Made by a program: the position numbers and the translations under genes. Below are positions 1 to 64,000 of a DNA stretch of 64,000 bases, piece after piece. Positions within the stretch are counted from its first letter, which is position 1; each line of letters starts with the position of its first letter. The notes under the pieces were generated by a model. That model was not told where the DNA came from. It made no database searches and saw only the letters and a list, made by a program, of their open reading frames with translations. This DNA is from Bacteroidales bacterium (lineage in GTDB: Bacteria; Bacteroidota; Bacteroidia; Bacteroidales; Muribaculaceae), in assembly GCA_014800815.1 (NCBI GenBank), contig JAAVFI010000050.1, forward strand, positions 1 through 64,000, in the 5' to 3' direction.

Positions 1-202
1 GCACGAGCTCATCCAATGACGGAGGAAGAAGTAGATTTTGTTTTCTATTGTCAGATTTTATCGCTAACTTTGCCATGTTATGTTATGATTATTAGTGATT
101 TAGGCGCAACACAAATTTACTGAAAATTTATGACATAGCAAAGGCTTTCGCGCTGAATTTCAGCATGAAAGCCTTATTTTTTAGCCTGACTGAACGAAAA
201 AA

Positions 203-231
203 GAGACTGCCTAAACTTGTTAGACAGCCTC
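203..231. terminator. Imperfect hairpin, possible terminator
   Basis: gagactgcctaa(203-214)/ttagacagcctc(220-231), 10 of 12 paired, followed by attttcat. Confidence 0.4.
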
Positions 232-593
232 ATTTTCATAAATAGTCGGGACAAAAACGGGACACACATATTTTGGTCACTTTGTAAAACCGGCATTTTC
301 AGGCCCGAAATTATCAAAAAATGAGCTGAGAAAATTTATTCTCGCCTAAAGAATACAGCAAAATGGTGTTGCGTCAAGGCAATCAAACTAAATCGCAATA
401 AAGGTGTTAAACAAAAACCGAAAGCATTCTGTGATCGATTAAGTCACTTCTGAGATCGTTAATGCTACATCCGCAATTTTCGAAATTTCTTTGAGATAGA
501 AATAAAAAAATGAGGGTGCAGTTCATTACGACACAGCCTCATCATTTTAGATCTTACCTGCTATCGCGGACGGTTGTACGTACTAATAACCCC

Positions 594-624
594 GATCTAT
601 AATCGCCAAAACGAAACGAGCACA
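594..624 (+). repeat. Left terminal inverted repeat of a phage-like island
   Basis: gatctataatcgccaaaacgaaacgagcaca. It matches the reverse complement of 4802-4832 at 25/31 positions, including an exact 17-nt block. Confidence 0.6.
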
Positions 625-1078
625 AGTTGGAGATACAACCGCAAATTTAGTTCACAAAATTCATGCTATTTAAGTTGTTGATTTAACGCCAATTATCCTA
701 TAAATTAGGCTTATTCGTGTTAATTGTGTAACAAAAAAACAAATGCGCTATAAATCAACACTTTACAAAATCGAACCTATCAAAATAAAACGAAGCGAGC
801 AACGGTTCAGCCCTTGAAATGTTAAAAAATAGGCGCGGCGGTCATAGTGTTAAATGAACCACCGCGCCGCGTTTGTATGTCGTAGGATCTTAACTTATCT
901 TCGTTTTAAGATAGCGTAAAAACGTTCTGTAATCGATACCCATTTCCGGGACAATATAACGCCTCCAAACCCCTTTTAGGCTCTTTGACTGATTCCCGGC
1001 TTCGTAGTATTGTGCTGCTATTTTTTTAGCGGTAATTATGCGTTGAATAGTGCTTGCATGCATAATCAAACATTAGAT

Positions 1079-1957
1079 TTATTCTGCAACTACATCGCTA
1101 ACAATCGCGCCTATACCTTTGCCACGGATAGGCAGGGCGACAAACCGCTTGTCGAAGCCTACAATCGTGCCGCGTTCTTTGGGGTCGTCCTCACTCTTAT
1201 ACATGTAAATGTCGCCGTCCGCTTTCATCACCTCTTTTGCGTAGAACGCCACGGAGGCAAATTGCGGCGTTGCATCCTCTCCGAAAGGAACTTTTGTTAA
1301 TACACCTTTGACGGCTTTATAACACGGCATTTGCGCGAACTGATAGCACCCGAACCCGGCGAACTGGTGCGGCTCTCCGTCCCTTATGTCGGTGAGGTCT
1401 TTGAATAGCTTTATATCCTCCAGAAGCAAGTCGCTGACGTGCTTAGGGTGCAGAATGATATAGCGCTCCTCAATAGGGATTCCGGCTTCATCAAAACGCT
1501 CTTTAAGCGTCAGAATGTCGGCAAAGGTCAGACGGCGGCGACCATTGACGGGCGCGCCCGTTGTAAGTATAACCGGGGTGTCGGGTGTGTCGGTCTGGGG
1601 GGCGTAGGCGTGAGCCGCTTTCATCGCCACACTCTTGCGAAGTGTTGCGCGGTGCTGTCCGATCACGCTCTCCAGCTTGTTGTAACTGTATTCTATCGCG
1701 TCCGGGCGGCGTATAAGCGTGTTTTCTGTTTCAAACTTTGCGAGGGGGATTTCGTTGTCATCGTCCTCACGCTCTACAACCTTTATAGGATAGGTTGTAT
1801 TGTCGACCAATACCTTGGGGTCAATACCAGCCGCCGGAATGTGTAAGCGGTTGTTATCCACGAACTCGGAATAATTGACAACCTTTGTTAAAAAGCTGTC
1901 ATTTGGATAAAATCCCGACAAAATCTGATTAATCCATATTTCTTTGTTAAGTGCCAT
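1079..1957 (-). CDS. Phage major capsid protein-like (HK97-fold type)
   Basis: 292-aa ORF directly downstream of a prohead-protease-like ORF. Its layout (N-arm, E/P-rich central region, C-terminal 'ATPQFASVAFYAKEVMKADGDIYMY...FDKRFVALPIRGKGIGAIVS') resembles Bacteroidetes phage capsid proteins. Confidence 0.6.
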   Translation of the reverse strand: MALNKEIWINQILSGFYPNDSFLTKVVNYSEFVDNNRLHIPAAGIDPKVLVDNTTYPIKVVEREDDDNEIPLAKFETENTLIRRPDAIEYSYNKLESVIGQHRATLRKSVAMKAAHAYAPQTDTPDTPVILTTGAPVNGRRRLTFADILTLKERFDEAGIPIEERYIILHPKHVSDLLLEDIKLFKDLTDIRDGEPHQFAGFGCYQFAQMPCYKAVKGVLTKVPFGEDATPQFASVAFYAKEVMKADGDIYMYKSEDDPKERGTIVGFDKRFVALPIRGKGIGAIVSDVVAE

Positions 1958-1965
1958 TCAGCTAA

Positions 1966-3123
1966 TTAGTTGTTAATTTGTTTATTCTGTTTGTTTTGTT
2001 CTCTCTTTGCTTGCTCCAGCATTTGCGCGTAAAATTCGGGGTGTTCGCGCAGATACTCCGGGTTATTCTTTCTATACCATTCCAGCGAGTGCGCCCCGAT
2101 TTCCTCGCCCTTTTCCGCTTTTACAAACCGGGCGTATAATTCGGGGTTGCTCTCCAGCTCTTGCGGCGCAAACTTGCGGTAATCGTCAAGCGTCCATCGG
2201 GAGCGGTCAGAATACGCCGCGCCGCCGTGTATTAGCTCCGTCGGCTTCGCCATGGGGCGCAAAGTGAACAATATCTCGCCTAACATCTTTGCGCCGATTT
2301 TTGCCCCGATACGCTCGTAAACACCGCGCTCACAATGTAATAACTTGCGTTTTGCCTGTGCTTCATCAATAAGCCGGGCAATTTCGCCCGATTGCGCCGC
2401 GCCTTGCGTTTTTACGAAATCCCGGAACGCCGCCCGGTTGCCACGCGCCAACGCTATGAACGTGCCACGCTGTCCGCTGTCAATATATCCGCGCATAATT
2501 GCATCGTCAACGGCCTCCTCGGGCGTTTCGCGCCCCTCTAACGCTGTTTTGGCTGCTTGGATAATATCTTTATCGGTTGCGTCATTTGAAAGGCTTAGAA
2601 GCGAAATTAAGGCGGTTTTAAGGACTTGCGGTGCTTCATCCTCCAAATCGTTCTCCCGATAGACGTAGCCACCGGAACGGTGCATCAGCTTAACGGCGTT
2701 TTTATTGCTCGGAATATCCACGACCGAAACCTCGATTAAACAGCATTTAACCACCGTGTCAATACCGTTTAATGTGTCGCGTTTTCCTTCCTCTATACCG
2801 ATAGACACGGCGCGGAGGAAACCGCCCTCCACTTGCTTTTTAACTTGCGCGCCTAACTCGGTGCTGTCATCGAACACGGCATCGGCTAAAAGCCGCTTTC
2901 CCTCCTTGCGGATATTCTCCCAACGCCCTATAACACCATTCTCGCGTGCGTGCTTATAGAACATTATTGGGTTGCGTTCAAATACGCTTGTATCTATACC
3001 ATCGGTCAATATAACAAGACCGTAACTATTTACGGATTCATCGCTTAACACAAAGGTTATAGGCTTGTTATCTCCATTTTCTTTGCTCATTCTGTTAATT
3101 GTTTTTGTTGCAAAATTGCTCAC
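1966..3123 (-). CDS. HK97-family prohead protease-like protein with C-terminal extension
   Basis: 'FERNPIMFYKHARENGVIGRWENIRKEGKRLLADAVFDDSTELGAQVKKQVEGGFLRAVSIGI...CCLIEVSVVDIPSNKNAVKL' matches the caudovirus prohead protease pattern. Confidence 0.75.
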   Translation of the reverse strand: MSNFATKTINRMSKENGDNKPITFVLSDESVNSYGLVILTDGIDTSVFERNPIMFYKHARENGVIGRWENIRKEGKRLLADAVFDDSTELGAQVKKQVEGGFLRAVSIGIEEGKRDTLNGIDTVVKCCLIEVSVVDIPSNKNAVKLMHRSGGYVYRENDLEDEAPQVLKTALISLLSLSNDATDKDIIQAAKTALEGRETPEEAVDDAIMRGYIDSGQRGTFIALARGNRAAFRDFVKTQGAAQSGEIARLIDEAQAKRKLLHCERGVYERIGAKIGAKMLGEILFTLRPMAKPTELIHGGAAYSDRSRWTLDDYRKFAPQELESNPELYARFVKAEKGEEIGAHSLEWYRKNNPEYLREHPEFYAQMLEQAKREQNKQNKQINN

Positions 3124-3349
3124 TTTTTTAAGTCGGTGCCAATGGTGTTATCAAAGTGATAATTATTTTATTCCTCTTTGCCCTAACTTGTTGTTGCAAA
3201 GGTACGACCAACCACACCCGGCGCAAAATAGAGTGTAAAAGATTTACACTATTTTTGCGCGAACTTTGCAATTATCGCAATTTTGCGCCAGGATATTTTG
3301 CCGGGTCAGATTATTTGCTTACCTTTGCACTATCCTAAAAATTAACAGT

Positions 3350-3437
3350 ATGAACCCCTTTAACAAACTCCCTAAAAGATATTTGCGACCTATGGTGCGG
3401 AGCGCGGAAACGCCCCGGCGCTTGTTAACTGTTAATA
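3350..3437 (+). CDS. Putative 30-aa leader peptide
   Basis: ATG at 3350: MNPFNKLPKRYLRPMVRSAETPRRLLTVNS*. It is preceded by cctaaaaattaacagt, which is repeated before the next ORF (3492). Confidence 0.35.
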
Positions 3438-3465
3438 GCGTAGGACACCTAAGGGTCGCTTTTTT
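3385..3465 (+). ncRNA. Structured leader or small RNA with terminator-like 3' end
   Basis: Closing stem gcgacc(3385-3390)/ggtcgc(3454-3459), hairpins agcgc(3401-3405)/gcgct(3418-3422) and tagg(3441-3444)/ccta(3448-3451), then TTTTTT. Confidence 0.4.
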
Positions 3466-3491
3466 ATTTAACTTCCTAAAAATTAACAGTT

Positions 3492-3776
3492 ATGAACCAT
3501 CTAACCCACGCTGAATTTGTGGCAAGTAAGGCCGCAAAATTCAACCTTGACACCCTGATCGAGGTGTTTGCTTGCGACAACGAGCCGAAGAAGATCCGCC
3601 GCGAACTCCAGACGCTTTACTTTTACGTTGTCAATGCTTTCGGCACCGGCGCGGAGCAATTAAGCGGAACTTACGCCGACGCCCTCTTCACTCTTCAAAC
3701 CATTATTGAGGCGGTTGACAACATGGAGGATAACCCCGAAGCGGCGGTCGTTTCCATAATCCCAAAACAAAACTAA
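3492..3776 (+). CDS. Small hypothetical protein of phage-like island
   Basis: 94-aa ORF downstream of a TAnnTTTG promoter and a repeated leader. Confidence 0.6.
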   Translation: MNHLTHAEFVASKAAKFNLDTLIEVFACDNEPKKIRRELQTLYFYVVNAFGTGAEQLSGTYADALFTLQTIIEAVDNMEDNPEAAVVSIIPKQN

Positions 3777-3855
3777 AAATATACCACGCGGCGGCGGTTG
3801 TCCTTTGTGGCACATCGCCGCCGCGCCTATCATAATAACAACGCTAAAATGCTGA

Positions 3856-4335
3856 ATGACAAACAAAGAGCGCATAATTGAGCTATCGAAGCACTTTAAT
3901 ACAAATGAAGTAGCCGAAATATGTAAAGTTTCGGTTAGTTACGTTTATAGGGTATTGCGCGAACATCATTCCAAAACATTAACCCTAACAAATTACCTTA
4001 ACGCCCTGCAACAAGGGATAACCAACAAAGCAGATTTAGCGGCTCTATTCGGAGTCGAGCGAACAACAATATTTAGATTTGAACAAAAGCACATGGCAAA
4101 AGAAACTGTCGGCCAAATTCTCTATATCCTTAACGGCAATATAGACGAGGCAAAAAAAGCACAAGCGTTAACCAACGAGGAAACCGCAGAACTTCTCCAG
4201 CTCCCCACGCTGCCAAAGGTTACGCACGAATTGCGGCAAATGCTTAACAAGTTAGAAAAACACAAAAAACTAACACCATTTCACACGGAACTATATAACA
4301 AGATTGCGGCGGCACTTAACGCGCTGAAATGTTAA
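3856..4335 (+). CDS. HTH-containing DNA-binding protein
   Basis: 159 aa with two HTH-like segments: 'FNTNEVAEICKVSVSYVYRVLREH' and 'TNKADLAALFGVERTTIFRFEQKH'. Confidence 0.65.
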   Translation: MTNKERIIELSKHFNTNEVAEICKVSVSYVYRVLREHHSKTLTLTNYLNALQQGITNKADLAALFGVERTTIFRFEQKHMAKETVGQILYILNGNIDEAKKAQALTNEETAELLQLPTLPKVTHELRQMLNKLEKHKKLTPFHTELYNKIAAALNALKC

Positions 4336-4546
4336 AAATAAATTGCGTTTTAGTTCAAAATGCAACATTAATAGACCATCCAACCCCAAATAAAACGAAC
4401 CGTGCATTTTTAACATTTTTAGGTATTTAGTATTCTGCAACTTAAATGATTTAATGTATATCCAACCGCCTGCAACATCGCTATTTTGTACGTTTCGTTT
4501 TGTGCAACATTGCCGATTTTAGCCCCTTAACCGCTCCAGACGTTAA

Positions 4547-4585
4547 AACGCCGTTTAATCGTCATTCACACGATTAAACGGCGTT
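4547..4585. terminator. Perfect 15-bp stem hairpin
   Basis: aacgccgtttaatcg(4547-4561)/cgattaaacggcgtt(4571-4585), 9-nt loop. It may be a terminator or an origin/packaging structure. Confidence 0.6.
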
Positions 4586-4656
4586 TCTATATATCACCAC
4601 TAAATCAACGCATTAGCGAGTAAATAAGCGTTCAATCAGACGTTAAAATTAAAGTA

Positions 4657-4742
4657 AAATTCAACTTGATTAAAGCCAAATTCAACTAAAATACAACCAA
4701 ATCACCCCGGAAATTAAACCCAAATTCAAGCAAATTAAACTT
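4657..4742 (+). repeat. Degenerate 21-23 bp tandem repeats (iteron-like)
   Basis: Units start at 4657 (aaattcaacttgattaaagcc), 4678 (aaattcaactaaaatacaacc), 4699 (aaatcaccccggaaattaaaccc) and 4722 (aaattcaagcaaattaaactt). Confidence 0.6.
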
Positions 4743-4801
4743 TTTCAAATCAGCGACTTAACGCCAATCCCCACCACCTCAGCGCGTTATGCAACAAAGA
4801 G

Positions 4802-4832
4802 TGTGCTCGTTTCGTTTTTACCCCCATAGATC
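4802..4832 (-). repeat. Right terminal inverted repeat of phage-like island
   Basis: Reverse complement gatctatgggggtaaaaacgaaacgagcaca. Pairs with 594-624. Confidence 0.6.
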
Positions 4833-4999
4833 CTCTCTTTTTTTGTATTCATATTATTGTAATCGCTCTGCTTAGATGAACATAGTCTTGACTGCGTGAA
4901 TTTAAATTTTTGTCCGCACTCAATCACGTATTATTCTTACTTTTGTAGAATAAATTGCTTATAAGAGCGTCAATCTCAAAAAAATTGCTTAACTTTGCA

Positions 5000-5270
5000 T
5001 TATCCGATGGAGGAGAAATACCGTCGGATAAGAAAAGTGTCAAGCTTTCTTTCTCAGCTAAACGAATCGCCAATTCAACAAAAGGACTGAGACAGAGTGA
5101 GATTAGACGCTCTTTCTGTATTTGTCGTAACTATACCTGCGACCATAGTTATCGCACCTTAGCATAGACAAATCCAGAGGGGCAGTTTATTCTACCCTCA
5201 TTATCATTCAGTCCTTGGCTTTGGCGAGCCAGTTTAGCTATGATAGAGGCGAGATGAATTCCCCTCTTTT
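5000..5270 (+). ncRNA. Candidate structured non-coding RNA or 5' leader of the tubulin operon
   Basis: Promoter-like ttaactttgc at ~4989-4998, then helices ttatccgatgg/ccgtcggataa (5000-5010/5021-5031), atttgtc/gacaaat (5120-5126/5167-5173), taactat/atagtta (5128-5134/5145-5151), agagggg/cccctct (5176-5182/5261-5267), tggct/agcca (5216-5220/5227-5231), then tttt. Confidence 0.5.
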
Positions 5271-5337
5271 CTTATACCCAATCCTCACCGCCAAATTAGG
5301 GAATCAGGAGGCATAAACGCTGATTAAGCAATGCTTT

Positions 5338-5928
5338 ATGATTGAAAATATCTTAGCATATTCTATTGGGAGCCTCTTTTGGGGCATCCTGATAGCAATA
5401 GTCTGTATGTGTTTATTCCTTTTCCTTATCAAAGGTTGGTATAAGGATGCATATTTCAAGCCTGTATCGTATATCATCGCAATAATTTTAGGCACAATAT
5501 TGGTATATAATTGTACTATTATTTGCGGTGCCATCGCAATAAAGTTGAATGTAAATTCCTTTGAGAATCAGGTTGTTCATGTTGTAAAAAGCAATTTTCC
5601 CGACTACGATGCTGTCGTTGACCAAAGAACTTCTAACGACATTATTCAGCAAGTCGTAAAAGAGCACCCAATTCTGCTCTACTATGTTGGTTCCGGAAAT
5701 TTTGAAGGCTGGAAACTATCAGAATTACCAAATGTAATGTCTGATACCCTCAGGAGCTATTTAAACAATATAATTATAAAAAAGATTGCATGGTCCCTCG
5801 GTTTTGTCATTTTGGGCGCAATTATCGCCATAAAGACAATTGGTCGAAACGATTCCGTTAAACGACAAACGACGAGATTAAAACCAAGACCAGCAACCAG
5901 AATTCGTAGAACAACAAGAAGAAGATAA
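5338..5928 (+). CDS. Multi-TM membrane protein with Arg-rich C-terminus, tubulin operon
   Basis: 196 aa, about three hydrophobic segments, tail RIRRTTRRR, 26 bp upstream of the tubulin-like ORF. Confidence 0.75.
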   Translation: MIENILAYSIGSLFWGILIAIVCMCLFLFLIKGWYKDAYFKPVSYIIAIILGTILVYNCTIICGAIAIKLNVNSFENQVVHVVKSNFPDYDAVVDQRTSNDIIQQVVKEHPILLYYVGSGNFEGWKLSELPNVMSDTLRSYLNNIIIKKIAWSLGFVILGAIIAIKTIGRNDSVKRQTTRLKPRPATRIRRTTRRR

Positions 5929-5954
5929 CCAGAAAATAATATCGCGTTTAATAT

Positions 5955-8900
5955 ATGAGTAATACAGTAAGAGTAACAGGAAACCACATACTCGTAGGTC
6001 TTGGGGGAACCGGAGGAAAGATTCTTCGAGCCTTCAAGATGCGTATGTTTGAAGAATTTCCGACATCAGATGAGCGTAAAAAACAGCCGGTATCAATATT
6101 GTACGTTGATTCGACAGACGAAATGATGCCAAAAGATGGACGCGCACGTGCTGATTTCAGAGTAATGGGCCAGGATGCATCATTTACTAATAATGAGTTT
6201 TTGAACATCAAGGCAGTAGACGTTGAGCATATTCTTGATCATATTGGAAATTATCCTTCAGTTAAAGGTATTGTTGACAATGTAGGTGCCGTAAAGTCAG
6301 CAATTGGCTCTCTCGGTCAAGCGGCCGGTCAAAAGCGCCGAGCAGGACGCTTGCTCTTCGCCGCTAATGCTGTAGGCTATGTAAATAGTTTGAAAGATGC
6401 CTATTACCGAGCACAAGAAATTTCGGGTACTTCTGATAATACCACGATTTATCTCTTTGCGGGTCTTTCAGGTGGTACCGGTTCAGGCTCTATTGTAGAT
6501 GCCCTTATTCAAACAAGAAAGACGTTCCCGGATGCGAAGATTCTGGTATATGCTATGCTCCCTGAAATGAATCTACCGAAGAGTGATATGGATCAGGGCC
6601 GCTATTACCAGAATGGTTATGCGGCAATGAACGAGCTTAATGCCCTCCAGACAGGGCGATGGGCACCACACGATGTTACCGGTAATAGCCCAATCAATCT
6701 TTACAATGACCGGGTAAAAGGTGTTGCTGATGGTTTGACCATTTATAGCAATGTAAACGAAAATGGTCTTACACTTAACTCGCTGTCAGAACTTCCAAAG
6801 ATTGTAAGTGACTATGTTTTCGCCCGTATCTTCTATGTCAATGACGAAGATCAGGTAAACGGTGACATAATCCGAGCATACAACTTTGAGAATATGGACG
6901 ACTTCGCACTTGAGTTTGACGAGGTTGCAAATGCTGATGCCAACGGTCGCATCCCGGTTGCCCGAACAAAGAAAATTAACTCCTTTGGTATAAAGCGAGT
7001 AATTTATCCGGAACTCCGCGTCCTTAAACATGTGACCTATTCAGTAGGTGAAAGTATTCTCTATCAGTTCAAATACAATAACTGGGACGAGAACCTCGGC
7101 TTTATAAACCAGGAGAAGAACAAGGATTATCGTCGCGAGTATTTTTCAAGGGAGAATCAGCAAAAATGGATGCTTGATGTTGAACATCTGACTCTTGAAA
7201 AGAAAATTCTCGAGGCGGACACAGATTATCCGGACTTCAAAGGCGATTGGCATGAAAAATCAATCGGTTACTCTGACGAAGCCAAAAAGGGCAATGATCC
7301 CCTTAACGAACTTGATAATATTTTAGCCGACATTTATTCACTTCACTTCAGGGAAGATGGAGTCGAGAACTTTTATGCATCCAAAGAGCGTGTTATTCCA
7401 GAAATGGCAAAGGAGGTTGTTCACAAAATTGAACAATCGCTCTTTGAGAAATGGAAGCTTGGAGATATTTCTATCATAGAGCTTCAAAAGGTTTCCAAAC
7501 TGCTCATTGAACGTATCAGCGAGATTCGTACTGAGCTTGAGACTGAAATCAAGGAAGAGACTAAAAACCTGAAAGCCATTGACGATGATCGTTATGGCAA
7601 TGTAGAGGCATGGAGTCGACTCGGTATCCTTCAGAGAATGGTTGGAGCTGGTGCAAGTCGATTTGCCGTGCATAAGGACATCCTCGCTGATTACTATGCC
7701 TCTAAGACTCGACTTGTCTCACTGGAATTTGCTAAGAAGTTGGCAGGTAAAATCTCAATGGAGATTAGCCGCATGGATGCCGACATCACCCTCTTGGCAC
7801 AGAAAATCACCGAATCTATCGACGAAACAGAAAAACTCCTCACCTCACAGCGCAAAGTCAACAAGGGTCTTGAAGATATGCGCGGTGCGGTCATAGAGGT
7901 CAGCGAGGAAGAAGCTATGGGTAACTTTGAGGTTGACGTTAAGATTGATAAGGTGGATATGCCAAATATCGCCAATCAACTTCGTCAGTCAATTCTTCCG
8001 GAGGGCGACTTCGTGAACTTTGGCGTATTAGCTTCCGATATCAATATTGATAACATCAAGGATGCTTTTGATTTGAAACTTTCTGAAATAATCCGCGCCA
8101 AACACAGTGAGAAAGTCAGCAAAGAGAAGAAAGTACTCGGACTTAATATCCTCACTCAGTTGCAGCAGAAGCTGAAAACCGATGATGATATCAAGGCTTT
8201 CGCATCTAAGATTGTACAGCAAAGCGGTGTATATCTGCGTCTGAACAATGACCAGATTCAGCTTCACATCCGTAATAATGAAGGTAATCTCAGTCCGACA
8301 AATCCTGCAAGTATCAATAAGAAAGCAATTCTTGTAAACATTCCTTCACCGGATGAGAACGAGGGATTAAAACGTTTTGCAGACAAATTGGAAGAGGCAT
8401 TCAAAAACTCTTTCAATCAGTCAACTGCACGTACTACCATTTCAATCAATCGCAACAGTCCGCGCAAAGATGAACTTTCAATCATCACCGTAAGCTATTG
8501 CTACCCGATGCGTGCAATCGATTGGATGAAACCTTACAAAGAGAAGTATGAACGATTCCTGAATACGGGTAATCCGAACACCGATGCCGGAAACGCAATA
8601 CTACTTCACAGCGAGGGCAATGGCAGTCAATTCCCATTAATCTTCGCTGTAGATAACGCCGAGGAAATTGCGGCTAAAAAAGCAGCGACACAAGCAGCGG
8701 TAAATCAGCCTCAACAACCCTCTGCTTTTGCACAACCTCAAACTGCACAATCTCCTGTTATTGGTGGTGGTATGCCACCCATGCCAGGTGCACCGGCAAT
8801 GCCGCCCATGCCAGGTATGACTCCTCCCACTCCGGCTCCTGAGCCTGAGATCGCATTGTATATCGCGGTTGCAGGACAGCAATATGGACCTTTCAACCGA

Positions 8901-9092
8901 GAGCTATGTAAGCAAATGGTGAAAAGCGGTCAGCTCACAGAGCAATCAACAGTATGGATGGAAGGATTGCCGGCTTGGACTGCTGCAGGTCAGGTGCCAA
9001 CGCTAAAGTCATTGTTTGTACCACAAATGTCGTCTTCAATGCCCGGTGCTTCCAGTATGCCCCCCATACTTCCAACCATGCCCCCAATGTAA
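5955..9092 (+). CDS. Tubulin/FtsZ-superfamily protein (Tubulin_2-like) with Pro/Met-rich linker and C-terminal GYF_2-like domain
   Basis: N-terminal 'ILVGLGGTGGKILRAFK', tubulin signature 'LFAGLSGGTGSGSIVDAL', C-terminal 'ALYIAVAGQQYGPFNRELCKQMVKSGQLTEQSTVWMEGLPAWTAAGQVPTLKSLF' (GYF_2/DUF4339 pattern). Confidence 0.85.
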   Translation: MSNTVRVTGNHILVGLGGTGGKILRAFKMRMFEEFPTSDERKKQPVSILYVDSTDEMMPKDGRARADFRVMGQDASFTNNEFLNIKAVDVEHILDHIGNYPSVKGIVDNVGAVKSAIGSLGQAAGQKRRAGRLLFAANAVGYVNSLKDAYYRAQEISGTSDNTTIYLFAGLSGGTGSGSIVDALIQTRKTFPDAKILVYAMLPEMNLPKSDMDQGRYYQNGYAAMNELNALQTGRWAPHDVTGNSPINLYNDRVKGVADGLTIYSNVNENGLTLNSLSELPKIVSDYVFARIFYVNDEDQVNGDIIRAYNFENMDDFALEFDEVANADANGRIPVARTKKINSFGIKRVIYPELRVLKHVTYSVGESILYQFKYNNWDENLGFINQEKNKDYRREYFSRENQQKWMLDVEHLTLEKKILEADTDYPDFKGDWHEKSIGYSDEAKKGNDPLNELDNILADIYSLHFREDGVENFYASKERVIPEMAKEVVHKIEQSLFEKWKLGDISIIELQKVSKLLIERISEIRTELETEIKEETKNLKAIDDDRYGNVEAWSRLGILQRMVGAGASRFAVHKDILADYYASKTRLVSLEFAKKLAGKISMEISRMDADITLLAQKITESIDETEKLLTSQRKVNKGLEDMRGAVIEVSEEEAMGNFEVDVKIDKVDMPNIANQLRQSILPEGDFVNFGVLASDINIDNIKDAFDLKLSEIIRAKHSEKVSKEKKVLGLNILTQLQQKLKTDDDIKAFASKIVQQSGVYLRLNNDQIQLHIRNNEGNLSPTNPASINKKAILVNIPSPDENEGLKRFADKLEEAFKNSFNQSTARTTISINRNSPRKDELSIITVSYCYPMRAIDWMKPYKEKYERFLNTGNPNTDAGNAILLHSEGNGSQFPLIFAVDNAEEIAAKKAATQAAVNQPQQPSAFAQPQTAQSPVIGGGMPPMPGAPAMPPMPGMTPPTPAPEPEIALYIAVAGQQYGPFNRELCKQMVKSGQLTEQSTVWMEGLPAWTAAGQVPTLKSLFVPQMSSSMPGASSMPPILPTMPPM

Positions 9093-9115
9093 ACCTAAAA
9101 AAATAGAATACCAAC

Positions 9116-9826
9116 ATGGCATCAAATAGAAACGAACATCTGCGTTATCGTTATGGTATCTGCCTTAACGACAGCTGTGAAAAGTGCAAATCAAAAGAAG
9201 CCCAGCAAATTCCTGCGCGTAAAGATCTTGTTTGCGAAAGTTGCGGTAAACCCCTTCGTGAATGTCCCCCGCCTAAAAGCTTTGTCCAAAAGTATGGGAA
9301 GTATATTGGAATTGGTGTCGCTGCGGTAGTAATTATCGGTGGCATAGCGACATACTGCTTATTACCATCAAAAAATGGAGGATCCGCTGAGACTCATGTG
9401 GCTGATTCAATAGTCGACAGCATTTCAGAGGCGATGAATGACAGCTTAAGAGCTAAGGCATACGCTGACAGCGTTAAAATAGCAAAAGCTGATAGCATTC
9501 TTCTTGTTGCTGAAAATGCAAAAGATGAAGTTAAGCCGCAGACTACCCCTGCCCAGCCAAAACCACAGACAAGTGCTTCGTCTTCGTCATCTCATCGTCT
9601 CAGCTACGGCACATGGAATGGCGGAATGAAGAATGGACAACCTCATGGTAACGGAACCATGACATATTCAACTAGTCGTACTATCGACAGCCGAGATCCT
9701 AAAGGGCGTGTCGCTCAGCCCGGCGAATATATCGTTGGCGAATGGGATAATGGACATCTGGTTCAGGGTCGTTGGTTCAAGAATGACGGTTCGAAGGAAG
9801 CAGTCATCATTGGTAAAGTCGGTTAA
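9116..9826 (+). CDS. Zinc-ribbon-like, single-TM, MORN-repeat protein
   Basis: CxxxCxxC and CxxC...C clusters at the N-terminus, TM 'YIGIGVAAVVIIGGIATYCLL', MORN-like 'YGTWNGGMKNGQPHGNGTMTY' and 'GEYIVGEWDNGHLVQGRWF'. Confidence 0.7.
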   Translation: MASNRNEHLRYRYGICLNDSCEKCKSKEAQQIPARKDLVCESCGKPLRECPPPKSFVQKYGKYIGIGVAAVVIIGGIATYCLLPSKNGGSAETHVADSIVDSISEAMNDSLRAKAYADSVKIAKADSILLVAENAKDEVKPQTTPAQPKPQTSASSSSSHRLSYGTWNGGMKNGQPHGNGTMTYSTSRTIDSRDPKGRVAQPGEYIVGEWDNGHLVQGRWFKNDGSKEAVIIGKVG

Positions 9827-9828
9827 TA

Positions 9829-10797
9829 ATGAACCTTAAGCATTCAATATTATCAATCGCTATTGTTCTCTCCATACCTTGTGCGTGGGGAGAACACACG
9901 ATTGTACCTAAAGCCTTTGCGGAATCGTCCGACTTTAATATTGCATCAAAGTTCCTGAATCAATATGTGTCATTCCTTGACAAACAACAAACTGAAGAAG
10001 TAAGTGATATTCTTCGTCGTACAAAGGAAGATGGCTTTCGGTTTAATAAGGGAAATGATGCATCGTTGAAATTATTGACCGGCGGAGAAGACTTTTCAAT
10101 CTTATTTGAAAATGGCGTCTATTCTGCTCAGTGGACTAAGAACGGACGCGATATTGTTTCATGCTCATTTCCGGCTAATTACGGATTACTGACCTTCTCA
10201 AACAAGATAGACCTTGAAAATCAGCTTATCCAAGAATTAGTACAACTATCAAGTGGTTCCTTGCAAATAGAAATGCCAGTAAGAGAAAAGTCAACGCTTA
10301 CACCAATTTCGTTCTCTGATTTCTACGTTGAAGATAAAGGATACTATATAACTCCACGCCTGAAGCATCAGCTCGTATTTGCAAAATCACAGACCAATCC
10401 CAACTTTTGTGTTTTGCTCAACAACACCACTCACTATCAATTGGAGTCAATTGCCAATATGATGCTTTCCGGTTACTCCGACAATCCACATCCGATTGAT
10501 CTTAAAGTCGATCAGTATGGCTACAAATCACAAACTGTCCCTACAGACTTACCAACACTCTACTCACTCCTTTCTCAAAACGGCGCCATCCCTTATTGGG
10601 GAGTGGAAACATATGACGGGCAAATAATCAAAGGACTGTGGGTTTGGATCAATCGCCAGGGAGGTTATGCCCACATGCTGACGGTTACAGTGCCGACAAA
10701 AGCCCTTTCGGAGGATTCACAGATTGAAGCGAAACTACACTGCTATCTGCGCCTTGATAATCTCAAATCGCTTTTTGAAGAATATCCTAACTTATGA
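9829..10797 (+). CDS. Secreted protein of unknown function, tubulin operon
   Basis: Signal-peptide-like N-terminus, 2-bp gap to the upstream ORF and 4-nt overlap with the downstream ORF. Confidence 0.7.
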   Translation: MNLKHSILSIAIVLSIPCAWGEHTIVPKAFAESSDFNIASKFLNQYVSFLDKQQTEEVSDILRRTKEDGFRFNKGNDASLKLLTGGEDFSILFENGVYSAQWTKNGRDIVSCSFPANYGLLTFSNKIDLENQLIQELVQLSSGSLQIEMPVREKSTLTPISFSDFYVEDKGYYITPRLKHQLVFAKSQTNPNFCVLLNNTTHYQLESIANMMLSGYSDNPHPIDLKVDQYGYKSQTVPTDLPTLYSLLSQNGAIPYWGVETYDGQIIKGLWVWINRQGGYAHMLTVTVPTKALSEDSQIEAKLHCYLRLDNLKSLFEEYPNL

Positions 10798-11540
10798 AAA
10801 GAATCATATTCACTATATTGACTGCAATCTCGATACTGACTGCGTGGGCCGATGTCAATACTGATAAAGCAATGGCAAAAATAAGCCGTGATTCAAAGAC
10901 ATATATCTCTGTGGATGTTCGCGCCGCTACAGAAGATGCCGCCTACAACGAAGCTATGCAGAAACTATCCGCACAGATTTCAGACTACTTCAAGACTGAA
11001 TTTCCCGGAGAACCTATGCCTGATGCAATCTATCTTTCTAATACTTCGAGTATATACGAGCGCATGACCTCCCAAATAGCCGATAACCGCTATAGAGTAA
11101 TGCTTTATGTCAAAAAAAGCGATTTGAAGCCTATGGGGGGCAACGGAAACGCATTGGTTCTATCTAAGAATGACAGCGACGTCTATTCTCCAGTACCCAC
11201 AGAGGCACACAAAGCAGAAGCTGAGGCGATTGTCAAGATCGACACAATAGTAACTGTAGTCAAGACTCCTATGAATCCTACACTATTGCAGATAGCTAAT
11301 CTCAAAACTCGCGAGGAGCTAACACAGACACTACAAAATCTTCGTAGATCAAAAAATATTAGTGGAGCCGCTGCGTTTCCTATGGCTAACGCAAATAACT
11401 ACTATATTGCTGTGCTACGAGGCGATAGACTTGTTGAGATACTGCATTTCTCGAATGGTCAATATAAGGAGATAATTTCTGAGACTCCGGTTGATATTTT
11501 AAAATATACAGACTGTACAGGTTATTGGTTTACTCTCTAA
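10794..11540 (+). CDS. Secreted protein of unknown function, tubulin operon
   Basis: Signal-peptide-like N-terminus (MKRIIFTILTAISILTAWA). The start overlaps the preceding stop. Confidence 0.7.
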   Translation: MKRIIFTILTAISILTAWADVNTDKAMAKISRDSKTYISVDVRAATEDAAYNEAMQKLSAQISDYFKTEFPGEPMPDAIYLSNTSSIYERMTSQIADNRYRVMLYVKKSDLKPMGGNGNALVLSKNDSDVYSPVPTEAHKAEAEAIVKIDTIVTVVKTPMNPTLLQIANLKTREELTQTLQNLRRSKNISGAAAFPMANANNYYIAVLRGDRLVEILHFSNGQYKEIISETPVDILKYTDCTGYWFTL

Positions 11541-11549
11541 TTGCTGAAT

Positions 11550-13814
11550 ATGAATAGAATCATACTTCTTGTAGTCGCATTATTTTCGGCCATAAACGTT
11601 GCTTTCGGCCAATTTAAATTGGAATTTGAGTCATTTGAAGAGATTCCTAATGATCTTTCTGCAAGAACAAATCCAAAATTGGATTTGAACGGAGAACCTG
11701 CGGCTTTGCTTAAAATCCAAATTCCTTTACTTCAGGATGCTACCATATTAAGTTCCCAAAAAATCGGGCAGGAACAATATGATCCGGGAGAGTTCAAAGT
11801 CTATCTGTGTGATGGCACTAAAAGAGTGGTGATCAGGCATCAGGATTTTGAACCATTTGAGTTTACATTTAACGAACCATTAAAGGGCAAAACGGTATAT
11901 CGTCTTGTTTTAAGAGTCCCGGATGATTATATTTCCTTGGGAGCAGTGTCGGTGAAATTTAATACTAATGTGTTGAATGCAACGCTGCAAATTGACGGGA
12001 ATGAATATAAGACCGAGAGCGGAGAATTTTATTTTAAACTCAAAAAGGGATCATATTCATATACCTTAAAAACCTCACTGGAGGGTTATTCACCAGTAAA
12101 TGGGGTTCTTGACATTACTGATAACGATGTTAAAGAGGCTGGTCGGTTAGACAAATATATAGATCTTCAATCCGATAAAAAGAGTAACCTACACATTTCA
12201 GCAGTTAATGGTTCTAAAGTGAAAATTGACGGAATAGAACTGAAGAACTTAAAGAAGACCATTCCATTATCACGTGGGCGTCATAACGTTGAAGTGGAAC
12301 TAAATGGCTTTCATAATACATTAGTTATTAATCTTCTAAATGATAATGAATATTTAGATGCAGATATTCGTGTGCCCTTTACCATAGTAAGCCCTACCGT
12401 GGCCGAATTCTCAATCAGCCCAATAGATAACGCCATTAAGCCCTCCATTAATAAATTCAAAGCCAACCAACAGGTTAGATTACTTGGTAAATATAAAATA
12501 ATAGCCAAGGCAAAAGGCTATGAAACCAAGGAAATTGAAGTGGCAGTTAGTCCGGAAATGTCGAAGAATGGTGTTAATATTACCATACCCATGATTAGCG
12601 ACGCCTATAATTTATTTAATGGCTCCGGAAATGTAAAGCAGAACATCAACAAGGCTATGAAAGAATATAGAAAAAAAATAGCTAATGGCGATGAACTGGC
12701 CATGTGGGAATACGGGGAAATCCTTCTTGAACAGAATAATATTTCTCAAGGTCAGACTATGATTAAGCTTGCGGCTGACAAGGGGCATCCGAAGTCTGCT
12801 TTATATACAGCTCTGAATTATAGTGGTCTAAGCGATGATGATAAACAAAAATACCTTGAAATTGCTATAAACGGCGGAGAAGATCAGGCACATGAGATTC
12901 TTGGCGATATGTACGCGGAAAAAAGAGATATAGAGAAAGCATATTCAGAATATTCTCAATCCAATTCGTCATCCAGCAATCTCAAAACTGTCTATTTGGC
13001 AATTCAGTATCCAGATAAGATAAATCTCACCCCTTATGAAATTAGAGATAAACTTGAACTTATAGACTCCACGGATCCCAATTTCGGGTTAGCCCAAAAT
13101 TTATTAGGAGAATTGGCATATAGAGGATTGGGAATGGAGCGTAATCTACAAGCAGCCGTAGAATATTGGGCTAATGCTTCTCCGGAGGTATTATCCCAAC
13201 AAGCGCTTATAATAATGGGTGTTAAGAATCTTAATACCAGTAGACTCGATGATTACGCGAAATATATCTCATTAAAGGAATATGCTGAGGACTGTGTAAT
13301 TATAGATGGGGTAAGTCTGGTGCAATTTCTTTGCCGAGCAGCTCAACAATTGGATAAAAAAGATATAAATACCGCCTTTCAATTTCTATCCAAAAGTTAT
13401 GAATTGGGCGATCGATCCCTTACAACCGTTTCATATCTTGGAAAATACTATAAGGATGGGACCGGAGTCAATAAGAATCCTCAACTTGCAAAGGAAATGC
13501 TAAAGCTTGCCGTAGATCAATATAATGATGTGCGGGCAATGCGATGGCTCGGAAACATATATGAGAATGAAAAAGATTTAAAATCTGCTGAGCTATATTA
13601 TAAAAAGGCTATAACTCTGAATGATCCACTTGCAAAAGGTTACTACGCGACTTTACTGTATAATAAAGGCAATGCTAACTACGCTAAGGCCGTAAAACTC
13701 TGGAGCGAAGCAGCCGAAGCAGGTCACAAACAATCAATTAAAAATCTTATAACCTACTATGAGAAGGTAGAGCGAAACCCCTCTAAAGCAAAGTATTGGA
13801 AAGGAAAGTTATAA
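11550..13814 (+). CDS. Secreted PEGA-like / Sel1-like repeat protein
   Basis: Signal peptide, beta-rich PEGA-like repeats, then Sel1-type units such as 'GKYYKDGTGVNKNPQLAKEMLKLAVD' and 'LAYRGLGMERNLQAAVEYWANA'. Confidence 0.75.
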   Translation: MNRIILLVVALFSAINVAFGQFKLEFESFEEIPNDLSARTNPKLDLNGEPAALLKIQIPLLQDATILSSQKIGQEQYDPGEFKVYLCDGTKRVVIRHQDFEPFEFTFNEPLKGKTVYRLVLRVPDDYISLGAVSVKFNTNVLNATLQIDGNEYKTESGEFYFKLKKGSYSYTLKTSLEGYSPVNGVLDITDNDVKEAGRLDKYIDLQSDKKSNLHISAVNGSKVKIDGIELKNLKKTIPLSRGRHNVEVELNGFHNTLVINLLNDNEYLDADIRVPFTIVSPTVAEFSISPIDNAIKPSINKFKANQQVRLLGKYKIIAKAKGYETKEIEVAVSPEMSKNGVNITIPMISDAYNLFNGSGNVKQNINKAMKEYRKKIANGDELAMWEYGEILLEQNNISQGQTMIKLAADKGHPKSALYTALNYSGLSDDDKQKYLEIAINGGEDQAHEILGDMYAEKRDIEKAYSEYSQSNSSSSNLKTVYLAIQYPDKINLTPYEIRDKLELIDSTDPNFGLAQNLLGELAYRGLGMERNLQAAVEYWANASPEVLSQQALIIMGVKNLNTSRLDDYAKYISLKEYAEDCVIIDGVSLVQFLCRAAQQLDKKDINTAFQFLSKSYELGDRSLTTVSYLGKYYKDGTGVNKNPQLAKEMLKLAVDQYNDVRAMRWLGNIYENEKDLKSAELYYKKAITLNDPLAKGYYATLLYNKGNANYAKAVKLWSEAAEAGHKQSIKNLITYYEKVERNPSKAKYWKGKL

Positions 13815-13820
13815 TATAAT

Positions 13821-14255
13821 TTGAAAACTGCGTCCTACATAACTGCAATTATCCTAATCTTATTAGGTGGTTTTATATACATATTATATCGCCCCCTAAG
13901 TTTAGCGATGTTCAGATGGGCTAATCTGAGCTCCGATACAGCTTGGCTGATGTCCAGCCGAACTGCTGTACCGCAAAATATTCCGGATTGGATAATTTAT
14001 GCACTCCCAGATGGGCTATGGGCTTGTTCCTATACAATACTAATTGGCACGATTTGGGACTTTAACGTAGAGAAATGTATCGCTATAATGGCAATAATTC
14101 CGCTGATGGGCATACTATCCGAACTTCTCCAATGTTGCAATGTCCTTCCCGGAGTATTTGACTGGCATGATCTTGCAGCATATTCCCTGGGCTTTGTAAT
14201 AGGAATAGTCTATATAAATAGAATAAGAAAAATAAGAATAAATAAAGAAATATGA
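13821..14255 (+). CDS. VanZ-like small membrane protein
   Basis: TTG start. Hydrophobic segments plus 'PDWIIYALPDGLWACSYTILIGTIW...GILSELLQ...PGVFDWHDLAAYSLGFVIG', a VanZ-like pattern. Confidence 0.65.
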   Translation: MKTASYITAIILILLGGFIYILYRPLSLAMFRWANLSSDTAWLMSSRTAVPQNIPDWIIYALPDGLWACSYTILIGTIWDFNVEKCIAIMAIIPLMGILSELLQCCNVLPGVFDWHDLAAYSLGFVIGIVYINRIRKIRINKEI

Positions 14256-14521
14256 AGAAAAATATCTATCGTTACTTAGCATCATTTGCTTGTATCGCTG
14301 TTTTCATCGTACTCGCTTGTTCAAGTATGGATAGCGAAAGCACTTCTACCGATAATTCTGCAGCTGAAGATAATACTATCGAAAATTATACTCAGCCCGA
14401 AGAGTCCACTCCTTATCAGGAGCCAGTCACAATCTTCAATTCCACAGAAGAAGAATACGCCTCTGACGATGATGAAGAGATTGTCATAATTACAAACTCA
14501 TCGGAAGACGAAGAACTCTAA
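14252..14521 (+). CDS. Small acidic lipoprotein
   Basis: Lipobox-like 'VFIVLACSS' and a highly acidic tail. Overlaps its neighbours by 4 nt and 1 nt. Confidence 0.6.
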   Translation: MKKNIYRYLASFACIAVFIVLACSSMDSESTSTDNSAAEDNTIENYTQPEESTPYQEPVTIFNSTEEEYASDDDEEIVIITNSSEDEEL

Positions 14522-14541
14522 TGCAGGCTAATCGATCGAAT

Positions 14542-15507
14542 ATGAAACGATTTATAGCAATACTATCAACCTTCTGGTTGATTCTTTCGGCAAGTGCTCA
14601 AGTTGAGGTCGAGGTAATTGATGGCACATCAAATCAGATGTTGAAGAATAGCATAGAACGCAATGCCTCATCTTTTATGAGCGAGGTATATAATGCATAC
14701 CAAGGGAACCGCGCTCTCAACCTTTCTGGTCTCGTATCACCCAATGCAGAGATGTCAATAGAAATGCTTTGGGAAAATGTCCATTTCTGCCCCGAAGACC
14801 AGTATGTAGCTGAAATACTCCTTAACTCTTCTGACGGCTACCAGCTTCGTAACATCCCGCTCGTTATTCTCCCTCAGGATGCCGGAGCGGATACCGACTA
14901 CAAGGATGCTGTGCTCAATTTTGACCGAAACGGTAACATCGCTGCGGTCTACTTCTCAATTGAAAGCAACACCTACAAGAATATCATGGAGAAAGGCGTT
15001 CAGCTCAACGATATGGAGCGTCGTCTTGAAATCCTCGATTACGTGGAGCGATTCCGAACATCATATAACCAAAAAGACCTTAACTTCCTTAACCAGGTAT
15101 TTTCCGACGATGCTCTCATTATCACCGGTAAGGTCATAAACGCCCGCAAAGGTGATGGATTTATCTCGATGCCCAAAGTAACATACACCAAGCAGACGAA
15201 AAGCGAGTATCTTGCAAAACTTAGCAACATTTTCCGTAACAATCGCTATATCAACGTGAAGTTTGATGATGTGCAGATCAAACGCCATGGCGCAAACCCC
15301 AATATCTATGGTGTGCGCGTTGTTCAGCACTGGAACACCTCCAACTATAGCGATGAAGGCTATGTCTATATGGTTTGGGACTTTTCCAATCCAGAAGCGC
15401 CACAGATACATGTTCGAACATGGCAACCTATGTACCTCGATAGTGCAAAGAAAAATCCGCTTCCCGAGGAAGAGATTTTTGATTTAAACTCTTTTGAAGG
15501 TATCTGA
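14542..15507 (+). CDS. Secreted protein with NTF2-like domain
   Basis: Signal peptide, and 'ILDYVERFRTSYNQKDLNFLNQVFSDDALIITGKV...YVYMVWDFSNPEAPQIHVRTWQP', typical of Bacteroidetes NTF2-like proteins. Confidence 0.65.
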   Translation: MKRFIAILSTFWLILSASAQVEVEVIDGTSNQMLKNSIERNASSFMSEVYNAYQGNRALNLSGLVSPNAEMSIEMLWENVHFCPEDQYVAEILLNSSDGYQLRNIPLVILPQDAGADTDYKDAVLNFDRNGNIAAVYFSIESNTYKNIMEKGVQLNDMERRLEILDYVERFRTSYNQKDLNFLNQVFSDDALIITGKVINARKGDGFISMPKVTYTKQTKSEYLAKLSNIFRNNRYINVKFDDVQIKRHGANPNIYGVRVVQHWNTSNYSDEGYVYMVWDFSNPEAPQIHVRTWQPMYLDSAKKNPLPEEEIFDLNSFEGI

Positions 15508-15615
15508 AATAGTTTACTCTTGGGACAAAAAAAAGAATATTGCTGTCCGATAAAACTTCTTACTGCAAGAAAAAATTAGGGTCGATTCTTGCAAAGCAAG
15601 TGACTAAAGTCGATT

Positions 15616-15673
15616 ACCACAAAAATGCTCATAGGAGGGGAGGGTGGCCCGCTACTATGAGCTTTTTTGTGGT
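15616..15673. terminator. Bidirectional terminator between tubulin operon and GH3
   Basis: accacaaaaatgctcatag(15616-15634)/ctatgagcttttttgtggt(15655-15673). Confidence 0.8.
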
Positions 15674-15682
15674 TAAGTCGGT

Positions 15683-18040
15683 TTACTTGCCTGCGTTGGA
15701 GCGATGAAGGCGGTCGATGTCCCGACTGGGTGCGAGTATGGGTTTAACGGGCCATACGCCGCTGCCGATAGAGATATTGGCCGATGCTTTGATGTCTCGG
15801 CTCGATGCGCCTGCCGCGAGGGTGTAAGTGCCAGCCGGAGTGTGCCAGGCCGAGTTGGCTTCATCGAAATAAGCTAAGTCGCGGGGAGTGAACGTGAAGG
15901 TGAGTACTTCTGATTCTCCCGGAGCGAGTTCGCGAGTCTTTGCGTAAGCCAGCAGTTCTTTTGTCGGGCGCTCGATGCCTGCGGGTGCGGAGTAGTAGAG
16001 CTGTGCAATTTCCTTACCGGGAGAAGTTCCCACGTTGGTTATTTTTATCGTGGCGGTGTAGTTGTCGCCGTTCTGTGCGATATTGAAGTCGGAGTAGTCG
16101 AAGTCGGTGTAGGAGAGTCCGTAGCCGAAGGGGTATGATACGTCCACGTCAAAACTGTCGAAATAGCGGTAGCCTACATATATGTCTTCTTCGTAAACGG
16201 TGTAGTCGATATTCTTCTTTTCGCGGGAGTGCTTGCGGGTGTTCGCGCCGAAGATTATTCCGCCGTCGACGTCAACGGGGAAGTTGCTGTTCGAGGCGTG
16301 ATCTTCAAATTTTTTCGGGAAGGTCATTGTCAATTTGCCCGAGGGGTATGCAGCGCCAGTGAGAATGTCGGCGATGCTGTTGCCGCCTTCCTGGCCGCTC
16401 TGCCATGCGCACAATATTGCGTCGGGGAGGTGCTTCCACGATGCTGTTTCGATAGCGCCGCCTACGTTCAGCACCACTACAACGGGTTTGCGGAGCTTGT
16501 GGTACTCGCTGCATACATTTTTGAGGAGCTCTTCTACGGCAGGGTCAAGATAAAAACTTGACGACGAACGGTCGGAGAATTCACCTGCACCAAAACCTAT
16601 CGTTACAATAGCGGCATCGTTGGTCACTGCCGAGTTGCGGATAAGTTCGGGCGTGATTTTCAATTCGTCGGGACGCTTGCGCACCGCCATCCAGAAAGTG
16701 CTGTCTTCGCGGGAGAGACGCTCGTATTCGTCGTTTATGTGTTTGCTGTAAATGCTTTCCAAGCGGTAATCTATAGTCATACCGTGGTTGACAAGGCCGT
16801 CGGTAAGATTGATTTTGTACGCACGGTTTACGTCGCCCGAACCGGTACCTCCGGCTATGAGGTCGTAGGAGTTGTTGCCGAACAGAGCCACCGATTTAAT
16901 TGCCGGGCTGAAGGGCAAAGTGCGGTCGGAGTTCTTGAGGAGCACCATACCCTCGGCAGCCGACTTCCGGCAGAGGGCGGCGTGGGCGTCGATATCGGGG
17001 CGGTTGCCGAACTGATAGTTGTTGAAACGCGGAGTCTGCATTATAAGGCGCAGAACCCGTGCGATGTTGCGGTCGATTACCTTTTCGTAGAGCGAACCGT
17101 CGTTGAGAGCCGCCAGTATCTCGGTGTACTCTCTGTCGTAGCCTGGCTGCAGCAAGTCGTTGCCTGCATACATCTGCGCTACTGCATCCGTGCCGCCGAA
17201 CCAGTCCGAAACCACAACGCCGTCGTAAGCCCACTCTCCGCGGAGAAGGCTGTCGAGCAACTGAGGATTTTCAGAAGTATAAAGGCCGTTGAGATAGTTG
17301 TACGACGACATTACGGTGTAGGGCGCAGCCTCCTTGACGGCATATTCGAAGCCCTTGAGATATATCTCGCGGAGGGCGCGCTGCGATACAATCGACTCGT
17401 TTGCCTTGCGGTTTGTCTCCTGATTATTGGCCGCGAGATGCTTCACGCAGGCTCCTACGCCGTTGCTCTGAATGCCTGAGGTGTAAGCGGCTGCAATGTG
17501 GCCGCTGAGCACTGGGTCTTCGGAGTAATACTCATAGTTGCGGCCGCAAAGCGGGTGACGCTGGATGTTGAGGGCCGGAGCAAGCATCACATCTATGCCG
17601 TATTCCAGGGCTTCGTTGCCTATTGCCCGACCGACCTCGGCCACGAGACTGTCGTTCCATGTCGAGCCCAGCAGAGTGCCCATAGGGAAGTGCGTGCAGC
17701 TGTAGCTTGTCGTATCACCGTCTCTGAAACGCTCTATACGTACTCCCGCGGGACCGTCGGCGAAGACTATCGCAGGAATACCGAGCCGTGGTATCGGCCA
17801 TGTGGTGCCGGCCGCACCGGGTACTATATTTTTAGTGTGACCTACCACGCCGTTGCCGTTGTCGTATTCATCACCCATACCCGCTCCGATAAGGAATCGG
17901 GCTTTCTCTTCGCGAGTCATAGCGGCTACGACGTCTTCGATCGGCGAAGTGCCCAAGCGGGGAGCAGTCTGACCGGCATAGACACAGGCGCATGCAGCCG
18001 TAGCGGCAACCGCCACGACTTCTCTTATATTAATATCCAT
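15683..18040 (-). CDS. Glycoside hydrolase family 3 (beta-glucosidase-like)
   Basis: 'VFADGPAGVRI', 'CVKHLAANNQETNR', 'DGVVVSDWFG', C-terminal fibronectin-III-like domain. Confidence 0.93.
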   Translation of the reverse strand: MDINIREVVAVAATAACACVYAGQTAPRLGTSPIEDVVAAMTREEKARFLIGAGMGDEYDNGNGVVGHTKNIVPGAAGTTWPIPRLGIPAIVFADGPAGVRIERFRDGDTTSYSCTHFPMGTLLGSTWNDSLVAEVGRAIGNEALEYGIDVMLAPALNIQRHPLCGRNYEYYSEDPVLSGHIAAAYTSGIQSNGVGACVKHLAANNQETNRKANESIVSQRALREIYLKGFEYAVKEAAPYTVMSSYNYLNGLYTSENPQLLDSLLRGEWAYDGVVVSDWFGGTDAVAQMYAGNDLLQPGYDREYTEILAALNDGSLYEKVIDRNIARVLRLIMQTPRFNNYQFGNRPDIDAHAALCRKSAAEGMVLLKNSDRTLPFSPAIKSVALFGNNSYDLIAGGTGSGDVNRAYKINLTDGLVNHGMTIDYRLESIYSKHINDEYERLSREDSTFWMAVRKRPDELKITPELIRNSAVTNDAAIVTIGFGAGEFSDRSSSSFYLDPAVEELLKNVCSEYHKLRKPVVVVLNVGGAIETASWKHLPDAILCAWQSGQEGGNSIADILTGAAYPSGKLTMTFPKKFEDHASNSNFPVDVDGGIIFGANTRKHSREKKNIDYTVYEEDIYVGYRYFDSFDVDVSYPFGYGLSYTDFDYSDFNIAQNGDNYTATIKITNVGTSPGKEIAQLYYSAPAGIERPTKELLAYAKTRELAPGESEVLTFTFTPRDLAYFDEANSAWHTPAGTYTLAAGASSRDIKASANISIGSGVWPVKPILAPSRDIDRLHRSNAGK

Positions 18041-18049
18041 ATTTGTAAC

Positions 18050-19072
18050 TCAAGACTTGGCTTTTACGTGAATAGTGTGCTTTACGGTTCCGTCTTCATT
18101 GCTGTACGACGACGCGTATTCAAGAGATGTCGACTTCTGTATCAGCTGCATCACCTGCTCGAGCGAGGCGTTTTCGAATGTTGCATAGAAGAGTACGTCG
18201 TGCAGCTTGGCGTCCACATCAAACTTGATGCCGTATATCTGGCCGAGGCGCTTGTAGACGTTGCAGAGCGGCTCGTTCTTGAACACGAGATTGCCCGTGC
18301 GCCACTGTACGTTCTTATCGGTATTGCCGAGATAGAGGCGCGAGCGCTTGATATTATCGTTGTAGACAATCACCTGTCCCGGAGTGAGCAATGCTTTGGA
18401 AAGACTGTCGGTGACCAATACCGAGCCGTCGGTTAGAGTGACCGTGGTGAGAGTATCGGAGGCGTAGGAGCAAACGTTGAATTCCGTGCCTACGGCTTCG
18501 ACCGTGATTTTTCCCGTGTTCACTACGAAGGGATGCTCGGTGTCGTGAGCCACCTTGAAATACGCCTCGCCCTCGATGTGAATGTTGCGTGAATCGTCGG
18601 GATTAGCGCGAGAGTAGAGCAGAGTGCTGCCACCATTGATCCATACCTCGGTGCTGTCGGGGAGCAAAGTGTGGACTCTGGTGCCCGGCATGGTGTATAT
18701 CTCGTGCGATACGGGTACGAACTTCGCTTTTTGGGAGCCTGCGTAGGTGAAGAGGAATACCGATGCTGCAATCAGAGGCAGTATCAATATCGCGGCCGTA
18801 TTGCGGAAGTAAGCGCCGAAGGTCGCAAACCTCTGTTGCAGAGTTTCGCGCTTGATACGTGACTCGACTTTCCTGAAGTCGTCGGCAAGAACACTGTCGG
18901 TATTTTCCAAGGGATTACCGGCTTGCTCCCATATATTTTTCATAACAAGGAAATGCCGTGCATTCTCTTCAGAGTCCTTAAGCAATGCAAAGAGCACTTT
19001 CTCATCGTCCGGAGTGGCTTCTCCGGCAAGATATCGTACGATTAAATCTTCGAAAAATTCAGAATTATCCAT
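18050..19072 (-). CDS. FecR-family anti-sigma factor
   Basis: 'YTMPGTRVHTLLPDSTEVWINGGSTLLYSRANPDDSRNIHIEGEAYFKVAHDTEHPFVVNTGKITVEAVGTEFNV'. Follows the sigma factor. Confidence 0.93.
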   Translation of the reverse strand: MDNSEFFEDLIVRYLAGEATPDDEKVLFALLKDSEENARHFLVMKNIWEQAGNPLENTDSVLADDFRKVESRIKRETLQQRFATFGAYFRNTAAILILPLIAASVFLFTYAGSQKAKFVPVSHEIYTMPGTRVHTLLPDSTEVWINGGSTLLYSRANPDDSRNIHIEGEAYFKVAHDTEHPFVVNTGKITVEAVGTEFNVCSYASDTLTTVTLTDGSVLVTDSLSKALLTPGQVIVYNDNIKRSRLYLGNTDKNVQWRTGNLVFKNEPLCNVYKRLGQIYGIKFDVDAKLHDVLFYATFENASLEQVMQLIQKSTSLEYASSYSNEDGTVKHTIHVKAKS

Positions 19073-19082
19073 TGTCCCTTGT

Positions 19083-19655
19083 TTATTTATCTAAGAATGG
19101 GAAGAGTCTTACTAATTCGGCACGAAGTTCGCGGACGATTTTAGTAACACGAACTTCGATAGTGCGGCGTGAAACGTGCATTATTTCGGCTATTTCGTCG
19201 TATTTGCGTCCTTCCCAGCGACTCATCTTGAAGGCCGCTACAGAGTCGGCGTCGAGTCGTTCGAGAGTAGCGTTTATCACTTTTTCCAACTCGTTGTATA
19301 GCAAATACTTGTCGGCCGCATTGTGAAGTACGGCCTCGTCGAGCACACTCAGTGCTTTCGCCATGTGAGCTTCAACTATTTTCTTGTGTTTGATGGCGTC
19401 GAGGCAGTCGTGACGCACACATCTGAGCAAATAGCTTTTGAGCGAATTTACCTTGATACGCTGCCTCTGACTCCACAGGTCGCAAAATACACTCTGAACG
19501 ATATCCTCACAATCCGAGCGTTCGGCAATCCACGAATTGCAGTAAAGCACCAAACTATAATAATACTTAGAAAAGATTGCAGCGAAAGCTTTGTGGTCGC
19601 TTTCGCTCAACCTTTCCAAAAGAATATCGTCGCTCAGCGTGGAATATCCTTTCAT
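19083..19655 (-). CDS. ECF RNA polymerase sigma factor
   Basis: 'CEDIVQSVFCDLWSQRQRIKVNSLKSYLLRCVRHDCLDAIKHKK' and sigma4 'FKMSRWEGRKYDEIAEIMHVSRRTIEVRVTK'. Confidence 0.95.
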   Translation of the reverse strand: MKGYSTLSDDILLERLSESDHKAFAAIFSKYYYSLVLYCNSWIAERSDCEDIVQSVFCDLWSQRQRIKVNSLKSYLLRCVRHDCLDAIKHKKIVEAHMAKALSVLDEAVLHNAADKYLLYNELEKVINATLERLDADSVAAFKMSRWEGRKYDEIAEIMHVSRRTIEVRVTKIVRELRAELVRLFPFLDK

Positions 19656-19670
19656 GACATCCGTTTGCGT

Positions 19671-20519
19671 TTAATATTCCTCGACCTTCCAGTCTTCAAT
19701 TTGGCGTAAAACAATTTCGAAACCGGGTTCGCTGACAACAACATCGAACTTATATACGCTGCCCTGCATGAAGTCGATAGGGCCGAGTTTCTTGGTGAAG
19801 CTTACGCCTTTGAGAGTGCATGATACCACTAAGTTGGGTACGTTGCAGGCAATAACCGAGCACTCGGCGTTGCGGCCGCCGTTGAGCACAGTCATGGCTA
19901 TATCTCCTGTCTGACCATGCGTGATTTCACCCGAGAACAAGTCGAAGTCGGCCTTGACGGGCATATCGGAAATAGCAAAGGAAATTGCGGCGAGGTCGGC
20001 ATCGCTAATGCCTTCGCCTGCAGTGATGCCAAACTCCGCACGCGAGAGGATGTGCTTGAGTTGTACTTTGACAGGTGCAAGCGCCATATATCTGTTTCGG
20101 TTGGCCGAATAGAGGTAGTCGCTTGCAGCGGCTGCCGCAGGAGTGGCTACATCCAGCCGGAGAGTATTTGCAGCCGACGCCGATGCTGTGTAAGGAGTAT
20201 AGCAGAAGATGTTGACCTTCGAGCCGTCCTTGGGGTAGAAAAGGCTGTTGCCGGTATCAATCACGCCTTCGTCGTCCATAGGCAACTCAAGGTTTGATAC
20301 GATAGGAGCACCGTCTTCAGATGCGAGCATATATACACCCACTTTGGAGTTGCCCTCGAAAGCTTCGGGCTTATCCTTTTCATAGGGGGTGATCTGTGCC
20401 TTGAGCTGTACGGCAACTTCCGGAAGATCTTTCTCACCTCCTTCGTAGATATCCTCGCAGGATGTCAGCGCCGTGGTTGCCAGTATTATTGCACAGACAG
20501 GTAATAGATTGATTTTCAT
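19671..20519 (-). CDS. Fimbrillin-family lipoprotein
   Basis: Lipobox 'TTALTSCED' and 'DSLFYPKDGSKVNIFCYTPY'-type fimbrillin motifs ('VNIFCYTPYTASASAA', 'LKHILSRAEFGI'). Confidence 0.75.
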   Translation of the reverse strand: MKINLLPVCAIILATTALTSCEDIYEGGEKDLPEVAVQLKAQITPYEKDKPEAFEGNSKVGVYMLASEDGAPIVSNLELPMDDEGVIDTGNSLFYPKDGSKVNIFCYTPYTASASAANTLRLDVATPAAAAASDYLYSANRNRYMALAPVKVQLKHILSRAEFGITAGEGISDADLAAISFAISDMPVKADFDLFSGEITHGQTGDIAMTVLNGGRNAECSVIACNVPNLVVSCTLKGVSFTKKLGPIDFMQGSVYKFDVVVSEPGFEIVLRQIEDWKVEEY

Positions 20520-20599
20520 GTCGAAATAAATGAATATTTAACAATAAGGGGCGATAACCCGCTTAAGGCTGCCGCCCCTTATCTGCAAATATGGGGAAT

Positions 20600-22447
20600 T
20601 TATTTTACTTTAACACAGCGTACGTTCAGACCGTTGCAGGTACTGTAGTTGTTTATCTGGCCCCAATCGCCGTCGAACTGTACAGCCTGATTCTTGAGGG
20701 GATACTCAGGAGCGGCCATTGTACCTGAGAAGAGCATTGCACTTGTTGTGTTGCCGAATGTGCCGTCGAAGCGCATGCGACCGCCCTTGGGATAGATCGA
20801 GAGGGGATCTCCTACCAGTGCATTGCCGTCGAGATATGAAGCCCAGGGAGAAAGGCCGTTGCGGTAGTCGGGTACCATCCAGCCTGCGGGAGAGGGGTCA
20901 AATACACCCTTTTCGCCGGTAGCTTCTACAGTCCAGTAGTTGGGGCCGTAGAGGAGTTCGGCATTAGCGTCGGTTGTAATCCAGCTGTAGGGCTCACCGC
21001 CTGAAGTAACGAACAGGCCGGGGAAAGTGAGGATACGACGGGTAGACTGACCCTGGTCGCTGCCCCAGATACCGTCGACGGTATAAGTGAAGGGGTTATT
21101 GTCGATGTCGTATAGGGGAATTTCGGTGAGTTTGGTACCGTCGGTGGGGAATTTGTCGGTGAAGCTTGCGTAGGGCTCGTTGTTGCTGCCCTGGTAGTAC
21201 ATACCGATAGAGAGCGGGTTGTTTACGTCGTTGGAGAGAGCGCCGAGGTTGCGATCCATAAATACGTAGTCGTCAACGCCGTCGCCGTTGTTGTCTACAC
21301 CTACGGTGTGAGCTTCGGGGTCGAAGTTTGTAACCCAGATGTGGTATGACCATACCTTGTCGCCACCCATTGTTACGGATACGAGGGCATTACCTTCGAG
21401 CTCGCCGGTCTGTACAGTTACGGTGCTCTGTTCGCGCTGATCTGCGTTGGCATTGAGCTTAACGCTTGTTATCAGGCTCTTGTGGTCCTGCCAGATGAGA
21501 GTAACACCGAGTTCGCCGTCGTTGCGCAGATTGCCATTGTTGATGTAGGGTATATCCTGCCATACCTTGAAGGCCTTGAGTACGGGGAAAGTAACTGATT
21601 CACCGGGTTTTACCATGTAGCAGTTGGGGAGGTCGGCAAGCGATACGAGGGTAGAAGTGATGTTGTATTTATAAGCCAGACCGGCAAATACATTTTCGTT
21701 TTTCAGCGAGTAATCCTGAGTTTCGTTACCCGACTTGATCACGATTTTCGCATCCTCAGCTACCTTCTGAGCAGGCACATAAGCGCGGAAGTGCTTGGTG
21801 CCTACCATAGTCATAGGCAGAGATTTAACTTCGGTGCCGCAAGTCATCACCTCGTCGGTGCCGTATTCACCGAGGTTGAATGTGGCGGAAGTGCAGAAAC
21901 CTTCAGCAGTAAGAGCGCTGCCTGCACCGTCGACGATCTGAGCGTCGAGCAGACCGAGCTGGTGATAGAATGTGAGTGTTACCGTTTCTACCGAATTGTC
22001 GATGTCGGCTGTTTTGGCCATCATCAGGTCGTACATTGCTGTCGATGCGTTGTAGCCGATAGCCTTGGGGTCGACATTCTCAGCATAGGGATAGTAGGCG
22101 TAGAAGTCGAGTTCCACACCACTCTCGGGGAAGGTAACTTCTTTGTCGATTACCCACTGACCGCCGATGTAGGACAGTTTGTAGTTGTCGGCATAGTTGC
22201 CGGTAGAAGCGAGGTCGGCGGTTTCGCCTGCGGGGTGAGCAACAACATAGAGACCTAACTCGTCGCCATTGTCGAAAGTGGTCTTGAAATTGTCGTCAGT
22301 AGTTGCGCGAGAAGCGCTGCCGGCAGTAAGGATTTCGAACTTGATACCGGTATTCGACTCATTTTTGTTGCCGAAAAAAACATCTTCGTCTTGTGAGCAT
22401 GACGCAAGAATCAAGAGTGATGCTCCGTAGAAAATTAGCTTTTTCAT
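20600..22447 (-). CDS. Fimbrillin-like lipoprotein, large
   Basis: Lipobox 'LLILASCSQDED', 'FDNGDELGLYVV', 'ELDFYAYYPYAENV', and a C-terminal 'YVFMDRNLGAL...GLNVRCVKVK' domain. Confidence 0.75.
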   Translation of the reverse strand: MKKLIFYGASLLILASCSQDEDVFFGNKNESNTGIKFEILTAGSASRATTDDNFKTTFDNGDELGLYVVAHPAGETADLASTGNYADNYKLSYIGGQWVIDKEVTFPESGVELDFYAYYPYAENVDPKAIGYNASTAMYDLMMAKTADIDNSVETVTLTFYHQLGLLDAQIVDGAGSALTAEGFCTSATFNLGEYGTDEVMTCGTEVKSLPMTMVGTKHFRAYVPAQKVAEDAKIVIKSGNETQDYSLKNENVFAGLAYKYNITSTLVSLADLPNCYMVKPGESVTFPVLKAFKVWQDIPYINNGNLRNDGELGVTLIWQDHKSLITSVKLNANADQREQSTVTVQTGELEGNALVSVTMGGDKVWSYHIWVTNFDPEAHTVGVDNNGDGVDDYVFMDRNLGALSNDVNNPLSIGMYYQGSNNEPYASFTDKFPTDGTKLTEIPLYDIDNNPFTYTVDGIWGSDQGQSTRRILTFPGLFVTSGGEPYSWITTDANAELLYGPNYWTVEATGEKGVFDPSPAGWMVPDYRNGLSPWASYLDGNALVGDPLSIYPKGGRMRFDGTFGNTTSAMLFSGTMAAPEYPLKNQAVQFDGDWGQINNYSTCNGLNVRCVKVK

Positions 22448-22525
22448 TTATTAATTTAAGGGGTTAAATTTTTAACTCATTATCTTCGAGTGTTTTTGTT
22501 GAATATAAGGCTCGCTCTGAGCCAA

Positions 22526-22563
22526 ATTCGTATATAAGGCGATTGTCGTCGAATAACACACAT
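22526..22563 (-). promoter_or_regulatory. Predicted ECF-type promoter P1 (fimbrillin-sigma-FecR-GH3 operon)
   Basis: Minus strand: ATGTGTGTT-N12-TCGCCTTATATACGAAT. Confidence 0.75.
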
Positions 22564-22594
22564 ATTATTTTATAAATTTTTTTTAACATCGGCA

Positions 22595-22632
22595 ATGTGT
22601 GCATCTCACTTCGGGTCGCCTTATAAATAAGT
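22595..22632 (+). promoter_or_regulatory. Predicted ECF-type promoter P2 (GH63-like/WbsX/GH31 operon)
   Basis: ATGTGTGCA-N12-TCGCCTTATAAATAAGT. Confidence 0.75.
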
Positions 22633-22694
22633 CATGAAAAATTACTCCTGACCCGTCTCCGATATTTATCACCTTATAAGTATTATACCAATCT

Positions 22695-24206
22695 ATGCGA
22701 CACATCACACTCGGATTGCTGCTGGCATGCTTCGTGCCGCTTGCAGCATTTGCAGAAACTCCGTCGAAGGGTCCGCTGCCCAAAGAGCTGCTTCCCTCGC
22801 CGATATATTCACCCGAACCCGGTTTTACCGACCTTTACTGGAAAGCGTGGGAGCTTGCCTGGGATAGAGTAAAATATCAGGAGGGCGTACCTCAGTCGCC
22901 CTATATGGACGAAAATCTCTGGGACGATACCATATGGATATGGGATACGGAATTTATGGTGCTCTTCTGCCGCTACGCCCCCGATGTTTTTCCCGGCATC
23001 GAGAGTCTCGACAATTTCTACCGCTGCATACTCGAGAAAGACTCCACGGCGTTGAGGATTCAGCATCCCGACAATCCGCCGTTCTACTCTTGGGTTGAGT
23101 GGGAGTACTATAAAGTGACCGGCGACCGCGACCGTCTCGAAAAGGTATTCATCGAGCATCAGTGGCCGCAACGCCACTATCAGTGGTTCGATTCGCTGAA
23201 AATAGGCACTCAACTGCACTTCGAGCATGCACCCATATTGCTGCAGAAAGAAGACCTCGGCTATCGCTGGGGCGATGTGCAGAGCGGTATGGACAATACT
23301 CCCCGCACCGCCGATGCAATCTCTGTGGAAGATATGCTGTGGATGGATGCCGCCGCCCAGCAGGCACTCTCGGCTCTCTACATCAGCCGTATCGGTAAAG
23401 AGCTTGGCCGCAGCGATATGGTGGCTGAATACGATTCGCTCTATGCCGCCGGTAAAAAGCTCCTCAACGACTACTATTGGGATGAGGCCGACGGCTTCTA
23501 CTATGATATAAACAGCTGCGACACCACCCACATCAAGGTGCGCACACCGGCTGTCTACTGGGCTATGCTTGCCGAAGTCGCCGACAGCACTCAGGCCGGG
23601 CGAGTTGCTGCCTACGCTGCCGACTCGCTGGAGTTCGGCGGTCGCTATCCCTGGCCTACTATATCGCGCCGTCACCGCTGCTACGACAATGAGACTGGCG
23701 ATTACTGGCGCGGAGCCGTATGGTTGCCCACGGCTTATGTAGGCACCAAAGCCCTCGAAACCTACTGCTACAACGACCTGGCCGATGAAAACGCCCTACG
23801 CCTGCTCCGACAGATGGAGGAGACATACCGCACATTCACTCCCGCCACCATTTGGGAGTGCTACTCGCCGTCGGCTTCCGAGCCCTCGATACATACGCTG
23901 CCGTGGAACGGCAAGCGCGAGCGCGTGCGTCCCGATTTCTGCGGTTGGTCGGCGCTCGGACCCATATCGCTCTTTATAGAGAATGTGCTCGGCTTCAACA
24001 ATATCGACGCCGGCGCCAAGCTCGTGGAGTGGCGAAAGAAAGGGGAGGGCACTCAAGGCATACGCAATCTCCGCTTCGGCGATATCGTCACCGATATTGT
24101 GGCTGAAGACAATAGATTGACCGTTGAGAGCAATCACCCCTATACCCTCCGTATCAACGGCAGAGACTTATCAATAAAGAAAGGAAAAAATAAATTCAAA
24201 ATATGA
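22695..24206 (+). CDS. Trehalase/GH63-like (alpha/alpha)6-barrel glycosidase
   Basis: 'MDENLWDDTIWIWDTEFMVLFCRYAPDVFPG', 'YWRGAVWLPTAYVGTKAL', 'TIWECYSPS'. Confidence 0.75.
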   Translation: MRHITLGLLLACFVPLAAFAETPSKGPLPKELLPSPIYSPEPGFTDLYWKAWELAWDRVKYQEGVPQSPYMDENLWDDTIWIWDTEFMVLFCRYAPDVFPGIESLDNFYRCILEKDSTALRIQHPDNPPFYSWVEWEYYKVTGDRDRLEKVFIEHQWPQRHYQWFDSLKIGTQLHFEHAPILLQKEDLGYRWGDVQSGMDNTPRTADAISVEDMLWMDAAAQQALSALYISRIGKELGRSDMVAEYDSLYAAGKKLLNDYYWDEADGFYYDINSCDTTHIKVRTPAVYWAMLAEVADSTQAGRVAAYAADSLEFGGRYPWPTISRRHRCYDNETGDYWRGAVWLPTAYVGTKALETYCYNDLADENALRLLRQMEETYRTFTPATIWECYSPSASEPSIHTLPWNGKRERVRPDFCGWSALGPISLFIENVLGFNNIDAGAKLVEWRKKGEGTQGIRNLRFGDIVTDIVAEDNRLTVESNHPYTLRINGRDLSIKKGKNKFKI

Positions 24207-25414
24207 TTCAATCCACTAAATTTCTCACCGACCATATGCGCGTCGGTGCAGTGATGCTCGCGGCAGCCCTCGGGCTCGGCGCTTCGCCAAGAAATATTAC
24301 CAATGATACCGACGGCTATGTCGTGTCGGCCTATGTGTGGCCTTCGTGCCATAACGACTCTCTCGGTCAGCTCTATCTCTGGCCCGACGGCGAGGGCGAA
24401 TGGGAAGTGATAAAGAAAGGAAATCCGCGCTTCGAGGGACATTATCAGCCCAAGCAGCCTCTGTGGGGCTATGAGCAGGACGACGACCCCAAAGTGGTGG
24501 AGCGGTGGATCGATACTGCCACTAAATACGGCGTGAACAACTTCGTGTACGACTGGTACTGGTTTATGAACGGCCCTTATCTCGAAGACGCCCTCAACAA
24601 CGGTTTCCTAAAGGCCGCCAACAACGAAGATATGTCGTTCTACATCATGTGGGCCAACCATTTCGTAAAGAAAAACTACTGGAACTGGCATAAATACGGC
24701 GGCGATGAGTCGATACTCTTCGACCCTGTGCTCGATGAGGAGAACTACAAGATTGTGGTCGACCGTGTGATAAATCAGTACTTCACCAAGCCAAACTATC
24801 TCAAGATAGACGGAAAGCCCGTGTTCGGAATTTTCAGCATCAAAAACTTCCTGCGCGGCTTTGACGGCGACCTCGAGAAGGGCGCCAAGGCTCTGCGATA
24901 CTTTGAGAAAAAGGCTCGCGAGGCCGGCTTCAAGGGGGTACATTTCCAGGAGATGCCCGGCAACGGCGAAGTGCTCACCGAAGAAGATATAGCAAGGATA
25001 AACGAATATCACAAAAAGCTCGGTATCAGCAGTGTGGCGTTCTACAACATGGGTGGCTTCGACTGCGACTACATGACTCACGGCGCCAACAGTATCGACA
25101 TCCGCAACAGCTGGGACAAGGAGATCGACGCCCCCGTATTTCCTACCGTCTCGGTGGGTTGGGACGATACTCCCCGCTTCCCGCTCAAGGGGGCGAAAGA
25201 CGTTACCCGCTACCACAATACACCCCAATCTTTCGCCGGCTTCCTGCAGGCGGCAAAAGAGTATGTCGACGCCCACCCCGATCAGCCCAAAATGATAATG
25301 ATAAATGCCTGGAACGAATGGATCGAGGGCAGCTATCTCTTGCCTGACCGTCTCAACGGCTACGGTTATCTCGAGGCCGTGAGCGATGTGCTCGGCGGAA
25401 AGTATGACAAATAA
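24203..25414 (+). CDS. WbsX / GH99-like protein
   Basis: 'WIDTATKYGVNNFVYDWYWFMNGPYLEDALNNGF' and 'MIMINAWNEWIEGSYLLPD', the WbsX-family pattern. Confidence 0.8.
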   Translation: MIQSTKFLTDHMRVGAVMLAAALGLGASPRNITNDTDGYVVSAYVWPSCHNDSLGQLYLWPDGEGEWEVIKKGNPRFEGHYQPKQPLWGYEQDDDPKVVERWIDTATKYGVNNFVYDWYWFMNGPYLEDALNNGFLKAANNEDMSFYIMWANHFVKKNYWNWHKYGGDESILFDPVLDEENYKIVVDRVINQYFTKPNYLKIDGKPVFGIFSIKNFLRGFDGDLEKGAKALRYFEKKAREAGFKGVHFQEMPGNGEVLTEEDIARINEYHKKLGISSVAFYNMGGFDCDYMTHGANSIDIRNSWDKEIDAPVFPTVSVGWDDTPRFPLKGAKDVTRYHNTPQSFAGFLQAAKEYVDAHPDQPKMIMINAWNEWIEGSYLLPDRLNGYGYLEAVSDVLGGKYDK

Positions 25415-25432
25415 ATATTAGCACCTTATTGA

Positions 25433-27757
25433 ATGATGTTGAAGACAATCTTTACAGGATTGATGTTTGCCGCAGCCATTAGTGCTGCGGCGAATAATCC
25501 TCAGGCACCTGCAAAAGCAGTGGTGACGGCCGACAACGCCCGATTTACGGTTCTCACACCGGAAATGATACGTATCGAGTACAGCGATAAGGGAACTTTC
25601 GAAGACCGTGCGACATTCGCGATCATCAACCGCGACCTCGGCGAAGTGCCTCACTTCGATACCAGGGACGACGGCGAATTTCTCCATATCACCACCGACA
25701 AACTCAATCTTAAATATCGAAAAGGTACAAATCCTCTCACACAGCCGGCTTCCGATGCCAATCTCTCCATTACTCTCACTGTCGACGGAGAGCCCGTAGT
25801 GTGGTATCCCGGCAAGGAAGACCCGCTGAACCTCAAAGGCACAACGCGCACCCTCGACCGCTGCAACGGCGACAATATGCGCGGCGAAATGGAAGACGGT
25901 CTGATATCGCGCTCGGGCTGGGCCATTATCGACGATTCGTGGTCGAACGTGCGCCACGACGGCAGCCGTTCGTATGCTCTCGTTCCCAACGAGACCTTGG
26001 GTTACGACTGGTGGGCACCGCGCGCCGACGAGGATGCTATGGACACATATTTCTTCGGCTACGGCAAGAACTACAAGAAGGCTATATCCGACTTCACAAA
26101 GGTGGCCGGTAAGATACCCCTCCCTCCGAGCTATGTGTTCGGCTATTGGTACAGCAAATATGATTCCTATTCCGCCGACGATTTCCGCGGTATTATGAAT
26201 GATATCGAGAGCCACAATATCCCTGCCGACGTGATGATTCTGGACATGGACTGGCACTGGAACGGCGAGGCCGCAAGTCAGTCGGCCGGCATAGGCAACT
26301 GGACCGGCTGGTCGTGGAACACAAATCTGATACCCGATGCCAAAGGTCTCCTCAAAGAGATGCACGACCGTGGCTTCAAGACATCGCTCAATCTTCATCC
26401 TGCCGACGGTATCGACAGCATCGAGTCGCCCCGCTATTTTGCCGAGATAAACCGCGACCTCGACAACAAGTATAAAGACGGCCGTACGATTATCTGGAAC
26501 ATCGACTATGCCGACTTCACCAAATCGTTCTTTGACAATATCATCCGCGAGCATGAAGACGAAGGCGTGGACTTTTGGTGGCTCGACTGGCAACAGTATC
26601 TCACAAGCCCCTTCAATCCTGCGCTCAGCGAAACTTTCTGGTGCAACCACGTATTCTACAACGATATGGCTAAAAACCGCACCGATCGCCGTCCGCTCAT
26701 TTTCCACCGTTGGGGCGGTCTCGGCAGCCACCGCTACCAGATCGGTTTCTCCGGCGACGCCTACATCAACTATCCCACATTCGACTTCCAGCCCTATTTC
26801 ACGGCAACGGCATCGAACGTAGGGTACACTTACTGGGGTCACGACCTGGGCGGACACCTCATTTCCGACAAAACCATAGCCAACGACCCCGAACTTATAC
26901 TTCGATGGGTGCAGTTCGGAGTGTTCACCCCTATTTTCCGCACTCACGCCACAAAGGACAGCCGTATCGAGCGTCGTGTGTGGAAGTTTGAGAATTTCCC
27001 AACTATTCTCGAGGCTATCAGACTGCGCTACACCATTTTCCCCTATCTCTATACAATGGCGCGCAAGTCGTATGATACCGGTATCGGTCTGTGCCGCCCT
27101 CTCTACTACGAATATCCCGATGCTGAGGAGGCATATAAATATGAGGGTGAATATTTCTTCGGCGACGACATCATCGTTGCACCTATAACAGAGCCTGCAG
27201 CCGACGGCAAAATCACCGTAAAGAAGCTGTGGCTCCCCGAAGGTAACTGGTGGAGCGTATCTACAGGCGAACTCGTAAAGGGTGACCGCGAACTCACTAT
27301 GGGCTTCACCGCCGAGCAGATTCCTTACTTCTATCGTCAGGGAGCGTTGATACCGCTTAATCCTCCTACGGTGATGAGCACCACCGAACATCCGTCTGAA
27401 ATGATTCTCAACGTAGTGGCCGGTGCCAACGGTATCGCCACCCTCTATGAAGACCGGGGCGATAATGTCGACTATGCCACACAGTATGCAAGCACTACGC
27501 TGCGTCATCTCTCGAAAGGACGCTCCGAAATAATCACTATCGAACCCCGCGAGGGCGTGGCTACAGGCCTGCCTGCCGGACGTGCGTGGACTGTAAACCT
27601 CCTTGGCTGTTCAGAGCCCAAGTCTGTAAAAATCAACGGAAACACCTGCGGCAAAGATAATTGGGAATACAATGCCTCGACAGGCACACTGACTATTAAA
27701 CTTCCGTATGCCGAGTGCTCGCGACGTATGACCGTGAGCGTCGAGACCCGAAAATAA
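25433..27757 (+). CDS. Glycoside hydrolase family 31
   Basis: 'DVMILDMDWHWNG', 'GVDFWWLDWQQ', 'RWGGLGSHRYQIGFSGDAYINYPTFDFQPYFTATASNVGYTYWGHDLGGH'. Confidence 0.93.
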   Translation: MMLKTIFTGLMFAAAISAAANNPQAPAKAVVTADNARFTVLTPEMIRIEYSDKGTFEDRATFAIINRDLGEVPHFDTRDDGEFLHITTDKLNLKYRKGTNPLTQPASDANLSITLTVDGEPVVWYPGKEDPLNLKGTTRTLDRCNGDNMRGEMEDGLISRSGWAIIDDSWSNVRHDGSRSYALVPNETLGYDWWAPRADEDAMDTYFFGYGKNYKKAISDFTKVAGKIPLPPSYVFGYWYSKYDSYSADDFRGIMNDIESHNIPADVMILDMDWHWNGEAASQSAGIGNWTGWSWNTNLIPDAKGLLKEMHDRGFKTSLNLHPADGIDSIESPRYFAEINRDLDNKYKDGRTIIWNIDYADFTKSFFDNIIREHEDEGVDFWWLDWQQYLTSPFNPALSETFWCNHVFYNDMAKNRTDRRPLIFHRWGGLGSHRYQIGFSGDAYINYPTFDFQPYFTATASNVGYTYWGHDLGGHLISDKTIANDPELILRWVQFGVFTPIFRTHATKDSRIERRVWKFENFPTILEAIRLRYTIFPYLYTMARKSYDTGIGLCRPLYYEYPDAEEAYKYEGEYFFGDDIIVAPITEPAADGKITVKKLWLPEGNWWSVSTGELVKGDRELTMGFTAEQIPYFYRQGALIPLNPPTVMSTTEHPSEMILNVVAGANGIATLYEDRGDNVDYATQYASTTLRHLSKGRSEIITIEPREGVATGLPAGRAWTVNLLGCSEPKSVKINGNTCGKDNWEYNASTGTLTIKLPYAECSRRMTVSVETRK

Positions 27758-27786
27758 CACTGAATATTCGTCCTTTATTCAACAGA

Positions 27787-27823
27787 TAGCAGTCTTAGTG
27801 GCATCAGTCATATAAGACTGCTA
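27787..27823. terminator. Terminator after GH31
   Basis: tagcagtctta(27787-27797)/taagactgcta(27813-27823) followed by tttta. Confidence 0.7.
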
Positions 27824-27900
27824 TTTTAGTATTTATTAATTTTTGCGAGTCCGGAATACGTGAAATAGTCTGAATATTTTTCTTCAAAATTTAAAAGGGG

Positions 27901-27938
27901 ATGTGTGTTAGCCAAGTTTAGTCGCCTTATAGACGAAT
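27901..27938 (+). promoter_or_regulatory. Predicted ECF-type promoter P3 (SusC/D operon)
   Basis: ATGTGTGTT-N12-TCGCCTTATAGACGAAT. Confidence 0.8.
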
Positions 27939-27986
27939 AGAAAAGTATATTTCACGTACTAATACCATTTTTAACAAAATAAACCA

Positions 27987-30900
27987 ATGCAACAAAATCA
28001 ATCGCATCACAAATGCAAAAGGAGAAGGCTCTCCCTATCCTTCCTGCGGTGCTGTCTGATTCTTGTCTGTGTACTTGTTTTTTCAGGGCAAGGCATGGCG
28101 CAGGAGCCTACTGTCACCATAAAAACCCAGAATATTACGTTATCGAAAGCGCTTGATTTAATTCAGTCACAGACCGGCTATAACTTTGTGTACAACGAAG
28201 GCATAGGCAATCTCGACTCCGAAGTAAGTCTTAATGTTAGCAATGTGCCTGTGAGCGGAGCTCTCAAGCAACTTTTCGCCGGCAAGGGTATCAGTTTCGA
28301 AATCGAAGATAAGTATGTGATTTTGAAAAAGTCCGCCAAGGCTGCCGCTAAAGAGCCCGCTACCGTAAAAGGTGTGGTATTGGACGAAAACGGCGAGCCG
28401 CTTATCGGTGCTTCCGTTACAATCAAGGGCCACCAGCAGGGTGTGATTACCAACATCGACGGCGAGTATTCTATCATGGCTGCCAAGGGCGACGTCCTTT
28501 CGGTGAGCTACGTGGGCTATACTCCCAAGGATGTGCGTGTCAACTCATCCGAGCTCAATATCGTACTCGAAGAATCGAAGGCAGCGCTCAACGAACTGGT
28601 CGTAATCGGTTATGGTACAATGAAAAAGAAAGACCTCACCGGTGCTGTCAGCTCAATGAGCGGTACTACCGTTACCGACCGTAAGGTCACTTCGCTTTCG
28701 TCGGCACTCCAGGGTGCTATGGGCGGTGTGACAGTTACTCGTTCGGGCGGCGAACCCGGCGGATCTGCCGATATCAAAATCCGAGGTATCACTACAATCG
28801 GCGACAGCAACCCTCTGATTATCGTCGACGGTGTGCCTGCCGACAACATCAACGATATCAACCCACAGGACGTTGAAAGCATCACAGCCCTCAAGGATGC
28901 CGCTTCGGCTGCAATCTACGGCTCGCGTGCTGCCGCTGGTGTAATCCTCATCACCACAAAGCGTGCGAGCGACGGCAAAGTATCTATGTCGTACTCATAC
29001 GAATACGGCTACGAAAAGCCTACCACGCAGCCCGACTATGTAGACGCAAGCCGCTATATGGCTATGGTGAACGAGCTTCGCTGGAACGACGCCGGCAATG
29101 GTTCCGACCACTTCCCCGTGTATATTCCCGTGGTAATCGACGACTACGCATACCTCAACGAACGCGACCCCAACCGCTACCCCGACACCGACTGGCGCGG
29201 TATGCTTCTCAAGGGGCACGCCAACCGCCACTCTCACAATTTCCGCATCTCAGGCGGTACACAGCGTATCCGCACCAACGCCTCTATCGGCTACGATATG
29301 GCCGACGGCCTCTATGTAGACCGCGACTATTCGCGTCTTACCATACGAATGAACAACGATATCACTATCAACAAGTATCTCGCCGCAGCATTCGATGTCA
29401 ACGTGAAGCGCAGCGAATACAATACCCCGGTCTACGACCCCATGTATGCCGCATACACCATGCCGGCTATCTATCCCGCGCTGTGGGAAGACGGTCGCAT
29501 TGCCGACGGTAAATCGGGAGACAACCCCTATGCCTCTCTCAACTACGGCGGTAAGGCTACCGACAATTACAATCAGGTGGGCGGTAAGGCTGCAATCTAC
29601 GTAACACCGTTCGAAGGCCTCAAGATTTCGGCTATCATCTCTCCTATCTGGAACGAAAGCCGCGGCAAATCTTTCCGCAAACGCATCGAATATTTCTCTG
29701 CCGACGACCCCGATATCCTCATCGGCGCTATCAATGGTTTTGCCACTACAAAACTCACCGAATCGCGCGGCAACAGCTACAGCCTCACCAAGCAGTTCAT
29801 CGCCAACTACGACAATACTTTCGGCAAGAACTCGGTAAGCCTCATGGTGGGCTACGAAGACAATTCGTATAAGAACGAAGGCCTGTGGGCTGCACGCGAC
29901 CGCTTCGCCCTCACAGAGTATCCCTATCTCGACCGTGGCAACGCCGACTACCAGACCAACGGCGGCAACGCTTCGCACACTGCCTATCGCTCGGTATTCG
30001 GCCGTGCGATGTACAACTTCGACAGCCGCTATCTCGTGCAGGCCAACCTCCGTTGCGACCGCTCTTCTCGCTTCGACAAGAAATACCGCGCCGGTTACTT
30101 CCCATCGGTATCAGGTGGTTGGGTGCTCACCCGCGAACCCTGGATAGAGAAGCTCAATCTCAATCCCTACCTCACACAGTTCAAGGTACGTGCTTCTTAC
30201 GGTCTGCTCGGTAACGACCGCGTGGGCAACTATCCCTACCTGCCCCTGCTCAACTACACCGACGCACTCTTCTGGGAAGGCTCCAACGTGGTATCGTCTA
30301 CCACTGCCGCCCAGTGGTCGTATGCAATCCGCGACATCTCCTGGGAGACCACCAAGACCTTCGGCGTAGGTGTCGACCTTGCTTTCTTCAACAGCCGCCT
30401 CCAGCTTACCGGCGACTGGTACTACAAGATTACCAAGGACATGATTCTCGATATCGACATTCCCGACTACGTGGGCTATGACAATCCCTCGCAGAACACG
30501 GGTAAGATGAAGACCACCGGTTTTGAAATCGAGGCCCGCTGGAACGACAATATCGGCGACTTCCACTACAGCGTGGCTGCCAACCTCAGCGACTTCAAGT
30601 CGCGCATGGGTTATCTTGGCGGTAACCAGTTCCTCGGCGATCAGATCAAGATGATGGGCAGCTACTTCAACGAGTGGTACGGCTACCGCACCGACGGTAT
30701 CTTCCAGACTCAGGAAGAAATCGACAACTACCCCGTGATGAGCAGCAGCGTGCGTCCCGGCGATATCAAGTATCTCAAGGCCGACCCCGATGACACCACT
30801 CCCGTATCTCCCGACAAAGACCGCGTGCTCCTCGGCAATTCACAGCCCCGCTATCAGTACGGTGCCACAATCACCGCCGGCTGGAAGGGCTTCGACTTCA

Positions 30901-31334
30901 GCCTCACACTTCAGGGTGTAGGCCGTCAGCTCAAGAGAAAAGCCGCAACCATGGTTCAGCCTCTCCGCGACAACTTCGGCAATATCCCCATGCTCATCGA
31001 CGGCCGCTACTGGAGCAACTACAACACTCCCGAGCAGAACCTCCTCGCAGAGTATCCCCGCCTGACTTCGACACAGGCTTCGTACAACTACGCGATGTCG
31101 GACTTCTGGCTGTTCAACAGTCACTATTGCCGTCTGAAAAACATCTCTCTCGGCTACACTCTGCCCGCATGGATCACACAGAAGGCCTTCGTTCAGAGCC
31201 TGCGCTTCTACATCGCAGCCAACGACCTCTTCTGTATCACAAACTATCCCCGCGGCTGGGACTACGAGGGCTACGGTTCGACCGGCTACCCCATTACCAA
31301 ATCATTTATCTGTGGTGTAAACATTAACTTCTGA
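27987..31334 (+). CDS. SusC-family TonB-dependent outer membrane transporter with N-terminal STN domain
   Basis: STN-like 'ITLSKALDLIQSQTGYNFVYNE', CarboxypepD-like 'GVVLDENGEPLIGASVTIKG', 'LNELVVIGYGTMKKKDLTGAVSSM'. Confidence 0.95.
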   Translation: MQQNQSHHKCKRRRLSLSFLRCCLILVCVLVFSGQGMAQEPTVTIKTQNITLSKALDLIQSQTGYNFVYNEGIGNLDSEVSLNVSNVPVSGALKQLFAGKGISFEIEDKYVILKKSAKAAAKEPATVKGVVLDENGEPLIGASVTIKGHQQGVITNIDGEYSIMAAKGDVLSVSYVGYTPKDVRVNSSELNIVLEESKAALNELVVIGYGTMKKKDLTGAVSSMSGTTVTDRKVTSLSSALQGAMGGVTVTRSGGEPGGSADIKIRGITTIGDSNPLIIVDGVPADNINDINPQDVESITALKDAASAAIYGSRAAAGVILITTKRASDGKVSMSYSYEYGYEKPTTQPDYVDASRYMAMVNELRWNDAGNGSDHFPVYIPVVIDDYAYLNERDPNRYPDTDWRGMLLKGHANRHSHNFRISGGTQRIRTNASIGYDMADGLYVDRDYSRLTIRMNNDITINKYLAAAFDVNVKRSEYNTPVYDPMYAAYTMPAIYPALWEDGRIADGKSGDNPYASLNYGGKATDNYNQVGGKAAIYVTPFEGLKISAIISPIWNESRGKSFRKRIEYFSADDPDILIGAINGFATTKLTESRGNSYSLTKQFIANYDNTFGKNSVSLMVGYEDNSYKNEGLWAARDRFALTEYPYLDRGNADYQTNGGNASHTAYRSVFGRAMYNFDSRYLVQANLRCDRSSRFDKKYRAGYFPSVSGGWVLTREPWIEKLNLNPYLTQFKVRASYGLLGNDRVGNYPYLPLLNYTDALFWEGSNVVSSTTAAQWSYAIRDISWETTKTFGVGVDLAFFNSRLQLTGDWYYKITKDMILDIDIPDYVGYDNPSQNTGKMKTTGFEIEARWNDNIGDFHYSVAANLSDFKSRMGYLGGNQFLGDQIKMMGSYFNEWYGYRTDGIFQTQEEIDNYPVMSSSVRPGDIKYLKADPDDTTPVSPDKDRVLLGNSQPRYQYGATITAGWKGFDFSLTLQGVGRQLKRKAATMVQPLRDNFGNIPMLIDGRYWSNYNTPEQNLLAEYPRLTSTQASYNYAMSDFWLFNSHYCRLKNISLGYTLPAWITQKAFVQSLRFYIAANDLFCITNYPRGWDYEGYGSTGYPITKSFICGVNINF

Positions 31335-31339
31335 TACCT

Positions 31340-33046
31340 ATGAAGATTTTCTCTAAAATAATATATGCAGCTGCCGTGTCGCTCCTGTGCTCATGCGCCG
31401 ACCTCGACCTGCAGCCTCTCGATACCGGCTCGAGCGACTCCTGGTATAAGACCGAGGAGGAAGTCAAAGCCTCGATAAGCGGTCTGTACCGTACAGACTT
31501 CTTCGGTCTCGAAAACTTCCGCTGGAGCGACGACCACCAGTCGCGCGACCGCCTCAACGAAATGACCTCGGCCACTGTCAACGGCGAGACCTGGGATGTA
31601 ACCACCATGTGGCAGGTATGCTATAAGTCAATTGCCCGCTGCAATATTCTTCTCGAGAAGCTGCGCGACTACCGGTCAATCGGCATTTCCGAAGAGCGTG
31701 CCAATCTCTATCGCGCACAGGTACTCTTTGTACGTGCCACCCAGTACGGCCGCCTTACTTCGCACTTCGGCGACGTGGTGTGGGTCGACTCCGAAATCAC
31801 TATCGACGAGGCTTTCAAAATGGGCCGTACCGACCGTGCCGAAATCATGGAGCAGGTTTACGCCGACTTCGACGAAGCCGCAACATATCTGCCCAAGTCA
31901 TACGGAACTCAGCAGGAACTTGCCACCAAGGCTGCCGCCTACGGTCTCAAGGCCCGCTACGCCCTCTACAACGAAGACTGGGAAATCGCGGCCAAGGCTG
32001 CCAAAGATTGTATGGATTTAGGCTCGCACCAGCTCTATCCCGACTTCGAAAGACTGTTCTTATCGTCGACACACCATGCCTGTGAGAATATACTCTCGTG
32101 GCCCACATCTCTCGAACTTAACATCTACGGCGACAGCGAAGGCAATGTTATGGGCTTCATTCCCCGTTGCCGCGGCGGCTATGCATCAGAGTATCCCTCT
32201 TGGGACCTCTTCGCAAGCTTCCTCTGCACCGACGGTCTGCCTATCGACGAATCTCCTCTCTTCGATCCCCAGCACCCGTTCAAGAACCGCGACCCGCGCT
32301 GTGCCGCCACTATCGTTGAATTCGGCACCGAACATTGCGGCGTGATCTACGACCCCGATCCTACCGCAACTCAAGTCTACAGCTCTGTAGCCGGTCAGCT
32401 TGTGACCAACCTCGACTGCAAGGCGGGCAGCCAGTATGCCTCCTACAACGGCCTTCTCCGTAAGAAAGGTATTGATGAGTCCTGGATAAACGACGGATCG
32501 TTCAAAGTGGCGTTCGACATCGTATTCCTCCGCTATGCCGAAGTGCTCCTCACCTATGCCGAGGCCAAAATCGAGGCCGGCGATATTGATAAGAGCGTGC
32601 TCGACGCTATCAACATGGTGCGTGCCCGTGCATACAAGGTAAGCAACACCAATACCTCCGCTTACCCCGCAGTCAAGACTACCGACCGCGACCAACTCCG
32701 CACTATCGTCCGCACCGAGCGCCGCATGGAGTTTGCCTACGAAGGCCTCCGTCGCATGGACCTCATCCGCTGGCGCATAGCCGAAAAAGTACTCAACGTG
32801 CCCGACTACGGTCTGCTCGATAAAGATGCTCTCACCTCCAAGCTGATTGATAAAAATCTCTGGTTCTGGCCCATGGCTCCCGAAATCGACGAAAACGGCT
32901 GTGCCGACTTCTCTGCACTCTACGATCAGGGATACTGCAAGATCATCACACGCCGCCAGTTCGATGCTTCGAAGAACTACCTGTGGCCTATACCCTCGCA
33001 GGAAGTAATTACCAACCCATACCTCGGACAAAATGACAACTACTAA
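31340..33046 (+). CDS. SusD/RagB-family outer membrane lipoprotein
   Basis: Lipobox 'SLLCSCADLDL', 'LRTIVRTERRMEFAYEGLRRMDLIRWRIAEKVL'. Confidence 0.95.
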   Translation: MKIFSKIIYAAAVSLLCSCADLDLQPLDTGSSDSWYKTEEEVKASISGLYRTDFFGLENFRWSDDHQSRDRLNEMTSATVNGETWDVTTMWQVCYKSIARCNILLEKLRDYRSIGISEERANLYRAQVLFVRATQYGRLTSHFGDVVWVDSEITIDEAFKMGRTDRAEIMEQVYADFDEAATYLPKSYGTQQELATKAAAYGLKARYALYNEDWEIAAKAAKDCMDLGSHQLYPDFERLFLSSTHHACENILSWPTSLELNIYGDSEGNVMGFIPRCRGGYASEYPSWDLFASFLCTDGLPIDESPLFDPQHPFKNRDPRCAATIVEFGTEHCGVIYDPDPTATQVYSSVAGQLVTNLDCKAGSQYASYNGLLRKKGIDESWINDGSFKVAFDIVFLRYAEVLLTYAEAKIEAGDIDKSVLDAINMVRARAYKVSNTNTSAYPAVKTTDRDQLRTIVRTERRMEFAYEGLRRMDLIRWRIAEKVLNVPDYGLLDKDALTSKLIDKNLWFWPMAPEIDENGCADFSALYDQGYCKIITRRQFDASKNYLWPIPSQEVITNPYLGQNDNY

Positions 33047-33059
33047 AATCATCGACCAC

Positions 33060-34577
33060 ATGAATATCATTGCAAAATTCACACTGATTTCTTTTGCCGC
33101 GATTTCGCCCTTCGTTGTATCGGCCTGCGGTGAAGAATATCTGACATACAATCATACTCCGGGCGAGGCTCTCGTGCCCGACGAACCCGAGCCCGAACCC
33201 GAAATGCCCGACGTGATGACCGTGGGCACTTACAAACTCCTCACCGATAAGCCCGCTCAGGTAATCGAAGGTCTCGGCTTCGAGATTCAGAACGAAATGA
33301 CAGCTGCGCCCGACATCGAGAAGCCCTCCAAATACTACGGCGTGCCCCTCGACCTCGTGCCCTCGGAGCGCAAGCGTCTTGCCGAGGAAATGCTTAAAGG
33401 TTTCCGCTACATGCGTCTCGGTATGGGCGTATGGTATCAGGGTCTGACTCCCGACCGCAAAAACTTCGTAGAGCGCATTCCCGGTCAGAACGAAGCCCTC
33501 GTACAGCTCATGAAGGACGCCGGTGTGGAAGGTATCTCGCTCGAATACTGGTCGCCCGCTCCCTACTGGAAGTCGAACGGCAGCATCAACGACGGTACCC
33601 TCAAAAGTTTCGACGACGAATTCATCAATGAGTTTACCGATGCCCTCATGGAAGACATCAAGTATCTCAAGAGCAACGGCTTCAACATATCTACATGGGG
33701 TCTTCAGAACGAATCTCAGTATGAGTCTGTAGGCTACGCTCACTGCCACTATACTCCCGACCAGCTCGTAAAGGTATTCGGTGTAGCGGCTCCCAAAGTA
33801 CGTGCTCTCGACCCTAATATCGAAATTATCTATGACACCAACAGCGGTAATAACGGCGAGTACGGCGAAAAGCTCTGGAAAGAAAATCCCCAGCTCCTTC
33901 CCTACGTAGACGCTTGGGTATATCACCGCATAGGCGATGATGCCGACTTCGTGATGGACCGCTGCGAAAACTATAAGGAAAACAACCAGGGCAAGCCCAT
34001 CTATCAGAACGAATACGAGTATTTCAACGATCAGATGCCTACCCACACCTATGAGTGGTTTATGGTGAACACCGCCCAGTCGATTATGAACTGGATGACT
34101 TTCGTAAACTCTCCCAAATGGTACTGGCTGCACGCTCTTAAGGCTGTAGACGACCATGTGGACCGCGACGGCTTCGGCCTCGGTATCTGGCGCCCCAGCT
34201 ATGCCAACGACAGCCACGACTATCCCACCCTCAAGCACGGCCACTTCACTTTCAACTGGCAGAACTTCAACGGCATCGCAGGCTTCCTCAAGTACATGCC
34301 CTGGAACTCCCGCCGCTACGAGGTGCAGGAAGACAATGCTACTCACAACAACCGTATTATGGCCTGGAAAACTCCCGAAGGCAAATTCGTGATCGCTCTG
34401 ACCAACCGCTCCGACGAGTGGTATGAGTTCAACGTCGACCTCGACAAGAATATGAAGCTCACCGGTCACCGCTACAACAAGAACGGTATCGACCAAGACC
34501 TCGGCACCTCCGACGGCAGCGCGACTCTTTCGGCTAAAGTCCGTCCCTGGAGCATTGAATTCTGGGTAGAAGATTAA
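33060..34577 (+). CDS. GH30-like secreted glycoside hydrolase
   Basis: 'IEGLGFEIQNEMT', 'ISLEYWSPAPYWKSNGS', 'ISTWGLQNESQY', 'PIYQNEYEYF', C-terminal beta domain. Confidence 0.75.
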   Translation: MNIIAKFTLISFAAISPFVVSACGEEYLTYNHTPGEALVPDEPEPEPEMPDVMTVGTYKLLTDKPAQVIEGLGFEIQNEMTAAPDIEKPSKYYGVPLDLVPSERKRLAEEMLKGFRYMRLGMGVWYQGLTPDRKNFVERIPGQNEALVQLMKDAGVEGISLEYWSPAPYWKSNGSINDGTLKSFDDEFINEFTDALMEDIKYLKSNGFNISTWGLQNESQYESVGYAHCHYTPDQLVKVFGVAAPKVRALDPNIEIIYDTNSGNNGEYGEKLWKENPQLLPYVDAWVYHRIGDDADFVMDRCENYKENNQGKPIYQNEYEYFNDQMPTHTYEWFMVNTAQSIMNWMTFVNSPKWYWLHALKAVDDHVDRDGFGLGIWRPSYANDSHDYPTLKHGHFTFNWQNFNGIAGFLKYMPWNSRRYEVQEDNATHNNRIMAWKTPEGKFVIALTNRSDEWYEFNVDLDKNMKLTGHRYNKNGIDQDLGTSDGSATLSAKVRPWSIEFWVED

Positions 34578-34614
34578 TATAAAAAATAAGGTAATAAGAT
34601 AGTTTAGGTGCAAA

Positions 34615-34646
34615 GGGCGAGGAGAGGAATGTCCTCGCCCTTTTTT
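34615..34646 (+). terminator. Intrinsic terminator/attenuator inside the PUL
   Basis: gggcgagga(34615-34623)/tcctcgccc(34632-34640) followed by TTTTTT. Confidence 0.85.
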
Positions 34647-34664
34647 AAAAACTCCCGCAAAGAT

Positions 34665-37106
34665 ATGAACACATCTCTAAAATGCATATTTGCCGCCTCG
34701 GTGCTTTTTGCCTCTTGTGGTGTAAAGAACGTGGTACCGGCAGAGACCACCGATAAACCGAATTTCGGCGGTATCTACCCGCATCTGGCTTACTACAACG
34801 AGGAAGGCGAGTGCGGCACAGGAGCGGTAGTGCCCTGGCAAGGAAAACTCTGGGTGATAACCTACGGTCCGCACCTTCCCTTCGGCTCGAGCGACAAACT
34901 CTATGAGATAGACGATACCCTCGGCGTGATTGTGCGCCCCGAGAGTATAGGCGGTACGCCCGCCGACCGAATGATACACCGCGAGAGCGGACAGCTTATC
35001 ATCGGGCCGTACTTCATCGACAGCCTCTGCAATGTCAGAGCATTGTCGTATGCCGATGCACAGGGCCGCTACACCGGCGTGTGCCGACATCTCACCGACC
35101 CCGCCAACAAGGTGTACATCGCCACTATGGAGGAAGGTTTCTACGAAGTGGACGTAAACACTCTCGAGCATAAAGAGCTTTACCCCGACGCCAACGGCGG
35201 CAGCCACGACGACACGGGCGTAAATCCCGAGAACGAGCTCCTGCCCGGTGCTCACGGCAAGGGCCTCTACAGCGGACAAGGCGTTATGGTCTTCTCCAAC
35301 AATGGCGAAGCCGTGCCCGAAGCTCTTGAAAAATTCAACATCCCCTCAGGCTGTCTCGCCGAGTGGGACGGTAAGGACTGGACCGTAGTACGCCGCAATC
35401 AGTTTACCGAAGTTACCGGCCCCGGCGGTATCTACGGCAGCGATGTAGACGCACCCATTTATGCCCTCGGCTGGGACCATAAGTCGGTGATTCTCGCCAT
35501 GCGCGACGGCGGCAAGTGGAATTTCTACCGTCTGCCCAAGGCAAGCAACTCCTACGACGGCGCCCACGGCTGGAATACCGAGTGGCCGCGCATCAGAGAA
35601 GTCGGTACTGCCGATAAACCCATGAAACTTATGACTATGCACGGTATGTTCTGGGAATTCCCGCAGGAATTCGATGCTGAGCATACCGCAGGCATCCGTC
35701 CTCTCTCGGCATATCTAAAGGTGATCGGCGACTTCACCCGTTGGAACGACAATATCGTATTCGGCTGTGACGACTCGGCCAAGAAGGAATTCCTCAACAC
35801 CCGCCGTATCAAAGGCAACATCGCCGGCCCCGGACAGAGCAACTCGAATCTGTGGTTCGTAGGCGAAGAGCGCCTCACCAACCTTGGCCCGACAAATGCT
35901 ACAGGCGCCGTATGGTTCGATGAACATGTAGATGCAAATACACCGAGCGAACCCATGCTCTTCGGCAGCTGGCCCAAGCGCTGCGCATGGCTCAAGAACA
36001 ACGGCCCCGAAGCCGTGACCCTCACCTTCGAGGTAAGCGACGGCATCGGCAAGTGGTCGAAACTCAAGAGTGTAAAACTCGGCGCCAAGTCGTCGTCCTT
36101 CGTACCCTTCGACGCCAGTGACAAGGGGCAGTGGATACGCCTCAGCTCCGACAAGGCTACCGATGCAAGCGCCGTATTCTCATTCTCGGCCGACGACAAG
36201 CGCGGTACCGAACCCGGCAAAATCTTCAAGGGTCTCACTCCCGTAGAAAGCGCTCCCGCGTCCTCAGGTCTGCTTTATTGCCTCGGCGAGAATGCCCGCC
36301 GGTTAGGTATCGCCTCCAACGCGGGCTACTATGAGCTCGACGGCAATATGAATCTCGTGCCCGTCGACAGCGCCGCCATTGCCGACTTCATCAAGTCGAA
36401 TATGGCTATTTCGAGCGAAGGTATGGAGATTACCGACGGCTCTGTGCTCATTGTCGACGATAAGGGACGCCGCTGGCGTCTGCCCCTCGGCGCTGACGAG
36501 TTCACGGCTCTTACCAACGACCGCAAGCTGCGTGTATGCCGCGAGGTATCGACTGAGCGCGACCTCCTCAACTGCCACGGCACATTCTACGAACTCCCCG
36601 CCGAAAATGCCGATGGTTTTGCGAAGATTCGTCCTATATCCTCGCACAAGTTCCGCATCAACGACTATGGTTCATACCGGGGTATGCTGGTGATGACAGG
36701 TATTTCGGCCGACGGTGCCGACAACAATCGTGTCGTTACTTCGAGCGACGGCAAGCTCCGGCTCTGGTGCGGTGCTATCGACGATCTCTGGCAGCTGGGC
36801 AAACCTGTAGGCCACGGCGGTCCGTGGGTCGACGAATCGGTTAAAGCCAACGAATATTCCGACCCATATCTCATCGGCTTCTACGATAAGCGCGTGCTCA
36901 ATATCTCGCACAAATCGCCCAAAGTGGTCAAGTTTACCGTCGAGGTAGATCCTTCGGGCGACGGCAACTGGAATCACTATGCCGACTTCGAGGTAAAACC
37001 CGGCGATTCGTTCTTCCACTCCTTCCCCGATGCCTTCCAGGGTCGTTGGATTCGCTTCAAGACCGACACTCCCTGCGTGGCCACAACTTGGTTGGAGTAT
37101 AAATAA
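34665..37106 (+). CDS. Large lipoprotein of unknown function in PUL
   Basis: Start at MNTSLKCIFAASVLFASCG (lipobox). The upstream GTG extension of the ORF lies over the terminator. Confidence 0.75.
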   Translation: MNTSLKCIFAASVLFASCGVKNVVPAETTDKPNFGGIYPHLAYYNEEGECGTGAVVPWQGKLWVITYGPHLPFGSSDKLYEIDDTLGVIVRPESIGGTPADRMIHRESGQLIIGPYFIDSLCNVRALSYADAQGRYTGVCRHLTDPANKVYIATMEEGFYEVDVNTLEHKELYPDANGGSHDDTGVNPENELLPGAHGKGLYSGQGVMVFSNNGEAVPEALEKFNIPSGCLAEWDGKDWTVVRRNQFTEVTGPGGIYGSDVDAPIYALGWDHKSVILAMRDGGKWNFYRLPKASNSYDGAHGWNTEWPRIREVGTADKPMKLMTMHGMFWEFPQEFDAEHTAGIRPLSAYLKVIGDFTRWNDNIVFGCDDSAKKEFLNTRRIKGNIAGPGQSNSNLWFVGEERLTNLGPTNATGAVWFDEHVDANTPSEPMLFGSWPKRCAWLKNNGPEAVTLTFEVSDGIGKWSKLKSVKLGAKSSSFVPFDASDKGQWIRLSSDKATDASAVFSFSADDKRGTEPGKIFKGLTPVESAPASSGLLYCLGENARRLGIASNAGYYELDGNMNLVPVDSAAIADFIKSNMAISSEGMEITDGSVLIVDDKGRRWRLPLGADEFTALTNDRKLRVCREVSTERDLLNCHGTFYELPAENADGFAKIRPISSHKFRINDYGSYRGMLVMTGISADGADNNRVVTSSDGKLRLWCGAIDDLWQLGKPVGHGGPWVDESVKANEYSDPYLIGFYDKRVLNISHKSPKVVKFTVEVDPSGDGNWNHYADFEVKPGDSFFHSFPDAFQGRWIRFKTDTPCVATTWLEYK

Positions 37107-37146
37107 GTAAGTCTTGTAATATAAAATAATTTTCATGACTTACTTA
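37104..37146. repeat. Short (internally deleted) copy D of the TAAGTAAGTC repeat family
   Basis: taagtaagtcttgtaatataaaataattttcatgacttactta. Both termini match element B, and the interior is missing. Confidence 0.8.
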
Positions 37147-37159
37147 ATTAGAAATGCTA

Positions 37160-37197
37160 ATGTGTGTTTTTAATAGTTAATCGCCCTATATATACAT
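37160..37197 (+). promoter_or_regulatory. Predicted ECF-type promoter P4
   Basis: ATGTGTGTT-N12-TCGCCCTATATATACAT. Confidence 0.72.
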
Positions 37198-37235
37198 CCG
37201 ATTAAGACAATTACTGAACTCTTAAATTATAATTC

Positions 37236-37748
37236 ATGAGAAAAAATATTTTTGCTTTGTTCCTGGGATGTGTCTTCGCCTTCTCAGCAGCGGCCAATAC
37301 CGACATCGACAGCGATATTACCGACTGGTCGTATGTAGAAAACGGAACAATCTACACCAACGTAAAAGTTGAAAATGCCGCAGGTGTGATTATCACAACT
37401 CCCGGCAGTGAGGCTCCCGTAGCGCTTGCCAATGGTATCAACACCATCAAGGTACCCGTTGCCGAACCCACTTTCGAAATAAGAGCGGCCGAAGACTACA
37501 TCCTTACAGTGAAAATCGGAGACAAAACTTATTCTACCGAAGACGCTCCCGTGACTGTCGACTGCACCAAGCCCGCACCGATCTATATCACGACTACTCT
37601 TCCCACAGGCTCAAGCGTACTCAACGTGAGCGAAGAAGCTACCGAAGCAAAATACTTCGACCTCACCGGCGCTCCCGTTCAGCAGCCCGAACACGGCAAA
37701 ATTTATATCAAAGTAACCGCCACAAAAGCTACCAAAGTAATATTCTAA
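37236..37748 (+). CDS. Small secreted protein of unknown function
   Basis: 170 aa, signal peptide, first gene after P4. Confidence 0.75.
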   Translation: MRKNIFALFLGCVFAFSAAANTDIDSDITDWSYVENGTIYTNVKVENAAGVIITTPGSEAPVALANGINTIKVPVAEPTFEIRAAEDYILTVKIGDKTYSTEDAPVTVDCTKPAPIYITTTLPTGSSVLNVSEEATEAKYFDLTGAPVQQPEHGKIYIKVTATKATKVIF

Positions 37749-37754
37749 TATCGC

Positions 37755-37798
37755 AAGGGCTGTCATACATCAGGTTTAATAGTTGTATGACGGCCCTT
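37755..37798 (+). terminator. Hairpin terminator/attenuator
   Basis: aagggctgtcatac(37755-37768)/gtatgacggccctt(37785-37798). Confidence 0.7.
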
Positions 37799-37836
37799 GA
37801 TGTATCCTGTATTTTGGCTTGAATTTCAGTACAAAA

Positions 37837-39894
37837 ATGAGAATACTTCCTAAAATCGTACTGCTCGGAGCAGCGTCGCTACTATCGTCGGTGTCAGCCC
37901 CGGCTGCCGAAAAGGGTCAGTCGCGCTGGCAGATAGACGAAAGCGGTGCTATAGAGTGGAATATCGACGGGAGCATACCACACTACGACCACATAGAAAT
38001 GAGCGGCGAGAAAGTATCGGCAGTTCTGCGCTACGGCGTTAACCCCGACGGCAGTTTCTCGCTTGAGCGGTCGGTGGTATGGCCCATGCTCCGCACCATT
38101 CCCAACAATACCCACGCAAGTCTCACCCGCCGTTTTGCGCACGATTTTATTTCACCCGTAATGGTGAACAAACTCACGCTTAACAACGAGAAAGTAGAGA
38201 GCATGACCCTTGACGGCAAACTTACCGTAAAGAGCCGTTATACCGTCGGCCACGACCGGGCGATGCTCAATAAAGACCTGAACCTCAGCCACGACGTGGA
38301 AGTGGTGAGAGTAATCTTTCCGTCGCCTGCGCTGCCAATGCTGTGCGAGGAATACACCATTACCAATCTCGGCAGGAAAGACCTCGACATAACCATACCC
38401 GCACAGCGTCTGGTGTACACTACGCCCGCCGATAAGGGTACCGAAGGCGCCTATACGCTCGTAGCCTCCACGGCAAATGTCGACGGTATCACTACGGTGC
38501 TCGCTCCCGGCAGCAGCGTGACATTCGGAGCTTCCGTTCAAGGCTATAAATCGTATGAGAAGGAAGCGCATCCCGATATAGCTGCCGAACTGGCTGCGCG
38601 TGAGGCATTTGTGGACGAGATGTGGAACTCGCTTCAGTTTGTCAGCCCCGACACGCTCGTCAACACCCTCTTTTCATTCGCTAAAACAAGAGCTGCAGAG
38701 AGCATCTTCCGCACCAAAGGCGGACTTATGCACTCGCCCGGCGGCGAGGCCTACTATGCCGCTATCTGGGCAAACGATCAGGCGGAATACATCAACCCGT
38801 TTTTCCCCTTCCTTGGCTACGACAAGGGCAATGAATCGGCGGAGAATGCCTTCCGGCACTTCGCTCGCTTTATGAACGACGACTATGTGGCAATCCCGAG
38901 CTCGGTCATTGCCGAGGGCGACGACTCCTTCGGAGTTGCGGGCGACCGCGGCGACTGCGCCATGATAGGCTATGGTGCCGCTCGCTATGCTCTTGCATCG
39001 GGCGACCGTCAGGTAGCCGAAAAGCTCTTTCCGCTCATAGAGTGGTGTCTTGAATACTCGCGCCGCAAGACTACCCCCGAGGGTGTTGTGGCCTCCGACA
39101 GCGACGAACTTGAGAACCGCTTCCCGTCGGGCGACGCTAACCTCTGCACTTCGACTCTGCACTACGACGCCCTGCTGTCGGGTGCATATCTTGCCGATGA
39201 ACTCGGTAAAAAAGAACTTGCACGGAAATACCGCCGCGAAGCTGATGCTCTGCGTACCGCTATTGAGAACTATTTCGGAGCCAACGTCGAGGGCTTCGAC
39301 ACATACAGATACTACGACGGCAACGAGTTGCTACGCTCGTGGATATGTATGCCGCTCGTTACCGGCATATTCGATCGCGCCGACGGCACTATCGCAGCAT
39401 TGCTTTCTCCCAAATTGCTCACCGACGACGGACTCCTATCGCAAAGCGGCTCCGAGACGTTCTGGGACCGCTCGACTCTCTACGCACTCCGTGGAATATT
39501 CGCGGCAGGCGAGCGCTCCAAGGCTCTTGATTTCCTTACGCATTATTCAGGCTCGCGCCTCTTGGGCGAGCATGTGCCTTATCCTATTGAGGCCTGGCCT
39601 GAGGGTAATCAGCGTCACCTGTCTACCGAAAATGCCTTGTACTGCCGTATAATCACCGAAGGTCTTTTCGGAATACGTCCTACCGGTCTCCATTCTTTCG
39701 ATATCACTCCTCAGCTGCCCGACGAATGGAATAAAATGTCGCTGCGCAATGTCAAGGCTTTCGGTGCCGGTTCATTCGATATTGATGTCGAGAGGGCCGG
39801 AAAGAAAGTAGTAGTCAGCATCGCCAAGAATGGAAAGACTGTGGCAAAGCACAAAATAGACAACGGCAAGTCTGTCTCAATCAAAGAGATATAA
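37837..39894 (+). CDS. Six-hairpin-type glycosidase-like protein
   Basis: 'GGEAYYAAIWANDQAEYINPFFPFLGYDKGNESAENAFRHFARFMN', 'ETFWDRSTLYALRGIFAAGE', 'PIEAWPEGNQRHLSTENALYCRIITEGLFGI'. Confidence 0.65.
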   Translation: MRILPKIVLLGAASLLSSVSAPAAEKGQSRWQIDESGAIEWNIDGSIPHYDHIEMSGEKVSAVLRYGVNPDGSFSLERSVVWPMLRTIPNNTHASLTRRFAHDFISPVMVNKLTLNNEKVESMTLDGKLTVKSRYTVGHDRAMLNKDLNLSHDVEVVRVIFPSPALPMLCEEYTITNLGRKDLDITIPAQRLVYTTPADKGTEGAYTLVASTANVDGITTVLAPGSSVTFGASVQGYKSYEKEAHPDIAAELAAREAFVDEMWNSLQFVSPDTLVNTLFSFAKTRAAESIFRTKGGLMHSPGGEAYYAAIWANDQAEYINPFFPFLGYDKGNESAENAFRHFARFMNDDYVAIPSSVIAEGDDSFGVAGDRGDCAMIGYGAARYALASGDRQVAEKLFPLIEWCLEYSRRKTTPEGVVASDSDELENRFPSGDANLCTSTLHYDALLSGAYLADELGKKELARKYRREADALRTAIENYFGANVEGFDTYRYYDGNELLRSWICMPLVTGIFDRADGTIAALLSPKLLTDDGLLSQSGSETFWDRSTLYALRGIFAAGERSKALDFLTHYSGSRLLGEHVPYPIEAWPEGNQRHLSTENALYCRIITEGLFGIRPTGLHSFDITPQLPDEWNKMSLRNVKAFGAGSFDIDVERAGKKVVVSIAKNGKTVAKHKIDNGKSVSIKEI

Positions 39895-39895
39895 G

Positions 39896-40927
39896 ATGAG
39901 CAGGATGAAATTTGCTGCTGCACTCCTGGCCTTATCCGCCTTTTCTGTCCGGGCAGCCGACTATACGGTGCTCCAGTGGAACATCTGGCAGGAGGGTACA
40001 ATGGTCGAAGGCGGCTACGATGCTATAGTCAATGAGATAGTGCGTCTGCAGCCCGACTTCGTTACCTTGAGCGAGGTGCGCAACTACCGTGGAGTCGATT
40101 TCACAGGCCGACTTGCCGGAGATATTTCTGCACGCGGAGTGGTGTACTACACTGCGCCCGGCCACGATTCGGGGCTGCTCTGCCGCTATCCTATAGAGCG
40201 CGTCGACACGATTTTCCCCGAGGTCGGCGATCATGGTTCGATATATCGCCTGCATACCTCCACTCCCGACGGACACCGTTTTGCCGTCTATACGGCACAC
40301 CTTGATTATCAGAACTGTGCGTACTACGAGCCGCGCGGATATTCCGGCACCAATTGGAAAGAATGTGCACTGCCGGCATCGGTAGATGAGTTGCTGGCTA
40401 ATAACGAGCTTTCGCTGCGCGATGAAGCCGCACGTGTCTTTATCGAAGCTGCCGATGCCGATGTTGCCGCTGGGCGCATAGTGATTCTCGGTGGTGACTT
40501 TAACGAGCCCTCGCACCTCGACTGGACGGAGGCTACTGCTTCAATCCGCGACCATGCAGGTTTCGTCGTGCCGTGGACCGTATCGACCCTGCTTGTCGAA
40601 GCCGGCTATACCGATGCCTATCGGGCTCTCTATCCCGACCCCGTGGAGTATCCGTGCTTCACCTTCCCGAGCGCAAACGACGATGTGGAGATACGCAGAC
40701 TCACCTGGGCGCCCGAGAGCGATGAACGCGACCGTATTGACTTTATATACTACAAGGCTCCGGCCTGGACTGAGATATCTGTGGCAGAGGCATCTGTATT
40801 CGGGCCGCACAGGTCGATAGCTAAATCGGCCGTTGTTACCGACGAAGGCGCCGACAACTATATTGCACCGCTCGGCACATGGCCGACAGACCATAAGGGA
40901 GTACTTGTAAAATTTATGTGTAAATAA
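39896..40927 (+). CDS. Endonuclease/exonuclease/phosphatase-family secreted protein
   Basis: 'YTVLQWNIWQEG', 'RIVILGGDFNEPSHLDWT', 'ERDRIDFIYYK', 'WPTDHKGVLVKF'. Confidence 0.9.
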   Translation: MSRMKFAAALLALSAFSVRAADYTVLQWNIWQEGTMVEGGYDAIVNEIVRLQPDFVTLSEVRNYRGVDFTGRLAGDISARGVVYYTAPGHDSGLLCRYPIERVDTIFPEVGDHGSIYRLHTSTPDGHRFAVYTAHLDYQNCAYYEPRGYSGTNWKECALPASVDELLANNELSLRDEAARVFIEAADADVAAGRIVILGGDFNEPSHLDWTEATASIRDHAGFVVPWTVSTLLVEAGYTDAYRALYPDPVEYPCFTFPSANDDVEIRRLTWAPESDERDRIDFIYYKAPAWTEISVAEASVFGPHRSIAKSAVVTDEGADNYIAPLGTWPTDHKGVLVKFMCK

Positions 40928-40936
40928 ACTGATTGA

Positions 40937-44134
<3,198 letters not shown>

Positions 44135-44155
44135 TAGTTTCGGAATAAATTTCAG

Positions 44156-44192
44156 GAGGCTGTGTCGTAATTAAGGTTTACGGCGCAGCCTC
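44156..44192. terminator. Convergent terminator between GH2 and metH
   Basis: gaggctg(44156-44162)/cagcctc(44186-44192) followed by ttcctttt. Confidence 0.6.
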
Positions 44193-44239
44193 TTCCTTTT
44201 GTTGGATAACGTTTATTCCGATAACTGCTAATAGCAGTG

Positions 44240-47200
44240 TCAGACGATGAAGTAGCGCGACTTGGGCGATGCGAAGTAGAAGCCGGCGACGGAGGAAGAG
44301 GGGAGTAGTGCACCGTTTTCGGTGACTTCCACACCTATTTCCGAGGGATTGACGAGTTTTGCCAGCAAGTGCATGGTCTGCTGGTTGGGGAGCGACGGGT
44401 AGCCGACGGCAGGACGAATGCCTCGGTAGCGTCCCTGCTTGAGGGCACTGAGGTCGAGAGCTTCGTCGGGACTGTAGCCCCACAGCGCGGTACGCACTTT
44501 GTAGTGCAGCCAATCCGATGTCGCTTCGGCCAGACGGTCGCATACCGACTGCAGGAGGATGTGGCGATAACTGTCACATTCGCAACAACTTCCTTTTAGT
44601 AATTCACGAATCTTTTCGCCGATAGTCACGGTGAAACATCCCACGTAGTCGCCATACTCGCGCGGCGCTACGAAATCGCATAATGCCAGTTGTGTGCTTC
44701 GGTCGGCCGACGGTTTCTGTCGCGGAGTGGGTATATGGATGCCGTCGACGTTCAGACCGTCACCCTCGGGCCACGCAGCGAAGAATCCTGCGCGACAGAG
44801 CATATTGCCACCGGCAGCCTCAATCTCGTCGAGGACTGCTTCGGCATCTTTGCGCAGGTCTTGGGCTTCTGCGGTGTCGGGACGCACCTTCCAGCAGTTG
44901 AAGAAATAAGTCCAGTTGATAAATTTACGCACCTCACCGACCGAGACCTCGAGCGTCTCCATGCCTGTGTATGTGGGCTTTACAATCTCTTTCTCATCCC
45001 ACTGAGGTGTGCGGGCGGTATCTTGTTGCGCTGCTGCGGAATCCGATTCAGTAGCGGCTGCCTCAGCCTCATTGCGCAACTCCTGCTGCAAGGCGTGTAT
45101 GCGCACCGCCTCCTTTGCGTAATCGGCAAGCAGACGTGAGGCAATCACAGGGTTCTGCGATGCGTCGCCCACGCGGACTACCAGGCCGCCCTCGCCGTAT
45201 GCGGGCGCGATGCGGAGAGCTGTGTGCGCCTCCGACGTTGCGGCACCACCGACAAAGAGGGGTACCGATATGCCGGCGTCGCGAAGAGCCTCGGCCACGT
45301 TCACCATTTCGTTGAGCGAAGGCGATATCAGGCCGCTGAGGCCTATGAAATCGGGCTTCAGTTCGAGCGCCTTTTCCACAATGGTGCGACTCTCTACCTG
45401 TACGCCGAGGTCTACCACACGGAAATTGTTGCAACGCAGTATCACGGCGGCAATGTTTTTGCCTATGTCGTGCACATCACCTTTCACGGTTGCGAGCAAG
45501 AAAAGTCCTTTTCCCGAACCTGCCGTCATGCCGGCTTCGAGCTGAGGGCGCAAGATATCCACGGCGCGGTGCATAGTCCGAGCGCTTTTCACAACTTGAG
45601 GCAGGAACATTTTTCCGGACTCAAACAGTGTACCGACGCGCTCCATACCGCTCATAAGCGGACCCTCTACGACTGCGTGTGCCGATCCGAATTGCTCTAC
45701 AGCCTCCTGCAAATCAGCCTCCAACGCGGTATCATTGCCGCTGATAAGGGCCGCAGCAAGACGGTCGCCCACGGGCATTGCACTCACGGCCTCGGCCGAT
45801 TCGGCACTTCCGGCAGCGTCGGGAGTGAACTCCGCAGCGTGTTGCAGAAGTCGGTCGGTGGCATCCTCGCGGCGGCAAAGAATCACATCCTCAAGCAGCG
45901 TGAGGAGCGCGGAAGGAATGGCATCGTAGGTCACTTTGGTGGCCGGGTCCATGATAGCCATCGACATACCTGCCTGAATGGCATGGTAGAGGAATACCGC
46001 ATGCATGGCCTGACGCATATAGTTGTTGCCGCGGAAGGCAAACGAGAGGTTGCTGAGTCCGCCGCTGGTCTTCGCGCCCGGCAGAGTGGTGTGTATCCAC
46101 TCCACAGCTCTGATGAAGTCGAGAGCGTATCTGTCGTGCTCGGGCATGCCTGTGGCGATAGTGAGCACATTGGGATCGAAAATTATATCGCGGGGAGCGA
46201 ATCCGACTTTCTCTGTCAGCAGACGGTAGGCTCGGCCGCAGATTTCGATTTTGCGCTCAAAAGTGGTGGCTTGACCCTCTTCGTCGAAAGCCATTACAAC
46301 CACGGCGGCGCCGAGCGAATGAATTATCCGTGCTTGTTCGAGGAACGTTTCCTCGCCCGGTTTGAGCGATATCGAGTTTACGATAGCGCGTCCGGGAACG
46401 TTCTGCAGCGCCTTTACAATGGTGTCGAAATCGGAAGAATCAATCATCCAGGGCACTGAGGCAGTCACGGGGTCGGCGGTAAGCAGACGCAGGAAATACT
46501 CCATTTCCGCTGGAGTGTCGAGCATGCCGTCGTCCATGTTTATGTCAAGAATCATGGCGCCGTCCTCCACCTGTTTGCGGGCTATGGCTACAGCCTCGTC
46601 GTAGTTTTTTTCCTTGATGAGTCGGAGGAATTTACGGCTGCCTGCCACATTGCATCGCTCTCCGATGTTGATGAAGCCGCGGTCGTCGTGAAATTCATCT
46701 ATACCCGCGAGCCATGCCACATCCTTGCCGTCGCGGGGCTTGCGTGGTGCGGGATAGCGGTCGGCGAGCTCGCGCAGAGCCGCGATATGTGCCGGCGTCG
46801 TGCCGCAGCAACCGCCCGCGATATTCAGCATGCCGTTGGCAAGCAGCGGCTCTATAGCTTCTGCAAATCGCTCGGGAGTCTCGGCATATCGGCCCGTCGA
46901 ATCGGGCAACCCCGCATTGGGGTAGAAGATAGTGGCGAAAGGCGAGATTGCCGCCAGACGGCTTACGAATGGAGCCAGCGATGCCGGCCCCGCCGAGCAG
47001 TTGAACCCGACCGCAAGCGGATGCGCATACTCGACTATCGACAGAAATGCCTCGGGAGTATGACCCGAGAGTATGCGTCCCGAAGTATCGGAAACAGTTA
47101 TAGACAGCACTATAGGCACATCCACACCTCGTTTTGCCATTGCCCTACGGGCTCCGGCAATAGCGGCTTTGGCATTGAGCGCATCGAAAATAGTCTCGAT

Positions 47201-47758
47201 CTGCAGCAGATCCACGCCGCCGTCGATGAGTGCGCCGGCCTGCTGCTCGAAAGCATCGCTCATCCGGGCGAAGTCCACGCTGCGTGCACCCTGGTCGTTG
47301 ATGTCGGACGAAAGAGATGCTGCAAAACCCGTCGGGCCCATCGAACCTGCTACAAAGCGCGGATGCTCGGGAGTGGAAAAGCGGTCGGCTTCGGCACGCG
47401 CCAGTTGAGCGCCGGCACGGTTTATATTCTCCACAAGGTGCTCGGTGCCATACTCATGCTGCGAAAGCACGGTGGCATTGAAAGTATTGGTTTCAATAAT
47501 ATCGGCACCCGCTTCGAGGTACCGGCGGTGAATAGCCGCCACTTTCTCGGGAGCGGTGAGACACAGAATATCATTATTCCCTTTCAGAGCTACGGGATGT
47601 TCGGCGAGAAGTTCGCCTCTGAATTCCGATTCTGAAAGAGATAGAAGTTGAATCATCACACCCATAGAGCCGTCGAGAACGAGTACACGGTTCCTGACCG
47701 CATCCACCAATTGCTGATAGTTGCGTTGTGATTGATTGTTCGATATTTTTGTGCTCAT
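44240..47758 (-). CDS. metH: Cobalamin-dependent methionine synthase
   Basis: 'VLDGSMGVMIQLL', 'GGCCGTTPAHI', pterin-binding 'INIGERCNVAGSRKF', B12-binding 'VKGDVHDIGKNIAAVILRCNNFRVVDLGV', activation domain 'AVGYPSLPNQQTMHLLAKL'. Start taken at MSTKIS; the ORF is open to 47797. Confidence 0.95.
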   Translation of the reverse strand: MSTKISNNQSQRNYQQLVDAVRNRVLVLDGSMGVMIQLLSLSESEFRGELLAEHPVALKGNNDILCLTAPEKVAAIHRRYLEAGADIIETNTFNATVLSQHEYGTEHLVENINRAGAQLARAEADRFSTPEHPRFVAGSMGPTGFAASLSSDINDQGARSVDFARMSDAFEQQAGALIDGGVDLLQIETIFDALNAKAAIAGARRAMAKRGVDVPIVLSITVSDTSGRILSGHTPEAFLSIVEYAHPLAVGFNCSAGPASLAPFVSRLAAISPFATIFYPNAGLPDSTGRYAETPERFAEAIEPLLANGMLNIAGGCCGTTPAHIAALRELADRYPAPRKPRDGKDVAWLAGIDEFHDDRGFINIGERCNVAGSRKFLRLIKEKNYDEAVAIARKQVEDGAMILDINMDDGMLDTPAEMEYFLRLLTADPVTASVPWMIDSSDFDTIVKALQNVPGRAIVNSISLKPGEETFLEQARIIHSLGAAVVVMAFDEEGQATTFERKIEICGRAYRLLTEKVGFAPRDIIFDPNVLTIATGMPEHDRYALDFIRAVEWIHTTLPGAKTSGGLSNLSFAFRGNNYMRQAMHAVFLYHAIQAGMSMAIMDPATKVTYDAIPSALLTLLEDVILCRREDATDRLLQHAAEFTPDAAGSAESAEAVSAMPVGDRLAAALISGNDTALEADLQEAVEQFGSAHAVVEGPLMSGMERVGTLFESGKMFLPQVVKSARTMHRAVDILRPQLEAGMTAGSGKGLFLLATVKGDVHDIGKNIAAVILRCNNFRVVDLGVQVESRTIVEKALELKPDFIGLSGLISPSLNEMVNVAEALRDAGISVPLFVGGAATSEAHTALRIAPAYGEGGLVVRVGDASQNPVIASRLLADYAKEAVRIHALQQELRNEAEAAATESDSAAAQQDTARTPQWDEKEIVKPTYTGMETLEVSVGEVRKFINWTYFFNCWKVRPDTAEAQDLRKDAEAVLDEIEAAGGNMLCRAGFFAAWPEGDGLNVDGIHIPTPRQKPSADRSTQLALCDFVAPREYGDYVGCFTVTIGEKIRELLKGSCCECDSYRHILLQSVCDRLAEATSDWLHYKVRTALWGYSPDEALDLSALKQGRYRGIRPAVGYPSLPNQQTMHLLAKLVNPSEIGVEVTENGALLPSSSVAGFYFASPKSRYFIV

Positions 47759-47821
47759 TGCCTGCTTCTTATTATTGACGATAATTGGGTAAGCCATTAT
47801 TTTTCGTATGACTTACCCAAA

Positions 47822-47987
47822 TAAGTAAGTCATGTAAATTAGTTTATACTAAAATTTGAAGTAGTTATGAGTAAGATTCGTACTTGCGAAGAAGAAGTTA
47901 TGGGGCTCCATAATGACTGATGAACAAGCACGAAGATTGCCATAACTACTCAAAGGTTGATATAAACTAAATTTCATGACTTACTTA
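47822..47987 (+). repeat. Full-length 166-bp repeat copy A (between metF and metH)
   Basis: Ends taagtaagtcatgtaaattagtttata...tataaactaaatttcatgacttactta. Interior nearly identical to copy B. Confidence 0.9.
47867..47920 (+). CDS. Micro-ORF of repeat A: MSKIRTCEEEVMGLHND
   Basis: Conserved position and sequence with copies B and C. Translation unproven. Confidence 0.3.
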   Translation: MSKIRTCEEEVMGLHND

Positions 47988-48003
47988 AAACCGGAATACA
48001 AAT

Positions 48004-48960
48004 TTAGTAAATATTTTTAGCAATATCAACCACACTGCGTGTTGCGTGCATTGCATAGAAGTGAATACTCGGCACATTATTACTTTTCAGTTCCTTGGCC
48101 TGAGCCGTTGCCCACTCCACTCCGAGCGCACGCACTTCGTCGTCGGTGGTACAGCGCATTAGTTCGCGCGACAGTTCCGTAGGGAAGTCGATGTGGAAGA
48201 TACGCGGCAGCAGCGACATCTGGCGCAGAGAGGTCAGCGGCTTGATACCCGGGATGATAGGCACGTCTATACCCGCCGCACGGCAACGCTCTACGAAGTC
48301 GAAATACTTCTTGTTGTCGAAAAACATCTGGGTCACGATATACGATGCACCGTTATCTACCTTGGTCTTGAGGTGAATAAGGTCGCTGTCGAGGTTCATG
48401 GCTTCCTCGTGCTTCTCGGGATAACCGGCCACGCCGAAAGAGAACGGATGCGCAAGAGGCGAATTGCACGAGCCGTCGGCCATGATGCCTTCATTGAACT
48501 CAACTATCTGGCGGGCAAGCGTCGAAGCGTGGATGTGGCCGTCGGGACTTGTGCTGAACGAGGCCGCATTGCGCTCGCGGTCGCCGCGCAGGGCAAGCAC
48601 GTCGGTGATGCCGAGATACGAGAGGTCGATGAGCTGGTCCTCGATTTCACGGCGTCCGTAGTCTCCGCAGATGATGTGAGGCACAGGGCGGATGCCGAAT
48701 CGCTCCTTGAGCACGGCGGCGATTGCCACTGTGCCCGGACGCTTCTGCGCCGAAATGGCGCGGTAAGTGCCTCCACCAACATGGGTGTAGGACACTTCCG
48801 TGCGGTGAGTTGTGATATTCACATACGCCGGGTTGAACTCAAGCAGAGGTTTTATGCTGTCGAGCGTTTTGTCGATACTGTTACCGCGGATCGGGGGCAG
48901 TATTTCAAAAGAGAACGCTGTGGGATGATCTGATGCTAAAAATGAAGCTACACTATCCAT
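48004..48960 (-). CDS. metF: Methylenetetrahydrofolate reductase
   Basis: 'FSFEILPPIRGNSIDKTLDSI', 'VNITTHRTEV', 'GITDVLALRGDRERN', 'YIVTQMFFDNKKYFDFVERCRAAGIDVPIIPGIKPLTS'. Confidence 0.95.
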   Translation of the reverse strand: MDSVASFLASDHPTAFSFEILPPIRGNSIDKTLDSIKPLLEFNPAYVNITTHRTEVSYTHVGGGTYRAISAQKRPGTVAIAAVLKERFGIRPVPHIICGDYGRREIEDQLIDLSYLGITDVLALRGDRERNAASFSTSPDGHIHASTLARQIVEFNEGIMADGSCNSPLAHPFSFGVAGYPEKHEEAMNLDSDLIHLKTKVDNGASYIVTQMFFDNKKYFDFVERCRAAGIDVPIIPGIKPLTSLRQMSLLPRIFHIDFPTELSRELMRCTTDDEVRALGVEWATAQAKELKSNNVPSIHFYAMHATRSVVDIAKNIY

Positions 48961-48982
48961 TTATTGTGGTGGTTGTGTGTAT

Positions 48983-49149
48983 TAAGTATGTGTTCTAAAT
49001 TATTTATTGTATAGAATTATGAAGTATGTGGATGAAATTTTGCATTCGGCAGAGGGCGTTATGGGGTTCCATAGCAACTGAAGCCGGATACGGAAGTTCG
49101 CCGCATAGTTTATGAGACAATGCATTAAATAATTTTGAACACATACTTA
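48983..49149 (+). repeat. Diverged 167-bp repeat copy C (between metY and metF)
   Basis: Ends taagtatgtgttctaaattattta...taaataattttgaacacatactta. Core gttatggggttccata matches gttatggggctccata of A/B. Confidence 0.8.
49019..49081 (+). CDS. Micro-ORF of repeat C: MKYVDEILHSAEGVMGFHSN
   Basis: C-terminal motif shared with the A/B micro-ORFs. Translation unproven. Confidence 0.3.
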   Translation: MKYVDEILHSAEGVMGFHSN

Positions 49150-50439
49150 GACCTTGTCAAGAGCTTGTGATAGATCGGCGAGAAGGTCGTCGATGTGCTC
49201 GAGGCCTATGCTCAGACGCACTGTCGAGGGGCTGATGTGAGCCTGGGCGAGCTCTTCCTCGTTCATCTGCGAGTGTGTGGTAGAGGCGGGATGTATCACG
49301 AGGCTCTTGGCGTCGGCTACATTGGCAAGCAGAGAGAAAATCTTCAGCGAGTCGATAAATTTCCATGCAGCTTCCTGACCGCCTTCCACCTCGAAGGTAA
49401 AGATGCTGCCGGCTCCCTTGGGATAATATTTCTTATAGAGCTCGTGGTCGGGGTGAGAGGGGAGTGAGGGGTGGCTCACCGATTTAACCTTGGGATGAGC
49501 GGCGAGGAATTCTACCACCTTGAGTGCGTTCTCTACGTGGCGCTCTACACGGAGCGAGAGAGTCTCGAGGCCCTGCAGAAGCAGGAAGGCGTTGAAGGGA
49601 GAGATGCAGGCGCCCTCGTCGCGGAGCACTACGGCACGGATGCGGGTTGCAAACGGTGCGGCGGGTGCGGCGTCGGCGAATATCGCGCCGTGATAGCTGG
49701 GGTCGGGTTTACCGATAGAGGGGAAACGGTCGGCATGCTTGTGGAAATCGAATTTGCCGCCGTCGACTATAACGCCGCCGAGAGTAGTGCCGTGTCCGCC
49801 GAGGAATTTTGTAGCCGAGTGTACCACAATGTCGGCGCCGTGTTCGAGCGGGCGAATGAGGTAGGGAGTGCCGAAGGTGTTGTCGACGATGAAGAGTGCG
49901 CCGTGCTCGTGTGCGATTTCCGAGATAACCTCGAAGTTGGTCACATCGCTGTTGGGGTTGCCGAATGTCTCACCGTACACCACCTTGGTGTTGGGGCGGA
50001 TAGCCTTGCGTAGCGCTTCGGGGTCGTTGAGATTGACAATAGTATATTCGATGCCGCGGGCGGCGAGAGTGTGTACGATGAGGTTGTAGGACCCGCCATA
50101 GAGATTGTCGGCAGCTACAATGTGGTCGCCGGGAGCAAGCACATTCTCAAGCGAGTAGGTCACGGCTGCGGCACCCGAGGCTACGGCCAGCGCTCCTGTT
50201 CCGCCTTCGAGGGCAGCCACGCGCTGCTCGAGCACATCCTGAGTGGGGTTTGTCAGGCGTCCGTAGATATTTCCCGCATCCTTGAGGGCAAAGCGGTCGG
50301 CGGCGTGGGCTGAATTATTGAAGAGGTATGCAGCCGTCTGGTAGATAGGTACTGCGCGTGCTCCCGAGGGAGTGTCGCCTACGAATTGTCCTGCATGAAG
50401 TTGAAGGGTCTCGAAGTGGAGGGGTGCGTTATCAGCCAT
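49147..50439 (-). CDS. metY: O-acetylhomoserine sulfhydrylase / aminocarboxypropyltransferase
   Basis: '[42 protein letters not shown]', '[24 protein letters not shown]', '[16 protein letters not shown]'. Start taken at MADNAPLH. Confidence 0.95.
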
Positions 50440-50465
50440 ATATGTGAGTTTTATTTCGTTTCGTG

Positions 50466-50569
50466 ATTCATTTGAACACTGCAAAGTTAGATACAAAGAA
50501 TATTTGTTGCAAGTACCTGTGTAATTTTAGTGCAAATGAATATTTTTCGGCTTGAAAATAATTCATTTG
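50466..50569. promoter_or_regulatory. Divergent metY/lrp-type promoter region with ATTCATTTG repeats
   Basis: attcatttg at 50466-50474 and 50561-50569, inverted caaatgaat at 50533-50541. TATCTTTG promoter element at 50583-50590. Confidence 0.5.
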
Positions 50570-50615
50570 TTCCTGAAATCACTATCTTTGCACTCTAAAC
50601 CTTACAAATGCATAA

Positions 50616-51089
50616 ATGACTATGAAATTTGAAAGAGAACGCGATGCTGTCGACATGGCGATACTGCGTGAGCTGCAACTCAACGCCCGCCTCTCGGTGC
50701 GCGAACTGGCCGCACGCATACATCGCTCTCCCATGCCCGTGGCCGAACGTCTAAGGCGCCTCGAGAGCGAGGGCGTAATCAAAGGATATACCGCTCAGCT
50801 CGACATGGGAAAACTCGGACACGGATTCACCGTGTTCTGTAATGTGCGTCTGAATCATATAAATACGGAGATTCACACGGCCTTTGCGCAGGAGGTGCAA
50901 TCTATGGCTGAAGTCGCCGAGTGCTACAATGTATCCGGCGAATTCGACTATATGCTCAAAGTTCAGGTACCCGATATGGAGGCCTACCGACTCTTCGTTA
51001 CCGAGCGACTCGGCAAACTCTCTATGCTCGACTCAGTGCAGAGCGTTTTCGTTATGGAAAATATCAAGCAGACCGTGGTACTGCTTTAA
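50616..51089 (+). CDS. Lrp/AsnC-family transcriptional regulator
   Basis: 'DAVDMAILRELQLNARLSVRELAARIHRSPMPVAERLRRLESEGVIKGYTAQLD' plus a RAM-like C-terminal domain. Confidence 0.93.
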   Translation: MTMKFERERDAVDMAILRELQLNARLSVRELAARIHRSPMPVAERLRRLESEGVIKGYTAQLDMGKLGHGFTVFCNVRLNHINTEIHTAFAQEVQSMAEVAECYNVSGEFDYMLKVQVPDMEAYRLFVTERLGKLSMLDSVQSVFVMENIKQTVVLL

Positions 51090-51121
51090 GACCCCGTTAA
51101 CAAATATTGGGGAACGGGGTC

Positions 51122-53224
51122 TTAATCCCGGGCTTTAAACTTGAACGCAAGAGGCTCGGCAGTAGTGCCTTCGGGTATATAGACGGTCACCTTGTTGTCT
51201 TTTACAGTGTACTTCACATTCTTGCCCGTATTGAGCATGCGGAGGCGTCCTGCGGGAATATTTCCTTCCCATTCTATAGATGAGGGCAGAGTGCCGTCTT
51301 CATCTATTGCGTAGACCGCATAGAGAGTCTTGCCGTCTTTCGAGGCTGAGAACCAGGTATTTCCCGAATTATAGTTCGGCGTGATGCGTGTGCTGTATAT
51401 TGCCTCGCCATTGCGCTTGAGCCATTCGCCTGCGGTCGAGAGCCTTTCGTAGACCTCGGGGTCGAAGTTGCCGTTCTTGTCCGGGCCTACATTGAGGGCC
51501 ATACATCCGCCCTTTGCCACAATTTCGGCGAGGGTATTTATTATCCAGTTGGCACTTTTGTAAGCAGAGTTCGGCTTCCAGCCCCAGCCGCCCGCGAGCG
51601 TAAGGCAGCTTTCCCACGGGAAATCCTGCTGCACGGGCGGAATCTTGTTCTCGGGAGTCTGATAGTTCTCGTTGCGGCCATGCACGGTGCGGTCTACCGC
51701 CAGCAGGCCGGGCTGCTTGATGCGTGCCGCATCGACAATGCTGTCCATATGCAGGTCTGCATTCGGTTTGCGTATAAATCCTCCGTCGAGCCAGAGGATA
51801 TCCATTCGCCCATAATCGCTCATGAGTTCGTCGATTTGAGCCGACACGAACTCGCGGAACTTCGCCCACTTTTCAGGATGTTTTTCAATGCTGTAGTTAG
51901 GCCACCTTGTCGGGGTGGAGTAGAACGGGTCCCAGTAATACTCCGAGTGCCAGTCGGGCTTCGAATAGTATGCTCCTACCATGAAATCCTTGTCGCGGAA
52001 GGCGTCGAACAGATAGTAGGCTATGTTGGCGTATTTACCGTCCTTATAGGGGGTATTCGTCACCTTATAGTCTGTCTGCTTCGTATCGAACATACAGAAG
52101 CCGTCGTGATGTTTAGTGGTGAATATAAGGTATTTGAATCCGTTGTCCTTGAAGAACTCAGCCCACTTGTAAGGGTCGAAGTCGGTAGGATTGAATTGGT
52201 CGGCAAGCCCCCAGTACCACTCCTTGAACTCACCGTAGTCGGGTCGGTCGGGTCGGGCTTTCTGTCGGCTGTTGGCAAACCAGCCGTCTTCGGAGCACAG
52301 CGCCCACGACTCCATGATGCCCGGAATCGAATATACTCCCCAGTGAAACATTATGCCCAACTTGCGGTCCTGCCAGTCTTCGAGTTTGGCGAGGACTTCG
52401 GGGTCGGAAGGCCACTCATATTTCTTGGAAGCCTTTTTGGGTGCGAGATTAAAAGATTTCTTTAAATCTGTCAACCAACTGTCTAACTTTGAAGTCCACT
52501 CCTTCTTGGATACATAGCTGTCGCTGAATCCCCAGCCGTGTCCGCCCGTCGGGAATATCATCATATCCACAGCTACCTTGTTCTTCGAGAGTGCCGCGCA
52601 ATAGTCGAGAGCGTTAATCGGCAACACCGCCTCATCGTCCGCGCTGTGAAATATCAGGGCCGGGGGCGTGTCGGGTGTTATCTGAGTCTCGTTGGAGTAG
52701 AGGTGCACCAGTTCTTCCGAAGGATTGTCGCCCAGGAGCATCTTGCGGCTGTAGGAGTGTGTCTTCTCCTTGGCCATGCTGATTACGGGGTAGAAAAGTA
52801 TCTGGAAATCAGGACGGCTGACAGAGTCGGGATAGTGTGTGGCAAGTGTGGATGCGAGGTGGCCGCCGGCGGAGAAACCCATTACACCAACCTTCGGCGC
52901 GATGCCTTTCATTATGGATATTGCCTTGAATCCGTCTTCGGCCGGCACAGTGTACTGCCCGTGAGGAAGACGGTATTTAAGTACCGCGTAGTCGATACCG
53001 CGGCTGTTGTACCAGTCCACGAAGTCGAATCCTTCGTGCCCCATGGCGTGGTTGGCATACGCGCCGCCCGGACACGAAATTACAGCAAGCCCCGAGGGAG
53101 CGTCGGCACGGAATATATACAGCATGGCGGCAGAATCGGCCGTCAGCGGCATATCTATTCGTTCGCCCGCGAATGAAACAACATTTGCAAGAAGAGCCAG
53201 AGTCAGCAGTACTATTTTTCGCAT
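51122..53224 (-). CDS. Fusion protein: N-terminal alpha/beta-hydrolase esterase + C-terminal GH29 alpha-L-fucosidase-like
   Basis: 'KVGVMGFSAGGHLASTLATHYPD' and 'IFPTGGHGWGF', then 'WQDRKLGIMFHWGVYSIPGI', 'KYLIFTTKHHDGFCMFDTKQTDYKVTN', 'MDILWLDGGF'. Confidence 0.9.
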   Translation of the reverse strand: MRKIVLLTLALLANVVSFAGERIDMPLTADSAAMLYIFRADAPSGLAVISCPGGAYANHAMGHEGFDFVDWYNSRGIDYAVLKYRLPHGQYTVPAEDGFKAISIMKGIAPKVGVMGFSAGGHLASTLATHYPDSVSRPDFQILFYPVISMAKEKTHSYSRKMLLGDNPSEELVHLYSNETQITPDTPPALIFHSADDEAVLPINALDYCAALSKNKVAVDMMIFPTGGHGWGFSDSYVSKKEWTSKLDSWLTDLKKSFNLAPKKASKKYEWPSDPEVLAKLEDWQDRKLGIMFHWGVYSIPGIMESWALCSEDGWFANSRQKARPDRPDYGEFKEWYWGLADQFNPTDFDPYKWAEFFKDNGFKYLIFTTKHHDGFCMFDTKQTDYKVTNTPYKDGKYANIAYYLFDAFRDKDFMVGAYYSKPDWHSEYYWDPFYSTPTRWPNYSIEKHPEKWAKFREFVSAQIDELMSDYGRMDILWLDGGFIRKPNADLHMDSIVDAARIKQPGLLAVDRTVHGRNENYQTPENKIPPVQQDFPWESCLTLAGGWGWKPNSAYKSANWIINTLAEIVAKGGCMALNVGPDKNGNFDPEVYERLSTAGEWLKRNGEAIYSTRITPNYNSGNTWFSASKDGKTLYAVYAIDEDGTLPSSIEWEGNIPAGRLRMLNTGKNVKYTVKDNKVTVYIPEGTTAEPLAFKFKARD

Positions 53225-53271
53225 CGTTGAAAAGTGTGATCGGTTGAAAATTAATGCAAAGATAGCTATTT

Positions 53272-53437
53272 TAAGTAAGTCTTGAAAATTAGTTTATATT
53301 ACAATTTGAAGGAGATATGAGCAAGATTCGTCCTTGCGAAGAAGGAGTTATGGGGCTCCATAATGACTGATGAGTAAGAACGAAGATTGCCATAACTACT
53401 CAAAGAGTGATATAAAATAATTTTTATGACTTACTTA
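53272..53437 (+). repeat. Full-length 166-bp repeat copy B
   Basis: taagtaagtcttgaaaattagtttata...gatataaaataatttttatgacttactta. Same length and layout as copy A. Confidence 0.9.
53317..53370 (+). CDS. Micro-ORF of repeat B: MSKIRPCEEGVMGLHND
   Basis: Preceded by gaaggagat. Conserved with copies A and C. Translation unproven. Confidence 0.3.
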   Translation: MSKIRPCEEGVMGLHND

Positions 53438-53485
53438 TGCGGAATTAGTGGCTCTGTCCTTAACCTTTTTTACAAGTTATGATGC

Positions 53486-53581
53486 TTATACCGCTACCGG
53501 AGGATGCTCTGTGGTAAGTCCGTACAGCTTGTTGTAAGAAGCTATTGAGTCGAGTTTTACTACCGGCAAGTCATGTTTCAT
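53486..53581 (-). pseudogene. N-terminal stub of an AraC-family regulator
   Basis: MKHDLPVVKLDSIASYNKLYGLTTEHPPVAV* resembles the start of Bacteroidetes AraC regulators and is cut after 31 aa. Confidence 0.55.
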
Positions 53582-53710
53582 GGTGCAAATATAGCTCTTT
53601 TTCTCAAGATTTTACTCTCTTACCTAAATTATATGCAATTATGGTATGTCTTACCTGAATTCGGGTCTCTAAACTCGGAAGATATTTGCTAACTTTGCAC
53701 ATGAAAGTAA

Positions 53711-54790
53711 ATGAAGATGAAGAAGATATTACTCGGCTCGATAATTTCGATAGCAATTTCACTGACAGCAAACTCTCAAATTATGAACGACATGAATACA
53801 AATAAATCACTCGCCGATATTGAGCGACTGACTCTTACCGAAGAATGGGACAAGGTATTCCCGAAAAGTGACAAGGTGAATCATCGTAAGGTGACTTTCG
53901 TAAACCGCTATGGCATAACGCTTGCCGCGGATATGTACACCCCGAAATCAGCCGCCGGAAAGTTGCCTGCTATTGCCGTGAGCGGACCTTTCGGTGCCGT
54001 CAAGGAGCAGTCAAGCGGTCTATATGCACAGCAGTTGGCCGAACGAGGCTTCCTGACAATCGCTTTCGACCCCTCCTTTACCGGCGAGAGCGGAGGCATG
54101 CCACGCAGAGTGGCCTCGCCTGATATAAATGTAGAAGATTTCTCTGCCGCCGTAGATTTTCTTTCTGTACAGCCGGAGGTCGATGCCGAAAGAATTGGCA
54201 TACTCGGCGTGTGCGGCTGGGGTGGTATTGCCATTCAGGCAGCAGTCAACGACCCGAGGATTAAGGCCACGGTTGCAGTAACTATGTATGATATGACACG
54301 TGTGAGCGCTAATGGTTATTTCGATGCCGACAACTCTAAGGAGAAGCGAAATGCCGCCCGCGCAGCTCTGGCAAAGCAACGCACGGAGGATTATCGGGCA
54401 GGTGAATACTCTCGCGCAGGCGGAGTGGTAGACCCGCTTCCCGACGACGCTCCTCAGTTTCTCAAAGACTACCATGCGTACTATAAGACCTCACGTGGTT
54501 TCCACCCCCGCTCGGGCAACTCTACCGACGGCTGGAATGTCACATCGGTACTCCCGTTTGTAAACTTCAAATTCTTCGAGTATGCCGACGAGCTGGAGAG
54601 CGCCGTGCTGATAGTACATGGCGATAAAGCCCACTCTTATTACTTCGGAAAAGACACTTTCGCAAAACTTCGCGGAGCTAACAAGCAGATGCTCACTGTA
54701 AAAGACGCGAGTCACTGCGACCTGTACGACCAACTGAATATTATTCCTTTCGACGAAATCGAGGCTTTCTATACCGAAAACCTCAAATGA
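53711..54790 (+). CDS. Secreted alpha/beta hydrolase (dienelactone-hydrolase-like)
   Basis: 'IGILGVCGWGGIAIQAAVNDPRIKATVAVTMYDM', 'AVLIVHGDKAHSYYF', 'KDASHCDLYDQ'. Confidence 0.85.
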   Translation: MKMKKILLGSIISIAISLTANSQIMNDMNTNKSLADIERLTLTEEWDKVFPKSDKVNHRKVTFVNRYGITLAADMYTPKSAAGKLPAIAVSGPFGAVKEQSSGLYAQQLAERGFLTIAFDPSFTGESGGMPRRVASPDINVEDFSAAVDFLSVQPEVDAERIGILGVCGWGGIAIQAAVNDPRIKATVAVTMYDMTRVSANGYFDADNSKEKRNAARAALAKQRTEDYRAGEYSRAGGVVDPLPDDAPQFLKDYHAYYKTSRGFHPRSGNSTDGWNVTSVLPFVNFKFFEYADELESAVLIVHGDKAHSYYFGKDTFAKLRGANKQMLTVKDASHCDLYDQLNIIPFDEIEAFYTENLK

Positions 54791-54875
54791 CAACTGCAGA
54801 ATTTATATAGATAATGGCCTCCGGTGAAGTGATACCCGGAGGCTCTCCTGTACATGCCAAGATGCACGAACTAAG

Positions 54876-55499
54876 TCAGGAAGCAATTCGTATCCCAATA
54901 GGGATTACGGGCGCATATTCCAAGGGGAGCATTGCATTTATCAGCGATACTCCCGTTATACCGAATCTGTTGCCCTCGACTAAATCTTCACGGCGGATGT
55001 CGGCCTCGGTCAGAAGACCTTCGGTCAGAAGGTGTTGGCGCATCACTCCTTTTAGTAGCGGCAGGCGTGGAGTGTAGAGCCGATCGTTGCTGTGAAACAC
55101 GAGGTTGGTATACGACGTGTCGGTCACGAGTCCATTGCGTATGATTATCACCTCATCGCAGTTGCCCTTCTGCTCTGCAAGCGCCGACAGAGCAGTGCGG
55201 TCGCAACTCTTCAGATGATAGTCGAGACTCGCATCGGCCACAACCGCCTTGAGCGTTTTTACCGTGCGGGGAGAGTAGGGTAACAGCTCAATTTCCCGAA
55301 TATCAGTGTCGTAGACTATACGGCATTTATAAATTCCCGTGTCGGGAATATCACACAGGCTGCCGAGTGCCGCCTCGATATCGGGAACACACACGCTGCC
55401 TCCATATACCTCGCGGAGGGTTGCCGCAAGGCGTTGTTGGTGAAGTCCGAGCAGATGAAACCGCCCTCCTTCCAGTCGTATAGTCTCTATAAAATTCAT
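54876..55499 (-). CDS. pabC: Class IV aminotransferase, 4-amino-4-deoxychorismate lyase-like
   Basis: 'EQKGNCDEVIIIRNGLVTDTSYTNLVFHSNDRLYTPRLPLLKGVMRQ'. Adjacent to pabB. Confidence 0.8.
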   Translation of the reverse strand: MNFIETIRLEGGRFHLLGLHQQRLAATLREVYGGSVCVPDIEAALGSLCDIPDTGIYKCRIVYDTDIREIELLPYSPRTVKTLKAVVADASLDYHLKSCDRTALSALAEQKGNCDEVIIIRNGLVTDTSYTNLVFHSNDRLYTPRLPLLKGVMRQHLLTEGLLTEADIRREDLVEGNRFGITGVSLINAMLPLEYAPVIPIGIRIAS

Positions 55500-55513
55500 T
55501 ACTTACCTGTTTT

Positions 55514-56494
55514 TCACTTCGTCAGATACACTTTGGTGAGAAGTTCGTCATACTCCTCGCGGCAGTCGCTGTTTACCGTCACGCCGCCACCGCTATGGAA
55601 GTAGAGCTTGCCGTCGGGCGTGCGCTGTATGCACCGTATCATCACTGCCGACTGCATTACGCTGCCGTCGAAATATCCGAAAACGCCTGTGTACCAACCG
55701 CGCGGAGCTATCTCGGAGCGGGCTATAAGGTCGACGGTTGCAGGTTTGGGAGCCCCGGTGATACTTCCTGCCGGAAGCAGTGGCAGGATGATGTCGCCGA
55801 AGTCAAACTCCTTACCCTCTGCAAGTTGCCCGCACACCTCCGAACTCGTCTGCAATATATCGCGCGAATTCGTGGCTATGCGTTCCACATATCGGAGCCG
55901 AGGCACGCTCACCTCCGCTGCTACCATATTCAGGTCGTTGCGCATAAGGTCCACTATCGTGTAGTGCTCGCAAGTCTCCTTATAGTCATTCATCAGAACT
56001 CGCTCAGCATCAGGTACAGACGCATCTATGGTACCTTTCATCGGGAACGCGGAAATGTGCCCCTCGGAAATCTTCACGAACGGCTCGGGGGAGAAACACA
56101 CAAAACTGTCGGCGATGAGCAACTTGAATGGAGCGTGCGAGTGATAGAAGATGTCGCGCAACGAACCGTTGCAGGCTACCTCGGTGGGAGCCGTAAGGTT
56201 GGCGAGGAAAGAATCTCCCCTCAAAAGCCCGGCTCGCAAAGTGGCGAATATGCTGCTATACGTCTTGAAATCAATGCTCTTGACTATTTCTATCGCGGGA
56301 ACCGTGCTACCGCTTGCCTGTGCAGGCACATTGCCGGTGCCCCCGACTTCCCAGAGAATATCGGACGAATCATAGGGCGAGTCGAGTATAAAACACTTCT
56401 CCCGCTCATAGTCTACACCCCACACAAATGGAGTGCGCGACCGCCCGAGGGCGTTCATACGCATTCTCAATTCATCAGAACGAATCAGATTCAT
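55514..56494 (-). CDS. pabB: Aminodeoxychorismate synthase component I
   Basis: 'FVCFSPEPFVKISEGHISAFPMKGTID', 'IVDLMRNDLNMVA', 'LLPAGSITGAPKPATVDLI'. Start taken at MNLIRSDELR; the longer ORF overlaps pabA. Confidence 0.92.
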   Translation of the reverse strand: MNLIRSDELRMRMNALGRSRTPFVWGVDYEREKCFILDSPYDSSDILWEVGGTGNVPAQASGSTVPAIEIVKSIDFKTYSSIFATLRAGLLRGDSFLANLTAPTEVACNGSLRDIFYHSHAPFKLLIADSFVCFSPEPFVKISEGHISAFPMKGTIDASVPDAERVLMNDYKETCEHYTIVDLMRNDLNMVAAEVSVPRLRYVERIATNSRDILQTSSEVCGQLAEGKEFDFGDIILPLLPAGSITGAPKPATVDLIARSEIAPRGWYTGVFGYFDGSVMQSAVMIRCIQRTPDGKLYFHSGGGVTVNSDCREEYDELLTKVYLTK

Positions 56495-56538
56495 ACTGCA
56501 AAAATATGTAACTTTGCATAAGTATTCAAAGAATTGCA

Positions 56539-57135
56539 ATGAAAATTCTTCTGATAGATAACTACGACTCCTTTGTCTACAATATTGTCGGACTTCTGCA
56601 GAGATGCCGATGCGACTTTCCGCACCTCGAATGGGACGTGGTGAAGAACGATGATATATCCCCGTGCCAAGCCGCCGCTTACGATGCCATAATCCTCTCT
56701 CCCGGTCCCGGAATACCGTCGGAGGCCTGCAACCTCTTATCCGTGATAAATCATTGTGCGTCAACTCATCCCATACTCGGAGTGTGCCTCGGTTGCCAGG
56801 CGATAGCAGAGTCTTTCGGCGGCAGCCTTCGCCGACTCGACGCCCCTCGCCACGGCCACTCCTCGACCTTGCTGCAGGTTGACCCCACCGACTCGATCGT
56901 AGGATTTTGCGCCCAAAGCCCCACCGATGTAGGCCGCTACCACTCGTGGGTAATTGATGAATCAAGTCTCCGCGAACTCATCATCACTTCGCGCGACGAA
57001 GACGGCAATATCATGTCTGTCCGCCACCGCACATTACCCGTTTTCGGCCTCCAGTTTCACCCCGAGAGCATCATCACCACCGACGGATTGCAGATGTTGC
57101 ACAACTTTCTCGCCCTCGCCGCAAAGCATAAGTAA
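56539..57135 (+). CDS. pabA: Aminodeoxychorismate/anthranilate synthase glutamine amidotransferase
   Basis: 'MKILLIDNYDSFVYNIVGLL', 'ILSPGPGIPSEA', 'PILGVCLGCQAIAESFGG', 'GLQFHPESI'. Confidence 0.93.
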   Translation: MKILLIDNYDSFVYNIVGLLQRCRCDFPHLEWDVVKNDDISPCQAAAYDAIILSPGPGIPSEACNLLSVINHCASTHPILGVCLGCQAIAESFGGSLRRLDAPRHGHSSTLLQVDPTDSIVGFCAQSPTDVGRYHSWVIDESSLRELIITSRDEDGNIMSVRHRTLPVFGLQFHPESIITTDGLQMLHNFLALAAKHK

Positions 57136-57152
57136 TTTTCATGACTTACTTA
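57129..57152. repeat. Remnant copy E of the TAAGTAAGTC repeat family
   Basis: taagtaattttcatgacttactta, overlapping the pabA stop codon. Confidence 0.65.
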
Positions 57153-57207
57153 TAAAAAAAGAGATTGCACCTCAGGGCACAATCTCTTTATAGGGGATGT
57201 AAGAAAG

Positions 57208-57384
57208 TTATTTCTTAGAAGCCTCGAGAGAAGCTTTGCGGAATTCTTTCATGAGTTTTTCGAGTTCGAGAGAAGCCTTGCGGGCACGTGTGCCGGCTGC
57301 CTTGTTGCATTTTTCTGCCTGGAGAGCTGCGTCTGCCTTGAATGCGTCAAAGGCATTGTTGATTGATTCGATGAGTGCGTTCAT
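57208..57384 (-). CDS. Histone H1-like (Hc1-type) small basic protein
   Basis: Below the ORF-track cutoff. My translation: MNALIESINNAFDAFKADAALQAEKCNKAAGTRARKASLELEKLMKEFRKASLEASKK*. Confidence 0.8.
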   Translation of the reverse strand: MNALIESINNAFDAFKADAALQAEKCNKAAGTRARKASLELEKLMKEFRKASLEASKK

Positions 57385-57422
57385 AGCGTACCGTTTTTAT
57401 TATGGTTTATAATTAGATTGAA

Positions 57423-58094
57423 TTAGTCTTCTTCATACTCCGTGGTATCGGTTATGCCGGCATCGGCAAGAGCCTGACGGCGTTCGCGGCAGGTACCGCA
57501 GCGGCCGCAGTGTTTTTCGAGACCGCGGTAGCAAGAGTAAGTCGTGGAGTAGTCGAGTCCGAGGAATTTGCCGCGGAGTGCTATCTCGGCCTTGGAGAGG
57601 AGGGTATAGGGAGCCTTGATTGTTATGCCTTCGTAGGTGCCTTCTTTCACCGCTTTGCTCATGGCGTCGATGAAGCTCTGGCGGCAGTCGGGGTAGAGGG
57701 CGTGGTCGCCTGAGTGGTTGGCTATCATAAGCACTTCCAGTCCGCGGCTCTCGGCGAGACCGGCGGCGGCAGCCAGCATTATACCGTTGCGGAAGGGCAC
57801 CACGGTGCTCTTCATATTGTCGAAGTCGTATTCGCCTTCGGGTATGGCGTCGGGGCCTTCAAGCAGTGAGCTGTGGAAATATTTGCCTATGAAAGAAAGG
57901 TCGATTTCTACGAGTTCGATGCCGAGTTCCTTGCAGTGTGCGCGGGCACACTCAAGCTCGCGGGCATTGTGGTTAGAGCCGTACGAGAAGTTTACGGCAA
58001 GGTCGATTTCTGCGGCATATTCATGGAGCATTGTCACGGAGTCCATACCTCCGGAGAGTACCATGAGTGCGTTTTTTACCGGACGTTGTGTCAT
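57423..58094 (-). CDS. queC: 7-cyano-7-deazaguanine synthase
   Basis: 'ALMVLSGGMDSVTMLHEYA' and C-terminal Cys cluster 'CYRGLEKHCGRCGTCRERRQAL'. Confidence 0.95.
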   Translation of the reverse strand: MTQRPVKNALMVLSGGMDSVTMLHEYAAEIDLAVNFSYGSNHNARELECARAHCKELGIELVEIDLSFIGKYFHSSLLEGPDAIPEGEYDFDNMKSTVVPFRNGIMLAAAAGLAESRGLEVLMIANHSGDHALYPDCRQSFIDAMSKAVKEGTYEGITIKAPYTLLSKAEIALRGKFLGLDYSTTYSCYRGLEKHCGRCGTCRERRQALADAGITDTTEYEED

Positions 58095-58098
58095 AAGC

Positions 58099-58572
58099 TC
58101 AGAGTGTTAGAGGAAATGCTGCAGCAAGGCGGGCCTGTGCCAGTTCTTTATGATTCTCGTCGCCCCAGTTGGCAAAAGGAATGATAGATATACCGCCGCG
58201 GGGCATGAATATGCCGCGAACCTCTATGTAGCGGGGCTGCATGAGTTTGCGTAGATCTTTCATTATTATATTCACGCAGTCTTCATGGAAATCTCCGTGG
58301 TTGCGGAAACTGAAGAGATAGAGCTTGAGGCTCTTGCTCTCTACCATAGCCTTGTCGGGAATATAGTTGATGATGATTTTGCCGAAGTCGGGCTGACCCG
58401 TCTTGGGGCAGAGCGACGTAAATTCGGGGCAGTCGAAGGTTACCAAATAGTCTTCCTCGGGATGCTTGTTGTCAAAGGTCTCGAGAAGTTCGGGGGAATA
58501 GGTTGTAGGATATTTCACCCCTTGGTTGCCAAGGAGCGAACAGCTTTTTAGGTCTTCCGGAAGTCTGGGCAT
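58099..58572 (-). CDS. queF: NADPH-dependent 7-cyano-7-deazaguanine reductase
   Basis: '[58 protein letters not shown]'. Start taken at MPRLPEDLK. Confidence 0.95.
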
Positions 58573-58661
58573 TTTCGTTATGAAATGGCTTTGATTTACA
58601 GAGTTGGAGCACTTGCAGGCTGATAACCTGCCAATTATTCGGCAAACATACAAAAAAATAT

Positions 58662-58700
58662 CGTCACCGCAAAAAAAACTTAATATTTTTTGCGGTGACG
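58662..58700. terminator. Bidirectional terminator between symporter and queF
   Basis: cgtcaccgcaaaaaa(58662-58676)/ttttttgcggtgacg(58686-58700). Confidence 0.8.
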
Positions 58701-58746
58701 TATTAAATATCTCAAAAAATCGCTCCTGAGAGCTCTCAGATAGCCC

Positions 58747-59958
58747 TTACGAGGCCTTTTCGAGCGTCTTCGACGTTATGGCGCACACGCAGGAGTCCGA
58801 CCATACATTCTCTGCTGTCTCCACCATATCTATTATAGTGTAGATAGGCAGTATTATACCCATAATACCAACGTTGGCACCGATACCCGACATGAGCGAG
58901 AGCGTCAGGAAGTAGCAGCCCATTGGCACGCCGGCATTACCTACCGCCGAAATCACGGCTATGAAGAGCCAGAGTATCATTGTGGCGGGAGTGATGGCTA
59001 TACCGTTGTTCTGCATCACGAAGAGCGAGGTCACGAGTATGAATGCGGCGCACCCGTTCATATTCACGGTGGTGCATACGGGCAGCACGAATCGCGCTAC
59101 CTTCGGACTGATGCCGAGCTTCTCCTCCGCATTCTGTATGGTCACGGGCAGTGTGGCAGCCGAACTTTTGGTAAACAGAGCCATGAGCACGGCCTGCCCC
59201 ATTCCCTTGAGGGTCTTCACGGGGTTAATACCCTTGGCAAGCAGAAAGAGCGGGAGCACTATAGCAAACTGCGCCACATTACCTATAAGAATCACGGCCA
59301 CATATTTGCCGAGAGAGTCAAGTACCATTCCTCCGCCAAGCTCCGACGTGAGCTGTGCCGCAAAGGCCATGATGCCCGGAGGCAGCGCGGCTATAAGCCA
59401 GCGTATAAGGGTGAAAAGTATATCCTGAATACCGGCAAGCCCGCTTATCACGGTTTTCTTGGGCCCTGACTCTGGCATGCGCGCAAGAGCTATACCCACG
59501 GCAAAGCACAACAGAAGCAGCGAAAGCACATTGCCCTCGAGCAGAGGCTTCACAATATTGTCGGGCACAATCGACAGGAAGTGTTCGGCATACGAAAAAC
59601 TTTTCGCACTTTCTGCAAGCGGATTCGCCGTCTCTGCCGCAATGTCGGCGGCGGGCAGATTGCCGGGAGCAATAAGTACATACAGCCCCAGAGCCACTGC
59701 CGCCGCAGAAATAGTGGTGAGCAGGGTATAGGTAATCGTCGTACGGAACATGCGCCCCATTTCGCGACCGTTACCCAGCGATGCAAGCGTTGTCACAACG
59801 GCAACTACGATAGTCGGCACGGCAAGAAGTCGGAACAGACGCGTGTAGACTGTCGCCAGAAAATCCATAACGGCATTTACCGCCGGAATATTCAGCCAGC
59901 CTATACCCACGCCGGCGGCGAGGGCTATTATCCATATTACGATTTGTTTGCGATTCAT
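58747..59958 (-). CDS. Dicarboxylate/amino acid:cation symporter (DAACS family)
   Basis: 'ALFTKSSAATLPVTIQNAEEKLGISPKVARFVLPVCTTVNMNGCAAF', 'AGVPMGCYFLTLSLMSGIG'. Confidence 0.92.
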   Translation of the reverse strand: MNRKQIVIWIIALAAGVGIGWLNIPAVNAVMDFLATVYTRLFRLLAVPTIVVAVVTTLASLGNGREMGRMFRTTITYTLLTTISAAAVALGLYVLIAPGNLPAADIAAETANPLAESAKSFSYAEHFLSIVPDNIVKPLLEGNVLSLLLLCFAVGIALARMPESGPKKTVISGLAGIQDILFTLIRWLIAALPPGIMAFAAQLTSELGGGMVLDSLGKYVAVILIGNVAQFAIVLPLFLLAKGINPVKTLKGMGQAVLMALFTKSSAATLPVTIQNAEEKLGISPKVARFVLPVCTTVNMNGCAAFILVTSLFVMQNNGIAITPATMILWLFIAVISAVGNAGVPMGCYFLTLSLMSGIGANVGIMGIILPIYTIIDMVETAENVWSDSCVCAITSKTLEKAS

Positions 59959-59967
59959 TAATCAGTC

Positions 59968-62900
59968 TCAGAACTTGGGTGTTATCTTGAATACGAAGTT
60001 GCGGTCAGAGTAGGGTAAGCGGTACTCGGGCAGAGGCCATGCACCCCATGAGTTGACGCATCCCAGACCTGTCTGAGCTCCGTCGATGCACATCCATACG
60101 GCATCGTCGGCCTCAACTTCCTGCGAGTGGCCCTGCTTCTTGGCAAGACCCTCGTCGAGCGACTCCTGCGAGTAGTGGAGAGCCGACGCCGAGAACGGTT
60201 TCTCTGCTGAAATCTCTATACCCTTGCGGCCTGCATTGTGCTGGAACCAGGTGCGTACATCGCTCTTTGTTCCGGTTTCCTGCTGGCGGATATAGGGGTA
60301 GAACTGCTCGTCGACAGTCTGTGCATAGCGGCCGAGCATTGCGCTCTCCTTGCGGTCGGCATAGTTTTCGCCGGGTCCGCGTCCATAGTAGTCGATGCGG
60401 TCGTACTCCTTGGGCATACGCATGCGCATACCGAAGCGGAGAAGGTCGGGAACACCGGAAGCATTGCTGCCGGCGGTCATCTTTTCACTAACGCTCATCT
60501 CGCCAGCATTGTTTATACGGTAGGTAAGATGCAGCTCGCCGCCTACTTTTTCGAGAGCATAATCAGCTTCAACAACGGCGATATCACCCTCTACCTTACC
60601 CGAAAGCGATTTGAGTTTAAGACCCGGATCGGCCCACACACGGTTTTTCACATTGAATTCGGCACCGAAATCATTGTCGGTGGGTGCGCGCCAGAAGTTG
60701 GGCTCGAGCACAGCACCTTGGTCGAGAATCTTGTGTCCGGCCACATCGTAGCGTGTCATCAGACCGCTCTTGCGGTCGAAGTCAATGCGCACGAGCGGAC
60801 TCTCCACAACAATATAATTACGGTCATTTTCAAGAATCTTCACATCGCCGAGCGAAGTATATCTGTCGGCCATAGCCGGACGCACATTCATGTCGCTGCC
60901 CTCTCCTTCCTGTAATACAAATTGCTGGTAAGCAGTGAGATGATCGGGCGCGAGCAGTCTCTTGGCGTCCTTGAGACGATACTCCACATTAAGCAGAACC
61001 TCACCCTCGGGAAGTGTGCCTACGGGCAGAACTACAGGATAAGAGGTGCGAGGAGCAAGTATCAGGTCGTCCACGATACCCGATGCCACGATATTTCCGT
61101 CGGCGAGTACGCTCCAGCGCAGATAGTGGTCGGAGAGATCGGCGAAAAAGTCCTCATTGAATATCGAGAGCTTGCCGTCGCCGAGATATTTGGTCCAGAT
61201 AGGCTGCTGCCAGTATTTAACCTCCTGCATGTGAGGATTGGGCACGCGGTCGGGTGAAATAAGACCGTTGTCGCAGAAGTTGAAATCAGAGGCATCGTAA
61301 GCGTTCCAATCGCCGCCATAGCCGTAGATCATCACGCCGTCCTTTCCTTCCTTGCGGAGCGACTGGTCTACAAAATCCCAGATGTAACCACCCTGATAGG
61401 CAGGATATTTACGTATCAATTCCCAGTATTCGCGGAAGCCGCCCATTGAGTTGCCCATAGCGTGAGCATACTCGCATTGGATAAGCGGTTTGGTGGGGTG
61501 CGAAGTCACGTAGTCCTCGCACGATTTGTAGTCGGCATACATCGGGCACGCGATGTCGGTGTTGCGACCGGAACTCATTTTACGGTCGTCGCTGCGCTCG
61601 TACTGGACAGGACGCGAAGGGTCGTACGCCTTTACCCAATCATAGCAGGTGTCGAAGTTCGGACCATTGCCGGCCTCGTTTCCGAGCGACCATACTATCA
61701 CCGAAGGATGATTGTAGTTACGCTCAACATTGCGCTTATTGCGCTGAAGATGAGTCTCTTTATACAGCGGATTCTTAGCAAGAGTCTTCTCGTCATACCC
61801 CATGCCGTGGCTCTCGATATTAGCCTCGGCGGTAAGATATATACCGTATTTGTCGCAGAGGTCGTACCAACGCGGGTCGTCGGGATAGTGGCAGGTGCGC
61901 ACGGCATTGAAGTTGTTCTCTTTCAGAATCTTGATATCTTCAATCATACGCTCAACGGGCACTACATAGCCGCCGTCGGGGTCGAGTTCATGGCGGTTCG
62001 TACCCTTGATAAGCACGGGTTTGCCGTTCACAAGCAACTGACCTCCGGCCACCTTCACCTCTCTGAATCCTGCATTCAGTGTTGTTGCCTCTATAGTCTT
62101 GCCCGCAGCATCTTTCAGCACAATCTCCACAGGATAGAGTGCGGGCGTCTCGGCACTCCAGAGCGACACCTCGGGCAGCTCGAAAGTACTGCGGGTATCC
62201 GTACCCTTCACCTTCACGCTCTTGGTGGCAACCTTGCGGCCCTGCGGGTCGGTGAGAGTAATTTCAGCAGTGCAACCCTTGGCTGCGGGCGAAACGGTAA
62301 GATCTACGTCGAGTTTGCCGCTCTTGTAGCCGTTCAACAGCGTCGGAGTGAGGTGAATATCAGCTATATGGCGTTTATCGCGGGCATAGAGATAGTTCTC
62401 GCGGGCGAGGCCGGAGAGGCGGAAGAAATCCTGGTCCTCAACGTATGTGCCGTCGCACCACCTGAACATCTGCAGAGCGATAGTATTGGTGCCCGGATGC
62501 AGATAGCGCGTAATATCGAACTCCGCGTCGAGCTTGCTGTCCTCGCTGTAGCCCACGAATTTCCCGTTGACCCACAGATAAATACACGAAGTAGCCGAAC
62601 CGAAGTGAGCTATCACCTGCTTGCCCGACCACGACGCCGGTATCTCAACGGTGCGTCGGTAAGTACCCACATTGTTGTCCTTGACAGGCACTTCAGGAGG
62701 ATTATTCTTGAACTGTTCGCGCCACGGGTATCCGATATTTACATACTGAGGGTCGCCGTAGCCGTTCAGCTGCCACATACCCGGCACGGGCATAGTGCCC
62801 CATGCAGAGTCATTGTAGTCGGTCTTGAAGAAGTCGGTCGGACGCTGGTCGGCATCCTTCACCCAGTTGAATTTCCAATTGCCCTCGAGGGAGAGATATC

Positions 62901-63078
62901 TGTCGGAGTCCGACTTCTTGTCGGCATTCGCGGCCTCGACGCTTTCGTAGGGGAAATACGACGTGCGCATAGGCAGGCGGTTTATCTCATTCACGGCAGG
63001 ATTCTGCCACTCGGTCATGGTCTGACCGGAGGCGACAAGAGCCGTAAGGAAGGCCGCCGCTGCTGTTATTTTTTTCAT
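59968..63078 (-). CDS. lacZ: Beta-galactosidase, GH2 (LacZ type)
   Basis: 'GTNRHELDPDGGYVVPVERMIEDIKILKENNFNAVRTCHYPDDPRWYDLCDKYGIYLTAEANIESHGMGY', 'CEYAHAMGNSMGGF', C-terminal Bgal small chain. Confidence 0.95.
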   Translation of the reverse strand: MKKITAAAAFLTALVASGQTMTEWQNPAVNEINRLPMRTSYFPYESVEAANADKKSDSDRYLSLEGNWKFNWVKDADQRPTDFFKTDYNDSAWGTMPVPGMWQLNGYGDPQYVNIGYPWREQFKNNPPEVPVKDNNVGTYRRTVEIPASWSGKQVIAHFGSATSCIYLWVNGKFVGYSEDSKLDAEFDITRYLHPGTNTIALQMFRWCDGTYVEDQDFFRLSGLARENYLYARDKRHIADIHLTPTLLNGYKSGKLDVDLTVSPAAKGCTAEITLTDPQGRKVATKSVKVKGTDTRSTFELPEVSLWSAETPALYPVEIVLKDAAGKTIEATTLNAGFREVKVAGGQLLVNGKPVLIKGTNRHELDPDGGYVVPVERMIEDIKILKENNFNAVRTCHYPDDPRWYDLCDKYGIYLTAEANIESHGMGYDEKTLAKNPLYKETHLQRNKRNVERNYNHPSVIVWSLGNEAGNGPNFDTCYDWVKAYDPSRPVQYERSDDRKMSSGRNTDIACPMYADYKSCEDYVTSHPTKPLIQCEYAHAMGNSMGGFREYWELIRKYPAYQGGYIWDFVDQSLRKEGKDGVMIYGYGGDWNAYDASDFNFCDNGLISPDRVPNPHMQEVKYWQQPIWTKYLGDGKLSIFNEDFFADLSDHYLRWSVLADGNIVASGIVDDLILAPRTSYPVVLPVGTLPEGEVLLNVEYRLKDAKRLLAPDHLTAYQQFVLQEGEGSDMNVRPAMADRYTSLGDVKILENDRNYIVVESPLVRIDFDRKSGLMTRYDVAGHKILDQGAVLEPNFWRAPTDNDFGAEFNVKNRVWADPGLKLKSLSGKVEGDIAVVEADYALEKVGGELHLTYRINNAGEMSVSEKMTAGSNASGVPDLLRFGMRMRMPKEYDRIDYYGRGPGENYADRKESAMLGRYAQTVDEQFYPYIRQQETGTKSDVRTWFQHNAGRKGIEISAEKPFSASALHYSQESLDEGLAKKQGHSQEVEADDAVWMCIDGAQTGLGCVNSWGAWPLPEYRLPYSDRNFVFKITPKF

Positions 63079-63095
63079 GGTGTATTATGGGGAAT

Positions 63096-63731
63096 TTATT
63101 TCTTGATTGTTTCAACCAAAGCATCGAAAGTAACACCTTCAAAGCCGTCGATTACCACGTCGGCCTTGTCTTCGAGAGTCTCGCGCGGATTGGTCGTGGC
63201 AAGAGCCGCCACCATAGCTCCCGCGCTGCGTCCGGCCTGCAGACCGGCATAACTGTCTTCAAACACTATACATTCGCTCGCCGGTACGCCCAGACGCTCC
63301 GCCGCTTTCATATACCCCTCGGGGTCAGGTTTGGAGCGTGTCACATCGGCATCGGTAAGCACCGCTCCGAAATAGTCTCTGAACCCCGGGTGCGCCGCAA
63401 AGAGTTTCGACATCTTGACCGGACCGCTGCTCGTAACGATAGCCGCCGGTATACCTTTATCCTTCAGGTCGGTAAGAAATTCGATGACGCCGGGGAAGAT
63501 AGGGTAGTCCATGGCATCCTCGCGGGCTTTAAGAATTTTCACCACCTTTTCCTGAATATCCTTGTCGGGAAAATACTTCTCAAGAATACGTTCCAGAGTA
63601 TTTCCCTTGATTTTATATGCGAAATTCTCAATTCCGGTAGGGTAGATACTTACAATTTCATCCCATATGCGGGTGTAAGTCGACTCGGAGTCAATCAGCA
63701 CTCCGTCGAGGTCAAAAAGAGCGGCAGGCAT
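63096..63731 (-). CDS. HAD-family hydrolase (beta-phosphoglucomutase-like)
   Basis: 'AALFDLDGVLIDSESTYTRIWDEI', 'AAIVTSSGPVKMSKLF', 'KPDPEGYMKAAERLGVPASECIVFEDSYAGLQAGRSAG'. Confidence 0.92.
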   Translation of the reverse strand: MPAALFDLDGVLIDSESTYTRIWDEIVSIYPTGIENFAYKIKGNTLERILEKYFPDKDIQEKVVKILKAREDAMDYPIFPGVIEFLTDLKDKGIPAAIVTSSGPVKMSKLFAAHPGFRDYFGAVLTDADVTRSKPDPEGYMKAAERLGVPASECIVFEDSYAGLQAGRSAGAMVAALATTNPRETLEDKADVVIDGFEGVTFDALVETIKK

Positions 63732-63762
63732 AGTCTGTTAGAGAGCAGATAATTACAGATAA

Positions 63763-64000
63763 TTATATGAAAGTTAGTCCGTCGATATCATCGAGACGTT
63801 TGCGGAGCATATCTTCATCATCGCGACGTATCGAGAGAGTCATCGAGCACGAATTGTCGAAGGTCTGCGAGGCGATAGAGGCCCCCGTAGTCTTGATTAG
63901 TTTCATCACCCCGTTCATCGACACGAACGGAAAAGTAAAAGTAATGTCGGCCATTTCATGACGCTCAACTATCTCGGCGGCCTCAAGAGCCTCGCGGGCA
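63763..64000 (-). CDS. YigZ/IMPACT-family protein, C-terminal part (truncated by window edge)
   Basis: Frame stays open to the window edge (...AREALEAAEIVERHEMADITFTFPFVSMNGVMKLIK...). Confidence 0.55.
   Translation of the reverse strand, partial: AREALEAAEIVERHEMADITFTFPFVSMNGVMKLIKTTGASIASQTFDNSCSMTLSIRRDDEDMLRKRLDDIDGLTFI

Follow-up and report, generated by a model that had tools for sequence, protein, structure and literature searches.

The window, a 64,000-nucleotide stretch of Bacteroidales DNA whose position 1 is also the start of its contig, carries, close to that end, a 4,231-bp element at positions 598-4828 with the target duplication GATC on both sides. A prohead protease, a major capsid protein (MCP) and the small protein c57 are encoded on the minus strand of the element, while a c4-2 RNA, the protein S94 and a tandem helix-turn-helix (HTH) protein lie on the plus strand. 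The features are as follows.

594..597, no strand: target-site duplication GATC, left copy, identical to 4829-4832
598..623, plus strand: element end of the helper right type, TATAATCGCCAAAACGAAACGAGCAC, matching helper right ends
787..803, plus strand: end repeat, second copy, 3 mismatches to AAAACGAAACGAGCACA; candidate transposase-binding site
890..1063, minus strand: c57, conserved 57-aa open reading frame with homologues in the satellite of genome G032 and the phage of genome G170
1079..1957, minus strand: MCP, 292 aa, matching phrog_267, PDB 9jwb and a phage profile
1966..3123, minus strand: prohead protease, 385 aa, matching PF04586 (Peptidase_S78), phrog_80 and phrog_11321
3333..3352, plus strand: start of leader translation and first presumed antisense target, TCCTAAAAATTAACAGTATG, identified by complementarity to the element's own c4 loop
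3381..3465, plus strand: c4-2 antisense RNA, Rfam RF02944, 59.6 bits (cut-off 41), E 1.1e-11
3474..3494, plus strand: second presumed antisense target, covering the ribosome-binding region and the 94-aa gene start
3492..3776, plus strand: S94, 94-aa protein with homologues elsewhere, probably under direct c4 control
3856..4335, plus strand: tandem HTH protein, 159 aa, with two HTH regions
4392..4408, plus strand: degenerate copy of the end repeat, 4 mismatches
4485..4501, minus strand: another end-repeat copy with 3 mismatches, candidate transposase-binding site
4546..4586, no strand: 17-bp perfect hairpin from a repeat search, likely terminator after the HTH gene
4803..4828, minus strand: element end of the helper left type, TATGGGGGTAAAAACGAAACGAGCAC, matching the helper left consensus
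4829..4832, no strand: target-site duplication GATC, right copy, identical to 594-597

Boundaries and gene content of the element

A preliminary description of this DNA had taken 31-nt inverted repeats at 594-624 and 4802-4832 as the element ends. The repeat itself is real (81% identity, ranked first among 25 inverted pairs in window positions 1-6500), but the outermost four bases on each side are the target-site duplication and lie outside the element, so that the element proper spans 598-4828. Read from the outside inward, its ends are GATC followed by TATAATCGCCAAAACGAAACGAGCACA and GATC followed by TATGGGGGTAAAAACGAAACGAGCACA. Despite the proximity of the contig start, we consider the element complete because its duplications are paired and the same boundaries recur in other species; these closed boundaries exclude that the remainder of a prophage lies upstream. 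The hairpin behind the HTH gene has a 15-bp counterpart in the G032 satellite.

The gene list given previously was correct for the protease, the MCP and the 94-aa and 159-aa reading frames, including the HTH nature of the latter, but it lacked c57, the c4-2 RNA and the additional end repeats. Its statement that portal, terminase, tail, integrase and transposase genes are absent holds throughout 598-4828. The capsid-like gene indeed encodes an MCP, with matches to phrog_267 (2.4e-13), to a major capsid protein structure in the PDB (chain 9jwb_A, 2e-5) and, in profile comparison, to the MCP of the Mu-like phage in G170 (1.5e-42); a structure prediction from six MCP sequences was poor (mean pLDDT 41.6) and was left unused. 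Likewise, the protease-like gene encodes a prohead protease, which matched Peptidase_S78 at the cut-off, phrog_11321 (2.5e-48) and the head maturation protease family phrog_80 (4e-13), with a Mu-like_Pro match falling under the cut-off. The c57 protein is 63% identical to its counterpart in the G032 satellite, and its homologue in the G170 phage has 79 aa (L101:15917-16156). The HTH protein is at most a tentative candidate for a small terminase, and no pac-like site emerged: its PHROG matches are at the level of the HTH, and the helper TerS profile aligns with a single HTH only. A Foldseek search with a model of this protein returned no significant or confident structural match.

Recurrence, mobility and selection

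Searching 397 genomes of the same family identified six MCPs, the window's included, that are 66-100% identical to that of the window (G269 98%, G032 96%, G197 75%, G240 70%, G315 66%), below which there is a gap down to about 39%. An order-level search added G507 (81%), G779 and G648 (73%), G515 (61%) and G671 (59%, on a short contig). The window-type element is thus far shared by seven species of several genera, at unrelated sites, and the search for the island elsewhere that the preliminary description had proposed accordingly yielded a 4.1-4.7-kb element in six further species. Sizes range from 4,171 to 4,713 bp in the six family members; the G507 element has 4,058 bp. Gene order in the family members is always HTH, S94-position reading frame and c4 RNA, followed divergently by protease, MCP and c57. 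The S94-position frame of G197 encodes an unrelated-looking 81-aa protein, G315 gave no S94 match, and G032 has an additional gene for a gpG-like neck/tail-completion protein (phrog_26, 9e-10). The related elements of G779/G648 and G515 differ in gene order from the family satellites; their ends were not located, and that of G515 gave no c4-2 RNA at the cut-off. The sequence TACAATCGGAAAAACG matched in the window's genome, G182 and G100; within the segment read, nothing of a satellite was visible around the copy in the window's genome.

These elements have moved. Perfect 4-bp duplications flank all seven (GATC in the window, CATC, CGAC, TTTG, TTAG and AAAT, and AAAG in G507), which in the six family elements were read with the element end set ten bases outside the AAAACG repeat; G507 differs in the inner repeat and retains the terminal bases TATAATCGCG/TACGGGCG. 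In-silico excision of the element together with one duplication copy reopened frames of 1105, 362, 358 and 500 codons in G269, G240, G315 and G507, respectively. In addition, the satellites of G197 and of L003, a viral contig, are 99.6% identical over 3.8 kb up to the element boundary and have different flanks, the L003 copy sitting where a ParB gene is cut, and G269 holds two further partial copies that are 88% identical to each other and end at contig ends. For the window element, the target-site duplication that the preliminary description had called for is GATC. For the window copy itself no empty site was seen, relatives matching the right flank from 4929 only and leaving the left flank unmatched. 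No integrase is encoded in the element, and the insertion sites are scattered, with 4-bp duplications.

The capsid genes also set these elements apart from phages. In a tree of 45 MCP sequences, a single branch (97/99) splits the phages from a group of satellites and mini-elements, within which nine satellites form one clade (98/95). Their nearest outside group consists of the mini-elements L004 and L282 (from G463), which carry MuA and/or MuB plus a capsid gene, and the short G671 contig. Flanks of several kb were available for nine close relatives (MCP identity 61-100%), and no terminase gene lies near any of them; the phage homologues with sufficient flank, 13 in number and at most 45% identical to the window MCP, all have one nearby. 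This speaks against the orthologous loci being parts of larger phage modules. For pairs with estimable dS, pairwise dN/dS was 0.04-0.20 for the MCP, mostly near 0.1, and 0.17-0.39 for the protease. To judge from these ratios, the satellite MCPs are under strong purifying selection, and the earlier remark that intact shell and protease frames would be unexpected of random decay is borne out.

Two other origins have to be weighed against this evidence. The elements could be independent decayed prophages, that is, internal deletions of Mu-like phages that retained both ends, as the preliminary description had considered. Every structural gene does have a phage counterpart, and the mini-elements demonstrate that reduced forms arise. 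Such decay is nevertheless improbable and already contradicted by the near-constant gene set and size of seven elements with intact frames and low dN/dS, by the separate MCP clade, by a c4 module unseen in the searched segments of the G170 phage and by recent mobility. Less probable still is a compartment or defence cassette domesticated by the host, encapsulin-like or anti-phage, with which purifying selection on the shell gene and the lack of a helper in the window's own genome would agree. The locus has, however, been transposed: copies flanked by duplications lie at unrelated sites, some of them inside genes, and it occurs in 6 of 397 family genomes; it has also kept a prohead protease, which to our knowledge encapsulins lack.

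Mu-like phages with matching ends

When the c57-side end pattern was searched in nine genomes, it matched in G170, at a right end that shares its first 16 nt with the window element. The matched ends proved to be those of a Mu-like phage 37,045 bp long, with about six copies in this genome and GATG as flanking duplication. It has genes for a transposase (phrog_310, 3e-44), a MuB-like ATPase, TerS/TerL, a tape measure protein, MCP and protease, as well as a c57 homologue. In related phages of other genera, the left ends read TA(T/C)GGGCATnAAAACGAAGCGAGCA and the right ends TATAATCGnnAAAACGAAACGTGCA, and 4-bp duplications were present in all four Mu-like phages checked (G170 GATG, G140 AAAA, G210 GTAC, G266 GAAA). 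Bounding repeats of 4 bp are likewise reported for the transposable phages of Porphyromonas gingivalis, which are grouped with hankyphage (PMC10367356). The HTH-side end of the window element agrees with the helper left-end consensus at 21/26 positions, compared with 18/26 for the best site in window positions 6001-64000, and the c57-side end agrees with the right-end consensus at 23/26, compared with 17/26. Moreover, a satellite co-occurs in G269 with the left end of a helper and a fragment of a helper transposase, and the right end of this satellite has the helper's arrangement AAAACGnAACGTGCAACTTTCTAAAACGAAACG, two sites 22 bp apart.

The element encodes no transposase, and the window's genome gave no MuA match at this level of similarity. 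A close helper transposase was absent both there and from the sampled members of the genus, so the window copy may be stranded. The transposase of L004 was considered as that of the satellite helper and had no match in satellite genomes; the G170 transposase was adopted instead.

Since the transposase is missing and the ends match those of the helper, the element probably depends on a helper, and since the two satellite ends correspond to the helper left and right types, it is the helper transposase (MuA/MuB) that would act on them. We therefore read the island as a complete, non-autonomous Mu-like phage satellite with helper-driven transposition, a reading to which we assign a probability of about 0.8. 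The capsid-encoding, helper-reliant satellite suggested in the preliminary description is favoured by the recurrent unit, the 4-bp duplications, the phage-type ends, selection, the capsid clade and a private antisense RNA.

The antisense RNA and the proposed satellite cycle

All six family satellites have the c4-2 RNA upstream of the S94 position; a search of the G170 phage segments L101 and L102 gave none. The RNA of the window element has what characterizes the c4 clan, namely the c4 secondary structure, with a score above the RF02944 cut-off, and a loop that can pair with a translation start downstream: the match is perfect over 11 nt at 3474-3494, where loops of other specificities pair over 4-5 nt, and over 9 nt at the leader start 3333-3352, which is a near copy of 3474-3494. 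Across the elements, complementarity is perfect over 9-11 nt to the own downstream and leader starts and reaches 4-7 nt between specificities. Five distinct loop/target specificities were distinguished, with the loop differing between elements in step with its target. HTH-protein homologues in the six family satellites are 26-65% identical. Identities of 28-64% link S94 to its counterparts in three other satellites and to a 118-aa protein adjoining c4-2 in a VapE-type element. The VapE label of this unrelated element is our own reading of its sequence. As its S94 homologue also adjoins c4-2, the RNA and S94 look like an exchangeable immunity module. In P1, full repression of ant, and hence lysogeny, requires c4 RNA (PMC8198154), and by analogy S94-HTH may be an operon that has to be silent in the resident state.

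These observations suggest the following cycle. Helper MuA/MuB would move and replicate the satellite in trans, leaving 4-bp duplications, as the ends indicate. In the lysogenic state, the c4-type RNA made upstream of S94-HTH would pair with the leader and S94 starts and block the operon, so that the satellite is kept quiescent by its own antisense RNA; given the co-variation seen, each lineage would have its own c4 loop/target specificity. An active helper would release the S94-HTH operon, and the divergent protease-MCP-c57 genes would be expressed. The satellite would then provide shell protein and maturation protease, and the helper terminase, portal, tail and lysis. The likely gain would be a capsid that favours satellite over helper DNA in packaging, or one smaller than the helper's, the smaller shell being a guess from the 4-kb genome. 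The last step, in which helper terminase, portal and tail complete the satellite shell, is the most doubtful. Accordingly graded, packaging of satellite DNA in its own shell has somewhat less than an even chance, and the full account of a family that replicates via a Mu-like transposase, has its own shell filled by helper terminase and is controlled by heteroimmune antisense RNA is offered tentatively.

The main rival to own-shell packaging is an interfering, hitch-hiking transposon that is transposed by the helper, spreads via phages or conjugative elements without packaging itself, and uses capsid and protease only for poisoning or skewing the assembly of helper particles. Satellites are known to resort to capsid interference, neither terminase nor portal is encoded here, and the L003 copy lies in its ParB gene beside replication-type genes on a contig filed as viral. 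Against this, shell and protease are both kept, together with a neck/tail-completion protein in G032, whereas poisoning would need one protein only, and we regard this alternative as rather unlikely.

The proposed satellite differs from the systems it most resembles. P4 is a satellite that uses the capsid of P2, encodes its own replicase and integrase, and has an antisense-type immunity RNA that is a functional parallel to the c4 RNA; the window element lacks replicase and integrase and has its own MCP rather than a size-redirecting scaffold. Like cfPICIs, it encodes an MCP and a head maturation protease and would take the rest of the virion from a helper. As summarised in PMC10690885, however, cfPICIs further possess a portal, connectors, both terminase subunits and an HNH endonuclease of their own and take tails only; the window element has none of these genes and carries transposition ends in place of integrase-driven, site-specific integration. 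MulchRoom and MiniFlayer, satellites of Streptomyces phages, share with it the presence of capsid genes and the absence of replication genes, but they have terminase, portal and scaffold genes and exploit virulent phages (PMC10690885); the element described here would instead replicate by transposition, with a temperate, transposable phage as its helper. With MITEs, described in PMC11389934 as about 300 nt and non-coding, it shares its non-autonomous nature and terminal inverted ends that another element's transposase would move, yet it comprises 4.2 kb, with five genes and an RNA. There are also ties to the Bacteroidales Mu-like phages (the hankyphage/Porphyromonas transposable group), in end sequences, terminal transposase sites, 4-bp duplication and distant MCP, protease, c57 and gpG homologues. 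Unlike such phages, the element has no DDE transposase or ATPase activator; the G170 phage comprises 37 kb with transposase, terminase and tail and has no c4 RNA in the segments searched, and the satellite MCP is 38% identical to that of this phage, with an N terminus about 65 residues shorter.

Taken together, our results indicate that the 4.2-kb island is very probably a parasite of a larger transposable phage. We found no prior description of this type of satellite, or of any satellite of Mu-like or hankyphage-type phages, in the open-licence literature, and none of the satellite families treated in the corresponding part of the review PMC11389934 is described as parasitising a transposable phage. 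The family is perhaps the smallest capsid-encoding phage satellite, at under 5 kb. A complete module for head formation and packaging is present in the known capsid-encoding satellites; with shell and protease only, and with transposition apparently used for integration and replication alike, this family would therefore show how little a satellite must own. The Rfam c4-2 RNA gains a biological setting from it. Since the helper group is defined and was found once in the same genome as a satellite, and since the ends are readable and immunity specificities predicted, transposition, packaging and superinfection immunity are directly testable.

Surroundings of the satellites and helper copies

Beyond its own ends, the satellite of genome G032 is flanked by 39-nt inverted repeats, which are perhaps an older MITE-like element or hairpin into which the satellite was inserted. 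To the right of the window satellite, the non-coding stretch window:4929-5317 is an intergenic repeat that recurs in several congeneric species with 79-86% conservation. Further right lies a tubulin-like gene; the 196-aa ORF ahead of it has no Pfam match. Copies of the helper phage in genome G170 are not uniform, differing in places, and IS-type transposase genes are present inside the prophage copy listed here.

L028:10142-10180 and 15237-15275, inverted repeats around the G032 satellite, 39-nt, 95% complementary
window:5955-9092, tubulin-like GTPase-domain protein, 1045-aa (Tubulin_2, 9e-45, plus GYF_2 domain)
G170:C1:1742206-1779250 (L101, L102 and L103 together), helper phage copy

Further relatives and the c4-2 RNA

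In two relatives from another family, c4-2 and a pair of 83/91-aa ORFs lie beyond c57; a search for their element ends found none. The G515 relative has an additional 299-aa gene between the major capsid protein (MCP) gene and c57, and its HTH gene is followed by an S94-like 87-aa ORF, with no c4-2 detected at the cut-off.

L279:5243-8390 and L280:5282-8426, relatives in another family, 97% identical to each other
L281:4637-8664, relative in G515, MCP 61% identical to that of the window satellite

Fourteen further genomes of the window's family contain c4-2 RNA but lack satellite capsid genes (L193, L196, L201, L202). A conserved 312-315-aa replication-type protein adjoins the RNA in some of these, and one such c4-2 lies, together with an S94 homologue, within an element labelled VapE-type from its sequence.

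Reduced Mu-like elements outside the satellite group

L004:1727-9763, reduced element of roughly 8 kb on a metagenome contig
L282 (G463:C77) 2774-7054, reduced element resembling L004 in layout

The L282 element encodes a MuB-like ATPase, a baseplate-like protein, a ClpP-type protease and an MCP (48%), with no terminase match within it. The L004 element, inserted in a glycerate kinase gene, encodes a repressor, a MuA-like transposase, MuB, a ClpP-type protease, an MCP (52%) and fragments of tail proteins, and is a second type of reduced Mu-like element with a capsid, one that has its own transposase.
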